A DNA stretch of 64,000 nt from Sinosporangium album (GTDB lineage Bacteria > Actinomycetota > Actinomycetes > Streptosporangiales > Streptosporangiaceae). The notes beneath the pieces are model-generated. The model searched no databases. It was not told where the DNA came from and saw nothing but the letters and a program-made list of their open reading frames with translations. The stretch lies in assembly GCF_900100605.1 (NCBI RefSeq), contig NZ_FNCN01000014.1, forward strand, positions 1 through 64,000, written 5' to 3'. Positions 1 through 64,000 of this stretch are shown in pieces; the first letter of the stretch is position 1; each line of letters begins with the position of its first letter. A program made the position numbers and the translations under genes.

Positions 1-1
1 T

Positions 2-313
2 GCCCACCGCATGCTGGGCGGGCCGATCGTGCTGGTGTGGGACAACCTGAACACGCACACCTCGGCCGTGATGAGGCGGCTGATCGAGGCCCGGCCGTGG
101 CTGACGGTGTTCCGGCTTCCGCCGTATGCGCCGGAGCTGAACCCGGTCGAGGCGGTATGGGCTCACATGAAGAAGAGCATGGCCAACCTGCCGGTGCGCA
201 CCGTGGAGGAGCTGGTTTCGGTGGTGCGCGGTCGGCTCAGGCGTGTGCAGCGCAGGCCTGACCTCATCGCCGGGTTCATCGCCAAGACGGGGCTGGACTT
301 CCAGCCGCCCTAA
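2..313 (+). CDS. IS630-family transposase, C-terminal part (cut by window edge)
   Basis: C-terminal portion of a DDE transposase of the IS630/Tc1-mariner group, which cuts and joins transposon ends. The reading frame is already open at base 2, so the N-terminus lies outside the window. The segment LVWDNLNTHTS carries the second catalytic Asp, and PPYAPELNPVEAVW carries the third acidic residue (NPVE in place of the usual NPIE), followed by the expected basic helix and a stop about 50 residues later. The C-terminus looks complete and no frameshift is visible. Whether the full element is intact cannot be judged from here. Confidence 0.85.
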   Translation, partial: AHRMLGGPIVLVWDNLNTHTSAVMRRLIEARPWLTVFRLPPYAPELNPVEAVWAHMKKSMANLPVRTVEELVSVVRGRLRRVQRRPDLIAGFIAKTGLDFQPP

Positions 314-508
314 CCTCAGCCTTTAAACCTCTCTAGGCGCGGCGTTGAATCAAGGCGCCGAGTAGCACACCTGCACTATCGATCTCCGCGGTAGTGCGAG
401 TCAACGGCGTTTGGAATCGGTGCCGGTTCGGAGCACCCTCCGAATTCAGATTCTCGGTCAGCCCGCATTATGGCCGGCACAGGTCGACAGAGCGAGCGGG
501 TGAAAATG

Positions 509-1120
509 TCAGCTCGGAGCGAAGGACGAGACGACCAGCCAAACAACTCCAAATGCGACAACGACCGCTATGGCAATCTCTTTCGGCCGCCAGGGAATTC
601 CGGCCGGTGCCGAGCCGACGGCTCCGGTGGGGGAGGTGGACATCCGCCGCGTTCTTCCGGCCATCGTGATGAGGACGGCCGAGAGGAGAAGGGGCCATCT
701 CACCAGGCTGGTGGCATAGGCGAACAAGTCTCCTCCATAGCGGTCGGCGTGCGCCACGACGTCGAGCAGCGCGAAGAAGAGAAGCGCCGCCGCGGTCGCG
801 GCGACGGTCAGGCGTCCCGGTAGGTCGGAGAACGTTCCGTGCGCGGTCGCGGCCAGGGCGACGATCACGAGCGGGAGGCCGGTCCTCTCGGCGTCCAAAA
901 ACCACCAGGCCATGGTGTCCCAAGGCGATGCCGGAAGCTCATTGCCGGCGACCCCGACTATGAATCCGTCGGTGGGATCCGGGAGCCGGGAGGTCACGAC
1001 CGTCCACGCGGACGCGGCGAGGGCACCGGTCCACAGGGCGATGCGATGCCGTCCCCGGGGCAGTGGCGATCCTGCCGTCAGCAGAAACGCCCCTGCGGCC
1101 ACCAGGTAGCAGATGATCAC
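509..1120 (-). CDS. Hypothetical multi-spanning membrane protein
   Basis: A 203-residue protein with about six hydrophobic segments (near residues 3-17, 28-44, 82-98, 103-122, 138-154 and 181-200), so an integral membrane protein with no large soluble domain. I do not recognise the family. The start is a GTG at 1120; a nearby ATG at 1127 is out of frame. It stands alone between the IS630 fragment and a divergently transcribed lytic transglycosylase, so context gives no function. Codon use is GC-rich like its neighbours, which argues that it is a real gene. The last residues directly follow the final membrane segment. Confidence 0.5.
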   Translation of the reverse strand: MIICYLVAAGAFLLTAGSPLPRGRHRIALWTGALAASAWTVVTSRLPDPTDGFIVGVAGNELPASPWDTMAWWFLDAERTGLPLVIVALAATAHGTFSDLPGRLTVAATAAALLFFALLDVVAHADRYGGDLFAYATSLVRWPLLLSAVLITMAGRTRRMSTSPTGAVGSAPAGIPWRPKEIAIAVVVAFGVVWLVVSSFAPS

Positions 1121-1224
1121 GGGCCATGGCAGAACGACGGGCAGGCACGAGCGAGAGCCCGGAGGGGGATGCGGCGCGTGGTGAAGGCGGGCCGGGGTGA
1201 GCTCACTCCAGTACGGTGGGGCCG

Positions 1225-2268
1225 ATGATGAACGAGCACGCGACTTCGAGGCCGGAGCGGGGCGATCGGGCGATGCGGCGGACGGTGGTTGTGCGGGGCG
1301 GTCGGCAGAGGGGCGGGCGGGCAGGTCGGCTGGCGGCCCCGGCGCTGAGCCTGGTCATGGTGGTGTCGGGGTGCAGCGCCCAGGGGGCCGCCTCGTCGGC
1401 TCCTTCCGGGCAGGCGGTGACGCGGTCGGCCTCGCCCGCGGCCCAGGAGGTGTCCGCGGGCCGAACGAAGGAGGCACCCGCGACTGCGCCGCCCACCCCG
1501 TCGCCGCCGGCCGCGGACGCCGCGATTCCCTCAGACCCGTCGCGCCTGGCCCGGTCCCTGACCACCACCTCCGAAGAGCTCCGGCGTGCCGTCGACGCCT
1601 GGCTCCGCGACGACCGGGCGAAGGGGAAGCCCCCGGAGCCGGTGGTGCTCCTGGCCCTCTACCAGCAGCGCGTCTACCGACACCTGGCCCGCGATCCCGG
1701 GCTCGCCTCCCGCACCTACGCCAAGCTGTCCGGCTCCCTGGCCGCGCAGGCGAAGGACAACGTCACGGCCATCCGGGACCTGCTGACGCTCGTGCGGCCC
1801 ATCAAGGGGGCGGTCAAGCTCAGGATCGAGCAGCCCGAATCGGCGGATGTCCTCCTGCGTCACTTCCGCCGCGCCGAACGCCGTTTCGGCGTCGAGTGGG
1901 AGGTGCTCGCGGCGGTGATGTTCGTCGAGACCAAGTTCGGCCGGGTGCGGTCACCCAGCCACACCGGTGCCAAGGGGCCTATGCAGTTCATGCCTCGAAC
2001 CTGGGACGCGTACGGCATGGGCGGCGATGTCCACGACACCCAGGACGCCATTTTCGGGGCCGCCAACTATCTGCGCGCCTCAGGCGCACCCCGCGATTAC
2101 CGCCGGGCCTTGTGGGCCTACAACCACTCCTACCGCTACGTCAACGCGGTCCAGCTCCACGCCCGCCAGATCAAACGGGACATCAGAAACTACTACGCCT
2201 ATTACAACTGGCAGGTCTACGCCGTGACCACTCGCGGCGACCGCCGGCTCAGCGGCCCGGGGGCATAA
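1225..2268 (+). CDS. Lytic murein transglycosylase lipoprotein
   Basis: Predicted peptidoglycan lytic transglycosylase anchored to the outer face of the membrane. The N-terminus has basic residues, a hydrophobic stretch and the lipobox VSGC (Cys near residue 50), then a long Ala/Pro/Ser linker. The C-terminal SLT-type domain starts near residue 223: VMFVETKFG holds the catalytic Glu, followed by GAKGPMQFMPRTWDAYG and the NYL...ALWAYNHS segment typical of the family. It resembles the protein encoded at 24321-25736. ATG 1225 or 1228 is preferred over the GTG at 1216 because GGTGGGG precedes them; an ATG at 1273 would still leave the signal peptide. Confidence 0.85.
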   Translation: MMNEHATSRPERGDRAMRRTVVVRGGRQRGGRAGRLAAPALSLVMVVSGCSAQGAASSAPSGQAVTRSASPAAQEVSAGRTKEAPATAPPTPSPPAADAAIPSDPSRLARSLTTTSEELRRAVDAWLRDDRAKGKPPEPVVLLALYQQRVYRHLARDPGLASRTYAKLSGSLAAQAKDNVTAIRDLLTLVRPIKGAVKLRIEQPESADVLLRHFRRAERRFGVEWEVLAAVMFVETKFGRVRSPSHTGAKGPMQFMPRTWDAYGMGGDVHDTQDAIFGAANYLRASGAPRDYRRALWAYNHSYRYVNAVQLHARQIKRDIRNYYAYYNWQVYAVTTRGDRRLSGPGA

Positions 2269-2606
2269 GGCGGCCGGAGACAAAAGGCGGTACGGCAGGC
2301 GCGTCGGAAGCCCGCTGCCGGTCCGTGGCGAACTGGACCGGCAGGTCGGCTGAGCGGACCGCAGGTAGATCGAGGGTAGATCGAGGGTGACGACACAGCC
2401 TCGGGACTCTGGTCTCTGGTTTCCCCACTGCCAGCAGGAGCACATTCCCTGAAAGGCCACAAATAGCGACAAGCGGAGGGGATCGTGGCCGGGGCGTGCG
2501 GCAGCGCGCACCCGGCGGTGGAATCCGTGGAACACGTGTCGGCCTTGCCGGCTGTGCAGCCGGACTGGAGCGCGGGCGCGCCGCCGACGCGCTTTCAGGA
2601 GGAGCG

Positions 2607-3062
2607 ATGTCTCATCATCACGTGCGCAGCATCGACCACACCGTCCAGACGACCAAGCGCTGGCTGGCCGATCTCGCCGAGCTGATCGGCACGGACGACC
2701 GGGAGTTCGCGCAGCGGGTCCTGAGGACGTGGCTGCACGTCGTCAGGGACGGCCTCACGGTGGACGGCACGGCGCACTTCGCCGCTCAGCTCCCCGATCT
2801 TCTGCGCGGTGTCTACTACAACGGCTGGGACCCCAGCGCCGTGCCCGTACGCAGGGACCGGCATCAGTTCGTCGAGCACTTCGCCCGGACGGGTCGCATC
2901 GCCATCAGCGACGTTCCGGGGCTCGCCTCCACGGTCACGAGATTTCTCTGCCAGGAGCTGTCGGAGCAGTCGGTCGTCCACGCGCTCGACAGGCTCCCCA
3001 GGGATGTGCGCGGCGTGCTCCTGCCGTCGGCCCCGGCCCGCCGGCCCGACGCCGCGACCTAG
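2607..3062 (+). CDS. DUF2267 family protein
   Basis: A 151-residue protein of the DUF2267 family. Visible family features are the N-terminal helix with HTVQTTKRWL, an alternating helical pattern around FAQRVLRTWLHVVRDGL, and the segment ELLRGVYY-like LLRGVYYNGWDP, which is characteristic. The biochemical role of the family is unknown; members are often found with stress-response genes (established association, not shown here). ATG 2607 is chosen because AGGAGGAG lies seven bases upstream, whereas the longer frame from 2496 has no ribosome site. It is followed after 38 bases by the baeRF-like gene on the same strand, so the two are probably co-transcribed. Confidence 0.8.
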   Translation: MSHHHVRSIDHTVQTTKRWLADLAELIGTDDREFAQRVLRTWLHVVRDGLTVDGTAHFAAQLPDLLRGVYYNGWDPSAVPVRRDRHQFVEHFARTGRIAISDVPGLASTVTRFLCQELSEQSVVHALDRLPRDVRGVLLPSAPARRPDAAT

Positions 3063-3100
3063 CCGTACGGCCGACCGTGAAGGCCATGGGAGGGGTTGTC

Positions 3101-4213
3101 ATGCGGTACGCGTCCTTCTTCGAGCGGCTTGTGGAGACGGAGATTCCTCACCCGGAGGTTTTGTCCGTGTATTACACCGTTCCCCTTGATCCCGCGGAAT
3201 TCGATGGAGTTCTGCCCCGGGTGGAGCATCTCGTACGGCAGGCCGCGGCCGACAGCGGCTCCCGCATCACGCTCGCGGACCTGCGGGACACGCTGGCGGC
3301 GACACGTGATTGGCTCGGCCGAGGGGTCGCGATGTTCGTCGCGGGCGCCAATGGGCTCTTCGAGCGCCTCAAGCTGCCCGCTCCCGTCGACGACACCGCC
3401 ATGGTGGGGACCAGACCATACGTGCGACCGCTGATCGCGATCGGGCATCGGTGCCCGCGGTACGGCATCGCCGTCGTCGACGAAGCGCACGCCTGGATCT
3501 GGCCCGACGACGAACCCGCGGAGATCACCGCCGTCACCGACGAGGCCCTGCGCAAGCCGAACTACGCGGGCTGGTACGGGCTGTCGGAATACGGGGTCCG
3601 GTCCCGCGCCGAAGGACTGCGGATCCGCCACTACCGTAGGGCCGCCGCGGAGATACGGCGGTTCATGCGGCGGGAGGGGCTCGACCTGCTTGTGCTCTGC
3701 GGGCACGATTACGAGATCCCGGTGTTCATGGAGGAACTGCCCGTGGATATGCGCTCCAAGGTGTCCGGCGTTGTCGCCGTGGACCCCAGGACCCTCAACC
3801 CCGCGAACATGAAGCCGCGGACCGACCCCGTCATCGCCCGCCGGATCGCCGAATACGACGAGAACCTGGCGGCGGCCGTCGTGAGCGACGCCGCCACGGA
3901 AAAGAACGCGGTCACCGGGCTGGCCCGCTGCCTCGCCGCCGTCAACGCCAGGGCGGTCGGCACACTGCTCCTCGACGACGGCATCCGCATCCGCGGAGCG
4001 GTCTGCCGCGGCTGCGGGAACCTCTTGGAGGCCGGGGAGCGCGCCTGCCCCGACTGCGACGCCGACGTGCGCGCGGTGCCCGATGTGCTGGAAGAGGCCG
4101 CTGTGGCCGTACTGCGGAGCAGGGGCAAGGTCGTCCCCCTGCCCTCGGGGCTGCTCGACGGAGGGCCCGTGGCCGCCCGTCTGCGCATGCCCATCGCCGT
4201 GTTCGCCCACTAG
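3101..4213 (+). CDS. baeRF-type protein (bacterial eRF1/Vms1-like release-factor homologue)
   Basis: A 370-residue protein resembling the bacterial homologues of archaeo-eukaryotic release factor 1 (baeRF, family 10-like). The middle region (about 100-220) has the RNase H-like core with IGHRCPRYGIAVVDEAHA and YRRAAAEIRRFMRREG. The C-terminal L7Ae-like part carries a zinc ribbon with CRGC near 302-305 and CPDC near 316-319, then the terminal EEAAVAVLRSRGKV segment seen in eRF1 domain 3. Relatives are thought to act on stalled ribosomes or on peptidyl-tRNA; that role is inferred here. ATG 3101 has GGGAGGGG upstream; an ATG at 3086 is possible. Confidence 0.75.
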   Translation: MRYASFFERLVETEIPHPEVLSVYYTVPLDPAEFDGVLPRVEHLVRQAAADSGSRITLADLRDTLAATRDWLGRGVAMFVAGANGLFERLKLPAPVDDTAMVGTRPYVRPLIAIGHRCPRYGIAVVDEAHAWIWPDDEPAEITAVTDEALRKPNYAGWYGLSEYGVRSRAEGLRIRHYRRAAAEIRRFMRREGLDLLVLCGHDYEIPVFMEELPVDMRSKVSGVVAVDPRTLNPANMKPRTDPVIARRIAEYDENLAAAVVSDAATEKNAVTGLARCLAAVNARAVGTLLLDDGIRIRGAVCRGCGNLLEAGERACPDCDADVRAVPDVLEEAAVAVLRSRGKVVPLPSGLLDGGPVAARLRMPIAVFAH

Positions 4214-4844
4214 CGGGGGACCGGATCCTGCGGCACCCGCCGACCCGGGGGGTCAGGGTGAACGGTCCCGCCTCCAGGCGCCGTCCGTCTTGGCGACGGT
4301 GAGTCTTGTGGCCCTTCGGGTCACCCAGTGCCCCTGCGCCCTTCGGCGGGCCCGCCGTCCGGGGATTTCCCCCTTTCGGGGACCCTGCCCCCCGTTTCGG
4401 TGGGTGCACTTACATACTCCCTGACCCGGCGCTGCGGCGTCAGGGCACTCTGTCCTAGAAGGGCATGACATTCGTCCATAAATAGGTAGATCGCCGTCAT
4501 GTGTTGACGAGCCGGCGTCTCAGGGTGGGCTGAGAGTCCAGGGTGCGGACGCGGGCTCGACGGCACCGACGGTCGCCAAGATGAAGATCTACATTGTAAA
4601 GGGATGGAGGTAGGCGCGGCCTGTCTCGACCCCTTACTCGACCCCCGGCAAGAGCGGGCCGAACCGGCACGGTCACAAGGGCGAGTTCACGCCAGACGAC
4701 GCCCACGATGACGCCCACGATGACGCCCACGATGACGCCCACGATGACGCCCACGATGACGCCCACGATGACGCCCACGATGAGGAGGCGATGCCAAACC
4801 TTCCGCGTAGAAGTACACAGACGGCTCGCCAGGCTCGCGGGGGC
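4214..4844. other. Intergenic region, no convincing gene
   Basis: A 631-base gap between the convergent baeRF-like and epimerase genes. I see no ORF with a ribosome site. Around 4419-4445 the arms CCCTGAC and GTCAGGG can form a 7-bp stem, a possible weak terminator. The stretch 4470-4610 is less GC-rich than its surroundings. The right part holds the 12-bp tandem array listed separately. Confidence 0.5.
4701..4784. repeat. Tandem array of seven 12-bp units
   Basis: The unit GCCCACGATGAC is repeated seven times head to tail without interruption. Six copies are identical and the seventh ends in GAG instead of GAC. The array sits in the 3' intergenic space about 60 bases beyond the stop of the epimerase gene. 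Twelve is a multiple of three, so every frame stays open across it, which creates spurious repetitive ORFs on both strands. Confidence 0.95.
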
Positions 4845-5861
4845 TCATCGGGCGGACCAGGCGGCGAGGACGGATGCCTCCTTGCCGGGGTCGATGCCGT
4901 GGTGGACCCCAAGCCTTTCGAGGCCGAAGCTGCGTTCGGCCTCGGGGATCCCGCGCAGCCACGTCCAGGTGTCCGCGACGGTCTCGGCCATCGGACGTAT
5001 GCGCAGCCCCGCGGCGATCGCCTTGTCCGGGGACGCCTTCCAGGTGTGAGCCGCGGGTCCGCTCTCCGGCATCCAGAGCGGCAGCTCGGTGAACGGTGCG
5101 ACCTCATGGGCCAGGACGAACTCATCGGGGACCCACACCAGCTCGGCGTGCGAGCCGGTTGTCTCGGCGATGATGTCGAGCCAGCCTCCGAAGGAGAGGC
5201 CGCCGACGGGAGAGGTGGTGATGAAGCGGTCGTTCACCGCCTTCTCCGCCTGGTCGAGGGTGAAGACGGCGATGTCGCGGGCGTCGATGCCCTGGAAGGG
5301 CGAGACGGGCCTGCCGGGGGCGAGCACCTGGCCACCCCTGGCCATGCGGGTGAGCCACCAGGGTAGGCGGCCCACGTTCTCGTAGGGGCCGATGATCAGA
5401 CCCGGCTCGATGATCAGTGAGGGGCCGTCGAAGCGCTCTTCGACGGCCCGTTCGCAGCCCGCCTTGAGGAAGCCGTAGTCACCGGCCTCGGGGCCCGCGT
5501 CAGCGGGACAGGGGTGGCGGCGGCCGGTCTCGTCGACGGGTTCGGCGGGCCAGTCCGGGAAGGCGGACAGCGTGGAGATGAACGCGTAGTGCCTGGCGTG
5601 CCCGGACAGCAGTTCGGCGGACTCGCTCACCACGGTCGGGACGAATCCGGACACGTCAATGACGGTGTCCCACTGCCTGCCGTCCACGAGCCGCTCAAGG
5701 TCGGCGCGCACCTCGCGGTCACCGCGCACCGCCTCCACGCCGGGCTGGTCGACTCCGCTGACGCCGCGGTTGAACGTGGTGACGTCGTGTCCGCGTCGGA
5801 GAGCCTCCGCCACGATCGCGCGGCCGAGGAAGACGGTCCCACCAATGATCAATACCTTCAT
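4845..5861 (-). CDS. NAD(P)-dependent epimerase/dehydratase (extended SDR)
   Basis: A 338-residue extended short-chain dehydrogenase/reductase. The Rossmann nucleotide-binding loop is at residues 6-14 (IGGTVFLGR), the conserved Ser is in FISTLSA near 95-100, and the catalytic YxxxK is Tyr129-Lys133 in DYGFLK. The C-terminal half has the substrate-domain segment FQGIDARDIA. Relatives act on nucleotide sugars or are annotated as NAD-dependent reductases; the substrate cannot be told from the sequence. It is transcribed alone on the minus strand, 64 bases downstream of the end of the SulP gene, so it could be read through from that gene. Confidence 0.85.
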   Translation of the reverse strand: MKVLIIGGTVFLGRAIVAEALRRGHDVTTFNRGVSGVDQPGVEAVRGDREVRADLERLVDGRQWDTVIDVSGFVPTVVSESAELLSGHARHYAFISTLSAFPDWPAEPVDETGRRHPCPADAGPEAGDYGFLKAGCERAVEERFDGPSLIIEPGLIIGPYENVGRLPWWLTRMARGGQVLAPGRPVSPFQGIDARDIAVFTLDQAEKAVNDRFITTSPVGGLSFGGWLDIIAETTGSHAELVWVPDEFVLAHEVAPFTELPLWMPESGPAAHTWKASPDKAIAAGLRIRPMAETVADTWTWLRGIPEAERSFGLERLGVHHGIDPGKEASVLAAWSAR

Positions 5862-5925
5862 GCGTGCATTCTTCGTCCGTGCGAATCTCGGCGCGAGACC
5901 GTTTCGCCCACAGCGCAGGCGCCGG

Positions 5926-8181
5926 TCAGCCCACCGGGAGGTCCTCGGCGGCCTCCTGTCCGGTGAGCATGTGGACTCTGGCCTGCGCGATGTCGAAGTA
6001 GATGCCGACCAGTTCCAACCGTCCCGAAGCGACGAGCGCGTCGACGCCGGGGTAGGTGCGGAGGTTGTCCAACTGCTGGATCACGTTGACGCGGCACAGC
6101 CGGTCGAGCGGCCCGGCGTCCTCACCCGTGCTGTCGGTCATGATGTAGCGCGCCAGGCTGTGGTGGCCGTGCGTGAGCCAGCGGCGCAGGCCCGGCAGTT
6201 CCTCGGCGTTCACCGCCCCGCCGAGCAGCGCCGCCATCGCGCCGCACCCCGAATGGCCGCACACCGTGATCGTGCGGACGCCGAGCACGGTGGTCGCGTA
6301 CTCGATCGCGGCGACCACCGAGTCGTCGTAAGGCGCCGCGCCGTGCCGCGGGACGAGGTTGCCGATGTTGCGCACGGTGAACAGGTCGCCTGGGCCGCTC
6401 GCGGTGATGAGGCTGGGAACGACGCGGGAATCCGCGCAGGTGATGAAAAGGTGGGACGGCTCCTGCTTGCTTGCCATCCGCGTGAGAATGGGGCGCACGA
6501 GCGCTGCGGTGCGGCGGTGGAACTCGCGGGCTCCCACCACCAGCTCGGGCTGCTCGGGGCCGTGCGCGTGCGCGTGCCGGGTCAGCGCGGACGTCCGGCA
6601 GGGCCCCGGCCGGCGCCTGCGCCGGTCGGCCCACGGCAGCCACCAGTGGTCGGGCGTGACGGGCGGGGTCTTCGCCGGGAAGACGCGCACGCCCTTGGCG
6701 GCCAGCGTGTACCACTCGTCGTGCATCTCGTCGATATCGACGGTGCCGCCGAGGCGCTCATGCTCAAGCCGCCACATGTGCAGGGCCTCGAAGGCGGCGT
6801 TGTCCATGAAGTCGACGTTGAGGTCGAGGTCGACCGGGACGCCTGCGGGCACCGAGGCCAGTCCGGAGACGAGCCTCGGCACGCCGAGGAAGGTCAGCGA
6901 CCCGCCGATGACCACGTGCCGGCGGCCGTCCGGTTCGGCGTTGACGGTGACACTGATCCACGTGAGGCGGCGCAGCGCGAGCAGCGCCGCCAGCCCGATG
7001 CCGATCAGCGCCCCCTCGGCGAGGCCGATGAACACGACGGCCGCCAACGTGACGAGGTAGATCGGCACCTCGCCGTGTCCGCGCAGGTTGCGGATGTGCA
7101 CCAGGTTGACCATCTGGACGCCGATGAAGACGAGCAGTGCGGCGAGCGCCTCCATCGGGATGTAGCGGATGGTCCAGGCGAAACCAAACGCGAAGGTCAG
7201 CACCCACAGTCCCTGCATGACCGCCGACCAGCGGCTCCGGGCCCCCGCGCCCACGTTGGCGGTGCTGCGCACGATGACGCCCGCGACGGGCAGCCCGCCG
7301 AGCACGCCGGAGATCATGTTGGCGACGCCCTGGCCGGTGAGCTCGCGATCCAGGTCGGCCCGGGGGCCGGTGTGGAGCTTGTCGACGCCGACGGAGCACA
7401 GCAGGGTCTCCACGCCCGCGAGAAGCGCGATGAGCAGTACGGCTGCCGCGATGCCGTGCCAGTCGCCCTGCGGCCAGAGGGGCGAGGTCCACACGGTGGG
7501 GTCGACCGCGAGGTCCACGTGGGTGACGTCCCACGACAGGGTGGCGGACGCCAGGGCGGTGATGGTGAGCGCCGCGAGCGGGGCCGGGACGGCGCGGATC
7601 CGGCGCGGCAGGCGGCCCCACACCACGAGCACGCTGATCGTGAGCAGTCCGGCGGCGACCGCGTGGCTGTGGTTGGCCAGAAGCTGGGCGGGCAGCTCGA
7701 TGATGTTGGCCAGGGCGGAGTGCTGGGGGCTGCCGCCGAGCACCACGTGCAGCTGGGCCAGGGCGATCGTCACGCCGACCCCGGCCAGCGTGCCGTAGAC
7801 GACGGCGGGGGAGACGGCGAGCGCGGCCCTGGCGACCCGGCACAGGCCGAGGAGGAACTGCAGGGCCCCGGCCATGATGGTGATCATGCAGGTCGCGCGC
7901 CAGCCGTATGTCTGCACGAGGTCGGAGACCACGATCGCGAGTCCCGCCGCGGGGCCGCTGACCTGTACGGCGGAGCCGCCCAGGCAGCCCGCCACCACTC
8001 CGCCGACGACGGCGGCCACGAGGCCGGCCACCAGGGGCGCCCCGGAGGCCACCGCGATGCCCAGCGACAGCGGGATGGCGACGAGGAAGACGACGAGCGA
8101 CGCGGGGAAGTCGTGCCGGAGCACCGACCCGAAACCACTGAAAGTAGGCGATCTGTCACGCAGGGTGTCCATCGGCTTCAT
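5926..8181 (-). CDS. SulP-family anion transporter fused to beta-carbonic anhydrase
   Basis: A 751-residue fusion. Residues 1-420 form a SulP/SLC26 membrane transporter: repeated hydrophobic segments, VSGPAAGLAIVVSDLV in the N-terminal core and the GVANMISGVLGGLPV signature. Residues about 425-500 look like a STAS domain (VDLDLNVDFMDNAAFEAL). After a basic linker, residues about 560-751 form a beta-carbonic anhydrase with the zinc-site motifs CADSRV and CGHSGCG. Such fusions are known and are thought to move bicarbonate or another anion while interconverting CO2 and bicarbonate at the inner membrane face. ATG 8181 fits; the alternative MDTL start lies three codons inside. Confidence 0.93.
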   Translation of the reverse strand: MKPMDTLRDRSPTFSGFGSVLRHDFPASLVVFLVAIPLSLGIAVASGAPLVAGLVAAVVGGVVAGCLGGSAVQVSGPAAGLAIVVSDLVQTYGWRATCMITIMAGALQFLLGLCRVARAALAVSPAVVYGTLAGVGVTIALAQLHVVLGGSPQHSALANIIELPAQLLANHSHAVAAGLLTISVLVVWGRLPRRIRAVPAPLAALTITALASATLSWDVTHVDLAVDPTVWTSPLWPQGDWHGIAAAVLLIALLAGVETLLCSVGVDKLHTGPRADLDRELTGQGVANMISGVLGGLPVAGVIVRSTANVGAGARSRWSAVMQGLWVLTFAFGFAWTIRYIPMEALAALLVFIGVQMVNLVHIRNLRGHGEVPIYLVTLAAVVFIGLAEGALIGIGLAALLALRRLTWISVTVNAEPDGRRHVVIGGSLTFLGVPRLVSGLASVPAGVPVDLDLNVDFMDNAAFEALHMWRLEHERLGGTVDIDEMHDEWYTLAAKGVRVFPAKTPPVTPDHWWLPWADRRRRRPGPCRTSALTRHAHAHGPEQPELVVGAREFHRRTAALVRPILTRMASKQEPSHLFITCADSRVVPSLITASGPGDLFTVRNIGNLVPRHGAAPYDDSVVAAIEYATTVLGVRTITVCGHSGCGAMAALLGGAVNAEELPGLRRWLTHGHHSLARYIMTDSTGEDAGPLDRLCRVNVIQQLDNLRTYPGVDALVASGRLELVGIYFDIAQARVHMLTGQEAAEDLPVG

Positions 8182-8196
8182 GGAGCGAACCCTATG

Positions 8197-8258
8197 GCGT
8201 GTGTCCCCCCTCTCCTAAGCCTTTGAAGAAGGGCTTTGCACAAGCGGGGGACACACGC
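8197..8258. repeat. 13-bp perfect inverted repeat with nested hairpin upstream of SulP gene
   Basis: Arms GCGTGTGTCCCCC (8197-8209) and GGGGGACACACGC (8246-8258) are perfect complements separated by 36 bases. Inside the loop AAGCC and GGCTT can pair again. The element sits between the stop of the proline-rich gene (8292) and the start of the SulP fusion (8181), both on the minus strand. It could terminate the upstream transcript or act as an operator or leader structure for the transporter. No poly-U run follows. Confidence 0.6.
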
Positions 8259-8291
8259 AAAGAAGATCGGATATGGAGGGGTAAGCGCGGT

Positions 8292-10121
8292 TTACCGGTA
8301 GTAATCCGGGTAGTCCGGGTCAGGAGCCCGGTGGCTGCCGCGCGATCCCCGGCGGCGGCCCGGCTCGCCGGGGGAGGCGGAGCCATCGGCCGCAGTGCCA
8401 GTGCCGCTGCTGCCAGTGCCAGTGCCAGTGCCGCTGCCGGAGCCGGGGCCGTACATGTCGCCGAAGGACGGCCACGAGTCCGTGCCGGCCTGCGGGGCGG
8501 GGCCGCCGGCCCGCGGCGGGTCGGCCGGGCGGGCGGGGCCGCCCGCCGGCTCGTGCGGGGAGACCGCTCGCGCGGGGCCGGTCGTCGTGGAGGCGGCCGG
8601 GGTGGGGCCGGTGACGGCGTCGTCGTCGATCGTGGCCCAGCCGGAGCGCACCTCGTAGCTCTTCGGGTAGGTCTGCTCGCGTGACGTGCCGTAGGCCCGT
8701 GCCGACGGCCACGAGGCCGCCACGGCGGAGCGGCCGGGAGCGGCCGGAGGGTGGGTCGGCGCTGCGGCGGGCTGCACGGGGTGGGGGGCCGTGACGGGCT
8801 GCGCGGGCGTCGACTGGTCGTCGAAGATGTCGGAGGCCCCGGGGTGGGCGGGATTGGGAGGGTAGGACCCGGTGCGCGGCCAGGTGGCGTCGGTGGAGTC
8901 CGGTCCGCCGAAGGCGGGGGCGCCGCTCGGATAGGCGCCGCCGCGCGGGTCGGCGGGGGCCCCGGAGGGTGTCGCAGCGGGGGCCCCGGCGGCGGGCATG
9001 GAGGGGGCCGCCGGAGCGGGGAACCCTCCCGTGGCACGGCGCCTGGCCGCCGGAGGAACGGCGGGGGCGGGCGGATGCGGCCCCGGCTGACCCGCGGGGG
9101 GCGTGCCGACGCCTCGGCCTGCCGGGCCCACGTCGCCGACCGGGGCACCGCCCGTCGCGAGCGCGTCGCCGGCGGGAGTCTCCGCCCCGCGGGCCGTGGA
9201 GCGCGTGGTCCTGCTCGACGCGCGGTTCGCCGTACGGCTCCCGCCCCGTCCCCCGGAGCCGCGCGCGGGGGGCTCGGCGGGGGCGTGCGGGTCGACGGCG
9301 CGCGACCCGCGGCCGGACGCGCGGCGCCCCGGCGCGGGTGTCTCGCGCGGGCCGGCGCCGTGGGGCGCGTCGTGGGGCGCGTCGTGGGGCGCGGCCTGGC
9401 GGGCGGAGGTCTCGCGGGGCGCGGAGGCGTGCTGCGCCGGGGGTTGCTGCGCGGGAGGCTGCTGTCCGGGGGCGTACTGCGCGAGGACCTCGGGCGTGGG
9501 GGCCGCGAACGTCATGGTCTTCTGCTCGGCGAGCACGGCGGCCGACGTCACGGGCGCCGGGTGCGGCGCCGCGGGCTCGACCAGGTCGGCGAGGCCCTGC
9601 CCGCCCACGGGCATCTGCCCGCCGGCGAGATTCGGCAGCGGCGCCTGCATGGTGACCGCGTCGGCCGACACGGGTGCGCCGGTCGCGGGCGCCGCGGCGG
9701 GAAGCTCGGGGTTCTCCGCGTCCGAGAGGGGACGGCTCGCGCCGACCTTGGCCGCGATCGACCCGCCGAAGCCGCCGTCGTCGGCGCGCACCCGGCCCCA
9801 GTATTCCTCGTCGTAGTCGTCGGCTGTGCCGAACTCGTCCACGCCGCGGCGCCCGCGGGGCCCGCCGACGCGGGGCACCGACGGTTTCGGGCGCGGCACG
9901 TCGATCGGGCTGAAGTCGGGCGTGAACTTGTCCATCCGAGGTTCGGAGGCGGCGAACTCGTCGGTTGACCGGCTCGGCTTGACCTCCTCTTGCTCGGCCA
10001 TCTCTTTCAGCCGCTCCGGGGGGAGCGCGCTCTCCCGGCGGCTCATCGACCGCATGCCCAGTGCCACGACGACGAGCACGAGGAGCACGACGGCGACGAG
10101 ACTCAAAACGACCGCAGTCAT
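8292..10121 (-). CDS. Membrane-anchored proline-rich hypothetical protein
   Basis: A 609-residue protein with one N-terminal membrane helix (residues 4-22) and then a low-complexity tail very rich in Pro, Ala, Gly and Ser, probably disordered and cytoplasmic or periplasmic. The only less biased part is residues 25-130, with acidic and charged segments such as MDKFTPDFSPIDVP and DDYDEEYWGRVRADDGG, the latter typical of conserved actinobacterial proteins of unknown role. Near the C-terminus a 6-bp repeat (GTGCCA on the minus-strand complement) gives a Gly-Ser-Gly-Thr run. No enzyme motif is visible. ATG 10121 starts directly at the membrane helix. Confidence 0.65.
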   Translation of the reverse strand: MTAVVLSLVAVVLLVLVVVALGMRSMSRRESALPPERLKEMAEQEEVKPSRSTDEFAASEPRMDKFTPDFSPIDVPRPKPSVPRVGGPRGRRGVDEFGTADDYDEEYWGRVRADDGGFGGSIAAKVGASRPLSDAENPELPAAAPATGAPVSADAVTMQAPLPNLAGGQMPVGGQGLADLVEPAAPHPAPVTSAAVLAEQKTMTFAAPTPEVLAQYAPGQQPPAQQPPAQHASAPRETSARQAAPHDAPHDAPHGAGPRETPAPGRRASGRGSRAVDPHAPAEPPARGSGGRGGSRTANRASSRTTRSTARGAETPAGDALATGGAPVGDVGPAGRGVGTPPAGQPGPHPPAPAVPPAARRRATGGFPAPAAPSMPAAGAPAATPSGAPADPRGGAYPSGAPAFGGPDSTDATWPRTGSYPPNPAHPGASDIFDDQSTPAQPVTAPHPVQPAAAPTHPPAAPGRSAVAASWPSARAYGTSREQTYPKSYEVRSGWATIDDDAVTGPTPAASTTTGPARAVSPHEPAGGPARPADPPRAGGPAPQAGTDSWPSFGDMYGPGSGSGTGTGTGSSGTGTAADGSASPGEPGRRRGSRGSHRAPDPDYPDYYR

Positions 10122-10284
10122 TGCACCACCCTCAAGGCCATGGCCTTCCAGCGGCGCCGGTGAGGTCGCGCGGCCATCGACGCGACCTGCCCCCCTTGTT
10201 CACCTGCGCTCAGCGAATGGAACTGATTGTGTCGGACCACTATGAGCGTTGTCACACCCTATGTGAAGAATTGATAACTCATGA

Positions 10285-10884
10285 CTACCTCCGGTTTTCG
10301 CGGGGCGACTCGATGCCTGTGGCGGTCAGTCGCCCTCTCGCGATGGTCTGGGAGGCGATGTCTTGCAAAAGGCCCTCGGACAGGGAGAGGGGGGCGCTCT
10401 TCCCGTTGGTGACGACCTTCTCGCGTAGCGCGTAAACGCTGAACCGGTAGGTGCCCTGCGGATTGCACGGGGGCACGTATGCCGCCGTTCCCTGACTTGT
10501 CTGCCCCTGCCGGGCACCGTCGGGGAGGTTGTCGGCGATGTTCTCCGGCACCTCGGTGGTGCCGGGAGGGATGTCGAAAAGGACCCAGTGGACCTGGGAA
10601 CCGGCCAGTGAGCTGTCGTCGACCACGATGGCGATCGACTTGGCGTCCGCCGGCACGAAGGACCAGCGCAGTGGAGGGTTGCCCTGCGTCCCGTGGCAGG
10701 AATATCCGGACGGCAGCGGATCGCCGTCTCTGAGTTGGGGGCTGGAGACCACGAACTCCGCCACGGCCGGCGGGTCCGAGGACTTGCCGAGGATTCCGCA
10801 GCCGGACACGCAGACAGCGAGCGCCGTCACCGCAGCGGTGATGGAGGCCCGGCGCGCGGCTGCGAAGGTCGTTGGCTGCCCCAT
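10285..10884 (-). CDS. PEBP/YbhB-family lipoprotein
   Basis: A 199-residue protein of the phosphatidylethanolamine-binding / Raf kinase inhibitor-like family. It has a signal sequence ending in the lipobox VSGC (Cys near residue 29), so it should be attached to the outside of the membrane. Family motifs seen are the DGDPLPSGYSCHG segment, PPLRWSFVPADAKSIAIVVDD, VHWVLFDIP with the ligand-pocket His, and YRFSVYAL. Ligand and function of the bacterial members are not established. ATG 10884 is the natural start. The gene is divergent from the AfsR-like regulator, with about 90 bases between the two starts. Confidence 0.88.
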   Translation of the reverse strand: MGQPTTFAAARRASITAAVTALAVCVSGCGILGKSSDPPAVAEFVVSSPQLRDGDPLPSGYSCHGTQGNPPLRWSFVPADAKSIAIVVDDSSLAGSQVHWVLFDIPPGTTEVPENIADNLPDGARQGQTSQGTAAYVPPCNPQGTYRFSVYALREKVVTNGKSAPLSLSEGLLQDIASQTIARGRLTATGIESPRENRR

Positions 10885-10977
10885 GCCCGATGATGCTACG
10901 CGGATTCGAACGCTGGGCTGACCCGTTCCGCCGGTTCGGTGGCGCGGAATTCACCCGGAATCCGACAGAATCTAGGG

Positions 10978-13900
10978 ATGGAGGGGTTGGGATCGGACGC
11001 GGAGACGAGCTTTGCCGTCCTCGGCCCCCTCCAGGTCGGACACGGTGGAAAGCCCGTCCAGATCGGCGGTCGGCGCCTGCGGGCGCTTCTGTCGCTGCTC
11101 GCGGGAAGCGCCGGCAAAACGGTGTCCAGCTCCGTTCTCGTCGACGGCGTCTGGGGCGAAAGCCCACCGGCGAATGTGACGAACGCCCTTCAAGCTCTGG
11201 TGTCGCGAGCGCGTGCCGCGCTCGCTCCGGGGGCTTCGCGCGAGGGCGGAGCGCTCGTCGCGGGCGACGCCACCGGATACCGTCTCGCCGTCTCGCCCGG
11301 CCAGGTCGACGCCCACCGCTTCGCGGCCCTCGCGGACACGGGCCGCCGCGCGCTGGCCGGCGGTGACGCGCACCTCGCGTGGACCTCGCTCGGCGAAGCG
11401 CTCGCGCTGTGGCGCGGCCCCGTCTTCACCGACCTCGCGGACGGGGACACCGCCTCGCTGTGGACCGCCCGCCTGGAGGCGGCCCGCCTGGCCGCCCTGG
11501 AGGACCGGTTTGAGGCCGCTCTGCGCCTCGGCCGCTTCGCGCAGGCCACCGCGGGCCTGCCCGCGCTCGTCGCCGCGCATCCGCTGCGGGAGCGGTTGCG
11601 GGCCCAGCTCATGCGCGCGCTGTACGGCGAGGGTCGCCACGTCGAGGCCCTCGCGGCCTACGAGGACGCCCGTGAGACGTTCGCCGACCGGCTCGGCGCC
11701 GACCCCTCGCCCGACCTGGCGGCCGTCCACCTCGCCATGCTCAAGGGCGAATGGCGCGAGGAGCGCGGCGCCCCGCCCGAGCCCCCGCCCGACCCGGCCC
11801 CCGGCCCGGTCTCCGACGCGGCCCCCGGCGGCGTCGCCATGCGGCACGCACCGGCACCCCCCGACGCGGAGCGGACGCGCCGGAGCACCCTGCCCGCGCG
11901 CCTGACAAGTTTCGTCGGCAGGGAAACGGATGTCGCCGCGGTCGGCGACCTGCTGGCCGCGAACCGGCTGGTCACGCTGCTCGGCCCGGGAGGTGCGGGC
12001 AAGACCAGGCTCGCCGTGGAGTCGGCCGAGCCGCTCGCCGGGCACGGGCGCCTGCCGGGCGGGGTGCGCCTGGTCGAGCTCGCCGGAGTGGCGGCGGGCG
12101 CCGACGCGCGCGAGGTGGCCGAAGCCGTGAGCGCCGCCGTCGGAGTGCGGCCGGGCCATTTCCAGCCGGGGCTCGCCGCCGTCGAAGCGCAGCGGCCGCA
12201 CGACCCCTTGGAGCGGCTGCTGGGTGCGTTGACGGGCAGGCACCTGCTGATCATACTCGACAATTGCGAACACGTGATCGAATCGGCCGCCCTGGTGGTC
12301 GACCAGGTGCTCGCCGAGTGCCCCGAGGTGCGGGTGCTCGTCACCAGCAGGGAACCCTTGAACATCACGGGAGAGACCCTCTGGGCCGTCTCACCGCTGC
12401 ACGTGCCCTCGCCCGGCGAGCCCGCGCGGTCGTCGGCGGAGGCTCCCGCCGTACGGCTGTTCGCCGACAGGGCCGCCGCCGTACGCTCGGGGTTCTCCGT
12501 CGCCGACCACCTCGACGTGGTCGTCCGCATCTGCCGGGAACTGGATGGCATGCCGCTGGCCATCGAACTGGCCGCGGCCCGGCTCCGGTCGATGTCGCCG
12601 CAGGACCTCGCCGACCGCCTCGACGACCGGTTCCGGGTGCTGACCGGCGGCAGCCGTACGGCACTGCCACGGCACAAGACGCTCCGCGCCGTCGTCGAGT
12701 GGAGCTGGGACCTGCTCGACGAGCGCGAGCGCATGCTCGCCCGGCGGTTCGGGGTGTTCGCCGGAGGCGCGAGGCTGGCCGCGGCCGAGCGGGTGTGCGG
12801 CGGGGAGGGCCTCGACCCGGCCGACGTGCTGGACCTGCTCGGACGCCTGGTCGACAAGTCCCTGGTCACCGTCACCGTCGAGGGCGGGCGCTCCGGTGAG
12901 GCCCGCTACACCATGCTGGAGACCATCCGCGCCTACGCGCTGGAGCGGCTTTCGGAGTCGGGGGAGCGGGAGCGGATGCGGCTCGCCCACGCTGAACACG
13001 TCACGCGGTTCGTGGAGGAGATCGAGCCGGGGCTTCGCGACCGCAGGCAGCTCGACGTGCTGGCGGCGATGTCCGCCGAGCACGACAACGCGTCCGCCGC
13101 GATCCGCTGGGCCGTCGACGCGGGGCGCGGCGACATCGCGCTGCGGCTCGTAGGGGCGCTCGGCTGGTATTGGTGGCTGACCGGCCACCGCAATGAGGCG
13201 GTCGCCCGCAGCCGTGAGGCGCTGCGCGCGGGCGAGGGCGCCCCGCCGCACGCGCGGCTGGTGGTCCGGGCGGTCCACAACCTCAACGTCTACGAGCAGC
13301 TGCAGCTCGTCTCGGGCACGGAGGCCGCGGCGCTGCTGCGGGACATACAGGAGTCGGCCGTCGCGGTGGGGCGCGAGTCCCACCCGTTCGCCGCGATGGC
13401 GACGAGCGTCATCGCCCTCGCCGCCGACGAGCATACGGAGCCCGACTGCGTGGCAGCGTTGCGCACCCACTCGGACCCGTGGGTGCGCACCTGGGCGCGC
13501 ATGCTCAGGGGATTCCTCGGGATCGGGAACGGCAGGGTGGCCGAGGGAGAGCGGGAGACCGAGCTGGCACTCGCGGGCTTCGAGGCCCTGGGCGACCGGT
13601 GGGGCGCCGCAAGCTGCCTGGCGGCCCTGGCCGAGACCAACTACCTGCGGGGACGGGTCGGGGAGTCCGCCGACCAGTCGCGGGCGGCCATCGCCATGAC
13701 GGAGGAGTTCGGAGCGCCGGAGCACACGCTCCACTTGCGCGGCCGTCTCGCCGCCTCGTTGTGGACGGCCGGGGAGAGGGAGGCCGCCGAGGCGGAGCTC
13801 GCCCGGGCGGTTCAGATCATGACGGAGGCGTGGGACCCCCTCACCGCCGTCATCCTGCTGGTCCTGCGCGGCGACTTCGCGCGTGAGAGGGGACGGTACG

Positions 13901-14328
13901 CCGAGGCCCGGCGCGACTACACCGAGGCCCTGGCGCTGATCGGCCGGTCGCGCCAAGCGCTCGACACGATGCGGGCGCCCGCCTGCACCTCGCTGGCCAT
14001 GCTCGCCCTTCAGGAAGGCGACCTTGAGGAGGCGCGGCTCCTGATGGCCGACGCCCTGGAGTCGGCGATGCTCCGTGCCGAGGGGCCCGTGGTGAGCGTG
14101 GCGGCGGTCGGGTGCGCCTCGCTCGCATTCGCCGACGGCGAGCCCGAGAGGGCGGCCATGCTGCTCGGCTGGGCGGCGCGGATGCGCGGTTTCGAGGAAG
14201 TGGTCGGCTTCGACCACGTGCGCGTCACCGAGGCCGTGAGGGCCGCGCTCGGCACCGAGGAGTTCTCCCGGTGCCACGAGCGCGGCCGGCGTGTGTCCCG
14301 CGAGGGCGCCGCCGCGCTCGTGCGCTGA
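10978..14328 (+). CDS. AfsR-like SARP/BTAD transcriptional regulator with NB-ARC ATPase and TPR-like repeats
   Basis: A large (about 1116-residue) regulator of the AfsR/SARP class. Order: winged-helix DNA-binding domain (about 8-95, beginning FAVLGPLQV), bacterial transcriptional activation domain (about 105-250), a disordered linker, an NB-ARC-type ATPase with Walker A GPGGAGKTR and Walker B LIILDNCEH, then a long helical C-terminus with tetratricopeptide-like segments. SARPs bind direct heptamer repeats and activate neighbouring biosynthesis or export genes. It converges on the ABC exporter operon whose promoter has such repeats (16160-16220). ATG 10978 is preferred to GTG 10939. Confidence 0.92.
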   Translation: MEGLGSDAETSFAVLGPLQVGHGGKPVQIGGRRLRALLSLLAGSAGKTVSSSVLVDGVWGESPPANVTNALQALVSRARAALAPGASREGGALVAGDATGYRLAVSPGQVDAHRFAALADTGRRALAGGDAHLAWTSLGEALALWRGPVFTDLADGDTASLWTARLEAARLAALEDRFEAALRLGRFAQATAGLPALVAAHPLRERLRAQLMRALYGEGRHVEALAAYEDARETFADRLGADPSPDLAAVHLAMLKGEWREERGAPPEPPPDPAPGPVSDAAPGGVAMRHAPAPPDAERTRRSTLPARLTSFVGRETDVAAVGDLLAANRLVTLLGPGGAGKTRLAVESAEPLAGHGRLPGGVRLVELAGVAAGADAREVAEAVSAAVGVRPGHFQPGLAAVEAQRPHDPLERLLGALTGRHLLIILDNCEHVIESAALVVDQVLAECPEVRVLVTSREPLNITGETLWAVSPLHVPSPGEPARSSAEAPAVRLFADRAAAVRSGFSVADHLDVVVRICRELDGMPLAIELAAARLRSMSPQDLADRLDDRFRVLTGGSRTALPRHKTLRAVVEWSWDLLDERERMLARRFGVFAGGARLAAAERVCGGEGLDPADVLDLLGRLVDKSLVTVTVEGGRSGEARYTMLETIRAYALERLSESGERERMRLAHAEHVTRFVEEIEPGLRDRRQLDVLAAMSAEHDNASAAIRWAVDAGRGDIALRLVGALGWYWWLTGHRNEAVARSREALRAGEGAPPHARLVVRAVHNLNVYEQLQLVSGTEAAALLRDIQESAVAVGRESHPFAAMATSVIALAADEHTEPDCVAALRTHSDPWVRTWARMLRGFLGIGNGRVAEGERETELALAGFEALGDRWGAASCLAALAETNYLRGRVGESADQSRAAIAMTEEFGAPEHTLHLRGRLAASLWTAGEREAAEAELARAVQIMTEAWDPLTAVILLVLRGDFARERGRYAEARRDYTEALALIGRSRQALDTMRAPACTSLAMLALQEGDLEEARLLMADALESAMLRAEGPVVSVAAVGCASLAFADGEPERAAMLLGWAARMRGFEEVVGFDHVRVTEAVRAALGTEEFSRCHERGRRVSREGAAALVR

Positions 14329-14339
14329 GCGATCCACCT

Positions 14340-15149
14340 TCAGCGCCCGCGGCGGAAGGCCCGCACTGCGAGCGGCGCGAACACCACGATGACCCCCACC
14401 GCCCACAGCAGCGAGTTCGTCGTCGGCGCGGCGACCTCGCCGCCGATCAGCATGCCGCGTACGGCGTCGGCGAGCTGGGACACCGGGTTCACCTCGGCCC
14501 AGGTCCGCAGCCAGCCGGGCATCGTCTCGGAGGGGACGAACGCGTTACTGGTGAAGGTCAGCGGCATGATCAGCGAGAAGGTGAGGAGCTGCACCCGCTC
14601 CGGGTTCTTGGCGGTAAGGCCGACCAGCACGGCCAGCCACGACATGGACAGCGTGAAGACCATCAGTAGGGCCACGGTGCCGAGCACGCCCCCCACGCCG
14701 TTCTGCACGCGGAATCCGAGGAGCGCGCCGATGCCGAGGAACAGGCCGAGCGCCCAGAGCTGCTTCACGCTGTCGGCGACGATGCGCCCGGTCAGGGGCG
14801 CGGTGCGGGCGATGGGCAGGCTGCGCAGGCGGTCGAACACCCCTTTGGCGATGTCGGTGTTGAGGGCGATCGCCGTACCGACAGTGGAGTAGAGCACGTT
14901 CTGCGCGATGATGCCGGGCAGTGCGAACTGCAGGTAGTCGGTGGTGTTCCCGGCGATCGCGCCGCCGAAGACGTAGACGAAGAGCAGCAGGAGCATGATC
15001 GGCTGGACGCTGAGCCCCAGCAGCTCCCACGGGTCGTGCTTGATCTGCACGAGGTTGCGCCACGTCAGCGTCAGCGAGTGGTTCAGAGTGGCCCTGGGGC
15101 CCACGCGCCTGGCCGCGGGCTTCGGCAGGGTCTCGGTCAGGGTGGTCAC
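14340..15149 (-). CDS. DrrB-type ABC transporter permease
   Basis: A 269-residue ABC-2 family permease with about six membrane segments and the conserved stretch NPVSQLADAVRGML in its C-terminal half. It is the membrane partner of the ATPase gene upstream: the ATPase stop and this GTG start overlap in GTGA (15146-15149), implying translational coupling. DrrAB-type pairs export drugs, antibiotics or lipids; the substrate here is unknown. The gene ends 11 bases beyond the stop of the convergent AfsR-like regulator gene. The longer open frame extending to 15593 is only the shadow of the ATPase gene. Confidence 0.9.
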   Translation of the reverse strand: MTTLTETLPKPAARRVGPRATLNHSLTLTWRNLVQIKHDPWELLGLSVQPIMLLLLFVYVFGGAIAGNTTDYLQFALPGIIAQNVLYSTVGTAIALNTDIAKGVFDRLRSLPIARTAPLTGRIVADSVKQLWALGLFLGIGALLGFRVQNGVGGVLGTVALLMVFTLSMSWLAVLVGLTAKNPERVQLLTFSLIMPLTFTSNAFVPSETMPGWLRTWAEVNPVSQLADAVRGMLIGGEVAAPTTNSLLWAVGVIVVFAPLAVRAFRRGR

Positions 15150-16114
15150 GCGGACACCGCCTCCTTGACGTGTCGTGCGGGCTGTGCGGGGTTGTCGCCG
15201 GTGAGCGCCAGGAAGACCTCGTCGAGGCTGGACTTCCGCAGCGTCAGCTCCGCTGCCACCACGCCGAGGTCGTCGAGTGCGCGCACGATCGCCGGCACCA
15301 CCGCGGGGTCCTTCACGCGCACCGACACCCGTCCCTCCGCGACGTCCGGCCTCACCCCGACGACGGTGGCGACCACGCTCTCCGCCTGGCCGAGCCGTTC
15401 GCCGTCCACCGGCTTGAGCTCCAGCACCTGGGTGCCGGTCGTGGCCTTCAACTCGTCCGGGGTTCCAGAGGCGATCACGCGGCCGTGGTCGAACACCACG
15501 ATGTCGTCGGCGAGCTGGTCGGCCTCCTCCAGGTATTGGGTGGTCAGCAGCACCGTCACCCCGTCGGCGATCAGGCTGCGCACCACACCCCACAGTTCAG
15601 TACGGCTGCGCGGGTCGAGCCCGGTCGTGGGCTCGTCGAGGAACAGCACCTGCGGCCTGCCCACCAGGCTCGCGGCGAGGTCGAGTCGCCGCCGCATGCC
15701 GCCCGAGTACGTCTTGGCCGCCCGGTCCGCCGCCTCGGTGAGCTCGAACCGGGTGAGCAGCTCCGCCGCCCTCGCCTTGGCCGCCCGTCTCGGCAGGTCG
15801 AGCAGCCGTCCGATCATGACGAGGTTCTCGGTGCCGGTCAGCGACTCGTCCACCGAGGCGTACTGCCCGGTCAGGCCGATCAGCGAGCGCACCTGGTGGG
15901 CGTCGCGCACCACGTCGAACCCGCCGACCTCGGCCCTGCCCGCGTCGGGGCGGATCAAGGTGGCCAGGACCCTTACCGCGGTGGTCTTCCCGGCTCCGTT
16001 CGGCCCGAGCACGCCGAGCAGTCGGCCCTGCGGCACCACGAGGCCCACGCCGTCCAGCGCCTTGGTCGCGCCGTAGTGTTTCGCCAGACCTTCGGCCTGG
16101 ATCGCATATCGCAT
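15146..16114 (-). CDS. DrrA-type daunorubicin-resistance family ABC ATPase
   Basis: A 322-residue ABC ATPase. Walker A is GPNGAGKTT (residues 37-45), the signature is YSGGMRRRL, and Walker B with the following D-loop is VLFLDEPTTGLD. The C-terminal extension ends with LDEVFLALTG, the mark of the DrrA family of drug exporters. ATG 16114 is preceded by AGGGCGGAGAA at a normal distance; the frame extending to 16324 has no ribosome site. It forms an operon with the permease gene by a 4-base overlap. Four GCTGACA heptamers lie 46-106 bases upstream and probably mediate control by a SARP-type activator. Confidence 0.93.
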   Translation of the reverse strand: MRYAIQAEGLAKHYGATKALDGVGLVVPQGRLLGVLGPNGAGKTTAVRVLATLIRPDAGRAEVGGFDVVRDAHQVRSLIGLTGQYASVDESLTGTENLVMIGRLLDLPRRAAKARAAELLTRFELTEAADRAAKTYSGGMRRRLDLAASLVGRPQVLFLDEPTTGLDPRSRTELWGVVRSLIADGVTVLLTTQYLEEADQLADDIVVFDHGRVIASGTPDELKATTGTQVLELKPVDGERLGQAESVVATVVGVRPDVAEGRVSVRVKDPAVVPAIVRALDDLGVVAAELTLRKSSLDEVFLALTGDNPAQPARHVKEAVSA

Positions 16115-16159
16115 CGTCGTTCTCCGCCCTTTCGCTTCACACCGAGTGTGCGAGGGCGT

Positions 16160-16220
16160 GCTGACAGCTCCCTGAGGGGCCGCTGACAGGCCGTACGGCA
16201 CCGCTGACATATCGCTGACA
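16160..16220 (-). promoter_or_regulatory. Direct heptamer repeats, candidate SARP operator of the ABC exporter
   Basis: GCTGACA (TGTCAGC on the coding strand of the ABC genes) occurs at 16160, 16182, 16203 and 16214, with a degenerate CCTGAGG at 16171. The spacings of 22, 21 and 11 bases match the 11-bp helical phasing of SARP sites (established for DnrI, ActII-ORF4 and AfsR). About nine bases beyond the last repeat is a weak -10-like CACACT. The exporter operon is next to an AfsR-like regulator gene. Confidence 0.65.
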
Positions 16221-16314
16221 CGTCTGTTTTGCCAGGTGAGAGGGCACTTCGCCCTGAGGTGAGAGGGTCGAAGGGGAGAGCCGCATGTGGTCGAAACCGG
16301 GCTAGGCTGGGCAG

Positions 16315-16818
16315 GTGACCGCACCGCTACGCGATCCCATCAATCGTGTCTCCAAAAACGCCATCAAACTCTGGATGCTCGAATCTTTTATCGGATTCGT
16401 CGTGATGGTGGGAGGGGCGCTTCTCCTATCCCGCTGGCTTTCGGGCCGGGACTGGGCCTGGGTGCCCGAATGGATCGACTGGCTGCCGATCGCCACGGCC
16501 GCCGTGGTCGGCCCGCTCGGCGTCCTTGAGCCGATCAAGCGCTACGCCGTACACCGCTGGGAGCTGTCCAACGACGTGGTGTACGCGCGGTCCGGGTGGA
16601 TCGGGAAGAAGTGGGTTTTCGTCCCGGTCAGCCGTATTCAGACCGTCGACAAGGAGCAGGGGGTCATGGAGCGCCTCTTCGGCCTGGCGACCGTGGAGAT
16701 CCGTACCGCCTCCTACGCCGGGTCCTCCTCGATCAAGGGGCTGGACTACACCGTGGCCGCGAGCCTCGCGGGCACCCTGGCCCAGCGGGCCGAAGCCCTG
16801 AGGGACGACGCCACGTGA
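16315..16818 (+). CDS. PH-domain membrane protein (YdbS-like)
   Basis: A 167-residue bacterial PH-domain (bPH2) protein. Two membrane helices lie near residues 24-43 and 58-73, followed by the PH-like beta domain beginning YAVHRWELSNDVVYARSGW, with the typical VPVSRIQTVDKEQGVMERLFGLATVEI segment split by short loops. Function of the YdbS/YdbT pair is not firmly known; they are membrane proteins sometimes linked to export or stress. The GTG start at 16315 is followed at the other end by a GTGA overlap with the second PH gene, so both are made from one message. Confidence 0.88.
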   Translation: MTAPLRDPINRVSKNAIKLWMLESFIGFVVMVGGALLLSRWLSGRDWAWVPEWIDWLPIATAAVVGPLGVLEPIKRYAVHRWELSNDVVYARSGWIGKKWVFVPVSRIQTVDKEQGVMERLFGLATVEIRTASYAGSSSIKGLDYTVAASLAGTLAQRAEALRDDAT

Positions 16819-18644
16819 CCGGCGAGCGCCCCGCTCCCGGGGCGCCGACCCCCGGGGACGCGTCCGCCCAGGGTCCGTCCGAGACCCGGGGCTCACCCGA
16901 CGAGGAGCGCATACCTGACCGGCCTCAACCTGACCGGCCGCAACCCGACCGGCCTCAGTTCGACTGGCCCCATCTGCCCGGCCCCGAGGGGATACCGGGC
17001 CACGAGGGGCCGCCGGAGGGCTGGACCGGGCTGCCCGGCCCCGAAGGGCCGCCCGCCGACTGGCCGCCCTACGCGCAGGTGCCGCCGGAGCCGTCACGCC
17101 TCAGCCCGCTGATGATCCTGATCGACCCGGTGCGCAACCTTCCTGGGCTGTTCGTGCCGCTTGTCGGCGTACTGTTCGTCGGCGGCTTCTCACCCGCCTC
17201 CTTCCGGTGGGCCGCCATCGCCATCGCCGGGGCCGTGGTGTTCGCGGTCGTGCGGTGGTTCACCTTCAGGTACCAGGTGATCGGGGACAGGCTCGAACTG
17301 ACCAGGTCGCTCATCAGCAGGTCCGTCCGTACCATCCCGCTCGACCGCATCCGCGGCGTCGACATCGCCACCCCGCCCCTGCACCGCCTCCTCGGTCTCG
17401 TGGTGCTGCGCATCGACACCGGCGCGAGCGGCACCGAGCAGCAGGAAGGCGAACTCAGCGGCATCACCAAAGACGAGGCCGAACGCCTCAAAGCCCTCCT
17501 CACCCAGCGCACCCGCCAGCCCGGTACGTCTACCGCCGCCCCCGCCGCCCGCGGCCCCGCGGCCCCTGCGACCCCCACGGCCCCCGCACCCAGCGCCCCC
17601 GCGCCCGAGGCCGCCTCCGCACCCGCCGAACAGGTCTTTCTCAAGGTGCCGGGCCGCTGGCTCCGCTACGGGCCCCTGTCCGGCGCGTACGTGCTCACCC
17701 CGTTCGCGGTGATGGGCGCGGCCGTCGGCCTGTTCTTCAACTCGTGGCGCGAACTCGGGCTGGACAACGGCGAAGGCGACGCCGGCCTCCTGCGCATCGC
17801 GCGCGACGCCGGCCTGTGGGTCCTCGACCGACCCGTCGTCCTCACCGTGGTCATCCTGCTGCTCCTGCTGGCCATGCCCGTCGCGGGCGGCGTGATGCAC
17901 TTCCTGTTCAACTGGCGCTTCACCCTGCTCACCCGCGGCGACCACCTGGTGGCCGAGCGCGGGCTGACAACCCGCAGAAGCGTCTCTCTGGAACGCCGCA
18001 GAGTGCGCGGATACGAGATCGTCGACGCGCCGCTGGAACGAGTCTGGAAAGTCGCCCGCGTCTGGGCGATCGTCGCCGGCCTCGGAGACTCCCAGACCCG
18101 CGGCCAACTGCTCCCCGCCGTGCCCAAGGCGGCAGCCCTGGAGGTCACCGCCGCGGCCGTTACCCCGTTCACTGCGCGACTGCGGCCCCATCCGCCCGCG
18201 GCCCTCCGCCGCAGCCTCTTCCGCTCCATCGTCCCCTGGCTCGCCCTCGCCGCCGCCTTCGGCACCGTCGCCCTCACGGGCGGAGGCTGGGGCTGGTGGG
18301 CCGCCACCGTCATCGCCTCCGCCCTGGCCCTGCTCGGCGTCCCCCTCGGGTTCGACCTCTACCGCAGCCTCGGCCACGCCTACGACGGCGTCCGCATCTC
18401 GGTCCGCTCCGGGTCGCTCAGACGCGCCCAGGCCGTCATCGAACGGCGGGCCATCGTCGGCTGGACCATCGAACAGACCTGGTTCCAACGCCGCGCCGGG
18501 CTCCTCACCGTCACGGCCGGCGTCGGCGCCGGCAGCGGCGGCTACGCCGCCATCGACGTCGCCGAGACCGACGGCGTCGCCTTCACCGCCGACGTCACCC
18601 CCGACTGGATCACCCCCTTCCTCCTCCCACGCGATCCCGACTAA
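16815..18644 (+). CDS. Large PH-domain membrane protein (YdbT-like)
   Basis: A 609-residue partner of the preceding protein. It has a disordered N-terminus rich in Pro, Asp and Gly (about 1-90), a membrane pair near 105-145, a first bPH2 domain (starting FTFRYQVIGDRLELTRSL), an Ala/Pro linker, further membrane segments around 300-360 and 475-515, and two further PH-like domains (FNWRFTLLTRGDHLVAERG and YDGVRISVRSGSLRR). The three-PH-domain layout is that of YdbT. GTG 16815 overlaps the previous stop. The last base of its TAA stop is the first base of a perfect terminator stem. Confidence 0.88.
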   Translation: MTGERPAPGAPTPGDASAQGPSETRGSPDEERIPDRPQPDRPQPDRPQFDWPHLPGPEGIPGHEGPPEGWTGLPGPEGPPADWPPYAQVPPEPSRLSPLMILIDPVRNLPGLFVPLVGVLFVGGFSPASFRWAAIAIAGAVVFAVVRWFTFRYQVIGDRLELTRSLISRSVRTIPLDRIRGVDIATPPLHRLLGLVVLRIDTGASGTEQQEGELSGITKDEAERLKALLTQRTRQPGTSTAAPAARGPAAPATPTAPAPSAPAPEAASAPAEQVFLKVPGRWLRYGPLSGAYVLTPFAVMGAAVGLFFNSWRELGLDNGEGDAGLLRIARDAGLWVLDRPVVLTVVILLLLLAMPVAGGVMHFLFNWRFTLLTRGDHLVAERGLTTRRSVSLERRRVRGYEIVDAPLERVWKVARVWAIVAGLGDSQTRGQLLPAVPKAAALEVTAAAVTPFTARLRPHPPAALRRSLFRSIVPWLALAAAFGTVALTGGGWGWWAATVIASALALLGVPLGFDLYRSLGHAYDGVRISVRSGSLRRAQAVIERRAIVGWTIEQTWFQRRAGLLTVTAGVGAGSGGYAAIDVAETDGVAFTADVTPDWITPFLLPRDPD

Positions 18645-18677
18645 TGCCAGAGCCCCCGGCCCTGGGGGCTCTGGCAT
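18644..18677. terminator. Perfect 14-bp stem terminator after the PH-domain operon
   Basis: ATGCCAGAGCCCCC (18644-18657) pairs perfectly with GGGGGCTCTGGCAT (18664-18677) around a 6-base loop. It begins on the last base of the PH gene's stop codon. Convergent genes on both sides suggest it works in both directions. There is no clear U-run, as is common in actinobacteria. Confidence 0.85.
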
Positions 18678-18750
18678 CAGATTGGAGCGGGGTCGCGCCC
18701 CGTCCTGGTGGGGCCGGGGAACGGGGGCTGGATACGGAGGCTGGATACGG

Positions 18751-18785
18751 CGAGAGCCGGTCCTGCTGGGCAGGGCCGGCTCTCG
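18751..18785 (-). terminator. Hairpin terminator just downstream of sepH
   Basis: CGAGAGCCGG (18751-18760) and CCGGCTCTCG (18776-18785) form a perfect 10-bp stem, with CCTG and CAGG able to extend pairing inside the loop. It lies 15 bases past the sepH stop on the minus strand. Confidence 0.75.
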
Positions 18786-18799
18786 GTCGGTCTGGCGGG

Positions 18800-21337
18800 T
18801 CAGTCTTGGCGGCGGGCGCCGAACATGATCTCGTCCCAGCTCGGCACGGACGCACGGCGGCTGCGGGACCTTCTGGCGGGCCTGGCCGGCTGCGCGGGGG
18901 CGGGGGGAGCCTGCGGAGGCTCCTTGTCCGTGCCCTTCGCGCCCTTGGCCGCCTTGGCGGGCGCGGCCGGTTCGGGCTTCGGCGCGGCATTGTCCGCGGC
19001 CTGCCGTACGGCTGCCGCGTCGTCGGCCTTGCCTTCGTCGGTCGCCCGTACGGCCTGAGCCACTTCCGCGGCCGACTTCGGAGCCGCGGCCTTGGCCGCA
19101 TCGTCCGAGGCGTCGCCGGGGTCGCCGGCGTCCGCGGCGTTCACGGTGTTCGCCGCCTCTGCGGCCTCGGCGTCTGCCTCACCCGCTTCTGCTGCGCCGC
19201 TGTCGGCCTTGGCCGTCTCGGTGGTGGTCTCAGCGGTGGTCTCGGTGGTGGAAGGAGTGCTTTCGGAGGCCGCGTCCGCGTCGTCGGGCCCGCCGGTCGC
19301 GGCGGCCTCCGCCGCGTCGGCAGGGGCGGCCTGCTCAGCCGGTGAGGCCGTCTCGCCGGAGGCGTCGGCCGACGCCGCTTGAGCGGCCTCGCCGCTGTCG
19401 GTGCGGGCCGAGCCCGACGCCTCCCCGGCCTGTTCGGACACGCTGGAGGGCGAGTCCGTCGCCATGCTGGAGGCGGTCGCGGCGGAGCCCGCCGTCTCGG
19501 CGGGGCCGGCTGTGCCGGTGGTGGGCCGTTCCGTCGTGGGCGTCGACTCGCCGGACGCCGCGGCTTGCGCCGCCTGGGCGCTGTCGGTCAGGTCGGAGCC
19601 GGACACGTCGGAGGCCGGGCCCGTCGCCTCGGTGGAGTCCGCCGCCTCGGCGGGTGCGACCGTGTCGGTCGCGGCGGGCCGCTCCGCCGTGGAGGCCGGC
19701 TCGTCGGAGCCCGCGGTCGCCGCCGCGGCCGACACCGGGGAAGGTGTCGCGGCGGTGGCCGTCGAGACGGCCTGTCCGCTGTCGGTCCCGGACGCGCCCG
19801 GCCTTTCGCCGGCCTGCGGGGGCGCGTCGGAGGGCGAGGCCGCCGTCGGGGTGTGGTCCGCGGTGTCCTGGAGGCTCGGGACGGCGTCGGCCGGCGCGAC
19901 CGGCCGCCTGTCCGCGCCGGCGGCGTCGGACGGCGATGGGCCCGGCTGTCCGGCCCCGGTCGGCGCCGGACCGCCTGCCACGCCGTGCGCCGCGACGGCC
20001 GGGTGGGCGGTCGCGACGGTGGCGGTGGCCGGTGGTGTGGGCGTCGCCGTACCGCTTGGGGTGAGTGCGGGCCGGGTGCTGTCGAGCATATTGTCGTCCC
20101 CCTCCGCCGTGGCGGGTGTGGTATCCGGTGTGGAGGGGGGGAGATGGTGGGCGAGCTCGCGTGACGGCCGGTAGGAGCTCTCGTGGCTCAGGCGAGCCGC
20201 GGGGATGGGGCCGGGATCGTCGGGGCGGCCGGTGTCGGGGGGTGTGGAACCGGCAGGTATGATCTTGGTCGGCGCCGGGTCGAGAGGAGCCGGGGCGCCC
20301 GGCGTGATAGGGGGAGTAGGCGGCTGGGGCCAGGCCGAAGGGGCCTCGTGGCCGCGTGGCACGCCGTCGAGGCGCGCGGACGGCTCGGGGGCCCAGCGGC
20401 CTTCTTGGGCGGGGGCGCCGTCCCAGCGGTTGGGTGCCTCCTGAGCCGGGGCGCCGTCCCAGCGGTTGGGTGCCTCCTGAGCCGGGGCGCCGTCCCAGCG
20501 GTTGGGTGCCTCCTGAGCCGGGGCGCCGTCCCAGCGGTTGGGCGCCTCCAGTGCGGGCGCGTCGCGCCGGGTGTCCAGGTGCCGGGGGTGAGGGTCGCTG
20601 TCGTAGCGCATGGCGGCCGGCGGGTCGTGGCGCACCACGGAGGGGAACGGCACGGGCGGCTGCGTGAGCGGGGCGGCGTTGCCGAGAGGCGGCACCGGCT
20701 GGAGTTTGGCGACGCGCGGCACGAAGGGCGTGACGGTGGTATCGGGGGCGGGCTCGGTGTAGTCGTCGGAGGCCGACAGGCGCAGCGCCTCGTCATCGTT
20801 GGGGCTGATGTGCCGGCGGCGCGGGTCGAACAGCCATTCCGCGCCGCGGGTGTGTCCGTTCCAGACAAAGCCCAGCTTGACGCGCCATAGTCCGTCGTCG
20901 CGCTTGCTGGAGTCCCAGTCGATCTCGTCCGCGGGAACGCCCCTGCGGCTGAGCCGTTCGGCGACGAGCTCGCCGAGGATCGGTCCTGCGGATGTGTCGC
21001 CGGGCATGCGTACGGCACAGCGCTGAGCCTGCTGCGCCATGTATTCGCGCTCCTGCAGCACCGGGCCCTCGAACCAACGGACACGTTCCACCGGGATGCC
21101 CGCCGTCGCGGCGATCTCCTCCGCGGTCTCCCCTGCGCGGATGCGCGCCTGGATCTCCTTGGGACGCAACGGACTCTCCACTTCGATCTCGTACTGGCCG
21201 AGACGGGAGAAGTTGCCGCGGACGGCAGCACGGAGCCGGTCGTCGACAGGGAGCGTGAATCGCGTTCCCCTGCCGGCTGTGGCCAGCACGAGGTATGTGC
21301 CGTCTTCGCTCACCGCGACGAGTCGGAGCTCCTGCAT
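18800..21337 (-). CDS. sepH: Septation protein SepH with expanded low-complexity C-terminus
   Basis: SepH is an actinobacterial cell-division regulator that binds FtsZ and promotes filament assembly (established). Residues 1-165 are the conserved DUF3071 region: MQELRLVAVSEDGTYLVL, the helix-turn-helix-like IQARIRAGETAEEIAATAG, and WDSSKRDDGLWRVKLGF. The extreme C-terminus has the conserved basic RRSRSRR plus SVPSWDEIMFGARRQD. Between them lies about 650 residues of Ala/Ser/Thr/Pro-rich sequence, including an in-frame 12-residue repeat (NRWDGAPAQEAP), so at 845 residues it is far longer than the few-hundred-residue SepH proteins I know. ATG 21337 has AAGGGA upstream. Confidence 0.92.
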   Translation of the reverse strand: MQELRLVAVSEDGTYLVLATAGRGTRFTLPVDDRLRAAVRGNFSRLGQYEIEVESPLRPKEIQARIRAGETAEEIAATAGIPVERVRWFEGPVLQEREYMAQQAQRCAVRMPGDTSAGPILGELVAERLSRRGVPADEIDWDSSKRDDGLWRVKLGFVWNGHTRGAEWLFDPRRRHISPNDDEALRLSASDDYTEPAPDTTVTPFVPRVAKLQPVPPLGNAAPLTQPPVPFPSVVRHDPPAAMRYDSDPHPRHLDTRRDAPALEAPNRWDGAPAQEAPNRWDGAPAQEAPNRWDGAPAQEAPNRWDGAPAQEGRWAPEPSARLDGVPRGHEAPSAWPQPPTPPITPGAPAPLDPAPTKIIPAGSTPPDTGRPDDPGPIPAARLSHESSYRPSRELAHHLPPSTPDTTPATAEGDDNMLDSTRPALTPSGTATPTPPATATVATAHPAVAAHGVAGGPAPTGAGQPGPSPSDAAGADRRPVAPADAVPSLQDTADHTPTAASPSDAPPQAGERPGASGTDSGQAVSTATAATPSPVSAAAATAGSDEPASTAERPAATDTVAPAEAADSTEATGPASDVSGSDLTDSAQAAQAAASGESTPTTERPTTGTAGPAETAGSAATASSMATDSPSSVSEQAGEASGSARTDSGEAAQAASADASGETASPAEQAAPADAAEAAATGGPDDADAASESTPSTTETTAETTTETAKADSGAAEAGEADAEAAEAANTVNAADAGDPGDASDDAAKAAAPKSAAEVAQAVRATDEGKADDAAAVRQAADNAAPKPEPAAPAKAAKGAKGTDKEPPQAPPAPAQPARPARRSRSRRASVPSWDEIMFGARRQD
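20413..20548. repeat. 36-bp tandem repeat inside sepH
   Basis: Three identical 36-base units (20413-20448, 20449-20484, 20485-20520) plus a partial fourth with changes run without spacers. They keep the sepH frame and encode a 12-residue repeat containing NRWDGAPAQE. Confidence 0.95.
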
Positions 21338-22109
21338 GCGAGTCCCTTCGTCGTCCTGCTTGTTCTTCCCCCGGACCCTTGAGTCTCTCGCGTGTGCCGG
21401 TTGCCTGCCAGCACCGTACCCGGCATGTCCGAACATCGCCTTCCCGGAGGGGGCCGGGGGCGATGTGACGCCGGTCACATTTTGTTGCGTTGAGATGGAA
21501 CTATAGATCAGTGGCGGGACGACGGGGGTGAGGCTCCTCGACGGAATCTTCCCTAATCGCTGCCGCCCAGCCAAGCACTTCCCTCAACTGGCTCTCAAGT
21601 CTGCGGGGACGGTTTCAGGTGAGCATCTGTTCGCGCGGTCGTGCATGAACGGGATGCTTGGGGTCTAGTTTCCCCCGAAAGGCAAGGAAATCCGCAAATC
21701 GCGGATAAACCTCATCTCGGCTGCGGGCGGGCGCCTGATGTCCGGTTCGCGTGCTTGACCAGGCACGTGGTCGGTGTATGGGGGGCGGGAGAGGCCGACG
21801 TTCTCGTCATGAGCGGACGGCGGCGTGTCGCCCGTGTCGCCCGTGTCGTGCGTGTCGCCCGTGTCGTGCGTGTTGCCCGTGTCGGGGATCGCGCTCGGCG
21901 TCCCGGGCCGCCGCCGTACGGAGCGGGACGGGGCGGATGGCCCGCCGCTGTCCCGCCCGGAGCCGCGGGTGCCGGTCCGGACGGCCCCCGACTCGGTCTG
22001 GGCGGTGATGCCGCCCATGGTGGCGAGGGCCGGTCCGTGCCGGTCGAACGCGGTGTTGCCGCATTGTTGTGTTGCTGCGTTGTTGTGTCGCTCTGTCGCT
22101 GTGTTGCGA
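21338..22109. other. Intergenic region upstream of sepH with a 9-bp array
   Basis: A 772-base region with no convincing gene. The left end holds the sepH leader and a CRP-type palindrome (21464-21479). At 21824-21886 seven imperfect copies of a 9-bp unit (CGTGTCGCC or CGTGTCGTG) run in tandem. Near 22055-22110 the sequence TTGTGT/TTGTTG recurs. The open frames here follow from the repeats and have no ribosome site. Confidence 0.6.
21464..21479. promoter_or_regulatory. CRP/GlxR-type palindrome upstream of sepH
   Basis: TGTGACGCCGGTCACA matches the TGTGA-N6-TCACA consensus of cAMP-receptor-family regulators exactly, with six-base arms. It lies 127 bases upstream of the sepH start codon. CRP/GlxR control of sepH is an inference from the motif alone. 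Confidence 0.55.
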
Positions 22110-22829
22110 TCAGCCGCGGTAGGTCTCTCCCGCTGCGGGCAGCTTGTCGCCCAGAACCTCGGAGGCCGACACCAGTGCGTAGCCCTGCTTGGTGAGCTCC
22201 GTGAGGATCTCCGGCATGGCCTGGACGGTCTGCGGCACCCAGTCGTGCATCAGCACCACCGCGTCGCGCTCGGCCACACTGAGCACCTGCTTGGTGATCG
22301 CCTTGGTGTCGCGCAGAGCCCAGTCTCGCGAGCCCGCGTTCCACAGGATGATCGGCAGCTTGAGCTCGGTCGCGACCTGCTCGACGTCGGGGCTGCTCAG
22401 CCCGTACGGCGGGCGCAGCAGCGTGGGCCGCTTACCGGTGACCTGGTGGACGACGTCCTGGGTCGAGGTCACCTCAGTGTTGATGTCTTCGATCGAGATG
22501 TTCGTGAAGTTCTTGTGGCTGTAGCTGTGGTTGCCGAGTTCGTGTCCTTCCTGTGCGATGCGCTTCGCCAGGGTGGGACGCGACTTGACGTACTGCCCTT
22601 GGAGGAAGAACGTGGCTTTCGCCTTGTGCTTCTTGAGGGTGTCGAGGAGCTCACCGGCGTATTTGCCGGGTCCGTCGTCGAAGGTCAGTGCGATGCACTT
22701 GACCGCGGTGCAGTCGACCTTCGCCTTCGCGGTGCTCTCGGCCGCCGCGGCGTTGGCGGCACCCGAGGCCGCCGTTAACACGGCGGCGGCGCAGGCGGTG
22801 GCGAGCAGTGACCGAATAAGGCGGGGCAT
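22110..22829 (-). CDS. Secreted polysaccharide deacetylase (CE4)
   Basis: A 239-residue secreted carbohydrate esterase family 4 enzyme, which removes acetyl groups from chitin-like or peptidoglycan sugars outside the cell. A signal peptide (basic MPRLIRSLL, hydrophobic core, cleavage near AANAAAA) precedes the NodB domain: TFDDGP gives the catalytic base and metal Asp, GNHSYSH the two metal His, RPPYG the oxyanion loop, WNAGSRDW motif 4, and VVLMHDW the final His. All key residues are present. ATG 22829 is used because it begins the signal peptide and has AAAGAG upstream; the longer frame adds 13 unlikely residues. Confidence 0.93.
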   Translation of the reverse strand: MPRLIRSLLATACAAAVLTAASGAANAAAAESTAKAKVDCTAVKCIALTFDDGPGKYAGELLDTLKKHKAKATFFLQGQYVKSRPTLAKRIAQEGHELGNHSYSHKNFTNISIEDINTEVTSTQDVVHQVTGKRPTLLRPPYGLSSPDVEQVATELKLPIILWNAGSRDWALRDTKAITKQVLSVAERDAVVLMHDWVPQTVQAMPEILTELTKQGYALVSASEVLGDKLPAAGETYRG

Positions 22830-22914
22830 GACAAGCTCTTTCACGTTTGAGTCAGGGGCGTCCCGCATCGTATCGGCATAGTGGATCTACACCGCGGTTC
22901 ACAGGGATCTGCAA

Positions 22915-24135
22915 TCAGGTCGAAACCTCAGGGGCGGCGAGTGACGGCTCTTCGGGGATGCGCAGCAGGGCCGCGCCCGCGAGGCTGGTCACGGCGGCGA
23001 GAAGCGCGCACACCAGGGCAAATCCATATGCGTTGGATGCTCCGTACATGTCGGTGAGGCGGCCTCCGGCCCACGCGCCGGCGGCGACGCCGAACCCGAC
23101 CGAGGTCGAGATCCAGGCCATGCCCTCGGTGAGGAGTCCGTTCGGCACCATCCGCTCGACCAGCGCATACCCCGTGATCAGGATGGGGGAGATGGAGAAT
23201 CCGGCGATGAACAGCACGACCGCCATGACCGGCACGCTGGTGACGAAGACGATCGGCATGATGCCGAGGGCGAAGATGGGGACGGCCCGGATGAACCTGC
23301 TGCGCAGAGAGATCTTCCACTGCCGCGACCCGAACCAGATGCCGGAGATGAGGCTTCCTCCGGCGAAGGCCGCGAGCATCGTCCCGGCGTGGCCCTTGGA
23401 GCCGTGCTGCTCGGCGAAGGCGACGGTGATCAGGTCGATCGAGCCGAACACCGCGCCCATGGCGAGGAAGACGATGGACAGCAGCGCGACGCCGGGGATG
23501 GTGATCGGGCTGCGGCCGGAGACCGAGCCCTTGGGGCGCACGGGCGGCTGAGTGCCGCGCTGGAGCGCGAAGGTGATGGTGCCGATGACCGCGGACAGCA
23601 GCACGACGACCAGTCCGGCGTACTCGCTGATCTGCGTGGCGAGCGCGGTGGCCAGGGCGGGGCCGGCCACGAAGACGACCTCGTCGATCACCGATTCGAA
23701 CGAGAAGGCGGTGTGCAGCTTGGTGGGGTCGCCGGCGGCGAAGTGGGCCCAGCGGGCCCGCACCATCGATCCGAGCGAGACGGCTGTCGCGCCGACGAGG
23801 ATGCCGATAGCGAAGAGCGTCCAGACGGGCGCGCCGAGTTCCGCGAGCAGCATGAGCCCGGTCAGTGCGCCGCCGTGCGCCAGGGTGATCGGGATGAGTA
23901 CTCTGGCCTGGCCGAACCTGTCGACCAGCCGTCCGGAGAGCGGCGCTGAGATCGCGAACGCGACCGAGACGGTCGCGGCGACCGCACCCGCCGTGCCGTA
24001 CGACCCCGTGATGGCGGAAATGAGCAGGATGACGCTGATACCCAGCATGGACATCGGCAAGCGGCCCACAAAGCCGCTGATCACGAAGCCTTTGACTCCT
24101 GGCGCGTTGAAAAGCCCCCGGTACGGCCCGACCAC
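22915..24135 (-). CDS. MFS transporter
   Basis: A 406-residue major facilitator superfamily permease with about twelve membrane segments in two halves. The inter-helix 2/3 signature appears as SGRLVDRFGQARVL in the N-half. The middle loop QRGTQPPVRPKGS separates the two six-helix bundles. Substrate cannot be deduced; relatives are annotated as drug or sugar exporters. It stands 86 bases upstream of the deacetylase gene on the same strand, so they may share a transcript, though no functional tie is obvious. The product is intact and complete at both ends. Confidence 0.88.
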   Translation of the reverse strand: MVGPYRGLFNAPGVKGFVISGFVGRLPMSMLGISVILLISAITGSYGTAGAVAATVSVAFAISAPLSGRLVDRFGQARVLIPITLAHGGALTGLMLLAELGAPVWTLFAIGILVGATAVSLGSMVRARWAHFAAGDPTKLHTAFSFESVIDEVVFVAGPALATALATQISEYAGLVVVLLSAVIGTITFALQRGTQPPVRPKGSVSGRSPITIPGVALLSIVFLAMGAVFGSIDLITVAFAEQHGSKGHAGTMLAAFAGGSLISGIWFGSRQWKISLRSRFIRAVPIFALGIMPIVFVTSVPVMAVVLFIAGFSISPILITGYALVERMVPNGLLTEGMAWISTSVGFGVAAGAWAGGRLTDMYGASNAYGFALVCALLAAVTSLAGAALLRIPEEPSLAAPEVST

Positions 24136-24320
24136 GTGTCTTTCTCCACTTCTGCACGCCTATGGCGTGATTGTTCCCAGCCTGGCCGCCCTCGGGTCAG
24201 GTGACGGGCCGACGTTGTGCTGGTGGTCTTTCGTAGCTTTCGACCTTGATGTACGAATCAGTCGCGAAGCAAGGGCATTTTCCCCTCGCGTGACCACCAC
24301 CAGGCTCTAACGTGGGGCGA

Positions 24321-25736
24321 ATGGCACGTCTTCCCGGTTGGAAGGTGATTCTGGTGAGCCTGGGGGCATTGATCGCGCTCTCCGGGGCCGGAGTGAGTGT
24401 GTTCGTCATCCTTCGCGATGAGGCCCAGCGGAGCGGCTCGCCTCCGGCGAGTGCCGTGGAGCATCCGGCGATGGCGGGCGCGGTACGGGCGATGCCCGGC
24501 CTGGAGGCGCTGAACCCCACGGCCCCCGCGACCCAGGGAGATCCGCCCCCCGCCGTCGGAGACCCCAGCGTCGGAGACCCGGCCTCGGGAGGCCCGGTGC
24601 CCGGAAACCCCGTGCCTGCAAACCCCAAGCCCGGGAACCCGGCGCCAAGCGGTCCGGCCTCGGCGGCTCCACCTCCGGGAAGCCCCCACGGAAGTCCCAC
24701 CGCCGCCTCGGCCCAGACGCCGGCGCCCGAGCGCGGCGGCGGCCCCGGGGTGACCTCCACCCCGCCGAAACTGATGGCCATCGCGCGGCAGGCGGTGTCC
24801 CGCGAGACCGTCAACCGGATCTCCGACCTCAAGCACGTCCAGAAGGTCGCCGTCGCCGACGCCGGCTCGGTGCGTGTGGAGAACCGAGGCATCAGCCTGC
24901 TGGCCGTCGACCCGGTCGAGTTCCGGTCGTGGGCGCCGAAGGCCGTCGCCGACGAGCCGGCCGTGTGGAGCGCCCTCGCGGCGGGGGAGATGATCGCCGA
25001 GACCTCGGCGGCCAAGCGGCTCGGCCTGCGCCTGGGCGCCAGCTACCAGCTCGCGGCGGGGGAGGCCACCCGCCTGGCCGCCTCGGCGACCTTCGGCCTG
25101 CCGGGTGTGGACGGGATAGTCGGCGTGGACCTCGGCCGCAGAGTCGGCCTGGTGCCCGAGATCGCGATCCTCATCCACACCGCCGACGACCCGCCGGGCG
25201 CGCTTCGCACGGGCGTGGGACGCCTCCTCGGCAAAGGCGCGCAGGTGATCACCTTGGGCGTCAAGCCCACTAAACCCGCCAAACCCGCCAAACCCGCCGC
25301 GTCCGCTCCCCGGGCCGCCGCCGCCCCGGCACGGAACGCGCGCGCGGTGAACGTCGGCCGCCCCGCGAGCTACCTGGACCTCTACCGCGCCTCCGCCGCA
25401 GTGTGCCCCGGCCTGTCCTGGACCGTGCTCGCGGCCGTCGGCCAGGTGGAGAGCTCCCACGGGCGCAACAACGGCCCGTCGAGCGCGGGCGCCCTCGGGC
25501 CGATGCAGTTCATGCCCGCCACCTGGAAGGCCTACGGGATCGACGGCGACGGAGACGGCAAAGCCGACATCTGGAGCCCGTACGACGCGGTCCCCTCAGC
25601 CGCGAACTACCTGTGCGCCAACGGCGCGGGCCGGGGCGGTGAGAAGCTCAGGAAGGCCCTGTGGTTCTACAACCACTCCTGGTCCTACGTGGACAAGGTC
25701 CTAGGCGTCGCCAAGGGCTATGAGCGGATGTACTGA
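24321..25736 (+). CDS. Membrane-anchored lytic transglycosylase with C-terminal SLT domain
   Basis: A 471-residue cell-wall enzyme. One N-terminal membrane helix (about residues 10-32) is followed by a Pro/Gly-rich spacer with PxxGNP-type repeats, a middle domain (about 155-315) I do not recognise, and a C-terminal transglycosylase domain from about 352. The catalytic Glu is in VGQVESSHG (near 377), followed by GALGPMQFMPATWKAYG and a calcium-loop-like DGDGDGKADIW, then ALWFYNHSWSYVDKV. ATG 24321 has a GGGG run just upstream; a GTG at 24312 is possible. It ends seven bases before the convergent hemH stop. Confidence 0.9.
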   Translation: MARLPGWKVILVSLGALIALSGAGVSVFVILRDEAQRSGSPPASAVEHPAMAGAVRAMPGLEALNPTAPATQGDPPPAVGDPSVGDPASGGPVPGNPVPANPKPGNPAPSGPASAAPPPGSPHGSPTAASAQTPAPERGGGPGVTSTPPKLMAIARQAVSRETVNRISDLKHVQKVAVADAGSVRVENRGISLLAVDPVEFRSWAPKAVADEPAVWSALAAGEMIAETSAAKRLGLRLGASYQLAAGEATRLAASATFGLPGVDGIVGVDLGRRVGLVPEIAILIHTADDPPGALRTGVGRLLGKGAQVITLGVKPTKPAKPAKPAASAPRAAAAPARNARAVNVGRPASYLDLYRASAAVCPGLSWTVLAAVGQVESSHGRNNGPSSAGALGPMQFMPATWKAYGIDGDGDGKADIWSPYDAVPSAANYLCANGAGRGGEKLRKALWFYNHSWSYVDKVLGVAKGYERMY

Positions 25737-25743
25737 CGCCCGC

Positions 25744-26721
25744 TCACGCGGGGGCGGGGCGCCGCGGCGGCGCCGGGCAGCACGTCGCGGCGCAGCCGGC
25801 GGGCTCGGGCTCGGCGAGCAGGTCGGCCACCATGGAGGTGAACGCCGGATGGGTGCCGGCGGTGGAGGCGCGCTCCAGCGGCAGCCCCAAGCCGGCGGCG
25901 AGGTCGCGGGCCTCCACGTCGAGGTCGTAGACGACCTCCATGTGGTCGGACACGAAGCCGATCGGCACCAGCACCACCGCCTGGGCCCCTTGCTTGTAGA
26001 GCACTTCGAGGTGATCGCATACATCGGGCTCCAGCCACCGCACCTCCGGCGGGCCGCTGCGGCTCTGCCAGACGAGGTCGAAGGGCTCGGTACGGCCGAG
26101 GGCGGCGTTGACGAGCCGCGCGGCGCTGAGGAGCTGCGCCTCGTAGGCGCCGCCGGAGGGGCCCGCCGTACGGGCCATGGTGAGCGGGATGCTGTGCGCG
26201 GTGAAGACGAGCCGCGCGCCGTCGCGCACCTCCGCGGGGAGCCTGCCGAGCGCCTGCGCGGTGTGGTCTGCCATGGCGGCGATGAAGCCGGGGTGGTCGT
26301 AGTAGTGGCGCAACTTCACGATCTCCGGTGCGCCGTCGACGGCCTCCCGCGCCCGGTCGATGTCGTCGAGGTATTGGCGGCAGGCGGAGTAGGAGGCGTA
26401 GGCCGACGTCGCGAACGCGGCGGCGCGGCGTACGCCGTCATCGGCCATCTGCCGCACGGTGTCGGTGAGGAAGGGGTGCCAGTTGCGGTTGCCCCAGTAG
26501 ATCGGCAGGTCGACCTTCGGGCGGATCGCCTCGATCAGGTCGCGGCACTGCTGGTTGATCGGGCTGACCCCGCCGAACCGCTGGTAGTGCGCCTCGACCT
26601 CCATGAGCCGCGCCTTCGGCACGCCGCGCCCGCGCACGACGTTTTCCAGGAAGGGCAGCACGTCGGCGGGTTTCTCCGGTCCGCCGAAGGAGAGGAGGAG
26701 CAGCGCGTCATAGGTCCCCAT
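25744..26721 (-). CDS. hemH: Ferrochelatase (coproporphyrin type)
   Basis: Inserts iron into the porphyrin in haem synthesis; in actinobacteria the substrate is coproporphyrin III (established for CpfC). The 325-residue protein begins MGTYDALLLLSFGGPE and has VSPINQQCRDLI, the catalytic His in FTAHSIP, and the conserved Glu in SDHMEVVYDLDVEA. The C-terminal Cys group PAGCAATCC, with an earlier Cys, could hold the [2Fe-2S] cluster known in actinobacterial enzymes. ATG 26721 is favoured because it starts at the family N-terminus; ATG 26739 would add six residues. Confidence 0.94.
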   Translation of the reverse strand: MGTYDALLLLSFGGPEKPADVLPFLENVVRGRGVPKARLMEVEAHYQRFGGVSPINQQCRDLIEAIRPKVDLPIYWGNRNWHPFLTDTVRQMADDGVRRAAAFATSAYASYSACRQYLDDIDRAREAVDGAPEIVKLRHYYDHPGFIAAMADHTAQALGRLPAEVRDGARLVFTAHSIPLTMARTAGPSGGAYEAQLLSAARLVNAALGRTEPFDLVWQSRSGPPEVRWLEPDVCDHLEVLYKQGAQAVVLVPIGFVSDHMEVVYDLDVEARDLAAGLGLPLERASTAGTHPAFTSMVADLLAEPEPAGCAATCCPAPPRRPAPA

Positions 26722-26793
26722 GGCCTCATCCAACCGCATATGGCCACCGGCTTACGAACCAGCGCCTTTTTGATTGCGCGCCTTTGGCGCGCG

Positions 26794-26883
26794 GCGAGGG
26801 GGCTCTTGGTCCGGTGCTTTCCCTCCTCTCTCCGGTCGCTGCGCTCCCTGCGTTCGTCAGTCCAAGCACCGGCGCCCCCTCGC
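26794..26883. repeat. Large imperfect inverted repeat upstream of hemH and the S9 peptidase
   Basis: GCGAGGGGGC (26794-26803) pairs with GCCCCCTCGC (26874-26883), and inside it CCGGTGCTT (26811-26819) pairs with AAGCACCGG (26864-26872). Both arm pairs are perfect, giving a 90-base hairpin in the divergent intergenic region. To its right (about 26908-26980) an imperfect 31-base direct repeat (GGAGGTTGC...GGTGTCTGG) runs for about 2.5 copies. Confidence 0.75.
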
Positions 26884-27004
26884 GTTCCCTGTTTGGCCGA
26901 CATCCCGGGAGGTGGCTCCCGGTTTGGCTGGTGTCCGGGGAGGTTGCTTCCGGTGCGGCCGGTGTCTGGGGAGGTTGCCTATGGGGATGGGTAGGTTCGG
27001 CAGG

Positions 27005-29008
27005 GTGAGCGCATTCAACGATATTCGCGAATATGTGCGCATACCGCGTGTGCTGAACCTGCGGCTGGCACCCGATGGGTCGCGGCTTGTCGCCGTCGTC
27101 CAAACGCTGAACTCCGATGGGAAGTCCTACGGCACCTCGCTCTGGTCCATCCCGACCGCGGTCGACGGGGGCCGCCCCCGCGCTCCGCGGCGTCTCACCA
27201 GGTCGGCGAAGGGGGAGAGCGGAGCGGCGTTCACCGCCGAGGGGGATCTGCTGTTCGTCTCCGCCAGGCCCGACCCGGCCGATGGGAACGACGGGGAGGA
27301 CGGGGAGGTGCCCGCCCTGTGGCTGTTGCCTGCCGACGGCGGGGAGGCCAGGCGGATCGCGTCCCGGCCCGGCGGGATCTCCGCGGTGCGGACGGGCGGC
27401 CCCACCGTCGTCTACGCCGCCGACGTGCTTCCCGGCGACGCGGGCCTGGAGGAGGAGCGCCGCGGCGCGCGCAAGGACGCCGGGATCAGCGCCATCCTGC
27501 ACGAGGGTTTTCCGGTGCGGATCTGGGACAGCGACCTCGGTCCCGGGCAGACACGGCTGTTCGCGGCCGAGGGTCCGGTCGGAGAGGCTCTGGCGGAGGT
27601 CGGCGATCTCACCCCCGAGCCCGGCCGGGCCCTCGACGAGATGGATTTCGACGTCACCCCCGACGGATCCGCCGTCGTCACCACGTGGCGGGTGGCCCTC
27701 CCCGGCGGGATGCTCCGCTCGGATCTGGCGGTGCTCGACGTCGCCACGGGGACGCGCAGGACACTGGCCTCGGAGGAGGGGCAGGACTTCCTCGGCCCGG
27801 TCCGCGTCTCGCCGGACGGCCGCCACGTGACCTGCGTGAAGGTGAGCCATTCCGAGCCCACCCGGCCGCCCGAGATCGTGTTCTGCCTGGTGGACCTGGC
27901 CTCCGGGCGGGTCGTCCCTTTCGGAGGCGGGCTGTGGCCGGCCGACGTCGCCTGGGCCTCCGACGCGTCGCACGTCTACGCCGCCGCCGACCACCGGGGC
28001 CGCCGCCCGGTGTTCCGCCTCGCCCTCGACGGCTCGGAGCCGGTACGGCTGACGCCCGACGACGCCGCTTACGCGGCGCTGTGCCCGCTGCCCGACGGCA
28101 CCGGCCTGTACGCGCTGCGGAGCGCGATGGATGCGCCCCCCGGCCCGGTGCGCATCGGCGTCGACGGCACGGTGACCGGGCTCCCCTCGCCGACCCCGGA
28201 CCTGGGGCTCCCCGGCACCCTCACCGAGTTCGACGCCCGGGCCCCGGACGGGCAGGACCTCCGGGCGTGGCTTGTGCTGCCGGACGGCGCGAGCGCCGCG
28301 AACCCGGCGCCTCTCCTGCTGTGGGTCCACGGCGGTCCCATGGCGAGTTGGAACGACTGGTCGTGGCGGTGGAACCCGTGGATCATGGCTGAGGCGGGCT
28401 ATGCCGTACTCCTGCCCGATCCGTGTCTGTCCACCGGGTACGGCGCGGCCATGATCGCGCGGGGCTGGGGTGACTGGGGGCCGAGCACCGAGGCCGACGT
28501 GATGGCCGTGACCGGCGCCTGCCTGGCACGTCCCGACATCGATGCGACGCGGACGGCGGTGATGGGGGGGTCCTTCGGCGGCTACATGGCCAACTGGCTG
28601 GCGGGTCGCACCACCGGCTGGAAGGCCGTCGTCACCCACGCCTCCCTGTGGCACCTGGAGCAGTTCTCCGGCACGACCGACACCGCCTTCTTCATGGTGC
28701 GCGAGATCGCCCCGCCGGGGGCGGCGCGGTACGACGAGCTTTCCCCGCATCGCGCGCTGGAGCGGATCTCGGTCCCGATGCTGGTGATCCACGGCGATAA
28801 GGACTACCGCGTGCCCATCGGTGAGGCGTTGCGCCTGTGGTGGGATCTCCAGCGGGTGGGCGCGGAGTCCAAGTTCCTGTACTTCCCGGACGAGAATCAC
28901 TGGATCCTCAAGCCAGGAAATATCGTCGCTTGGTATGAAACCTGTCTTGCTTTCCTGGCCCAGCACGTCCTTGGCCACGAGTGGAAACACCCGGAGTCGC
29001 TGACATGA
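27005..29008 (+). CDS. S9-family (acylaminoacyl/prolyl oligopeptidase) serine peptidase
   Basis: A 667-residue cytoplasmic serine peptidase. The N-terminal two-thirds shows beta-propeller repeats (LAPDGSRLV, VSPDGRHVTCV, GDLLFVSARPD). The C-terminal alpha/beta-hydrolase domain carries the triad: Ser523 in GGSFGGYM, Asp600 in HGDKDYRVP and His632 in DENHWI. The oxyanion segment is LLLWVHGGP. It should cleave short peptides. No signal peptide. GTG 27005 matches the family N-terminus (FNDIREYVRIPRV); ATG 26981 or 26987 are also in frame. Its stop overlaps the next gene's start by ATGA. Confidence 0.9.
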   Translation: MSAFNDIREYVRIPRVLNLRLAPDGSRLVAVVQTLNSDGKSYGTSLWSIPTAVDGGRPRAPRRLTRSAKGESGAAFTAEGDLLFVSARPDPADGNDGEDGEVPALWLLPADGGEARRIASRPGGISAVRTGGPTVVYAADVLPGDAGLEEERRGARKDAGISAILHEGFPVRIWDSDLGPGQTRLFAAEGPVGEALAEVGDLTPEPGRALDEMDFDVTPDGSAVVTTWRVALPGGMLRSDLAVLDVATGTRRTLASEEGQDFLGPVRVSPDGRHVTCVKVSHSEPTRPPEIVFCLVDLASGRVVPFGGGLWPADVAWASDASHVYAAADHRGRRPVFRLALDGSEPVRLTPDDAAYAALCPLPDGTGLYALRSAMDAPPGPVRIGVDGTVTGLPSPTPDLGLPGTLTEFDARAPDGQDLRAWLVLPDGASAANPAPLLLWVHGGPMASWNDWSWRWNPWIMAEAGYAVLLPDPCLSTGYGAAMIARGWGDWGPSTEADVMAVTGACLARPDIDATRTAVMGGSFGGYMANWLAGRTTGWKAVVTHASLWHLEQFSGTTDTAFFMVREIAPPGAARYDELSPHRALERISVPMLVIHGDKDYRVPIGEALRLWWDLQRVGAESKFLYFPDENHWILKPGNIVAWYETCLAFLAQHVLGHEWKHPESLT

Positions 29009-29793
29009 CCGATTATCTGGCCCTTGCCGAGGACATCGCCCGGGAGGCGGGCGAGATGCTGCTCGCCAAGCGGCCCGACAGACCCGAGGTCCTCGCCGTC
29101 AAATCCAGCCCCACCGACGTGGTCACCGCCCTGGACCGGGCCGCCGAGGAACTGATCCGCGCCCGGATCGCCGCGGCCAGGCCCGGCGACGCCGTACTCG
29201 GTGAGGAGGGCGGTGACACGCCCGGCGGCAGCGGGGTGCGCTGGATCGTGGACCCCATCGACGGCACCGTGAACTTCCTGTACGGCCTGCCCGACTGGTG
29301 CGTCAGCCTCGCCGTCGAGGTCGACGGCGAGGTGGTGGCCGGCGTCGTCAACGTGGTGCCCCGGGGTGAGGTGTTCACCGCGAGCCGCGGCTCGGGGGCC
29401 TACCTCGCGGGCAGGCGACTCCAGTGCAACACCGGGGTGCCGCTGCCGCAGGCGCTGGTGGCGACGGGCTTCGGCTACGAGTCGAACCGCCGCGAGGTCC
29501 AGGCCGAGGTGCTGGCCCACGTGCTGCCCAGGGTGCGCGACATCCGCAGGTACGGCTCGGCGGCGGCCGATCTGTGCGCGGTGGCGGCGGGCCGGGTGGA
29601 CGCCTACTACGAGCGCGGGGTCAACACCTGGGACCACGCCGCGGGCGGGCTCATCGCCGTCGAGGCCGGGGCCAGGCTCGGCGGGCTGCGCGGCCGGGAG
29701 CCGAACTCCGACCTCACCCTGTGCGCGGCGCCGGACCTGTTCGACGCCCTGCATGACATGCTGCTCCCGCTCGATCCCGAACGCGACGCCTGA
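29005..29793 (+). CDS. Inositol monophosphatase family protein
   Basis: A 262-residue magnesium-dependent phosphatase of the IMPase family (inositol monophosphate, histidinol phosphate or related substrates; not resolved). Motifs: GEEGG with the metal-binding Glu, WIVDPIDGTVNFLYG with the two metal Asp, and WDHAAGGLIAVEAGA near the C-terminus. All catalytic acids are present. It starts with ATG 29005 inside the ATGA overlap with the peptidase gene, so the pair is translationally coupled. A perfect terminator stem follows 22 bases after its stop. Confidence 0.93.
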   Translation: MTDYLALAEDIAREAGEMLLAKRPDRPEVLAVKSSPTDVVTALDRAAEELIRARIAAARPGDAVLGEEGGDTPGGSGVRWIVDPIDGTVNFLYGLPDWCVSLAVEVDGEVVAGVVNVVPRGEVFTASRGSGAYLAGRRLQCNTGVPLPQALVATGFGYESNRREVQAEVLAHVLPRVRDIRRYGSAAADLCAVAAGRVDAYYERGVNTWDHAAGGLIAVEAGARLGGLRGREPNSDLTLCAAPDLFDALHDMLLPLDPERDA

Positions 29794-29815
29794 GGCGCGT
29801 TCCGCGACACGCGAA

Positions 29816-29847
29816 ACCGCCCCGTTCGGGGGAGCGAACGGGGCGGT
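29816..29847. terminator. Perfect 13-bp stem terminator
   Basis: ACCGCCCCGTTCG (29816-29828) pairs with CGAACGGGGCGGT (29835-29847) over a 6-base loop. It sits between the convergent IMPase gene and the small minus-strand gene. Confidence 0.85.
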
Positions 29848-29912
29848 ATCGTCGAGCGTGTTGAGCGTGCTGACTCGTTCGCCTGCCACCACCGAGTCGG
29901 CGTGAGCCCGGA

Positions 29913-30077
29913 CTACCCGTTCAGGGCGATACCGTGCTCATCCGCAACACGGCGCAGGTCCTCGATCTCGGCGGCGAGGGTGTCGGCGAGGTACTCGTCG
30001 CCGGTGGAGCGAGCCTCCTGAAGGCCCTTGTAGGCCTGGTCGAGCCGGTATTCAATCGTGGTCGTGAACTCGCCCAT
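29913..30077 (-). CDS. Small conserved hypothetical protein (54 aa)
   Basis: A 54-residue mostly helical acidic protein: MGEFTTTIEYRLDQAYKGL at the N-terminus, then charged helices ending ADEHGIALNG. I recognise the pattern as a small protein commonly annotated in actinobacteria but know no function. ATG 30077 is chosen because AAAGGTGAG precedes it at a good distance; the frame extends upstream to 30149 without a ribosome site. It is transcribed away from the response-regulator gene and toward the IMPase terminator. Confidence 0.7.
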   Translation of the reverse strand: MGEFTTTIEYRLDQAYKGLQEARSTGDEYLADTLAAEIEDLRRVADEHGIALNG

Positions 30078-30409
30078 CTCACCTTCTTTCTGAGGGGTTC
30101 CGCGAGTAGGGGAAAGTGCTGGTCCGCCGCGTGTCCTGAGGTGGGCCACGGGTGCCCTGCCTCGGTTGCCCGGCGGAGTGTTCTCGCTTTACCCATACCA
30201 AGTCCTGGTTAAAACCTGACTCTTCGGATATTCGTGGTGTGCTGTCCATCACGTTCAATGACCAGACCTGTGCTGAGACCGGCTTACCGTGTGCTTACGG
30301 TGGGTCCGGGGACAATGTGGCGGGGGCAGGGTGTCCTCGTGGCCGGCGGGACTCGCGAACGGGTTTCGAACGAACGTCGCCGATTGTCGATCTGGAGGTG
30401 TCAGGGGCC
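30078..30409. other. Divergent intergenic region upstream of the two-component operon
   Basis: A 332-base region between the small minus-strand gene and the response regulator. The part from about 30180 to 30300 is visibly less GC-rich than its surroundings and probably contains promoters for both directions. I see no clear -35/-10 pair and no gene. Confidence 0.4.
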
Positions 30410-31063
30410 GTGCGGGTGCTGGTGGTCGAAGACGAGCGGGTGCTCGCGGACGCGATCGCGACGGGGCTCCGCCGGGAGGCCATGGCCGTCGATGTCGCCT
30501 ATGACGGGGCCGGCGCGCTGGAGCGCACCGGCTACATCGACTACGACGTCATCGTGCTGGACCGCGACCTCCCCAAGATCCACGGCGACGAGGTCTGCCG
30601 CAGGCTGGTCGAGCAGCGTACGGCCTCGCGCATCCTCATGCTCACCGCCGCCGGCGATGTGGACGACAAGGTCGAGGGCCTGGGCCTCGGCGCCGACGAC
30701 TACCTGGCCAAGCCTTTCGTCTTCATCGAACTCGTGGCCCGCGTGCGCGCGCTCGGCCGCCGCTCGGCGCCCGCGCTCCCGCCGGTGCTCGAACGCGCGG
30801 GCGTGCGCCTCGACCCCGGCAAGCGCCTGGTCACGCGGGACGGGCGGGAGATCGCGCTCACCAAGAAGGAGTTCGCGGTCCTGGAGGAGCTGATGCGCGC
30901 CGAGGGCGCGGTCGTCAGCCAGGAGGACCTGCTGGACAAGGCGTGGGACGAGAACATCGACCCGTTCACGAACGTCGTCCGCGTCACCATGATGACGCTC
31001 CGCAAGAAGCTCGGTGACCCCCAGGTGATCGAGACAGTTCCAGGAGTGGGTTACAAACTGTGA
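30410..31063 (+). CDS. OmpR-family response regulator
   Basis: A 217-residue two-component response regulator. The receiver domain has the acidic pair in VVEDER, the phosphoacceptor Asp51 in VIVLDRDLP, the conserved Thr in MLTAAG and the Lys in DDYLAKPF. The C-terminal winged helix (from about 125) ends with the family hallmark IETVPGVGYKL. GTG 30410 starts exactly at the family N-terminus, with GGAGG 11 bases upstream. It is translationally coupled by GTGA to the histidine kinase that follows, its presumed phosphate donor. The signal is unknown. Confidence 0.93.
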   Translation: MRVLVVEDERVLADAIATGLRREAMAVDVAYDGAGALERTGYIDYDVIVLDRDLPKIHGDEVCRRLVEQRTASRILMLTAAGDVDDKVEGLGLGADDYLAKPFVFIELVARVRALGRRSAPALPPVLERAGVRLDPGKRLVTRDGREIALTKKEFAVLEELMRAEGAVVSQEDLLDKAWDENIDPFTNVVRVTMMTLRKKLGDPQVIETVPGVGYKL

Positions 31064-32415
31064 CTGGTCCACACGGTCCGGAACCGACTCGCCCGATGGC
31101 GAAGCCTCACCGCGGGAGTCGGCCGGAGGCCGAGGCGGCGGCCGAGAACGGGCCGCGGCCGTACGGCGCCGCCGGAGGCCCGCCGCCTCCACCCGCGGGA
31201 CCGCCGGCCTGGGACGGTCCGCCGCCGCCGTCGGCCGGGCCCCACGCGGGCAAGGGCAGGGCCATGGCCGGTGTGACGTGGCTCACCGAGCGCATCAGCA
31301 TCAGGTGGCGCCTGACCCTCACCTACAGTGCGATGGTCTTCGCCGCCGGGGCCATGCTGGTGTTCGTCCTCTATTCGATGTTCGGCCAGATCATCACCGA
31401 TGTCCTCTTGAGTCTGCCCTTCCCGTCCTACGCCACCCTTGAGCAGGCGAACGCCGTCCGGGCGATGATCGAGGAAGTCAAGACGGTCATGTTGGACATC
31501 GCGCAGGGCCACTTCCTCAACAGGGCGCTGCTCGCCCTGGGCGGCGTGGGGCTGCTGTCGCTGGTCACCGGCTACTTCATCGCCGACAGGGCGCTGCGGC
31601 CGGTCCAGCAGATGACGACCACCGCGCGGCGGCTGTCGGACAGCACGCTGGCTCATGAGCGCATCGATCTCCAGGGGCCGAGCGACGAGCTGAAGGAACT
31701 GGCGGACACCTTCGACGCGATGCTGACGCGCCTCAACACCGCCTTCGACACCCAGCGCCGGTTCGTGGCGAACGCGTCGCACGAACTGCGCACCCCACTG
31801 ACGATCAACCGGACGGTGCTGGAGATCGCCCTCGGCGATCCGGAGGCGTCGGAGGATCTGAAGGCACTGGGGCGCACCCTGCTTGAGGTGAACGCCCGCA
31901 ACGAGCGGCTGATCGAGGGGCTGCTGCTGCTCGCCCGCAGTGAGCGCGAGCTGAGGGTGCGCAAGCCGGTGGACGTGAAGGAGGTCACCGAGGCGGCCTT
32001 GGAGCAACTTTCGCCCTGGGCTGAAGAGGCCGGTGTCACGATCTCCGCAGACCTACACAGTGCTCACACCATTGGTGATCCTGTGCTTCTTGAGAGATCT
32101 GTGGCGAACCTCATTGAGAATGCGATCAAGTACAACATTCCCGAATCAGGAAGAGTTTGGGTGCGTACGGGAATGGTGGAGGGGGCACTGGTCGTTCAGG
32201 TGGCCAACACCGGGCAGCATGTGCCCGCATACGAGGTGAGCAGCCTTTTTGAGCCGTTCCGGCGACTCAACGCCGACCGGGTCGACTCCGCGAAGGGGGC
32301 GGGGCTCGGGCTCTCCATCGTCCGGGCGGTTGTGCAGGCACACGGTGGAAATGTCGCGGCGCTTCCCCGCGAGGGCGGAGGACTTGTGGTGACGATCCGA
32401 CTTGCCGGGCGCTGA
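31060..32415 (+). CDS. Sensor histidine kinase
   Basis: A 451-residue membrane histidine kinase, partner of the preceding regulator. A Pro/Gly-rich cytoplasmic N-terminus (1-75) is followed by a membrane helix (about 85-107), a short outside loop of about 50 residues, a second helix (157-176), a HAMP linker, the phosphoacceptor His241 in NASHELRTPLT, and the ATPase domain with N box NLIENAIKYN and G box KGAGLGLSIV. The small external loop suggests membrane-state sensing rather than binding of a large ligand. GTG 31060 overlaps the regulator stop. Confidence 0.93.
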   Translation: MTGPHGPEPTRPMAKPHRGSRPEAEAAAENGPRPYGAAGGPPPPPAGPPAWDGPPPPSAGPHAGKGRAMAGVTWLTERISIRWRLTLTYSAMVFAAGAMLVFVLYSMFGQIITDVLLSLPFPSYATLEQANAVRAMIEEVKTVMLDIAQGHFLNRALLALGGVGLLSLVTGYFIADRALRPVQQMTTTARRLSDSTLAHERIDLQGPSDELKELADTFDAMLTRLNTAFDTQRRFVANASHELRTPLTINRTVLEIALGDPEASEDLKALGRTLLEVNARNERLIEGLLLLARSERELRVRKPVDVKEVTEAALEQLSPWAEEAGVTISADLHSAHTIGDPVLLERSVANLIENAIKYNIPESGRVWVRTGMVEGALVVQVANTGQHVPAYEVSSLFEPFRRLNADRVDSAKGAGLGLSIVRAVVQAHGGNVAALPREGGGLVVTIRLAGR

Positions 32416-32511
32416 TCCGGCGGGGGTCGTCTCGCGGACCCCGCACATGTGGTTGGATGTGCCGTCGAACACAGGTGGTGCATGCCGTCAATGCTGTGGT
32501 TTTCGCCATAT

Positions 32512-32541
32512 TTGACTAACCACGCCCATTGGCGGTAGGTC
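32512..32541 (+). promoter_or_regulatory. Candidate promoter of the DUF4193 gene
   Basis: TTGACT at 32512-32517 is followed after 17 bases by GTAGGT (32535-32540), a plausible housekeeping-sigma promoter in a locally AT-richer region. The predicted start lies about 140 bases before the DUF4193 ATG. Confidence 0.4.
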
Positions 32542-32687
32542 CCTCACGTGTGGATGAGGTTCATCTCATGCCTCGCCTGGGTACCCCAGCAAAATCTCCC
32601 TGGCAGATCGGGCACAAGACGGACCTCTCGGACGTTACACACGCGCGAAACGCGCAACAGATAGATGAGGGGGATGGAGTAAGCACG

Positions 32688-32987
32688 ATGGCTACCGACT
32701 ACGACAGCCCGCGCAAGACCGACGACGACATGGCTGAAGACAGCCTGCAGGAACTTCAGGCGCGGCGCACGGACAAGTCCTCGGGCAGCATCGACATCGA
32801 CGAGACCGACCTCGCCGAGTCACTCGAACTGCCCGGCGCGGACCTGTCGAACGAGGAGCTCTCGCTGCGGGTGATACCTCGTCAAGCCGACGAGTTCACC
32901 TGCTCGCGATGCTTCCTGGTGCATCACCGGAGCCAGTTGGCCTCCGACAAGAACGGCCAGCAGATCTGCCGGGAGTGCGCCGCCTGA
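32688..32987 (+). CDS. DUF4193 family protein
   Basis: A 99-residue protein typical of actinobacteria. The N-terminal two-thirds is acidic (MATDYDSPRKTDDD, IDIDETDLAESLELPG), and the C-terminus forms a zinc-ribbon-like Cys4 unit: CSRC, then HHRSQLAS, then CREC. A role is not known; the RNA-polymerase-binding look of the acidic and zinc parts is only an impression. ATG 32688 has GGAGT upstream. Its position close to the dut-DUF3710 block matches the conserved actinobacterial arrangement. Confidence 0.9.
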   Translation: MATDYDSPRKTDDDMAEDSLQELQARRTDKSSGSIDIDETDLAESLELPGADLSNEELSLRVIPRQADEFTCSRCFLVHHRSQLASDKNGQQICRECAA

Positions 32988-33051
32988 CCATCAGGCTGCG
33001 ATGCCCGTCCGCGCCCTCGCGGCGTGAGGACGGACAAGGAGGTTCCGCACC

Positions 33052-33924
33052 GTGACGTCCACAGCGGATCAACCCGAGCACGAAGGGTCCGGCGTCCCCA
33101 AAGCGACGGACACACCAAGGGATCAGGACGGCTCCACCTCCGCTGGACCGTCCCCCCAAGGCGCGTCCGGGGCCGTGTCAGGCAGGGACACGGCCGGTGA
33201 TGAGGTCGCCGAACTCCTTGACAGACTCACCAAGCCCGACGATCTCGAAAACGGCGAGCGGAAGCGGCTGCTCACCCGTCTCGGCGCCGCACTGGCTCGC
33301 GGTGCCCGCGCGGCGGGGGAGAACGGCGTCGGGCGAGGACGATGGCTCGCCGAGATCTTCCTGAGCGTCGCCCCGCGCATCCCCATCCGCGATCTCGCCA
33401 CCCTCAGCGAGCACCACCACGGGCTCACCGGCGAAGCCCTCGCCGACGAGCTCACCCGTGTGGCGACCAAGGCCACCATGGCGGTCGGCGCGGTCGGCGG
33501 AGCCCTTGTCACCGCGCAGTTCGCGACCCCGCCGCTGCTCGTCTCGACCCCCGCGCTACTCGTCGCCGAGACGATCGTCGTCGCGTCGATCGAGGTCAAA
33601 CTGATCGCCGAACTCCACGAGGTGTACGGCATCGCCGTCCAGGGCGGCGTCCCCCAGCGCGCCCTCGCCTTCACCGCGGCCTGGAGCAGGCAGCGCGGCA
33701 TCGACCCGCTGGCCCCCGGAAGCATCACCCTCGCGCTCGGCACGGCTGCCAAGACCGCGCTGCGCAACCGGCTGATGAGGACATTCGGCCGACATCTGAC
33801 CACGCTCGGCCCCTTCCTCACCGGAGCGGTCGCCGGGGCGGCCCTCAACAGGGCGGCGACCCGCAAGCTGGCCTCCGCCGTACGCGCCGACCTGCGGCGT
33901 CAGCGAGGACTCCCGCCCGCCTGA
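33052..33924 (+). CDS. Conserved hypothetical protein with hydrophobic core, EcsC-like
   Basis: A 290-residue protein: disordered N-terminus (1-60), helical region, then hydrophobic helices near 145-185 (GAVGGALVTAQFATPPLL) and 250-265. The pattern around AELHEVYGIAVQGG resembles EcsC-family proteins, but I am not certain of membership. Function unknown. GTG 33052 has AGGAGG shortly upstream. It follows DUF4193 by 64 bases on the same strand and precedes otsA. Confidence 0.65.
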   Translation: MTSTADQPEHEGSGVPKATDTPRDQDGSTSAGPSPQGASGAVSGRDTAGDEVAELLDRLTKPDDLENGERKRLLTRLGAALARGARAAGENGVGRGRWLAEIFLSVAPRIPIRDLATLSEHHHGLTGEALADELTRVATKATMAVGAVGGALVTAQFATPPLLVSTPALLVAETIVVASIEVKLIAELHEVYGIAVQGGVPQRALAFTAAWSRQRGIDPLAPGSITLALGTAAKTALRNRLMRTFGRHLTTLGPFLTGAVAGAALNRAATRKLASAVRADLRRQRGLPPA

Positions 33925-34161
33925 GACGGTACCGGCCGCAGGACCGAAAACCCCGGCGGCGCCGGACCGCCCGGCATCCCAGGGCATGCTCACTGCGGAG
34001 CGTTTCCGTATGGTGGACATTGAGTGTTCCCATCCACGTCGCAAGCCGTTGGTCGGCTGCCACGGCGGGCACCCGATCTCGTCCGAACCGGCCGACCCGC
34101 CCCCGCGGCTCGCGAAGAGGAGATGGGAGACCCTCAGCAGTCAAGCCTTGGGAGGCAATGC

Positions 34162-35559
34162 GTGAAGGCTCGGAGCTCGTTTCTGATCGTCGCCAACCGT
34201 CTACCCGTTGATCGAGTCGTCGCGGCGGACGGCACCGCCTCGTGGCGGCGCAGCCCGGGTGGCCTGGTCACGGCCATCGCGCCCGTGATGCAGCGCCGCG
34301 AGGGCGCCTGGCTCGGGTGGCACGGCGCATCGGGGGAGGAGGTCAAGCCGTTCGACCACGACGGCATGCACCTGGTTCCCGTCCCGCTCTCCGCCTCGGA
34401 GGTCGAGCTCTATTACGAAGGGTTCTCCAACGCTACGATCTGGCCTCTTTACCACGATGTGGTGGCCACCCCGATCTACTCCCGCGTCCTGTGGGACGCC
34501 TACAGGGCGGTCAACGACCGGTTCGCCCGCGCCGCCGCGGAGGCGGCCGACGAGGGCGCCGTCGTGTGGATCCAGGACTACCAGCTCCAACTCGTGCCTG
34601 CCATGCTGCGCCGGCTCCGCCCGGACCTGCGCATCGGTTTCTTCCTGCACATCCCCTTTCCCCCTGTCGAACTGTTCTGGCAGCTCCCCTGGCGAAGGGA
34701 GATCGTCGAGGGTCTCCTCGGCGCCGACCTCGTCGGCTTCCAGCGGCCCGGCGGCGCGGCCAACTTCGTACGGCTGTGCCGTAGGCTCCTCGGCCTCCAG
34801 CACTACCGCAACGAGGTCGAGCTTTCCGGGCGCCGGGTCAGGGCGGAGGCGTTCCCGATCTCGGTGGATTTCAGCGAACTCGACACCCTGGTCAGGGAGC
34901 CGGGCATCGTCGCGCGGGCCAAGGAGATCAGGTCCGAGCTCGGCGAACCCGAGCACATGCTGCTCGGCGTCGACCGCCTCGACTACACCAAGGGCATCGG
35001 GCAGCGGCTCAAGGCGTACGGCGAGCTGCTGGCCGACCGCGCGATCACGCCGGGGGAAGCGGTGTTCGTGCAGATCGCGACCCCGAGCCGCGAACGCGTC
35101 GAGGAATACCGGCGGCTGCGCAACTCGATCGAACTCCAGGTCGGCCGCATCAACGGCGAACACTCCCAGCTCGGGCACCAGCCCGTGCAATACCTCCACC
35201 AGTCCTACAACCGGCGCGAGCTCGCCGCGCTCTACCTCGCCGCCGACGTCATGGTGGTCACCCCCCTGCGCGACGGCATGAACCTCGTCGCCAAGGAATA
35301 CATCGCCTGCCGCCACGATCTGCGCGGCAGCCTCGTGCTGAGCGAGTTCGCCGGGGCGGCCGACGAGCTCAGGCACGCGTTCTCCGTCAACCCCTACGAC
35401 GTCGAGGGCATGAAGCGGGCCATGATCGCCGCCATGCGGGCCACCCCGCACGAGCTGTCCCGGCGCATGCGGTCGATGCGGCGGCGCGTCGCGACCTACA
35501 ACGTCGACCGCTGGGCCGGCGAGTTCCTCAACGCCTTGGAGGGGCGAGGCGAAGGGTGA
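34162..35559 (+). CDS. otsA: Trehalose-6-phosphate synthase
   Basis: GT20 glycosyltransferase that joins a nucleotide-activated glucose to glucose-6-phosphate in trehalose synthesis, used against osmotic and desiccation stress. The 465-residue length is normal. Motifs: SPGGLVTAI near the N-terminus, [36 protein letters not shown] and the nucleotide-sugar-binding [14 protein letters not shown]. All are intact. GTG 34162 is preceded by GGAGG eight bases upstream; ATG 34123 has a ribosome site too close. No trehalose phosphatase gene is adjacent. Confidence 0.95.
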
Positions 35560-35726
35560 CACGCGAGCGGTGAGGCGTACGGCCGGAGGCCGGCCCGGGT
35601 GGCCAGGGGGACGGGCGGGTGGCGGGGGCACCAGGGCGGCAGCCGTACGCGGTGTGAACGCATGAGTGGGAAGTGACCAGCGGTGTGGTGCGGGCCGGCG
35701 GTGGACTCGCGGCCCGCACCGGCCGC

Positions 35727-36050
35727 TCAGACCTTGTGGGAGGTCGCCTTGGCGGCAGCGCTGCTCCACGCCTGGTAGCGCTTGGCGGCGGCGCGGGTGG
35801 CGACGATGCGCGCGACCTCCATGCCGACGCCCATGACGACGGCGAAGCCGACCGCCTCGGCCAGACCGACCTCCAGGGACTCCGGGTTGGCCGGGGGCTT
35901 CTTGCCGGTCGTCTTGCGCCAGCCGTACTCGATCAGCTTGCGGGTCGCGAAACCGACGCCCATGGCCACCGCGCCGCCGATCAGTCGCCACGCCAGGTCG
36001 GGCTTTTCGGCTTTGGCGTTATCCGCGATTTCTTCGAGCGTGTCGTTCAT
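35727..36050 (-). CDS. DUF4235 family membrane protein
   Basis: A 107-residue protein of the DUF4235 family: WRLIGGAVAMGVGFATRKLIEYGWRKTTGKKPP split around the first hydrophobic helix (about 19-35), then the second hydrophobic segment EAVGFAVVMGVGMEVARIVATR (about 61-83). Likely a small membrane protein of unknown role. ATG 36050 has GGGGGAG upstream. It is divergent from valS with 82 bases between the starts. Confidence 0.85.
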   Translation of the reverse strand: MNDTLEEIADNAKAEKPDLAWRLIGGAVAMGVGFATRKLIEYGWRKTTGKKPPANPESLEVGLAEAVGFAVVMGVGMEVARIVATRAAAKRYQAWSSAAAKATSHKV

Positions 36051-36132
36051 GGCTCCCCCTTCATCACCGCTCTGTGATGGAACCCTAGTCTCTTGCGGCG
36101 CGCATGGATGCCAAGCCATACCATAAGGAGGC

Positions 36133-38694
36133 ATGACCACACCGCGACAGCGCCATGCGACAGTCCCCGAGAACCCCTCTCTCGACGGGCTGGAGACGGT
36201 ATGGTCCGCTCGCTGGGAGGCCGAGGGCGTCTACCGGTTCGACCGGTCCCGCCCGCGTGACGGGGTCTTCTCCATTGACACGCCGCCGCCCACCGTTTCG
36301 GGCTCACTGCATATCGGTCACGTCTTCTCTTATACGCATACCGACATTACGGCGAGATTCCAGCGGATGCGTGGTCAGAGCGTCTTTTATCCCATGGGCT
36401 GGGATGACAACGGCCTGCCGACCGAGCGCCGCGTGCAGAATGTGTACGGCGTGCGCTGCGACCCCTCGCTTCCCTACGACCCGGACTTCGAGCCGCCCGC
36501 CCGGCCGGGCAAGCACGAGGTGCCGATCTCGCGGCGCAACTTCGTGGAGCTGTGCCACCGCCTCACCGCCGTCGACGAGCAGGCGTTCGAGGAGGTCTGG
36601 CGGCGGGTCGGCCTGTCGGTCGACTGGTCCCTGCTCTACACGACGATCAGCGACGGGGCCCAGGCCGTCTCCCAGCGGGCCTTCCTGCGCAACCTCGCCC
36701 GCGGCGAGGCATACCTCGCCGAGGCGCCGACGCTCTGGGACGTGACCTTCCGCACGGCCGTCGCCCAGGCCGAGCTGGAGGACCGCGACCACACGGGGGC
36801 CTTCCACCGGGTCGGTTTCCCGCTCTCGGAGGAGCAGCGGGCCATGGGGTTCACCGGGCGGGTGTGGATCGAGACCACCAGGCCCGAGCTGCTGCCCGCC
36901 TGCGTGGCACTCGTCGCCCACCCCGACGACGAGCGCTACCGGCCGCTGATCGGCACCACCGTGCGCACCCCGCTGTTCGGCGTGGAGGTGCCCGTCGTGG
37001 CACACCGCCTGGCCGACCGCGACAAGGGCTCGGGCATCGCGATGGTGTGCACCTTCGGCGACGTCACCGACGTGATCTGGTGGCGCGAGCTCGGCCTGGA
37101 CACCAGGGCCGTCATCGGATGGGACGGGCGCCTCCTGCCCGAGCCCCCGGCCGGGGTGCCCGCCGGACCTTACGCCGAGATCGCGGGCAAGACCGTTCAC
37201 GGCGCGCGGGAGCGGATCGTCGAGATGCTCCGCGAAAGCGGGGACATGGAGGGCGATCCCCGGCCTGTCACCCGGCCGGTCAAGTTCTACGAGCGCGGGT
37301 CGCGCCCCCTGGAGATCGTCACGACCCGGCAGTGGTATCTCCGCAACGGCGGCCGCGACCACGCCCTGCGCGGCACGATGCTGGAGCGCGGGGGCGAGCT
37401 GTCCTGGCACCCCGGCCACATGTGGGTCCGCTACGACAACTGGGTCGAAGGGCTGGCCGGCGACTGGTTGATCTCGCGGCAGCGCTTCTTCGGCGTGCCC
37501 GTCCCGGTGTGGTATCCGCTGGACGGGGCCGGAGAGATCGTCTACGACAGCCCCATCGTCCCCGGCGAGGCCGACCTGCCGGTCGACCCGTCCGCCGACG
37601 CGCCCCCCGGCTACACCGAGGACCAGCGCGGCAAGCCCCACGGCTTCATTGGCGACCCCGACGTCATGGACACCTGGGCCACCTCATCGCTGACACCGCA
37701 GATCGCCGCGCGGTGGGAGAGCGGCGGCGGCGCCGACCTGTTCTCGAAGGTCTTCCCCATGGACCTCCGGCCGCAGTCCCACGAGATCATCCGCACCTGG
37801 CTGTTCTCCACGATCGTCCGCTCCCACCTTGAGCACGGCTGCGTGCCCTGGCGGTCGGCGGCCATCTCCGGGTGGGTCGTCGATCCCGACCGCAAGAAGA
37901 TGTCCAAGTCCAAGGGCAACGTCGTCACGCCCATGGACCTGCTGGAGAAGCACGGCTCCGACGCCGTCCGCTACTGGGCGGCCGGCGGACGCCTCGGCAC
38001 CGACACCACCTTCGACCCCGGCCAGTTCAAGATCGGCCGACGTCTCGCGATCAAGATCTTGAACGCCTCGAAGTTCATCCTCGGCCTCGCCCCCTCCGAG
38101 ACCGGCGCGGCCGGGGCCGGTCCGACCGCCGTCACCGAACCGCTCGACCTGTCGATGCTGGCCCGCCTGTCGGGCGTGGTCGAGGAGGCCACCGCCGCGC
38201 TCGCCGGCTATGACCACACCCGGGCCCTGGAGGCGACCGAGCGCTTCTTCTGGGAGTTCTGCGACGACTACCTCGAACTCGTCAAGGCCAGGGCCTACGG
38301 GTCGGACGCGGCGGCGGCCTCCGCTCAGGAGGCCCTGCGCACGGCGCTCGACGTGCTGCTCAGGCTGTTCGCCCCCTTCATCCCCTTCGTGGTGGAGGAG
38401 GTGTGGTCGTGGTGGCATGACACGTCCATTCACGGTGCCACCTGGCCCGCGCCGTACGGCACAGCCGGCAACCCCGCGCTCCTGCCGGTCGTCTCCGAGG
38501 TCCTCCGCGGCATCCGCAAGGCCAAGTCCGAGGCCAAGCTCTCGATGCGGGCCGAGGTCTCCCGCCTGTCCGTCGCCCACCCCCACGCCCACCTGATCCG
38601 CCAGGCCCAGGACGACCTCTGCGCGGCGGGCAACGTCGAGGAGTTCGTGCTCACCCACGCGGACGCGAAGAGCGTCGAGGTCCTTCTGGCGTGA
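36133..38694 (+). CDS. valS: Valyl-tRNA synthetase
   Basis: Class I aminoacyl-tRNA synthetase charging tRNA-Val. The HIGH motif is at residues 60-63 (SGSLHIGHVFS) and KMSKS near 588 (KKMSKSKGNVV). The CP1 editing domain between them contains WIETTRPELLPACVAL, which removes mischarged threonine. The C-terminal anticodon-binding region ends near LSMRAEVSRL. At 853 residues it lacks the long C-terminal coiled coil of E. coli ValS, as in the shorter actinobacterial/archaeal-like type. ATG 36133 has AAGGAGG upstream. The leader is too short for a T-box. Confidence 0.96.
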   Translation: MTTPRQRHATVPENPSLDGLETVWSARWEAEGVYRFDRSRPRDGVFSIDTPPPTVSGSLHIGHVFSYTHTDITARFQRMRGQSVFYPMGWDDNGLPTERRVQNVYGVRCDPSLPYDPDFEPPARPGKHEVPISRRNFVELCHRLTAVDEQAFEEVWRRVGLSVDWSLLYTTISDGAQAVSQRAFLRNLARGEAYLAEAPTLWDVTFRTAVAQAELEDRDHTGAFHRVGFPLSEEQRAMGFTGRVWIETTRPELLPACVALVAHPDDERYRPLIGTTVRTPLFGVEVPVVAHRLADRDKGSGIAMVCTFGDVTDVIWWRELGLDTRAVIGWDGRLLPEPPAGVPAGPYAEIAGKTVHGARERIVEMLRESGDMEGDPRPVTRPVKFYERGSRPLEIVTTRQWYLRNGGRDHALRGTMLERGGELSWHPGHMWVRYDNWVEGLAGDWLISRQRFFGVPVPVWYPLDGAGEIVYDSPIVPGEADLPVDPSADAPPGYTEDQRGKPHGFIGDPDVMDTWATSSLTPQIAARWESGGGADLFSKVFPMDLRPQSHEIIRTWLFSTIVRSHLEHGCVPWRSAAISGWVVDPDRKKMSKSKGNVVTPMDLLEKHGSDAVRYWAAGGRLGTDTTFDPGQFKIGRRLAIKILNASKFILGLAPSETGAAGAGPTAVTEPLDLSMLARLSGVVEEATAALAGYDHTRALEATERFFWEFCDDYLELVKARAYGSDAAAASAQEALRTALDVLLRLFAPFIPFVVEEVWSWWHDTSIHGATWPAPYGTAGNPALLPVVSEVLRGIRKAKSEAKLSMRAEVSRLSVAHPHAHLIRQAQDDLCAAGNVEEFVLTHADAKSVEVLLA

Positions 38695-38701
38695 GCCCGC
38701 G

Positions 38702-38741
38702 GCCCCTCCGGGCGGCCCCCGCGCCGCTGAGGGGGAGGGGC
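38702..38741 (+). terminator. Candidate valS terminator
   Basis: GCCCCTCC (38702-38709) pairs with GGAGGGGC (38734-38741) 8 bases after the valS stop. The 24-base loop makes it less certain than the other stems. Confidence 0.45.
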
Positions 38742-38752
38742 TCGGTTCGAAT

Positions 38753-38794
38753 GTTCACCTGTGCTGCGATCCCTATCAGGGGTTTTAGGTGAAC
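38753..38794. promoter_or_regulatory. 8-bp inverted repeat upstream of the AI-2E permease gene
   Basis: GTTCACCT (38753-38760) and AGGTGAAC (38787-38794) are perfect complements across a 26-base AT-richer loop. The element lies about 75 bases before the GTG of the permease gene and could be an operator. No known regulator is matched. Confidence 0.35.
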
Positions 38795-38869
38795 TTCTGA
38801 GCTTATGGGCGTGCGAAGCGTGGGAAAACGTGCGCGCGTTCCGGCGAGTCACGTGTCAGGCTGGACAAC

Positions 38870-40279
38870 GTGATTCCGGACCGAGAACCTCGCTCAGAGC
38901 TCGTGCCACCAGTTCTCGCCGCCTTGGCCGCGTGGAGCTGGCGCCTGATCGTCATCGGAATAGTCGTCTACTACACCGCTCTCGGCATCGGAAGCGTCAC
39001 CTTCGTGGCACTGCCCGTGGCCATCGCCATGCTGCTGACCGCGCTGCTGTACCCGCTGACGCGCAGGTTGCGCGCGGTCGGTCTGCGGCCCATCTGGGCG
39101 ACGTGGATCACGATGCTCGCCGCCCTCGCGGTGATCGGAGGCACGGGATGGATCGTGGGGGTCCGCGCCAACGACGAGTTCCCGCGGCTGGCCGGGCAGG
39201 TCCAGGCAAGCGTCCGCGAGGTGCAGCACTGGCTGACCACCGGGCCGCTGAAGCTCCAGCAGACGCAGATCTCCGGCTGGACTGACGAGCTCCTCAAGCA
39301 GCTCCAGCAGCGGCAGGCCGAGATCACCGGCACGCTCGTGAGCGGGGCCGCGGTGGCGGTCGAGGTGCTCGCCTCGCTGGTGCTGCTGCTGTTCATCACG
39401 TTCTTCCTGCTCAAGGACGGCGACCGCATCTGGCTGTGGTTCCTGCGCGCCTTCGGGCGTCTGACGCCGCGTGTGGACCGTGCCGGGCGGGCGGCGTGGC
39501 GCACCCTGTCGCTCTACGTGCAGGGCACGGTCGCGGTGGCGGCGGTGCACGGCGTGGTGATGGGCATCGTCCTGGCGGGCATGGGCGTGCCGCTGTGGGC
39601 GGGCCTGGCGGTGCTCATCTTCCTGGCGAGTTTCATCCCGATCGTGGGAATCTTCTTCGCCGGGGCGGTGGCGACGCTCGTGACCCTCGGCGCCAAGGGC
39701 TGGGTCTACGCGTTGATCTTCCTGGGCATCCTGGTCGTGGAGCAGCAGCTTGAGAACCACGTACTGCAGCCGCTGATCGTGGGCCGGGCCATCAACTTCC
39801 ACCCGCTGGCGGTGATCCTGGTCCTCGCGCTGGGCGGCATCCAGGCGGGCATCGCGGGGGCCGCCATCGCGGTGCCCATCGCGGCCGTGCTCTACAGGGC
39901 GCTGCCCGAGCTGCGCAAGGACCCACCGGTGCCGCCGTCCGGTACGGCTCCGCCCGCAACCGGCCCGCCTGAACCGGGCCCGAAGCCAGAGCCCGGTCCC
40001 TCGGAGTCCGGCCCGACCGCGACCGGCCCGACCGCGACCGGCCCGACCGCGACCGGCCCGACCAAGGCCGAGCCGTCCGAACCCGGCGAGCAGGGCGGGC
40101 CTGGGGAGACCGGCGGACGGCGGGAGACCGGCCGGCCCTCCGAGACCGGTGGGGACTCCAAGCCCGGCGAGGCGAAGTCCGGGCGGCGGTCCGAGCCGGG
40201 GGCCGCTCATGGCCAATCACCCGAATCCTCATCAGATCCGACCCCAGGTTCGGTCGGGCCCGCGGGATCGGTCGTGTAG
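38870..40279 (+). CDS. AI-2E family transporter
   Basis: A 469-residue membrane protein of the AI-2E exporter (TqsA/PerM-like) family with about eight membrane helices: two pairs at the N-terminus, a soluble helical region (about 100-155, QVQASVREVQHWL), and the C-terminal block including FITFFLLKDGDRIWLWF and ENHVLQPLIVGRAINFHPL, the family signature. After residue 345 is a long Pro/Gly/Glu tail with TATGP repeats. Substrates of this family are varied and unknown here. The GTG start at 38870 is accepted because the helix pattern begins right after it. Confidence 0.9.
   Translation: MIPDREPRSELVPPVLAALAAWSWRLIVIGIVVYYTALGIGSVTFVALPVAIAMLLTALLYPLTRRLRAVGLRPIWATWITMLAALAVIGGTGWIVGVRANDEFPRLAGQVQASVREVQHWLTTGPLKLQQTQISGWTDELLKQLQQRQAEITGTLVSGAAVAVEVLASLVLLLFITFFLLKDGDRIWLWFLRAFGRLTPRVDRAGRAAWRTLSLYVQGTVAVAAVHGVVMGIVLAGMGVPLWAGLAVLIFLASFIPIVGIFFAGAVATLVTLGAKGWVYALIFLGILVVEQQLENHVLQPLIVGRAINFHPLAVILVLALGGIQAGIAGAAIAVPIAAVLYRALPELRKDPPVPPSGTAPPATGPPEPGPKPEPGPSESGPTATGPTATGPTATGPTKAEPSEPGEQGGPGETGGRRETGRPSETGGDSKPGEAKSGRRSEPGAAHGQSPESSSDPTPGSVGPAGSVV
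40010..40063. repeat. 15-bp in-frame tandem repeat in the AI-2E gene tail
   Basis: GGCCCGACCGCGACC occurs three times in a row plus a partial fourth, encoding repeated GPTAT. Confidence 0.9.
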
Positions 40280-40319
40280 GACGGAGAAATCGCCAGCGCA
40301 GGCGGTAAGGTTCCCCCTC

Positions 40320-40775
40320 GTGACCACAAGTGCGGAAAGAGGTGTCGAGGTGCTGATCCGCCGCCTCGACCCGGACCTCCCCATGCCGACCTACGCCCAC
40401 CCCGGCGATGCCGGTGCCGACCTTTACGCCGTGGAGGACGTCGAGCTGCTCCCAGGGGAGCGGGTCATCGTGGGCACCGGTATCGCCATCGCCCTACCCG
40501 ATGGCTTCGCCGCTTTTGTCCACCCCCGGTCGGGTTTGGCAGCAAAGCATGGTGTCACCCTGGTCAACGCGCCTGGCACGGTCGATGCCGGATACCGTGG
40601 CGAGATACGGGTGACTCTGCTCAACACCGACACCAAGGAGGCGGTCCGGCTCCGGCGCGGTGACCGTGTCGCCCAACTGGTGATCCAGCGGGTCGAGCGT
40701 GCCGCCTTCTACGAGGTGGACAGGCTGCCGGGCTCCGCACGGGGCGACGGCGGGTTCGGGTCCACCGGCCGCTGA
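40320..40775 (+). CDS. dut: dUTP diphosphatase
   Basis: Trimeric dUTPase that converts dUTP to dUMP and keeps uracil out of DNA. All five motifs are visible in order: AHPGDAGADLYA, HPRSGLAAKHGV, the uracil-binding hairpin NAPGTVDAGYRGEIRV, RRGDRVAQLVI, and the C-terminal RGDGGFGSTGR arm. Length 151 residues is normal. GTG 40320 is used; an internal GTG at 40350 with GAGG upstream would still give a complete enzyme. It heads a run of genes (DUF3710, OB-fold, DUF3159) conserved in order across actinobacteria. Confidence 0.95.
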   Translation: MTTSAERGVEVLIRRLDPDLPMPTYAHPGDAGADLYAVEDVELLPGERVIVGTGIAIALPDGFAAFVHPRSGLAAKHGVTLVNAPGTVDAGYRGEIRVTLLNTDTKEAVRLRRGDRVAQLVIQRVERAAFYEVDRLPGSARGDGGFGSTGR

Positions 40776-40795
40776 CAACATGGGAGGCGAGGAAA

Positions 40796-41488
40796 GTGTT
40801 TCGACGTCGACGCCGTCGTCATGACGAAGCCGAGGCGGCACCGGCGGTCCCCGAGGAGGGCGGTGCCCCCGCGGGCACGACCGGCCCGTGGGACTCCGGA
40901 GACCCCCACCCCGAGGTCGAACGGGTCGACCTCGGAGGCATGCGCCTACCGGTGAGCCCGGGCTTCGAGGTGCAGCTCAACGTGGCCGGCGAGCAGATCG
41001 TCGGCGCGGTCGTGCTCTTCGAGGAGAGCGCACTCCAGATCCATGCCTTCGCCGCGCCGAAGCGGTCGGGCATCTGGGACGAGGTCCGTTCGGAGCTCGC
41101 CGAAGGCGTCAAGAACGCCGGCGGCTCGTCCGAGGAGAAGGACGGCCCGTTCGGGGTGGAGCTCGTGGCCATGGTGCCCGCCGAGGGGCAGGCCCCGGCC
41201 GCCGGCTCGCTTCAACCGGTCCGCTACGTCGGTGTGGACGGGCCCCGATGGTTCCTGCGCGCCGTACTCAGCGGCAAGGCCGCCGTCGACGGCGGCGCGG
41301 CCGCGACGCTCGAAGGCGTGATCCGCGACCTCGTGATCGTGCGCGGTGACGAGCCGATGCCTCCGAAGGAGCCGATCCAGCTCGTGCTGCCCACCGAGAC
41401 CCGCCAGGCCGTCGAGCAGCACGCGGCGCGGGACCGCGGCGATCTCAACCCGTTCGAGCGCGGCCCCGAGATCACCGAACTCCGCTGA
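40796..41488 (+). CDS. DUF3710 family protein
   Basis: A 230-residue actinobacterial protein of unknown function, cytoplasmic. The N-terminus is very basic (FRRRRRRHDEAE), followed by a compact mixed domain with MRLPVSPGFEVQLNV, VGVDGPRWFLRAVLSG and the C-terminal hallmark PPKEPIQLVLP. GTG 40796 has GGGAGGCGAGG upstream. It follows dut by 20 bases and is probably co-transcribed. Confidence 0.9.
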   Translation: MFRRRRRRHDEAEAAPAVPEEGGAPAGTTGPWDSGDPHPEVERVDLGGMRLPVSPGFEVQLNVAGEQIVGAVVLFEESALQIHAFAAPKRSGIWDEVRSELAEGVKNAGGSSEEKDGPFGVELVAMVPAEGQAPAAGSLQPVRYVGVDGPRWFLRAVLSGKAAVDGGAAATLEGVIRDLVIVRGDEPMPPKEPIQLVLPTETRQAVEQHAARDRGDLNPFERGPEITELR

Positions 41489-41613
41489 GCGGGGCGGTGG
41501 CGCCCCTCCGGCACACCCGGGTCGCCTCCGCGGACCCCCGTCGGTCAAGCTGGAGGTACGAGCGGGACACGCGCTACGGCGCGTTGGAAAAGCAGGGAAA
41601 AGCAGGGAGCAGT

Positions 41614-42006
41614 GTGAGTACGGCAGAGCCCCATAAACGTGGGGGATTCCGAGAGTTCCTCAAGCGGCTGACGTCGACTCGGTCGGAGCTGGAGGCCGAG
41701 GAGCTCCAAGAGGATCTCGACCGCCACGGCGCGACTCCGATCGCCGCGTGCGCCGACCGGCGGCGCTCATGTGTGGCGGGTACGCTGCGCACCGTGACCC
41801 TGCGCCCCAGGGGAGGAGCGCCCGCCCTGGAGGCGGAGCTCTACGACGGCTCCGATGTGATCGACCTGGTCTGGCTCGGGCGTCGCAAGATCGCCGGCAT
41901 CGAGCCGGGCCGCACCTTGCGTGCGGAGGGCCTGGTGAGCATGCAGGATGGGCGCAAGGTGATGTTCAATCCGAGATACGAGCTGCGCCCGTCCGGCGGA
42001 GCCTGA
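41614..42006 (+). CDS. OB-fold nucleic-acid-binding protein
   Basis: A 130-residue protein with a RecG/RecJ-like OB fold: a helical N-terminus (FREFLKRLTSTRSELEAEEL) and beta strands CVAGTLRTVTLRP, ALEAELYDGSDVIDLVWLG, IAGIEPGRTLRAEGLVSM, ending MFNPRYEL. It likely binds RNA or DNA; the ligand is unknown. GTG 41614 follows AGGGAGC at a usable distance. It is separated by 12 bases from the DUF3159 gene and lies in the conserved dut-to-trkA gene order. Confidence 0.88.
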   Translation: MSTAEPHKRGGFREFLKRLTSTRSELEAEELQEDLDRHGATPIAACADRRRSCVAGTLRTVTLRPRGGAPALEAELYDGSDVIDLVWLGRRKIAGIEPGRTLRAEGLVSMQDGRKVMFNPRYELRPSGGA

Positions 42007-42018
42007 GGCAGAGGCACG

Positions 42019-42732
42019 GTGACCACGTCCATGAGCAACACGGCCGAGGCCGATCAGAGCGCCGCCTACCAGACCGTGGAGGCGGCCGTCCGAGGCCAGT
42101 TGGCCAAGGCCCTGGGCGGGAAGCGCGGCATCGTCGAGGCGGCTCTTCCGACCGCCGCCTTCACGCTGTCGTGGATCTCGACCGAGCAGCTCCGGACCTC
42201 GCTGATCATCAGTGGCGGCCTGGCCGTGGTCCTCTTGATCGTGCGGCTGGTGCAGCGGACCAGCATCCAGTTCGTCTTCAACGGGCTGATCGGCATCGCG
42301 ATCGGCGCCTTCTTCGCCTCCCGCACCGGTGAGGCGAGGGATGTGCTGCTGCCCGGCATCCTCTACAACGCGGCCTACGCCGCGGCCATGTTCCTGTCCA
42401 TCATCGTGCGGTGGCCCCTCGTCGGGTTCCTCATCGGGTCGCTCAGCGGCGACCCGACGGCGTGGCGCCAGGACTCCGGGGTCGTCAAGCTGTGCTCGCG
42501 GCTCACCTGGCTGCTGATGCTGCCGTGCCTGGTGCGGGTCGTGGTGCAGCTTCCGCTCTACCTCGGCAACCAGGTGGCCGCGCTCGGCGTGGCCAAGGTC
42601 ATCATGGGGTGGCCGCTGCAGGTGGCCGCGCTGGGGGCGATGGTGTGGGTGCTGGCGCGCGGGCGCACCCCGATCGGGGCCGCGACGGGCGCACCCGCCG
42701 CTCCCGCCGCGCACGAGGGGCGCGACACGTAG
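42019..42732 (+). CDS. DUF3159 membrane protein
   Basis: A 237-residue membrane protein with about six hydrophobic segments. The N-terminal half contains KRGIVEAALPTAAFTLSW, and the middle has the family pattern RWPLVGFLIGSLSGDPTAWR. Function is unknown. GTG 42019 is 12 bases beyond the OB-fold gene stop. It is the last gene of the dut operon. Sixteen-base imperfect repeats (CGCGACACGCAGGCC) overlap its end, and a perfect terminator follows. Confidence 0.9.
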   Translation: MTTSMSNTAEADQSAAYQTVEAAVRGQLAKALGGKRGIVEAALPTAAFTLSWISTEQLRTSLIISGGLAVVLLIVRLVQRTSIQFVFNGLIGIAIGAFFASRTGEARDVLLPGILYNAAYAAAMFLSIIVRWPLVGFLIGSLSGDPTAWRQDSGVVKLCSRLTWLLMLPCLVRVVVQLPLYLGNQVAALGVAKVIMGWPLQVAALGAMVWVLARGRTPIGAATGAPAAPAAHEGRDT

Positions 42733-42776
42733 GCGCGACACGCAGGCCCCGCGACACGCAGGCCGCGCGACATGTG
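42720..42776. repeat. Imperfect 13-17-bp repeats at the end of the DUF3159 gene
   Basis: Variants of CGCGACACGCAGGCC occur four times in a row, starting within the last codons of the DUF3159 gene and running into the gap before the terminator. Confidence 0.7.
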
Positions 42777-42800
42777 GGCTCCGGCCGTACGGACGACGAC

Positions 42801-42831
42801 GAGGCCCCCGCCCTGCCCGGGCGGGGGCCTC
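42801..42831. terminator. Perfect 13-bp stem bidirectional terminator
   Basis: GAGGCCCCCGCCC (42801-42813) pairs with GGGCGGGGGCCTC (42819-42831) around TGCCC. It lies between the convergent DUF3159 and trkA genes. Confidence 0.9.
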
Positions 42832-42859
42832 GCGCGCGCGTGCGTTCACGTGCGTGCGT

Positions 42860-43519
42860 TCAGTGGGGGGACAGGAGCTGGGCCAGCTCGTCCTCGACCT
42901 CCTGGCGGGCGACGAACAGCAGCTCGTCTCCGGCCTCCAGCGGGTCGTCGGCGGTGGGCACCAGCACACGCCCCTCGCGGAGGATCGCCACCAGGGCCGA
43001 GTCGGGCGGCCAGGGCACCGACCCGGCGCGCTGCCCCACGACGGGGGCGTCGTCGGGAAGGGTCAGCTCGACCAGGTTGGCCTGCCCCTGCCGGAAGGTG
43101 AGCAGCCGCACCAGGTCGCCGACGCTCACCGCCTCCTCGACCAGGGCGCTCAGCAGGCGCGGGGTCGACACGGCCACGTCCACGCCCCACGACTCGTTGA
43201 ACAGCCACTCGTTGTTGGGGTGGTTGATCCGGGCCACGACGCGCGGCACGCCGTACTCGGTCTTGGCGAGCAGGGAGACGACCAGGTTGACCTTGTCGTC
43301 GCCGGTGGAGGCCACCACGACGTGGCAGTTGTTGAACCCGGCCTCGTCGAGGGAGGAGATCTCACAGGCGTCGGCCAGGAGCCACTCGGCCCGGGGGACG
43401 CTGTCGATCTTGATGGCCTTGGGGTCGTTGTCGACGAGCAGGACCTCGTGCCCGTTCTCGAGGAGCTCGGCGGCGATGGAACGGCCGACCGCTCCGGCGC
43501 CCGCGATGGCGACGCGCAT
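42860..43519 (-). CDS. trkA: TrkA-type potassium uptake regulator (second of pair)
   Basis: A 219-residue RCK protein: Rossmann NAD-binding domain (AIAGAGAVGRSIAAELL at the N-terminus, the acidic VDND at the end of strand 2) followed by a TrkA-C domain (about 135-215, ANLVELTLPDD and EAGDELLFVARQ). Such proteins gate Trk/Ktr-type potassium channels in response to nucleotides. Start and stop overlap as TGATG with the upstream paralogue (ATG at 43519). No TrkH channel gene is next to them, as is common in actinobacteria with ceoBC pairs. Confidence 0.92.
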   Translation of the reverse strand: MRVAIAGAGAVGRSIAAELLENGHEVLLVDNDPKAIKIDSVPRAEWLLADACEISSLDEAGFNNCHVVVASTGDDKVNLVVSLLAKTEYGVPRVVARINHPNNEWLFNESWGVDVAVSTPRLLSALVEEAVSVGDLVRLLTFRQGQANLVELTLPDDAPVVGQRAGSVPWPPDSALVAILREGRVLVPTADDPLEAGDELLFVARQEVEDELAQLLSPH

Positions 43520-44184
43520 CACTGCCCCTCTTCCGGCGCCGCGGACAGCACCTTGTTGATCCGGTCCATGTCGTTCTCCGCGGCCATGATGTGCAGGACG
43601 TCGTCCTCCTGGAGCACGGTCTCCGAGGTCGGGAGCAGCGCCTCGCCCATCCGGTTGACGAAGGCGATCCTGGCGCCGGCGGCTGCCTCCAGGTCGGAGG
43701 TGCGGATGCCGATCCAGGCGGGGTTGAAGACCACTTCGGCCAGGATCACGGTGCCGGTGGGGTCGCGCCACAGCGGCTCGGCGCCCTCGGGCAGGACGCG
43801 CCGCAGGATCTGGTCGGCCGTCCAGCGGACCGTGGCCACGGTGGGGATGCCCAGACGCTGGTAGACCTCGGCGCGTCGCGGGTCGTAGATCCGGGCCACG
43901 ACGTTGTCGATGCCGAAGGTCTCACGGGCCACGCGGGCGGAGATGATGTTGGAGTTGTCGCCGCTGCTCACCGCGACATAGGCCGACGCCGACTCGATGC
44001 CGGCCTCGGCGAGGACATCCCTATCGAAACCGACACCGGTGACGCGCCGCCCTCGGAAGCCCGCCCGGAGACGGCGGAACGCCTGAGGGTCACGGTCGAT
44101 GATCGCGACCGAATGGCCGCTGTCCTCAAGGATGTGAGCCAGGGTCGAGCCGACCCTGCCGCATCCCATGATCACGATATGCAT
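43519..44184 (-). CDS. trkA: TrkA-type potassium uptake regulator (first of pair)
   Basis: A 221-residue RCK protein paralogous to the one downstream. The N-terminus MHIVIMGCGRVGSTLAHIL is the NAD-binding glycine motif, IIDRDP gives the ribose-binding Asp, and the C-terminal domain shows NPAWIGIRTSDLEAA and LQEDDVLHIMA. ATG 44184 has GGGGGAG upstream; the frame to 44295 is longer but unsupported. Together the two form a ceoB/ceoC-like operon divergent from an APC permease, which may be the transporter they serve (inference). Confidence 0.92.
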   Translation of the reverse strand: MHIVIMGCGRVGSTLAHILEDSGHSVAIIDRDPQAFRRLRAGFRGRRVTGVGFDRDVLAEAGIESASAYVAVSSGDNSNIISARVARETFGIDNVVARIYDPRRAEVYQRLGIPTVATVRWTADQILRRVLPEGAEPLWRDPTGTVILAEVVFNPAWIGIRTSDLEAAAGARIAFVNRMGEALLPTSETVLQEDDVLHIMAAENDMDRINKVLSAAPEEGQ

Positions 44185-44297
44185 ACTCCCCCGCCGCTCA
44201 GGTTGAGGCGGACCGTTTAGTTGATACCTAGCCAGTATGGCCCGCTTCGGGAGTGCCGTGTCGGAGGGGCATGACTTGCGAGCTAGCATCGTCACTC

Positions 44298-46343
44298 GTG
44301 GTAAAGGTGACCGATCTTTTGAAACGCCTGCTCGTGGGGCGGGCGCTTCGAAGCACGCAACTTCACGAGCAGCTCCTGCCGAAGCGCATCGCCCTTCCGG
44401 TCTTCGCCAGTGACGCGCTCTCCTCGGTCGCCTACGCGCCTCAGGAAATCCTCGTCATCCTGTCGATCGCCGGGCTCTCCTTCTACCACTACAGCCCCTG
44501 GGTCGCGGTGGGCGTCGTCGTGGTCATGCTGACCGTCGTCGCCTCCTACCGGCAGAACGTCCACGCCTACCCGAGCGGAGGCGGCGACTACGAGGTCGCC
44601 ACCGTCAACCTGGGCAAGAACGCCGGTCTGACCGTCGCGAGCGCGCTGCAGGTCGACTATGTGCTCACCGTGGCCGTGTCGGTGGCCAACGGCGTCGACT
44701 ACGTCGGCGCCGCGATCCCGTACGTGGCCGAGCACAAGCCGCTCGTCGCCATCCTCATCGTGATCTTCCTGACCGTGATCAACCTTCGGGGCATCAGGGA
44801 GTCGGGGGCGGCCTTCGCCGTACCGACCTACCTGTTCATGGTGTCGGTCCTCGGCCTGGTGCTCTACGGCGCGTTCCGCGTGCTCGTGCTCGACGACGAG
44901 CTGCGCGCGCCGACGGCCGACTACGAGATCATCCCGGAGCAGACCAACCTCGCCGGGTTCGCCGCGGCCCTGCTGATCCTGCGCGCGTTCTCCTCGGGGT
45001 GCGCCGCGCTGACCGGAGTCGAGGCCATCAGCAACGGCGTGCCGGCCTTCCGGAAGCCCAAGAGCAAGAACGCGGCCACCACCCTGCTCATGATGGGCAC
45101 GATCTCGGTCACGATGTTCGTCGGGATCATCACTCTCGGCCTGGTATCCGAGGTCAAGCTCGCCGAGCCCGCCCATGTCTCCACGAACGTGCTCATCGAC
45201 GGCAAACCGGCGGGCCCCGACTACTACCAGCAGCCGATCATCGCCCAGGTGGCCGACGCGGTGTTCGGCGGCGGATCGATCCTGTTCTTCGTGATCGCCG
45301 CGGTCACCGCGCTGATCCTCTTCCTGGCCGCCAACACGGCCTTCAACGGCTTCCCGGTGCTCGGCTCGATCCTCGCCCAGGACCGCTACCTGCCGCGCCA
45401 GCTCCACACCCGGGGCGACCGCCTGGCGTTCAGCAACGGCATCGTCATCCTCGCCGCCGCGGCCTGCCTGCTGCTGTGGGGGTTCGACGCCGACGTGAGC
45501 CGGCTGCTCAACCTCTACATCGTCGGCGTGTTCGTCTCCTTCACGCTCAGCCAGACCGGCATGGTGCGGCACTGGACGCGCCACCTCGCGACCGAGACCG
45601 ACCCCAAGGCCCGCGCCCGCATGAAGCGGTCGCGGCTCATCAACGGCTTCGGCGCGATCCTCACCGGCACCGTGCTCGTCGTCGTGCTGGTCACCAAGTT
45701 CATCCCGGGGGCGTGGATCGTCTGCGTCGCCATGCCGGTCCTGTTCCTCATGATGAAGGGCATCCGGCGGCACTACGACAACGTCGCCGCCGAACTCGCC
45801 GTGCCGGACGGAGCCGAGGTCGAAGAGGCCACCCTCCCCGCCCGCAACCACGCGATCGTGCTCGTGTCCAAGCTCCACAAGCCCACCCTGCGCGCCCTCG
45901 CCTACGCCCGGGCCACCCGGCCCTCCACCCTGGAAGCGATCACCGTGGGGGTCGAGGGCGACGAGGCCGCGGCCCTGCGGCAGGAGTGGGAGCGGCTCGG
46001 CGTCCCGGTGCCGCTCAAGACCCTCGACTCGCCCTACCGGGAGATCACCCGGCCCATTCTGGAATATGTCAAGACCCTGCGCCGCCGCTCCCCGAGAGAC
46101 GTGGTCACGGTGTTCATCCCGGAATACGTCGTGGGCCGCTGGTGGGAGCACGTGCTCCACAACCAGAGCGCGCTGCGGCTGAAGGGCAGGCTGCTGTTCC
46201 AGCCCGGGGTCATGGTGACCAGCGTCCCATGGCAGCTCCACTCCTCCGACCGCCTCAAGGGCCGGCCCGAGCCGCACGCGCCCGGTGCGGTGCGCCGACC
46301 CCCGGAGCCCGTCCGCAACGGGGACCAACAGCCTGGGGCATAG
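44298..46343 (+). CDS. APC family amino-acid/potassium permease
   Basis: A 681-residue permease with about twelve membrane helices followed by a cytoplasmic C-terminal domain of about 190 residues. Family features: LPKRIALPVFASDALSSVAYAPQE at the first helix, split here by the loop, SYRQNVHAYPSGGGDYEVA, and GFPVLGSILAQDRYLPRQL. The soluble tail (from about 490, ARNHAIVLVSKLHKPTLRAL) looks like a universal-stress-type fold. Divergence from the two TrkA genes supports a potassium role, but amino acids are possible. The start is uncertain: GTG 44298 fits the family; ATG 44271 and GTG 44307 also exist. Confidence 0.85.
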   Translation: MVKVTDLLKRLLVGRALRSTQLHEQLLPKRIALPVFASDALSSVAYAPQEILVILSIAGLSFYHYSPWVAVGVVVVMLTVVASYRQNVHAYPSGGGDYEVATVNLGKNAGLTVASALQVDYVLTVAVSVANGVDYVGAAIPYVAEHKPLVAILIVIFLTVINLRGIRESGAAFAVPTYLFMVSVLGLVLYGAFRVLVLDDELRAPTADYEIIPEQTNLAGFAAALLILRAFSSGCAALTGVEAISNGVPAFRKPKSKNAATTLLMMGTISVTMFVGIITLGLVSEVKLAEPAHVSTNVLIDGKPAGPDYYQQPIIAQVADAVFGGGSILFFVIAAVTALILFLAANTAFNGFPVLGSILAQDRYLPRQLHTRGDRLAFSNGIVILAAAACLLLWGFDADVSRLLNLYIVGVFVSFTLSQTGMVRHWTRHLATETDPKARARMKRSRLINGFGAILTGTVLVVVLVTKFIPGAWIVCVAMPVLFLMMKGIRRHYDNVAAELAVPDGAEVEEATLPARNHAIVLVSKLHKPTLRALAYARATRPSTLEAITVGVEGDEAAALRQEWERLGVPVPLKTLDSPYREITRPILEYVKTLRRRSPRDVVTVFIPEYVVGRWWEHVLHNQSALRLKGRLLFQPGVMVTSVPWQLHSSDRLKGRPEPHAPGAVRRPPEPVRNGDQQPGA

Positions 46344-46465
46344 TTCGATTTGTACGGCATGAGCCTGGTCGGGCCCATGCCGTACGGCTGCGCCGGCAGT
46401 TCGCGCGCGGCGCTGGAGTCGCGTGTGGCGGCCCGCCGTACGCGCTGCCGGTACGCTGACACGGC

Positions 46466-47746
46466 GTGCCAAGACCGGTCACGCGGTGGTCGTGGGAGAG
46501 TTTCGTGCGAGTTGAGCTTTCTGTCGGTGCTGTCGCTCACGGCGGCTGGTGCGTGGCGCGTCACGAGGGGCGCGTGGTGTTCGTCCGCCACGCCCTGCCC
46601 GGAGAGCGCGTCGTCGCCGAGATCACCGAGGAGACCAGCCGCTTCCTGCGCGCCGACGCCGTCGAGATCCTCGCCCCCTCGCCCGACCGCGTCGAGGCCC
46701 CCTGCCCGTTCGCCGGGCCGGGCCGCTGCGGCGGCTGCGACTGGCAGCACGCGAGCCTTCCCGCCCAGCGGCGCCTCAAATCCGCCGTCGTGGCCGAGCA
46801 GTTCCAGCGGCTCGCCGGGATCGAACGCGACGTGGCGGTCGAGGAGCTGCCCGGCACCCCGGACGGCCTCGGATGGCGCACACGGGTGCAGTTCGCCGCC
46901 AGGCCCGACGGCGTCGTGGGGCTCCGCCGCCACCGGTCCCACGAGATCGAGCCGATCGACGCCTGCCTCATCGCGCAGCCCGAGATCGAGAAGGCCGGCG
47001 TCGAACACCGCAACTGGCGGGGCGCTTCCGGCGTCGAAGTGATCGCCTCAAGCAGCGGCGAGCGCGCCGTCGTGATCACCCCGCGCCCCCGCAGAACCGT
47101 CGCCGTGCCCGACCTCGACGCCGCCGCAGCCGTCCTCGTCGACGAGGGCCGCGGCCGCACCCGCGCCGTCAAGGGCAGCGGCGTCCTCCACGAGCGCGTC
47201 GGCGACCGCACCTTCCAGGTCACCGGCAGCGGCTTCTGGCAGGTCCACCCCGAGGCCGCCGCCACCCTGCTCGACGCCGTCCTGACCTTCGCCGACGTCA
47301 AACCCGGCCAGTGGGCCCTCGACCTCTACTGCGGCGTCGGCCTCTTCGCCGCCGGGCTCGCCGAAGCCGTCGGCCCCGACGGCGCCGTCTTCGGCATCGA
47401 ATCCGAGCAGGCCGCCGTGCGCGACGCCCGCCGCAACCTACGCGATCTGCCGCAGGCCACGGTCGAGCGCGGCCGCGTCGAAGACGCCCTCGACCGGTTC
47501 GAGATCGAACGCGCCGACCTCGTCGTCGTCGACCCGCCCCGCGCCGGCCTCGGCCGCGACGTCGTCCACCGCGTCGCCGACCTGCGCGCCGCCCGCATCG
47601 TCTACGTCTCCTGCGACCCCGCCACCCTCGCCCGCGACGTCGCCTGGTTCGGGGAACATGGCTACACCCTGTCCGACCTGCGCGCTTTCGACGCCTTCCC
47701 CATGACCCACCACGTCGAGTGCGTCGCCCTGCTGGTAGCAGCCTGA
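46466..47746 (+). CDS. TRAM-domain class I SAM-dependent RNA methyltransferase (RlmD/TrmA-like)
   Basis: A 426-residue uracil-5 methyltransferase family protein that modifies rRNA or tRNA. The N-terminal TRAM domain (about 15-70) is followed by an iron-sulfur Cys cluster (CPFAGPGRCGGC plus a later Cys in DACL), and the Rossmann methyltransferase domain with LDLYCGVGLFAAGLAE, the motif VVDPPRAGLG, and the catalytic Cys in YVSCDPATLARD. All residues are intact. The GTG at 46466 lies 9 bases after a TACGCT -10-like hexamer, so a leaderless message is likely. Confidence 0.93.
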   Translation: MPRPVTRWSWESFVRVELSVGAVAHGGWCVARHEGRVVFVRHALPGERVVAEITEETSRFLRADAVEILAPSPDRVEAPCPFAGPGRCGGCDWQHASLPAQRRLKSAVVAEQFQRLAGIERDVAVEELPGTPDGLGWRTRVQFAARPDGVVGLRRHRSHEIEPIDACLIAQPEIEKAGVEHRNWRGASGVEVIASSSGERAVVITPRPRRTVAVPDLDAAAAVLVDEGRGRTRAVKGSGVLHERVGDRTFQVTGSGFWQVHPEAAATLLDAVLTFADVKPGQWALDLYCGVGLFAAGLAEAVGPDGAVFGIESEQAAVRDARRNLRDLPQATVERGRVEDALDRFEIERADLVVVDPPRAGLGRDVVHRVADLRAARIVYVSCDPATLARDVAWFGEHGYTLSDLRAFDAFPMTHHVECVALLVAA

Positions 47747-47787
47747 TCGTTTAACTGTTGAGTGCGCCGAGCTGGAAAAACTGTTGC

Positions 47788-47844
47788 ATGGTGTCGCCAT
47801 GGGTCGCACGGCTTTGACGCACCGCTGACGCACGGCGACACATG
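47788..47844. repeat. Inverted repeat downstream of the methyltransferase gene
   Basis: GTGTCGCC (47791-47798) pairs with GGCGACAC (47834-47841), extended by CAT and ATG after a one-base bulge. Loop 35 bases. Possible terminator for the methyltransferase gene or a repeat unit end. Confidence 0.4.
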
Positions 47845-47970
47845 GCTGACGCGCCGAAGAGACCTCGCGCTCGTCGAGTTCGGGTCTGCGAGCGCCCAAG
47901 CGGCCGGCAGTCCGGCGGGGCTGCGGACAGCCACGGGGTATGACACGCCCATCCGCCGGAGCCGACCACC

Positions 47971-47982
47971 TATCCTGGGCGC
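47971..47982 (+). promoter_or_regulatory. Leaderless -10 element of coiled-coil cassette 1
   Basis: TATCCT at 47971-47976 ends six bases before the ATG at 47983, so transcription should start at the start codon. The preceding 30 bases are conserved in cassette 2 (51436-51478). Confidence 0.6.
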
Positions 47983-48219
47983 ATGCCGTACATCGAGGAC
48001 CGGGTGTCCACCGTTGAGGCCGACATCGCCGAGATCAAGGGCGACGTAGGCGAGATCAAGGACCGGATCGGCGTCGTCGAGCGCGCTGTCGGCAATATGG
48101 AGCTCAGGTTGAACCGTCTCGATGAAAACGTCGCGGCGTTGACCGCCGGGCAGATAGAGATCCGGGACCTACTCGCGCGGCTGGTGGCCCGCGCCGAAGG
48201 CGTCCAGCCGTCCGCATAG
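47983..48219 (+). CDS. Small coiled-coil protein, copy 1
   Basis: A 78-residue protein predicted to be almost entirely a coiled coil: heptad-like spacing in VSTVEADIAEIKGDVGEIK and onward to LLARLVARAEG. No catalytic motif. A paralogue of equal length at 51479-51715 shares the first 9 residues (MPYIEDRVS), the ME-LRLNR/LKLNR segment and the C-terminal EGV-PSA. Function unknown; such proteins could act as oligomerising adaptors. The start has no ribosome site but a -10 box directly upstream, typical of leaderless messages. Confidence 0.75.
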   Translation: MPYIEDRVSTVEADIAEIKGDVGEIKDRIGVVERAVGNMELRLNRLDENVAALTAGQIEIRDLLARLVARAEGVQPSA

Positions 48220-48234
48220 CCGTGAGCACGGCGA

Positions 48235-48258
48235 AGCCCCGGCCAAGCCGGGGCTTTT
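48235..48258 (+). terminator. Intrinsic terminator of coiled-coil cassette 1
   Basis: AGCCCCGGC pairs with GCCGGGGCT over the loop CAA, followed by TTT. A related terminator follows cassette 2. Confidence 0.9.
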
Positions 48259-48329
48259 CGCTGTTCAGGTGAACGACGGTGGGAGTACGGCAGAGGTGAG
48301 CAATGGTCGTGCACTTCCCCGGCGGTGCC

Positions 48330-48700
48330 TGTCGATACGAAGAACGCCACGCGTGCTGTTCAAGGGCTCGGAGCGGATGACGCGCCGGGCCGTCCGAGTG
48401 ATCAAGGAGGTGCGGAAGGCAGGACGCCGGCGGACCTACCGCTCCTGGATCCCTGAAGCCGGCACGTGGTTGCAGTGGGACTGGGGCGAGGGACCTGAGA
48501 TTGCCGGCCGTCGCACCCAGCTGTTCTGCGCCTGGCCGCATGGTCGCGCTTCCACATCGTGCTGCCCGCCTGGGACCAGACCCTGGGCTCCTGACCGCCT
48601 GGCTGGACAGCGCGCTGCGAACCCTGGGCGGCGCACCGACCTACCTGCTGACCGACAACCCCAAGACAGTGACGGTCGCCCACGTCGCCGAACTGCCGGG
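48330..48700 (+). pseudogene. IS21-family istA transposase remnant with two frameshifts
   Basis: Fragments of an IS21 IstA transposase in three successive frames. Frame one gives RRRTYRSWIPEAGTWLQWDW and GRRTQLFCAW; from about 48532 the second frame gives AAWSRFHIVLPAWDQTLGS and hits a stop; from about 48590 the third gives AWLDSALRTLGGAPTYLLTDN and TVTVAHVAEL. Both ends are missing (no N-terminal helix-turn-helix, no C-terminal third) and no istB is present. The remnant ends within about 10 bases of the stop of the beta-helix gene, so its insertion may have shortened that gene. Confidence 0.85.
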
Positions 48701-48708
48701 GCCGGAGG

Positions 48709-50379
48709 TCAGTTCGCGCTGGTGCGTCCTGCGGCGGCCACGATGCCGGCGACGGCCGGGTCGGTGGCGAACTGCTCTTCGGTGAGGACCGTGTTGGCGG
48801 TGAGGGTCACGCCGGCGGGGGCCTGGCCGGGGTCGGCGTCCCAGTAGTTGCCGGTGAACTCCACGTTCTCCAGAGCCGGCCACACTTCGAGGATCACCGG
48901 ATTGTCGGCCCGGTGCACGACGTTCCCTTCGACGGTGACCCAGGCGGCGCCGTAGTCGGTGTAGAGGGCGAAGTTGTAGGGGGTGATGGTGTCGCGGATG
49001 ACGTTGCCGCGGATCAGGGCGCCGTTGGCGGGGGAGTCTCCCTGCGGGCCGGCGATGTAGACGCCGCCGCCGTCGGCGAGGACCTGCATGGTGTCGTGCA
49101 CCAGGTTGTGCAGCACTTGGGTGCCGCGCCCCTCGTAGATGACGATGCCCGCGTGTGGGACGTTGTCGACCTGGTTGTGTGCCACCACGGCGCCGTGGGT
49201 GTCGGTGAGGAGGACCGCGGGCGAGCCGCTGTAGTCGCGGCCGATGTGGTGGATGTGGTTTTCCTCCACGTGGACCCTGGTGCCCCCGCCGACGATGATT
49301 CCGCCGCCAGACACATCGTCGATCACGCTGCCGCGCAGCACGTTGTCCGCGCCCTCGCCGTGGAACGCCAGGGCCGTCGCGCCCAGCCGGGTGAAGCGGC
49401 AGCCTTCCAGGGTGACGCCGGAGGCGTTCTCGAAGATCACGTTGGCGGGCATGGAGGGGCTGTCGCCGCCCGGGCCGGTGACCTCGGCCTGGCCGTCGTG
49501 GAAGGCATAGACGACGAGTTCGCCGCCGTCGTAGTAACCGTTGCCGTGGTAATGCAGGAAACCCTCAGGTGAGCTGGGCCGCAGCCACGTCGCGTCGGCG
49601 AAGGTGATGCCGCGGAAGGCGACGTCCCGCACGTCGTTGGCGTGGATGAGCGTCTCCAGCATCGGCGCCACCACGTGGTCGAGGCTCTCTCCGGGCAGCG
49701 GCATGTAATGCAGGACGCCGCCGTTGAGCGCGAATGTGCCCTCGCTGACGAAGGCGGGGCTGTTCTCCGCCGAGGTGGGGGAGTCGGCGCCGTACGACTC
49801 GCCGCTCTCCCACGGGACGATCGCCCGGTAAAGCTTCGTGGCCCACGCGAACGCGGGCTGCGCCATGGTGAGGGTGGTGCCGTCCGGGCCGTTCCCGATG
49901 CGCGCGACCTGGCAGCGGGCCTCGGACCACGGATAGACGCCCCGGTAGACCAGTTCCACCTCCCCGTGCCAGTCTGTCGGGGTGTCAATGGTGTAGCCCG
50001 TCTCGGTCCTCTTGAGCGTTTGGTCGAGCGGGATGGAGGCCCGTACGGCACGGCGCCCGGAGACGTAGAGCTGCCGAGTGGCCAACCCTGGCACCTCGGC
50101 GAGGTGGACGCCGTCGTCGCCTTTCCGCCAGCCTGTGATGTGCCTGCCGCCGCTGATGACGACATCGTCTTGGTCGGCCGTGCCGTACCCGTAGGCCTGG
50201 TAGACGACGCCGGAGTCGGCGGCCGAGAGAGTGAATGTCTCGGTGAGGTGGTAGGTGCCGCCCCTGAGGGTGATCACGCTGCCGGGCCGGGCGGCGGCGC
50301 GGGCTCGGGCGAGGGTCGCGAATGGGCGCTCGCTCGTGCCCGGACCTGAGTCGTCACCAGTGGGATCGACGAAGATCAT
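48709..50379 (-). CDS. Right-handed parallel beta-helix protein (GH141-like)
   Basis: A 556-residue predicted carbohydrate-active protein. It begins IFVDPTGDDSGPGTSERPFATL, the typical start of beta-helix polysaccharide enzymes, and the second half has repeating coils (NVIFENASGVTLEGCRFTRL, VHVEENHIHHIG, VVAHNQVDNVPHAGIVI). The layout resembles GH141-type fucosidase/xylanases, but catalytic residues cannot be fixed by eye. There is no signal peptide, so it would act in the cytoplasm or be exported unusually. The C-terminus stops abruptly where the IS21 remnant begins. It is divergent from a TetR gene that probably controls it. Confidence 0.75.
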   Translation of the reverse strand: MIFVDPTGDDSGPGTSERPFATLARARAAARPGSVITLRGGTYHLTETFTLSAADSGVVYQAYGYGTADQDDVVISGGRHITGWRKGDDGVHLAEVPGLATRQLYVSGRRAVRASIPLDQTLKRTETGYTIDTPTDWHGEVELVYRGVYPWSEARCQVARIGNGPDGTTLTMAQPAFAWATKLYRAIVPWESGESYGADSPTSAENSPAFVSEGTFALNGGVLHYMPLPGESLDHVVAPMLETLIHANDVRDVAFRGITFADATWLRPSSPEGFLHYHGNGYYDGGELVVYAFHDGQAEVTGPGGDSPSMPANVIFENASGVTLEGCRFTRLGATALAFHGEGADNVLRGSVIDDVSGGGIIVGGGTRVHVEENHIHHIGRDYSGSPAVLLTDTHGAVVAHNQVDNVPHAGIVIYEGRGTQVLHNLVHDTMQVLADGGGVYIAGPQGDSPANGALIRGNVIRDTITPYNFALYTDYGAAWVTVEGNVVHRADNPVILEVWPALENVEFTGNYWDADPGQAPAGVTLTANTVLTEEQFATDPAVAGIVAAAGRTSAN

Positions 50380-50420
50380 GATGGAAGGCCTCCGCGTTAA
50401 TGGGATACAAGTTTATGGCG

Positions 50421-50446
50421 TACATATCTGATATACAGCATATACA
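50421..50446. promoter_or_regulatory. Candidate TetR operator between beta-helix and TetR genes
   Basis: The AT-rich gap contains ATATC-T-GATAT (50424-50434), a perfect short palindrome with partly symmetric TAC/ACA flanks, and a second similar CATATAC element just to its right. It is the only AT-rich stretch between the divergent starts, as expected of a regulator binding its own promoter. Confidence 0.45.
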
Positions 50447-50460
50447 CGAGAGGAGTGAAA

Positions 50461-51324
50461 GTGGCGAATCCGGAGCGGAGCACCGAACTGCTGTGGGGGG
50501 CGAAGGCCAGGGTCGGCCTCAACCTGGAGCGGATCGTGCGGACCGCGATTGAGCTGGCCGACGCCGAAGGCCTCTCCGCCGTCTCCATGCGCAGGGTCGC
50601 CGAGCGGCTCGGCTTCACCACCATGTCGCTCTACCGCCACGTGCCCGGCAAGGCCGAGCTGGTCGACCTCATGCGCGACGAGGTCATGGGGGAGCCCGCG
50701 CGCGAGGACGCCGGGAATGAGGAGGTACGGCGTGAGCCGGGCTGGCGGGGCGCCGTCACCGCCTGGGCGCGGGCCGAGCTGGCGCTCTGCCTCCGCCACC
50801 CCTGGCTCGTGGAGTCCACCAGAGTCCGCTCCCTGCCGGGGCCCAACGCCGTCGCGGGCCTGGACTGGGCCCTCGGCGTGGTGGCCGAGACGGGGCTGCC
50901 GCCCAGGCAGGTGGTGGCCGTGGTGACTCTGGTGTCCGGGTTCATCGAGAGCGCCGCCCGGCAGGCCGTGGAGGCCCTGCGCATGGAGCAGAGCACGGGG
51001 GTGGGGGAGGAGGAGTGGTGGGGGGAGCGCGACTCGCTCTTCGAGCACATGCACCGTTATCCCACGCTGACCCGCATCTACAGCGAAGGCGGTTACCACG
51101 ATCCGCTGGACCCGTTCGAGTTCGGCCTGCAGCGGGTGCTTGACGGCATCGAGGTTCTCATCGGCGAGGGGAGATCTGCCCGTGACGGAACTCGTGACGA
51201 AAGTGGTGACGAAAGTCGCTGCACGGTGTGCGGCAAGGCCACCGGCCTGCCCCCGACCGGACGCCCCCGCAAGTACTGCTCCCGCGCCTGCAGGCAGCGT
51301 GCCTACCGACAGCGCAACGCCTGA
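50461..51324 (+). CDS. TetR family regulator with Cys4 zinc-binding tail
   Basis: A 287-residue repressor-type regulator. The N-terminal DNA-binding helix-turn-helix is in VRTAIELADAEGLSAVSMRR and LGFTTMSLYRHVPGKAEL; the ligand-binding domain (TetR_C-like) follows to about 230. After a short linker the last 35 residues form CTVCGK...GRPRKYCSRACRQRAYRQR, a Cys4 zinc-knuckle-like unit with a basic tail, a known actinobacterial add-on of unclear role. GTG 50461 is chosen because GAGGAG lies at the right distance; GTG 50455 is in frame. It probably represses the divergent beta-helix gene. Confidence 0.85.
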   Translation: MANPERSTELLWGAKARVGLNLERIVRTAIELADAEGLSAVSMRRVAERLGFTTMSLYRHVPGKAELVDLMRDEVMGEPAREDAGNEEVRREPGWRGAVTAWARAELALCLRHPWLVESTRVRSLPGPNAVAGLDWALGVVAETGLPPRQVVAVVTLVSGFIESAARQAVEALRMEQSTGVGEEEWWGERDSLFEHMHRYPTLTRIYSEGGYHDPLDPFEFGLQRVLDGIEVLIGEGRSARDGTRDESGDESRCTVCGKATGLPPTGRPRKYCSRACRQRAYRQRNA

Positions 51325-51466
51325 CCGGACTCCCGAGGGCACGCGCACCTCGACCACGGCGTGCGGGCCGGAGGCTACTACTTCTGGGCCCCGGCCCTGA
51401 CCTTGATGAGAGAGCGGTGGGCAGATCCGTCAGGCGTGACACGCCCATCCGCCCGAGCTGACCACC

Positions 51467-51478
51467 TATCCTGGGCGC
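51467..51478 (+). promoter_or_regulatory. Leaderless -10 element of coiled-coil cassette 2
   Basis: TATCCT (51467-51472) ends six bases before the ATG at 51479, in a 43-base block nearly identical to the upstream block of cassette 1. Confidence 0.6.
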
Positions 51479-51715
51479 ATGCCGTACATCGAGGACCGGG
51501 TGTCCAGCGTCGAGGGCGACATCGCGCAGATCAGGGAAGATGTCACCGAGATCAGGGGGGACCTTGCAGCTCTCAAGGCGGGCCAGTCCGCCATGGAGCT
51601 CAAGCTCAACCGCGTCGTCGAGGACATGGCGGAGATCAAGGCGAACCAGATCGAGACGAGCAGCCTGCTGGCGCGCATTCTCGCCCGGCTGGAAGGCGTT
51701 AAACCGTCCGCATAG
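51479..51715 (+). CDS. Small coiled-coil protein, copy 2
   Basis: A 78-residue paralogue of the protein at 47983-48219, again an uninterrupted coiled-coil pattern (VSSVEGDIAQIREDVTEIR, VVEDMAEIKANQIE). N-terminus MPYIEDRVS and C-terminus EGVKPSA match copy 1; the middle differs, so the two are diverged rather than recent identical copies. It is expressed from the same kind of leaderless promoter and ends with a similar terminator. Function unknown. Confidence 0.75.
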   Translation: MPYIEDRVSSVEGDIAQIREDVTEIRGDLAALKAGQSAMELKLNRVVEDMAEIKANQIETSSLLARILARLEGVKPSA

Positions 51716-51730
51716 CCCGGAGCATGGCGA

Positions 51731-51769
51731 AGCCCCGGCCATTCGAACTGAAGCACGCCGGGGCTTTTT
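51731..51769 (+). terminator. Intrinsic terminator of coiled-coil cassette 2
   Basis: AGCCCCGGC (51731-51739) pairs with GCCGGGGCT (51757-51765) and is followed by TTTT. The stem equals that of cassette 1 but the loop is longer (17 bases). Confidence 0.85.
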
Positions 51770-51874
51770 GCTGTTCAGGCTAACGACGACAGGGAGGGCG
51801 GCATGCGCACGCACCGGTCGCGCACATTTCTGGTGATACCGAGAGGGCCCGCCGTGGTCGGTTCTGGGCTCAGG

Positions 51875-53614
51875 TCACTTTGACCGTTCGGTTGGGGCGG
51901 TGAGGACGCGGGTGATGGTGTCGTCGGGGGTGGCGCCGCGGAGGGACAGCCAGGTCAGGTGGTGGCGTTCGGCGTAGGCGGCGAGGGTGCGGGCGCCGGC
52001 GGGGGTGAGGGCGTCGGGGTGGGAGAGCACGGGGGTGACGCCGAGGTGGCGCCAGACGGTGGAGTGGTCGAGGGCGAGTGCGGCGCCGATCTGCGGGGCG
52101 GCGGCGCGTACGGCGGCGGCCACGCCGCGCAGGCCGCCGGGTTTCAGCGGGGTGATCAGGTTGACGGTGTCGATGCGGGCGCCGGCTTGGCGGGTGGCGC
52201 GGAGCAGGGCGCGGTGTTCGCGGGACAGGCCGTGGCGGGTCGCCGGGAGGGAGAAGCTCACCCACAGGGGGCGGTGGGCCGCGGTGGCCTCTTTCTGCAG
52301 TGCGGCCACGGCGCCGGCCCGCCGTTTCGCGACGGGCAGGGAGGGCTTTTCGCGCGGTTCGAAGTCGAGGTGGGTCAGGTCGAACGCGCCCAGGACGCTG
52401 CGGTAGGCCGAGGCCACCCGGGATTTCGCTTTGCACGTCACCGCAGGGTCGGTGCCTGAGGCTCCGCCGAAGGACACCCCGGCGTCGCCGCCCGCCGTTC
52501 GCAGGCCGCCGAGTCTGCCGATCACGAGGTCGCCGCTGTGGCCCATCTTCCCGCTCCAGAGCGCGGCGCAGCCGTCCGGTCCGGAGGTGAGGTGGCCGAG
52601 GAGGAACCAATCGGCGCCTGTGCGCCGCATGGCGTCGACCGGCTGGAATCCGGGGTCCCTGCCGGTGTCGACATAGGCCACGAAACCGGAGGGCTGTTCG
52701 GGGCTGGTGGCGGAGACGGGCACCTGGTCGGGGGGAGGGTCGGGGGGCGACTCGGGGGATCGGGCCGGTTCCCGTGGGGGTGCCGCGGCGGTGCCGCCGG
52801 TGGCCGGTCGGCTGGTGGTGCTGGGTGCGGGTGCGGGTGCCCAGTCTGTGTGGGCTTTACCGGGAAGCGCCCAGATCGCGGCGCTTGTTGCCATCGCCAG
52901 TCCCAGGAACCCCAAGAACACGAGCGGCCGGGGGGCGAGACCGTCGCCCGCTCCCGTCTCCAGGCCTCCCGGGGGTGAGCCGTCGTTCTCGGAGGGGGGT
53001 TGCGGGGGCGGTTCGTCGGTCGGCCCCGCCCGTCGGCCGGCAGTGTCGGAGGCAGTGTCTCCGGAGGCGGCGTCACCAGGATGGCCGGAGGCGGCGTCAC
53101 CAGGATGAATGTGCGTGCGCCCGGAATCTCCGGGGTTGGCATGCCTGTGGCCGGGGTCCTCTGGAGTGGAATGCCTGTGGCCGGGGTCAGCCGGGTGAGC
53201 GTCCCTGCACCCGGAGTCTCCCGTGTCCGTGAGCTTACGGCCGGGGTTTTCCGGACCGGTGTCGCCGTGTCCGGCCCGCAGGTGAGTCGCGTCCCCTGGG
53301 GGAGGACCGCTCCCAGGGGAGTGGTCGGCCTCGGTGGGGCCGCCGCCGTTGTAGGGGGTGGGTCGCCCTTGCTCGGACTCGGGTATCGGGGAATGGTCGT
53401 GCCGGGCGTGGCGATCGGTCGCCGTCGCCGGGACGGGACCGTTCCTGGGCCCGGGCGGCCAACTCGGTTGATCCGGCCGGTATCGGTGGCTTGGGCGATC
53501 CGGGCCCGGGGAGGGGCCGTCGGCGGGGGCGGGCCTCGGCCCGTCTCCGCGGCGGGAAGGCCCGTCGCCTGTGCCCTGGCCGGCGGCCAGCGGGGTGTCG
53601 TCTGTCACCGGCAT
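51875..53614 (-). CDS. Membrane-anchored GH18-like (chitinase-fold) protein
   Basis: A 579-residue protein. Residues 1-215 are disordered, rich in Pro, Gly, His and Asp, with degenerate repeats such as DPGHRH and HPGDAASG. One membrane helix follows (about 230-250, PLVFLGFLGLAMATSAAIWAL region). The outer domain (about 310-579) resembles GH18: GFVAYVDTGRD, GGDAGVSFGGASG, and AFDLTHLDFEPRE at the position of the chitinase catalytic strand DxxDxDxE. The usual DIE triplet is changed, so catalysis is doubtful and binding is possible. ATG 53614 has GAGAGG upstream. Confidence 0.7.
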   Translation of the reverse strand: MPVTDDTPLAAGQGTGDGPSRRGDGPRPAPADGPSPGPDRPSHRYRPDQPSWPPGPRNGPVPATATDRHARHDHSPIPESEQGRPTPYNGGGPTEADHSPGSGPPPGDATHLRAGHGDTGPENPGRKLTDTGDSGCRDAHPADPGHRHSTPEDPGHRHANPGDSGRTHIHPGDAASGHPGDAASGDTASDTAGRRAGPTDEPPPQPPSENDGSPPGGLETGAGDGLAPRPLVFLGFLGLAMATSAAIWALPGKAHTDWAPAPAPSTTSRPATGGTAAAPPREPARSPESPPDPPPDQVPVSATSPEQPSGFVAYVDTGRDPGFQPVDAMRRTGADWFLLGHLTSGPDGCAALWSGKMGHSGDLVIGRLGGLRTAGGDAGVSFGGASGTDPAVTCKAKSRVASAYRSVLGAFDLTHLDFEPREKPSLPVAKRRAGAVAALQKEATAAHRPLWVSFSLPATRHGLSREHRALLRATRQAGARIDTVNLITPLKPGGLRGVAAAVRAAAPQIGAALALDHSTVWRHLGVTPVLSHPDALTPAGARTLAAYAERHHLTWLSLRGATPDDTITRVLTAPTERSK

Positions 53615-53825
53615 CCTGATCCGCCTCTCACCACGAGAGCCGATCGCATAATGTGCTGGATCGGCTACGGTGCGCACCGGAAGCTTGAACGTTAGCAAGG
53701 GTGCCCCCCGCACTGGAAGTGATCGACAGATGTCGTCCGATGCGTCCGGATAGTGATGGTTAGGCGTGGAGCGTGCTGGACAAATCGGATGCGGCTGCGG
53801 ATGGGTCTCCGGCACATTTGGCGGG

Positions 53826-54105
53826 GTGCTTCTGACGATCTCGACAACCCGCACACCAGCGACAGATCTGGGCTACCTCCTTCATAAGCACCCTGACCGG
53901 GTGCAGGAGTTCGAGCAGTCGTACGGCACCGCCCGGGTCTTCTATCCCGAAGCCGAGCCAGGCCGGTGCACGGCCGCGCTGATGCTCGACGTGGACCCGG
54001 TGAGACTGGTCCGCTCCCGTGGGAGGAACTCTCCGGATTTCGCCCTGTCGCAGTTCGTGAACGACAGGCCGTATGCCTCCTCCTCGCTGCTCGCGGTGGT
54101 CGCAG
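53826..54105 (+). pseudogene. 5' fragment of hen1 (RNA 3'-end 2'-O-methyltransferase)
   Basis: The translation starting at GTG 53826 (LLTISTTRTPATDLGYLLHK, RVFYPEAEPGRCTAALMLDV, FVNDRPYASSSLLAVV) matches the N-terminal domain of bacterial Hen1, which methylates RNA ends during repair with the kinase/ligase Pnkp. Similarity stops after about 93 of the usual 450-500 residues; the frame stays open to 54416 but the rest does not look like Hen1 and has no methyltransferase motifs. No pnkp gene is adjacent. I treat it as a truncated relic. Confidence 0.8.
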
Positions 54106-54475
54106 GCGAGATCGCACCTGGCGGCGATTTTCATCACGAACTGCGTGAAGGGGGTCGGGCGCCACCCGTCGGCGAGAAGTTCCGCGACATCGACGGGCTC
54201 TGTGGTCCTCTCCGGGAGAGGGGGCCCTTTAGTAGGGGGTTCTTTAGAGATGTGGCCTTTAGGGATTGGCGCCGCTTCGTGCTCACTCCCAGCGTTTGCG
54301 AAGAGCAGTCATCCTACGATACCTATATCCTAAAACCGATATTGTCACATCAATCATGTCAATATAGAATTTGTCGGTCGTTCGTGATAGGACCATCGGA
54401 GCGCGATTTCATGTGACCCACCGGCCTGAGGGCGGAGGCCCGCCCCAGGTCACGTGGCTGGGGGTGGTGTGGGCG
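54106..54475. other. AT-richer junction region with promoter, no gene
   Basis: A 370-base stretch between the hen1 fragment and the FXSXX-COOH-like gene. From about 54225 to 54400 it is clearly poorer in GC than all neighbouring DNA, suggesting an acquired or rearranged junction. It contains a hairpin-like GGTCCTCTCC/GAGGGGGCC segment around 54210-54232 and a good promoter (54342-54370). Confidence 0.5.
54342..54370 (+). promoter_or_regulatory. Sigma-70-type promoter upstream of the fxs-like genes
   Basis: TTGTCA (54342-54347), a 17-base spacer and TAGAAT (54365-54370) give a close match to the housekeeping consensus. ATATTG and CAATAT overlap the two boxes as a 6-bp inverted repeat, a possible operator. 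Confidence 0.6.
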
Positions 54476-54682
54476 ATGGGCGAGGGCATCCGCGACCACC
54501 GCTCGGATCTCGTCGACCTGAGCGGCGTCGACCTGAGCGGCGTCGACCTGAGCAGTGGTGACCTGAGCGTGCTCGCCGAGCTGCCGGAGACGGCATTGTC
54601 GGCTTCTCTGCGAAGAATCCGCAGAGAAGCCGCAGCCGGTTCCATGCTCTGCGCCTTCGACGGATTCCGGAATGCGATCTGA
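54476..54682 (+). CDS. FXSXX-COOH-type RiPP precursor peptide, FxN variant
   Basis: A 68-residue small protein with the layout of FXSXX-COOH precursors: an acidic N-terminus, a leucine-rich leader with repeated VDLSG (15-bp repeat, three copies), a helix LPETALSASLRRIRREA, and an Ala-Phe-containing C-terminus. The canonical FxSxx tail is replaced by FRNAI, with Asn at the Ser position. In the described systems a radical-SAM enzyme crosslinks the Phe to the residue two positions later. ATG 54476 has GGGGGTGG upstream; GTG 54413 is in frame. The fxsT-like gene follows, which supports the call. Confidence 0.65.
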   Translation: MGEGIRDHRSDLVDLSGVDLSGVDLSSGDLSVLAELPETALSASLRRIRREAAAGSMLCAFDGFRNAI

Positions 54683-54866
54683 GCGCGTGCCGGGAAAGGC
54701 TCTCGCGAGAGGTAGCAGTACATATACTGGTTTTGGATGCTTCGCTGCCTAAGTTTGGATATCTAGGAAATTTTCCGGTTTCGCGGGGTTGCTGCCGAGC
54801 GTTGGAGGTTGATATGGAACGTTTGGTATCGCGGATGATTCGCGGCACGCACCCGATACGAGGGCG

Positions 54867-57800
54867 GTGACCGCCGTGGCGGCAGGGCCCGGCGTCGTCG
54901 TCTCCTTCGTCTCCTACGGCGGAGGAACCGGGCAGACGGCGGCCATCGCGAACATCGCCTGGATCCTCGCGTCGGCGGGGCAGAAGGTGCTCGTGGTCGA
55001 CACCAGAACCGAGGCCCCCGCCCTCCACCGCTACTTCGCCCCCTTCGGGCGGCCCGTGCTCGACGCGGAGCGTCCCGCCGACCGCAACAACCCGCTCGCC
55101 GCGGTCGTCCGGCTCGACTGCGACCCTCCGTCCCGGGACGGCCGCGTCGACTACCTCGGGCCCGCACTGCCCGAACCGGCGATCGGAGAGCGGGCCCACA
55201 TTCCCCGCTTCTCCTTCGAGGCGTGGACGCGCCGCCTGCCCGACCTGCGCCGCAGGCTGACCTCCCACGTCTACGACTACGTGCTCGTGGACGGCCCCGC
55301 CGGAGCCGGCGACATCGCCGTGGCCACCGCGGCGCAACTCTCCGACACCGTGGTGCTGTGCGTGTCCATGACCCCCGGGGCGATCATGGGCAGCGGAGCC
55401 CTGGCGCGGCGCATGCTGAGCAGGCGCACCGAGCTGCGCATCCTGCCAGTGCCGACGGGAGTCGACGAGCGCGACCCCCAAGGGCTGCGGCGGGCGCGGC
55501 TGCTGGCACGCGAACGGTTCGCCTCCATCACGGCGGGCGAATCCTCCCTGCTCGGGCAGATCGAGGTGCTGTACCGGCCGGAGTTCTCCCACCAGGAGAA
55601 ACTCGCCGTGCTGCTGGACGGCGACGACGAGCACGCCCGGCTGACGCGGGCCTACGAACTGCTCGCCAGGCTGATCAGCGATGACCGGGTGCGGTCGATG
55701 ACACCGCCCGACGCCGCGCTCAGGGAGCGCTACACCCGCGCGCTCGGCCAGTCGTTCTCCACGCTCCCGACCGGGGTGTCCATCGTCTACGCGCCGCGCG
55801 ACCGCGTCTGGGCCGACTGGTGCCGCGGCCTGCTCGGCGAACACGGCGTCCCCACCGAGATGGTGCCGGCCCTGGCCTCCCGCGTCCCGCCGCCCGTCGA
55901 GGAGGGCCACCACGTTCTGCTGATCTCCCCGCGCAACCTCGCCCGCGCCTGGGCCGTCCACACCCGCGACCGCCGTACGGAGCGGAAGCGGCCCGCGCGC
56001 CCGGCCGAGGGGGCCCGCGTGTCCGGCCGGACCGTCGCGGTGCTGGTCGACGGCGCCGACCAGCCCGAATGGGCCGCCTCGCTCGACCGGCTCGACCTGC
56101 GCGACATCAAGGAGGAGCAGGCGGAGGAACGGCTGCGCAGACAGCTTGGACTCACCTCCTTCCAGGAGTTCCGGCCCTTGCCGGCGACGCGCTTCCCCGG
56201 CGCCGCCGCCGACGGGCGAAAGCCCGGCACCGGGCCGGGCCACCGTTCCTACCCGCCGCGCAACCCGTCGTTCGTCGGCCGCGACGAACTGCTGGAGTCG
56301 CTGCGGGACAGCCTCGCGCCCACCGTGCTCGCCCCCGAGCCCTACTACCTGCGCGGCGACGAAGGGGTAGGCAAGAGCCAGCTCGTCCTGGAATACGTGC
56401 ACCGCTTCGCCCCGGACTACGACATCATCGGCTGGATCCCGAGCGGTTCCAGAACCGACATCCGCAAGGGCCTGGCCGACCTCGCCGAAGCGCTCCAGAT
56501 CCCGCCCGGAGGCGACGGCGCCAAGGCCATGCTCAAGGCCCTGAACGTCGAGCCGTCGCGCTGGCTGCTCGTGTACGACAACGTCGACGACATCCGCCAC
56601 CTCGACGGGATGACCCCCCGGTCCCGCTCCGGGCACGTGATCGTCACGCTCACCTCTTCGGCCGCCGACGGGCAGGGCGAGCCCGTGCCGCCCTTCGACC
56701 GGGACGAGAGCGTCGCCCTCCTGTTGGACAAACTGCCCGCGCTCGACGTGGAGGACGCGGCGGGCGTGGCCGCGGCCGTACGCGATGTGCCGCTCGCGGT
56801 CGAACTGGCCTGCGCCTGGATCGGTGAGGACGCGCGGTGGCGCCGGTTCCGCAACGTGCCGGACGCCGAGGCCGCGGCGCAGGCGGTGAGCCGGTTCCGC
56901 GCTACCCTCGACCGCGCCCTCGGCGCCCTCGGCGCCCTCGGCGAGCTCGCCGGGCCGTACGAGGTGTCGGAGAGCACGCGAGAGAGCACGCGAGAGAGTA
57001 CGCGAGAGACCGCGGTGGCGAGCACGCCCGAGATACGGGCCATTACGGCGATGGCGCTGGACTCGCTACGGTTCCGCACGTTCGGCAAGGGCGTGATCTG
57101 GCTGCTCCAGCTCATCTCGTTCCTGTATCCCGCACGCATCTCGCTGAAGCTGCTGCGCTCGTGGCGGGTCGCGTCGGAGCTCGCCCGCTTCGGCGAGGGG
57201 CTCGACGACCCGCAGATGATCGACGCGGTGCTGGTGAAGGCCGAAAGGTACGGCCTGATCGCGATGCGGTGGGGCGGGGCCCCCTCCGTGCGCACCAATG
57301 CCCTCATCCAGCGTCTGATCCGCGGCCTCATGAGCGAGGAGGAGGCGGAGCTGCGCAGACGGCAGGCACTCGGCGTGCTCGCGGCCTACGCCTTCCCGAG
57401 GTTCGACGCGTCCGACCAGGAGCACCAGGCGGTGTTCACCGAGCTGTGGAACCACATCCACCCGTCGGGCGCGCTGCACAGTACCGACGAGCGGGTCTGC
57501 GGCTGGGTCCTCAACCAGCTCCGCTTCCTCTACGCCGCCAACCGGATCAGCAGGCTGGAGGCGGGACGGGAGATAGGCGCAGAGGCCCTGGCCGCGTGGA
57601 GCGCCAACCCCGCCAGGCATGAGCTGCTGCCCGACCTCAACGTCGTGGTCGCCAACCATCTGCGGGCCCTCGGCGACTTCGACCGGGCCCACGAGCTGGA
57701 CCTCGACGCGCTGTCGGCGCTGCGCTCGCGCTACGGGACCAGGAGCGCCCGCACGCTGCCCGCGAGCCGCGGCTACGCCGCCGACCTGCGGGCCCTCGGC

Positions 57801-58757
57801 CAGTTCGACGTCTCGGCGGCCGAGGAGTTCTCGATCCTGCTGACCTCGCGCCACCTGTTCGGAGACGACCACGAGGAGACCCTGGCCTCCGCCAACAACG
57901 GCGCGCTCGCCGCGTGCCTCGCCGGGAACTTCCAGGAGGCGCTCGAACTCGAACTCGACACCTACGCCCGGCAGGTGCGCCTGTGGGGCGGTGACTCGCC
58001 CCGGGCGCTGTGGAACGGCTGCAATGTCGGCGTATACCTGCGTGAGCTCGGACGCTATGCCGAGGCCGAACGCCGGCTGCGGCAGGTGCGCGACCGGATC
58101 GGCGGCACCCAGCCCGGCGTCACCCTGCCCAGGCTGCGCCTGGACCGCACTCTCGCCGCGACCTACCGGAACGTCGGGCGCCACCTCGGCGACGTCGCCA
58201 AACTCGACCAGGCCAGGTCGCTGCACAGCGCCACCTTGGAGGGCTACCGGGCGCTGCTCGGCGCGGATCACTTCTCGACGCTCGCCTGCACGGCGGGATA
58301 CGCCTGGACGCTGCACGCCGCCGGTGAGCACCGCGCCGCCGTGGACCACGGGACGGCCGCCTACGAGGGCCTCCGCCGTACACGCAGCCCGTTCACCCTG
58401 GTGGCGGCGGTCAACCTCGCGGTCTTCCTCCGGGCCGACGGCGATCTGGCGGGCGCGCGCGACCTCGGCGGCGAGGCGATGGAAGCACTGACCGCACGCC
58501 ACGGCGACCTGCACCCCTACGCACTCGCGGCCACCCTCAACCACGCCAACACCCTGGTGGCGCTGCAGAAGTACGGCGAGGCCCTCGACCTCGGCCGAGC
58601 GGCCTGGGAGGGCTACGTCGCCCGATTCGGCAGGGACAGCCCCTTCAGCGTGATCGCCGCGGCGAACGCCCAGGACACGCGGAGGCTGGCCCGGGGAGAG
58701 ACGGCCCGGGGCGGATACACGCGATCCGACATCGACATCGAGGTGCTGTGGTTCTGA
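54867..58757 (+). CDS. fxsT: FxsT-like protein: ParA-like, TIR-like, NB-ARC and TPR domains
   Basis: A 1296-residue protein with the architecture of FxSxx-COOH system TPR proteins. Order: ParA/MinD-like domain (1 to about 260) whose P-loop reads YGGGTGQTA with the usual Lys and Arg/Lys lost; a TIR-like domain (about 300-430, SIVYAPRDRVWADWCRGLL); an NB-ARC ATPase from NPSFVGRDELLE (about 466) with intact Walker A GDEGVGKSQ and Walker B-like WLLVYDNVDD; then TPR repeats (about 870-1280). It looks like a STAND-type sensor or scaffold. A 12-bp in-frame repeat (ESTR x3) lies near 56970. GTG 54867 fits the domain start. Confidence 0.82.
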   Translation: MTAVAAGPGVVVSFVSYGGGTGQTAAIANIAWILASAGQKVLVVDTRTEAPALHRYFAPFGRPVLDAERPADRNNPLAAVVRLDCDPPSRDGRVDYLGPALPEPAIGERAHIPRFSFEAWTRRLPDLRRRLTSHVYDYVLVDGPAGAGDIAVATAAQLSDTVVLCVSMTPGAIMGSGALARRMLSRRTELRILPVPTGVDERDPQGLRRARLLARERFASITAGESSLLGQIEVLYRPEFSHQEKLAVLLDGDDEHARLTRAYELLARLISDDRVRSMTPPDAALRERYTRALGQSFSTLPTGVSIVYAPRDRVWADWCRGLLGEHGVPTEMVPALASRVPPPVEEGHHVLLISPRNLARAWAVHTRDRRTERKRPARPAEGARVSGRTVAVLVDGADQPEWAASLDRLDLRDIKEEQAEERLRRQLGLTSFQEFRPLPATRFPGAAADGRKPGTGPGHRSYPPRNPSFVGRDELLESLRDSLAPTVLAPEPYYLRGDEGVGKSQLVLEYVHRFAPDYDIIGWIPSGSRTDIRKGLADLAEALQIPPGGDGAKAMLKALNVEPSRWLLVYDNVDDIRHLDGMTPRSRSGHVIVTLTSSAADGQGEPVPPFDRDESVALLLDKLPALDVEDAAGVAAAVRDVPLAVELACAWIGEDARWRRFRNVPDAEAAAQAVSRFRATLDRALGALGALGELAGPYEVSESTRESTRESTRETAVASTPEIRAITAMALDSLRFRTFGKGVIWLLQLISFLYPARISLKLLRSWRVASELARFGEGLDDPQMIDAVLVKAERYGLIAMRWGGAPSVRTNALIQRLIRGLMSEEEAELRRRQALGVLAAYAFPRFDASDQEHQAVFTELWNHIHPSGALHSTDERVCGWVLNQLRFLYAANRISRLEAGREIGAEALAAWSANPARHELLPDLNVVVANHLRALGDFDRAHELDLDALSALRSRYGTRSARTLPASRGYAADLRALGQFDVSAAEEFSILLTSRHLFGDDHEETLASANNGALAACLAGNFQEALELELDTYARQVRLWGGDSPRALWNGCNVGVYLRELGRYAEAERRLRQVRDRIGGTQPGVTLPRLRLDRTLAATYRNVGRHLGDVAKLDQARSLHSATLEGYRALLGADHFSTLACTAGYAWTLHAAGEHRAAVDHGTAAYEGLRRTRSPFTLVAAVNLAVFLRADGDLAGARDLGGEAMEALTARHGDLHPYALAATLNHANTLVALQKYGEALDLGRAAWEGYVARFGRDSPFSVIAAANAQDTRRLARGETARGGYTRSDIDIEVLWF

Positions 58758-58773
58758 GCAGAAGGGGGGAAAC

Positions 58774-59859
58774 ATGGCGACGCGCCGGCTGACCGTCCAG
58801 ACCGACCTCGCACCACAGGCGACCCTCGACGGGACCCGGGAAGGGGTACTGGCAGGGGGGCAGGCGGGGGCCCGGGAAGAGACACGGCCCAGGGGCGTCT
58901 ACGAGCCGGTGGTCGACCAGTGCCGCGAGTTCCTGGCCCGCGACAGCGGAGTGCACCACCTCGCCCACTACACCGGAGGCATCTGGGACTTCGCCCTGCA
59001 CGTCCTCGCCGACCCCGCCGTGCGCGCCCTTCCGGGCCGCGCGGAAGGGCCGGACCTACGGTCCGGCTACCGGCAGGCCGGACGCATGCTGATCTTCCAG
59101 GTGGAGCGGGTCGGCGACTACCTCGCCGACCTCAGGAGCGGCACCCTGGTCAGAACAGTGGTGGAGAGCGGCGACTGCGTCGCCGTCTACGTCTCGCTGC
59201 GCCCCCAGGTGGCGCTGGTGGGCATCACCCTCGACCCGGCCCGGGTGTGGGAGGCCGACCGGGGCATGGCCGAACTGATCGCCGGAATCCGCGAGCGCGT
59301 CCGCCTGCCCGACGAGGACCTCGGCGGATTCCGGCGCAACGCCGTCCCCGCCGCCCACGCGATGAGCGCCGACCTGCTCACCGTGTACGGCGACGCCGGC
59401 GTGGACCCGGTGATCCGGCGCGCGGCGCGGATCACCGCCGCCGAAGTGGGCCCCCTCGACCTCCACTACCTCGCCTACTACGACGACTTCAGCCTCAAGT
59501 TCTCCGTCGACTGCCTTACCCATCCGGACCTGGCCGACTACTTCACCGACATCTCACCCGAGGCCCGCCGCGCGAAGTATGGCGAGGTGGGGGACAGGGC
59601 GGGGGTACTGGCGGGCGACTTCGGCCATGCCGTACGCCTGGTGAGCAGGAGCAGGCCGAGGCGGCTGGTCCTCGACGTGCAGCAGGGCGCGGTGTTCGTC
59701 AGGTGGCTCGACACCGGCCGCCACCTGGTGGGCGTCACGCTCGACCAGTCGATGGTGGCCGCGGCCGAACGCCGGCTCGACATGCTCAGGCCCCGGTTCG
59801 AGGAGCTGTTCCCCCTGCCCGCGGGCGGTGTCGTCCCGCCCGGCGCTCTCACACTGTGA
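58774..59859 (+). CDS. Unrecognised protein with internal duplication, partner of the FxsT-like gene
   Basis: A 361-residue protein I cannot assign. After a variable N-terminus (1-50) it contains two related units of about 95 residues. Unit 1 runs from HHLAHYTGG through YRQAGRML and GDYLADL to VALVGITLD; unit 2 from LHYLAYYDDF through YGEVGDRAG to HLVGVTLD. Each ends with a strand VG-[IV]-TLD and a long helix (ADRGMAELIAGI, AERRLDMLRPRF). The strand-helix end loosely recalls roadblock/LC7 domains, but this is only an impression. It starts 16 bases after the fxsT-like stop with AGAAGGGGGG upstream, so it is co-transcribed. Confidence 0.7.
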   Translation: MATRRLTVQTDLAPQATLDGTREGVLAGGQAGAREETRPRGVYEPVVDQCREFLARDSGVHHLAHYTGGIWDFALHVLADPAVRALPGRAEGPDLRSGYRQAGRMLIFQVERVGDYLADLRSGTLVRTVVESGDCVAVYVSLRPQVALVGITLDPARVWEADRGMAELIAGIRERVRLPDEDLGGFRRNAVPAAHAMSADLLTVYGDAGVDPVIRRAARITAAEVGPLDLHYLAYYDDFSLKFSVDCLTHPDLADYFTDISPEARRAKYGEVGDRAGVLAGDFGHAVRLVSRSRPRRLVLDVQQGAVFVRWLDTGRHLVGVTLDQSMVAAAERRLDMLRPRFEELFPLPAGGVVPPGALTL

Positions 59860-59895
59860 ACGCGTGGGCGTGCGGCTCGCGGGGGCGGCCTGCGG

Positions 59896-62127
59896 TCAGT
59901 TGCGCGCCTCCACCGTGGCGAGGACCGAGCGGTAGACCCTCGGGCCGAGTCCGTCGAACGCCTGCCGCAGGTCCCGCTTGCGGGCCAGGCCGGTGTCGCT
60001 CACATCGGAGAACGGCGACGTCCACTCCACCAGGTGGTCGAGGCTGCGCATCGGCAGCAGGTCCGCGGTGGCCTCGTAGACGTCGCAGATCTCACGCAGC
60101 CGGTCGAGTTCCTGCGGGTCCACGTCGCGCAGACCCGCCTCCGCCCCGATCCCGTCCAGCCACTCCTGCACGCTGACCTGGAACTGCGCCACCAGCTTGT
60201 AGAGCAGCACCGTCGCCCCCACCGCGGGTAGGGCCGCCGGCGTGGCCAGCTCCTGGCGCAGCGGCACCCCGCGCATCAGCGAGCGCGGTCCGCGGGGGCG
60301 CCGCCTGCGCTCTACCGCGAAGAGCTGCCGTAGCACCCGGTCGAGGTCGTCGAGCGACGCGAGCGCGCGCAGGGCGCGGTCGAAATGCTGCCCGATGCTG
60401 ATCGGCAGACGGCTCGCGGGGCGGGCCGGAAGGGCGCGCGCCGGTGCGGAGAGGTGGATCCATTCGAGCAGGCTCTCGGTGACCCGCCGGATATCCCTGA
60501 TCTCGTTGCCGAGCCTCTCGGTGCGCTTGTCGATCAGGTCGAAGGCGTCGGCGCCGTCGCTGCGCGCGATGCGGTCGGTGCTCGCGTGCAGCCAGGAGCG
60601 GAACTCATCGTCGAAATGGAGGGAGTTGTACTGGATGGGGGCGCGGTCGAAGAGCTTGTTGACCTTGGAGACCAGCTCGGTGGGGATGCGGCCGTTGATG
60701 ACGAGCACCCGCCGTATGGGGTTAGCCTCCGACAGCACGGCATTGGAGGCGGTCTCCAAGCGGGCGACCTCGGCCTCGTCGAGCACCGTGTCGGTGATCC
60801 AGACCGCGCAGGCGCCCTTGCGCCCCACCGGGATCCAGAAGTCGACCACCACCTTGCCCGGCACCCGCCACTGCTCGTGGTTCGTCCACCCCTCGGAGTT
60901 GATGATGCGGCGTACGGCGGCGCTGATGTCGATGGGTTCGGCCTCGCGGAAGATGCGCCGGGCCACCTCGCCCACCAGGCGCCCCGTGACCCTGGCGGGA
61001 GGCTCGCCCCCCATGGCCTCGCCGTACGCGTAATGGCAGAGCTGGATGGCCTGGCGCGGGATGCCGTCGCTGATGCGGACGATCTCGTCGGCGGCCTCCT
61101 CGTCGAACAGCGGATGCGGCCACTGCCCGAGCTGGAGTTGGAGGTAGGCCCTGACGTGGTCGGCGGTGAACAGGGACGGGGGCAGGATCCTGACGCGCTC
61201 CCTGGCGTTCGCCGACAGCATGGGCTGGGCGTCGGGCAGACCGAAGAGGATCAGCAGGCAGCCCGCGTTGACGAAGGCGTTGAGGAGCCGTTCGAAGGCC
61301 GGCGCGATCTCGGGGTCCTTGAACAGCGGGAGCAGCCGCTCGAACTCGTCGATCAGGACGATGAGCTTCCTGCCGGTACGGCCGTGCAGAAAGGCCAGCA
61401 CCCCTATCGCCTCGAAGGCGGCGAACTCATCGTCGATGGCCGTGGTGATGCCGTGCTCGCGGAGGATGTCATCGGGCGGTTCCCCGCTCAGCCAGGCGTG
61501 GACCGCCGGCTGGTATTCGTCCTCCAGCACGAGCTGGAGCGCGATGGCGAACTCCTGTCTGACGGCGAACTCCGAGAGCGCGGCCCGCAGCTTGTCCAGG
61601 TAGACGTTGCGCGACATGCCGAGCCTGTTGATGATCTCGTCGGCCGACCTCTCCCTGAACTTGGGCTGCGTGGTCAGCCGCCTGGTGATCGCCCCCCTCT
61701 GGAGATCGTCCATCAGAATGAAATGGTGATAATCCTCGGCGAGCTGTTTGATTTGTTCCGGGGATATTTTCTTGATAAACCTGTCCAAATAGAGCCGCAG
61801 CATGCTCCTGCCCGGCTCGTCGAACTCTATGATCGTCGTGCTCTCACTCCTGCGGCGTTTCACGGAGTGCAGCACCTCAAGGGCTATGTGTGTCTTCCCG
61901 GTGCCGAACTCGCCGATGACCGCCAGGACCCGGCCGAGGCCCGTCGTGCCTGTGCGCGACGGGTCGATCGCGCTCAGATACTCGTTGACAAAGGCCGTGA
62001 CCTCGATCAACGCGGGCGTCGGCACCGTCGGCGGAGGGCTCGCGGGACCGGCCACCAGGTGGGCGATGGCCGAGCTTGGAAAGGGGTTCCGACCCGGTGG
62101 ATCGGCCGGGACCTCGTGTGGCCTCAC
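59896..62127 (-). CDS. AAA-type P-loop ATPase, conflict-island operon
   Basis: A 743-residue protein. The N-terminal half is an AAA/ORC-like ATPase: Walker A GEFGTGKTH (72-80), Walker B LIVLIDEFERLL (near 255), sensor-1-like LLILFGLPDAQ, and the lid region ending ISDGIPRQAIQLC. The C-terminal half (about 390-743) is helical and unrecognised, including FWIPVGRKGACAVWITDTVL, which resembles a small nuclease-like or restriction-endonuclease-like strand pattern, not proven. GTG 62127 overlaps the previous stop (GTGA). It converges on the unrecognised gene ending at 59859. Confidence 0.7.
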   Translation of the reverse strand: MRPHEVPADPPGRNPFPSSAIAHLVAGPASPPPTVPTPALIEVTAFVNEYLSAIDPSRTGTTGLGRVLAVIGEFGTGKTHIALEVLHSVKRRRSESTTIIEFDEPGRSMLRLYLDRFIKKISPEQIKQLAEDYHHFILMDDLQRGAITRRLTTQPKFRERSADEIINRLGMSRNVYLDKLRAALSEFAVRQEFAIALQLVLEDEYQPAVHAWLSGEPPDDILREHGITTAIDDEFAAFEAIGVLAFLHGRTGRKLIVLIDEFERLLPLFKDPEIAPAFERLLNAFVNAGCLLILFGLPDAQPMLSANARERVRILPPSLFTADHVRAYLQLQLGQWPHPLFDEEAADEIVRISDGIPRQAIQLCHYAYGEAMGGEPPARVTGRLVGEVARRIFREAEPIDISAAVRRIINSEGWTNHEQWRVPGKVVVDFWIPVGRKGACAVWITDTVLDEAEVARLETASNAVLSEANPIRRVLVINGRIPTELVSKVNKLFDRAPIQYNSLHFDDEFRSWLHASTDRIARSDGADAFDLIDKRTERLGNEIRDIRRVTESLLEWIHLSAPARALPARPASRLPISIGQHFDRALRALASLDDLDRVLRQLFAVERRRRPRGPRSLMRGVPLRQELATPAALPAVGATVLLYKLVAQFQVSVQEWLDGIGAEAGLRDVDPQELDRLREICDVYEATADLLPMRSLDHLVEWTSPFSDVSDTGLARKRDLRQAFDGLGPRVYRSVLATVEARN

Positions 62128-63098
62128 TCGCCCTCCTCAGATTCGCCGAAGATGTCATTCCAAATGTCATTGAGGAAGTCACTGAGATTCTCATAGCTTA
62201 TCGGGACGACGGGGTGGCGGGGAATATAGGTGCTGTACAGCCTGCAGAAATACTCCTGGAGAAAGCGAAGCGTGAAGAGCGGTCTCACTTCGCCGACCTC
62301 GTTGAAAAACTTCACGAGCGCGTCGTCGGGGATCTGCGGGAGGTCGCGCCGCCGGTCGGGAGGGACGCGCCGCATGTGGTCCTTGAACCAGAGCAGGCCG
62401 TCCTCGGCTCTGAGCGGCCCGATCTTCACCGGGACGAGCGAGGAGGTCAGCTCCCTCTTGATCCTGTTGATGGGGGTGATGCCGAAGGTCGCGATCTCGG
62501 CGAAGAAGACGATGTTCCTGAGGGCGAGCCTGGCCAGCTCGTGGATCTCCTCCTCCGACCTCGCCCTCGGCATCAGGACCAGCAGGACGAGGCTGTACTT
62601 CTTGAGCAGGCCGCTGAGGAACTGGTAGCCCTCGACGAGATCCTTCTCCACGGGCAGCGCCTCCAGTTTCTCCCACTCCGGCAGGGTGAAGAACTGGGCC
62701 ACCTGCTCGCGCAGCCGCTCGACGCAGACGCTGAACAGCGTGCGCGCCCGCTTCTTGTGGTCGCCCTCGGGGTGGATGTCCATGAGGTCGACGATCACCG
62801 GGCTGCCCGACGGCGTGTCCTGGCCGTGCGGCTGCGCCGCCTGTTCGCGTAGCCGCGAGTTGAGCCAGTGCACGCATTTGTTGACCAGGGCCGACTTGCC
62901 GCAGCCGTCGTGGCCGGTCACGAGGACCACATGGCCGTTGACCAGGAGCTTGCCGAGCGGGTTGAACGACTGGGTGAACCTGTCGAACGAGGCGAACACA
63001 TCGTCCACACCCACGTAGAGCCCGTCGTGCGCCGTGTCCAACCAGGGGCAGAGCGCCTCGCTGGAATGCACGACGGGTGGCGGACAGAATGGTGTCAC
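62124..63098 (-). CDS. Second P-loop NTPase of the island operon
   Basis: A 324-residue NTPase: Walker A TGHDGCGKSAL (near 61-71) and a hydrophobic strand LVLLVLMPRARSEEE where Walker B would be expected but without the usual Asp/Glu pair, so hydrolysis may be weak. The C-terminus is helical and charged (FLNDIWNDIFGESEEGE). I do not recognise the family; it could pair with the larger ATPase next to it. GTG 63098 overlaps the stop of the upstream gene and its own stop overlaps the next GTG, so all three genes are coupled. Confidence 0.65.
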   Translation of the reverse strand: MTPFCPPPVVHSSEALCPWLDTAHDGLYVGVDDVFASFDRFTQSFNPLGKLLVNGHVVLVTGHDGCGKSALVNKCVHWLNSRLREQAAQPHGQDTPSGSPVIVDLMDIHPEGDHKKRARTLFSVCVERLREQVAQFFTLPEWEKLEALPVEKDLVEGYQFLSGLLKKYSLVLLVLMPRARSEEEIHELARLALRNIVFFAEIATFGITPINRIKRELTSSLVPVKIGPLRAEDGLLWFKDHMRRVPPDRRRDLPQIPDDALVKFFNEVGEVRPLFTLRFLQEYFCRLYSTYIPRHPVVPISYENLSDFLNDIWNDIFGESEEGE

Positions 63099-64000
63099 GT
63101 CGGACGCTCCGCATTATCTCGCTTTTCCGGCTCCCGTTTTTCCGGCGAAACTCCGCCGGTATCTCCTTCGCGGACCGTTCCGCCGCCCACCGCCCGCCCT
63201 TCCGGCGTTTCCTCCCCTCTTCGCGTGGGATGCTCGGAAGTGGGCTCAGGCGTTTTCCCCGTCTTTCTCCGAACGGCCGCCCGTGGCCGTCCGGCTCGCG
63301 CCCGGGAGAACACGCCTGTGGTCTTCCCCGCGGTCCAGTCGAAGGCGGCCGACAGCTCGCTGCGCGCGAGCGCGTCGACCAGGTCCCTGGTGCTGTTCTC
63401 GAATTCCCGGAGGGCCGCCAGGAGGCGGTCGGTCTCGGCGTCCGCCCCGTGGATCCGGGTCGCGAGCCAGGCGTCGTAGCCGATCACGGCGAGCTCGTCC
63501 TCCAGCACGGCCCGCAGGCGGGCCGCCGGAGCCCGGCACCCCGCCCGCATGGAGCCCACATGGTGAAGCTGCGAGAGCAGGTCGGCGTGCCTCGCCCGGG
63601 TGACGGCCGGATCGGGCTGCCTGCCTTCGGCCTCGGCCCAGTCGTGAAGCTGCTGGCTGTACGCCTCGCGGAACGCCGCGAACCGCGCCAGCAGCAGATC
63701 GCCCTCCCTCCGCCTCCGGTCCGACGCCACGCGCCATTCGGCGCTGCCCAAGGCCAGCAGGGCTCCGAAGGCGATCGGCACCAGCACCCCGAGCCATCCC
63801 GATGGCGCTCCGCCGTTCCCTCCGGGCGCGGCGGGCTGCGGCACCGAGGCGATCAGCGCGGCGCACGCCCGGTCGAAGTCGGCCTTCTTACGTGCGCGCC
63901 ATTGCTCCATGTCGAGCCACTGGCCGCCCACTTTGACGGTGTCGCCGGATCGCTCGCTCGCCACGCCCAGGCTCACCGCCGCGTCCAGCAGCGGGACGCG
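63095..64000 (-). CDS. Single-span membrane protein of the island operon (partial at window edge)
   Basis: At least 302 residues; the reading frame is still open at base 64000 (RVPLLDAAVSLGVASERSG), so the GTG at 63976 may not be the true start. A helical region with WLDMEQWRARKKADFDRA precedes a membrane helix (GWLGVLVPIAFGALLALGS), then a long charged helical domain (RRREGDLLLARFAAFREAY) and a disordered tail ending EKREPEKRDNAERPT. Function unknown. As the first known gene of the three-gene operon it may anchor the two NTPases at the membrane. Confidence 0.6.
   Translation of the reverse strand, partial: RVPLLDAAVSLGVASERSGDTVKVGGQWLDMEQWRARKKADFDRACAALIASVPQPAAPGGNGGAPSGWLGVLVPIAFGALLALGSAEWRVASDRRRREGDLLLARFAAFREAYSQQLHDWAEAEGRQPDPAVTRARHADLLSQLHHVGSMRAGCRAPAARLRAVLEDELAVIGYDAWLATRIHGADAETDRLLAALREFENSTRDLVDALARSELSAAFDWTAGKTTGVFSRARAGRPRAAVRRKTGKTPEPTSEHPTRRGEETPEGRAVGGGTVREGDTGGVSPEKREPEKRDNAERPT

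What the first reader, a model, noticed from the sequence alone, without database searches (positions are those of the whole stretch)
54476..58757. FXSXX-COOH-like precursor ending FRNAI paired with FxsT but without the FxsB maturase
The 68-residue product has the size, leader and neighbour of FXSXX-COOH precursors, but its terminal pentapeptide is F-R-N-A-I. Asn replaces Ser at the position that the radical-SAM enzyme crosslinks in three-residue cyclophanes; F/W-x-N motifs occur in other cyclophane RiPP families. No CxxxCxxC radical-SAM gene lies in the window, so maturation would have to be in trans or the peptide works unmodified.
Basis: partly seen in the sequence, partly recalled or inferred. 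Interest (0 to 1): 0.75.

Follow-up and report, generated by a model that had tools for sequence, protein, structure and literature searches.

The report
Peptide system recently stripped of maturases
This soil actinomycete still carries the small precursor peptide and the large ATPase of a known predicted conflict system, but a recent deletion of about 7.9 kb cut away the enzymes that should modify the peptide, and the peptide's 'odd' ending is a normal variant of the family.

Summary
In detail: a 68-residue FxsA-like ORF ending FRNAI (54476-54682) lies just upstream of a 1296-residue FxsT, and no intact FxsB lies in the window. The interpretation needs changing. In Sinosporangium siamense (same genus) the orthologous FxsA ends FVSSI, and an intact fxsB and an HExxH peptide hydroxylase gene lie divergently upstream. 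In the window a deletion of about 7.9 kb at a GTGG microhomology (54096-54099) fused the 5' part of hen1 to the first codons of fxsB. It cut fxsB at the third cysteine of CxxxCxxC and removed pnkp, a sugar transporter and the hydroxylase. The fused hen1 fragment is barely decayed, so the loss is recent. Asn at F+2 is not anomalous: F-x-N cores sit beside intact FxsB in six other loci, among them the two nearest relatives outside the genus. The genome keeps one FxsB elsewhere (contig C18, another clade) but no HExxH hydroxylase. FRNAI is therefore most likely a native F-x-N precursor recently orphaned from its maturases. Extra finding: this subtype always carries a fourth gene (58774-59859), with no family hit, that encodes two roadblock/MglB-fold domains.

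The parts
53829..54099 (+). 5' fragment of hen1 (RNA 3'-terminal 2'-O-methyltransferase), truncated
   Evidence: TIGR04074 positions 1-93, 137 bits, the best Hen1 match in the genome; 83% DNA identity to S. siamense hen1
54096..54099 (.). deletion junction, GTGG microhomology shared by hen1 and fxsB
   Evidence: GCGGTGG in S. siamense hen1 (L027:1256) and GCAGTGG in fxsB antisense (L027:9129); the window reads GCGGTGGTCGCAGG
54093..54166 (-). 5' remnant of fxsB (radical SAM maturase), cut at the third Cys codon of CxxxCxxC
   Evidence: reads TPFTQFVMKIAARCDLACDH against FPFQQFVVKIASRCDLACDH(C) in S. siamense FxsB; blastn 78% over 74 nt
54476..54682 (+). fxsA-like precursor gene, 68 aa, ends FRNAI
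   Evidence: TIGR04268 26 bits; orthologue in S. siamense L027:9543-9746 ends FVSSI; dN/dS 0.23
54511..54569 (+). 15-bp tandem repeats in the leader (VDLSG units), a 10-aa insertion relative to S. siamense
   Evidence: the repeat finder, spacing 15,15; alignment
54665..54679 (+). core pentapeptide F-R-N-A-I
   Evidence: aligned codon by codon with FVSSI
54814..54870 (+). short conserved ORF (18 codons) with GGAGG Shine-Dalgarno, its stop overlapping the fxsT start
   Evidence: same length and coupling in S. siamense L027:9930
54867..58757 (+). fxsT: MinD/ParA-like N-terminal domain, weak TIR-like segment, AP-ATPase/STAND, TPRs
   Evidence: NF040586 602 bits; AAA_KGGVGR-like; TIR_2 weak (E 0.046); TPR_12; 69% identical orthologue
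58774..59859 (+). tandem roadblock/LC7 (MglB-fold) protein, 361 aa, conserved fourth gene of this subtype
   Evidence: tblastn finds it only in 13 loci of this architecture, just downstream of fxsT; AF2 pLDDT 85; MglB/roadblock Z 9.4, both halves

Best explanation
This is a FxSxx-type RiPP/AP-ATPase system of the subtype fxsB(-HExxH) divergent, fxsA-fxsT-tandem roadblock. It has recently been orphaned by a deletion of about 7.9 kb between hen1 and fxsB, probably by end joining at GTGG. Ancestrally FxsB would have crosslinked Phe to residue +2 (Ser or Asn) of FxsA, the HExxH enzyme would have modified the peptide further, and the processed peptide would have served as a signal or toxin working with FxsT. 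FRNAI is most likely a native F-x-N core of this clade and not the product of decay. Today FxsA is most likely made unmodified and the locus is on its way to loss. Shown: gene content, the junction, the recency of the loss, F-x-N beside intact FxsB in relatives. Inferred: the crosslink chemistry on FRN, the role of FxsT, and loss of function.
For: S. siamense has hen1-pnkp-transporter-HExxH-fxsB-fxsA-fxsT in order, and the window is collinear on both sides of one junction. Pnkp and HExxH are absent genome-wide, and Hen1's only good match is this fragment, while 46 of 61 genomes of the family sample have Hen1 over the cut-off. Hen1 fragment dN/dS is 0.10; one private change in 51 conserved columns, where about 43 are expected if neutral for the whole branch. 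F-x-N beside FxsB in L083, L085, L101, L117, L127, L199. FxsT and FxsB trees place the window or S. siamense with L101 (FQN) and L199 (FLN), support about 0.8.
Against: An intact FxsB elsewhere (C18) could act in trans. fxsA and fxsT remain open with dN/dS 0.23 and 0.40, so continued function is not excluded. Parsimony over all relatives is tied between Ser and Asn as the ancestral residue. One assembly only.
Confidence: 0.8

Rival explanations
1. FxsA is matured in trans by the genome's other FxsB on contig C18, which crosslinks Phe to Asn; one FxsB serves several scattered precursors (C18, C50, C88 and the window).
For: C18 FxsB is complete (498 bits, CNLACDYC). Three further FxsA-like ORFs keep FNSSI/FNSSL; C50 and C88 have no intact FxsB beside them. 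F-x-N is seen beside FxsB elsewhere. Phe-Asn crosslinks are known for XncB/OscB (PMC11002830).
Against: C18 FxsB lies outside the clade of FxsBs that serve this subtype and has its own adjacent precursor. The HExxH partner is gone from the whole genome. The C50 system is visibly broken too.
Confidence: 0.17
2. The terminal FxSxx drifted to FRNAI by neutral decay after FxsB was lost.
For: In the five core codons about 4 of 5 nucleotide differences change the residue, against dN/dS 0.21 in the preceding 30 codons.
Against: The deletion is too young: with at most 20% of the branch since the loss, about 0.9 nonsynonymous changes are expected and P(>=4) is 0.012 or less. The nearest relatives with FxsB also have F-x-N.
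Confidence: 0.12
3. The unmodified FRNAI peptide is functional with FxsT, a FxsB-independent mode.
For: fxsA and fxsT are open, and the upstream region is conserved (54256-54393, 79%).
Against: FxsB is present in 54 of 60 sampled FxsA loci; four of the six exceptions are short contigs or contig ends. The loss is recent, so conservation proves little.
Confidence: 0.08

Closest known systems
FxSxx-COOH / FxsB three-residue cyclophane systems (TIGR04268, TIGR04269, NF040586)
   Same: homologous precursor leader, FxsT next to it, orthologous locus in S. siamense with FxsB
   Different: fxsB reduced to its first codons; core F-R-N-A-I; leader with tandem VDLSG repeats
Standalone peptide-processing systems with AP-ATPase and inactive MinD/ParA domain (Kaur et al. 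2020, PMC7159879)
   Same: FxsT here has the described MinD-like + AP-ATPase + TPR layout; S. siamense has the HExxH ('MPTase') and radical SAM genes
   Different: maturation genes deleted here; carries a tandem roadblock protein (the word 'roadblock' does not occur in the main text of that paper)
XncB/OscB (Xye, Grr) triceptide maturases that link Phe/Trp to Asn (PMC11002830)
   Same: aromatic-x-Asn motif
   Different: different precursor and enzyme families; no such enzyme encoded beside this locus
MglB / roadblock-LC7 proteins
   Same: predicted fold of each half of 58774-59859 (Z about 9.4)
   Different: two copies in one chain, linked to FxsT, no Pfam/NCBIfam match

Membership tests
FxSxx-COOH precursor (TIGR04268) | model score over 28 bits | tested here: not met
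   26.0 bits; the S. siamense orthologue scores 29.0
FxSxx-COOH precursor (TIGR04268) | C-terminal F-x-S-x-x | tested here: not met
   F-R-N-A-I; the feature is itself variable, 40 of 60 with Ser
FxSxx-COOH precursor (TIGR04268) | orthology to a bona fide FxsA | tested here: met
   syntenic, aligned orthologue in S. siamense ending FVSSI
FxSxx system | adjacent FxsB radical SAM/SPASM maturase | tested here: not met
   only a 5' remnant; intact in S. siamense
FxSxx system | FxsT partner | tested here: met
   NF040586 602 bits
FxSxx system | HExxH peptide hydroxylase gene | tested here: not met
   none in the genome; present in 59 of 69 comparison loci
Triceptide (three-residue cyclophane RiPP) | i to i+2 C-C crosslink | not testable with these tools
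   needs mass spectrometry/NMR
Roadblock/LC7 (58774-59859) | roadblock fold | tested here: met
   predicted model, MglB Z 9.4 for residues 40-178 and 9.4 for 210-350; prediction only
Roadblock/LC7 (58774-59859) | sequence-profile match | tested here: not met
   no Pfam or NCBIfam roadblock hit for any of 14 members

The most novel reading that the evidence does not exclude
A single FxsB (contig C18) matures several scattered precursors in trans, including this F-x-N one by a Phe-Asn crosslink, so the FxsT-roadblock system stays functional without its own maturase.
Probability: 0.13. Interest if true: 0.55.

Novelty: new member of a known kind. Interest (0 to 1): 0.33.

Why it matters
It removes an apparent anomaly: neither the Asn core nor the missing maturase marks a new chemistry. 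It shows that F-x-N cores are native to part of the FxsB family, which makes Phe-Asn crosslinking by FxsB directly testable. It also gives a natural deletion mutant for asking whether FxsT systems need the modified peptide, and it points to an undescribed tandem roadblock protein as a fixed fourth component of one subtype.

Tried and rejected
Sequencing or frame error at 54668-54682: rejected, same frame and length in S. siamense. Chance ORF: rejected, conserved in place with dN/dS 0.23. The genome-contig scan with FxsT found only S. siamense, so wider comparison was made with the genome search. A library search for FxsB + cyclophane papers found none; a profile search of solved structures with the 361-aa protein gave only chance matches. 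One genome search failed. The first dN/dS for gene 58774 used a wrong start in S. siamense and is discarded.

Full report
OBSERVATION. The ORF at 54476-54682 encodes 68 residues ending AFDGFRNAI, followed after 184 bases by the 1296-codon FxsT ORF. It scores 26.0 bits against TIGR04268 FxSxx-COOH, just below the 28-bit cut-off, and FxsT scores 602 bits against NF040586. FxsT has a MinD/ParA-like N-terminus (KGGVGR-type), a weak TIR-like stretch, an AP-ATPase/STAND part and TPRs. This is the layout Kaur et al. describe for standalone actinobacterial peptide-processing systems (PMC7159879).

THE SISTER LOCUS. The window belongs to a genome with one congener held, Sinosporangium siamense. Its orthologous locus (L027) reads hen1 (989-2437), pnkp (to 5048), a sugar-porter MFS gene (5217-6626), an aKG-HExxH peptide hydroxylase (6685-8247, minus), fxsB (8082-9227, minus; 450 bits, over the cut-off), fxsA (9543-9746, ends FVSSI; 29 bits, over the cut-off) and fxsT (9980-13777). 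The window is collinear from fxsA onward and again at the start of hen1.

THE DELETION. Window 53812-54099 matches S. siamense hen1 at 83%, and window 54093 onward matches the first codons of fxsB on the minus strand. The joint is GCGGTGGTCGCAGG at 54093; hen1 has GCGGTGG at L027:1256 and fxsB antisense has GCAGTGG at L027:9129, so GTGG is shared and about 7873 bp are missing relative to S. siamense. The cut falls at the third cysteine codon of CxxxCxxC (CDLACDH|C becomes CDLACDH|R). Genome-wide, Pnkp is absent, Hen1's only N-terminal or strong match is this fragment and TIGR04267 HExxH is absent, in a genome rated 99% complete. Hen1 over the cut-off is present in 46 of 61 genomes of the family sample.

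RECENCY. The hen1 fragment has dN 0.079 and dS 0.76 against S. siamense. Of 51 Hen1 columns conserved across relatives, the window deviates in three, two of them shared with S. siamense; neutral drift along the whole branch would give about 43 changes. The loss therefore falls in roughly the last 10-20% of the branch. On that scale fewer than one nonsynonymous change is expected in the five core codons, while four separate FRNAI from FVSSI. Neutral decay after the loss is a poor account of FRNAI. Caveat: this is a small sample, a constant neutral rate is assumed, and some changes may lie on the S. siamense branch.

IS ASN ODD? In 60 FxsA loci from the family Streptosporangiaceae, F+2 is Ser in 40, Ala in 10, Asn in 6, Asp in 2, Gln in 1 and unclear in 1 (my reading of the C-termini; a rougher regex tally gives the same picture). 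FxsB lies within reach in 54 of 60. Asn occurs beside FxsB in L083, L085, L101, L117 and L127, and in L199. L108 is also F-x-N but sits at a contig end. In the FxsT tree the window and S. siamense group with L101 (FQN) and L199 (FLN), support 0.82; the FxsB tree groups S. siamense with the same two, 0.80. Asn and Ser are equally parsimonious as ancestor once outgroups are counted. Phe-Asn crosslinks are known for related enzymes XncB and OscB, and Phe-Ser for MscB (PMC11002830). That MscB's InterPro family is FxsB is from memory.

TRANS MATURATION. One FxsB over the cut-off remains in the genome (C18) with its own short GFNSSL ORF. It falls outside the clade of FxsBs that accompany this subtype, and the HExxH enzyme is missing. 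Two other FxsA-like ORFs, C50 (VAAFNSSI, beside broken fxsB and fxsT pieces) and C88 (AAFNSSI, no FxsB on a 9-kb contig), also lack a cis maturase. A shared maturase remains possible but is the less likely reading.

A FOURTH GENE. Gene 58774-59859 has no Pfam or NCBIfam match. tblastn finds it in 13 loci, each just downstream of fxsT in the fxsB-divergent architecture (in L120 the fxsB side runs off a short contig), and in none of the other FxsA loci examined. The AF2 model (pLDDT 85) shows two alpha/beta domains; both match MglB at Z 9.4 (residues 40-178 and 210-350), and Foldseek lists roadblock proteins. The fold is predicted, the function unknown; roadblock proteins often regulate or scaffold NTPases, so a partner role with FxsT is a reasonable guess.

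VERDICT. A recently disabled member of a known kind. Shown: gene content, junction, recency, natural F-x-N variation. Inferred: crosslink chemistry, signalling role, present loss of function.

Noticed in passing
window 58774-59859: Unnamed 361-aa tandem roadblock/MglB-fold protein, found only downstream of FxsT in the fxsB-divergent subtype.
   Followed up: yes
window 54814-54870: 18-codon ORF (MERLVSRMIRGTHPIRGR) with GGAGG Shine-Dalgarno whose TGA overlaps the fxsT GTG start; same length and coupling in S. siamense (MDRLVSLMILGVERIPRW). Possible translational-coupling leader.
   Followed up: partly
window 54511-54569: 15-bp tandem repeats lengthen the FxsA leader by 10 residues relative to S. 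siamense.
   Followed up: partly
L022 6192-6957 (G000:C50:118191-118956): Second broken FxSxx locus: FxsA ending VAAFNSSI intact, followed by a short internal fxsB piece joined to the C-terminal part of fxsT.
   Followed up: partly
L023:3374-3547: FxsA-like ORF ending VAAFNSSI without any FxsB on its 9-kb contig, upstream of a 694-aa protein weakly like the FxsT ATPase part.
   Followed up: no
L001:2719-2808: Very short (29 aa) GFNSSL ORF just upstream of the intact FxsB on contig C18.
   Followed up: no
L194: FxsT homologue (G079) with no FxsB found by tblastn on the 14.3 kb held around it.
   Followed up: no
L083, L085, L127, L117: FxsA cores FVNDPE, FINEGDD, FTNRV beside intact FxsB: natural F-x-N variants worth testing for Phe-Asn crosslinks.
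   Followed up: partly
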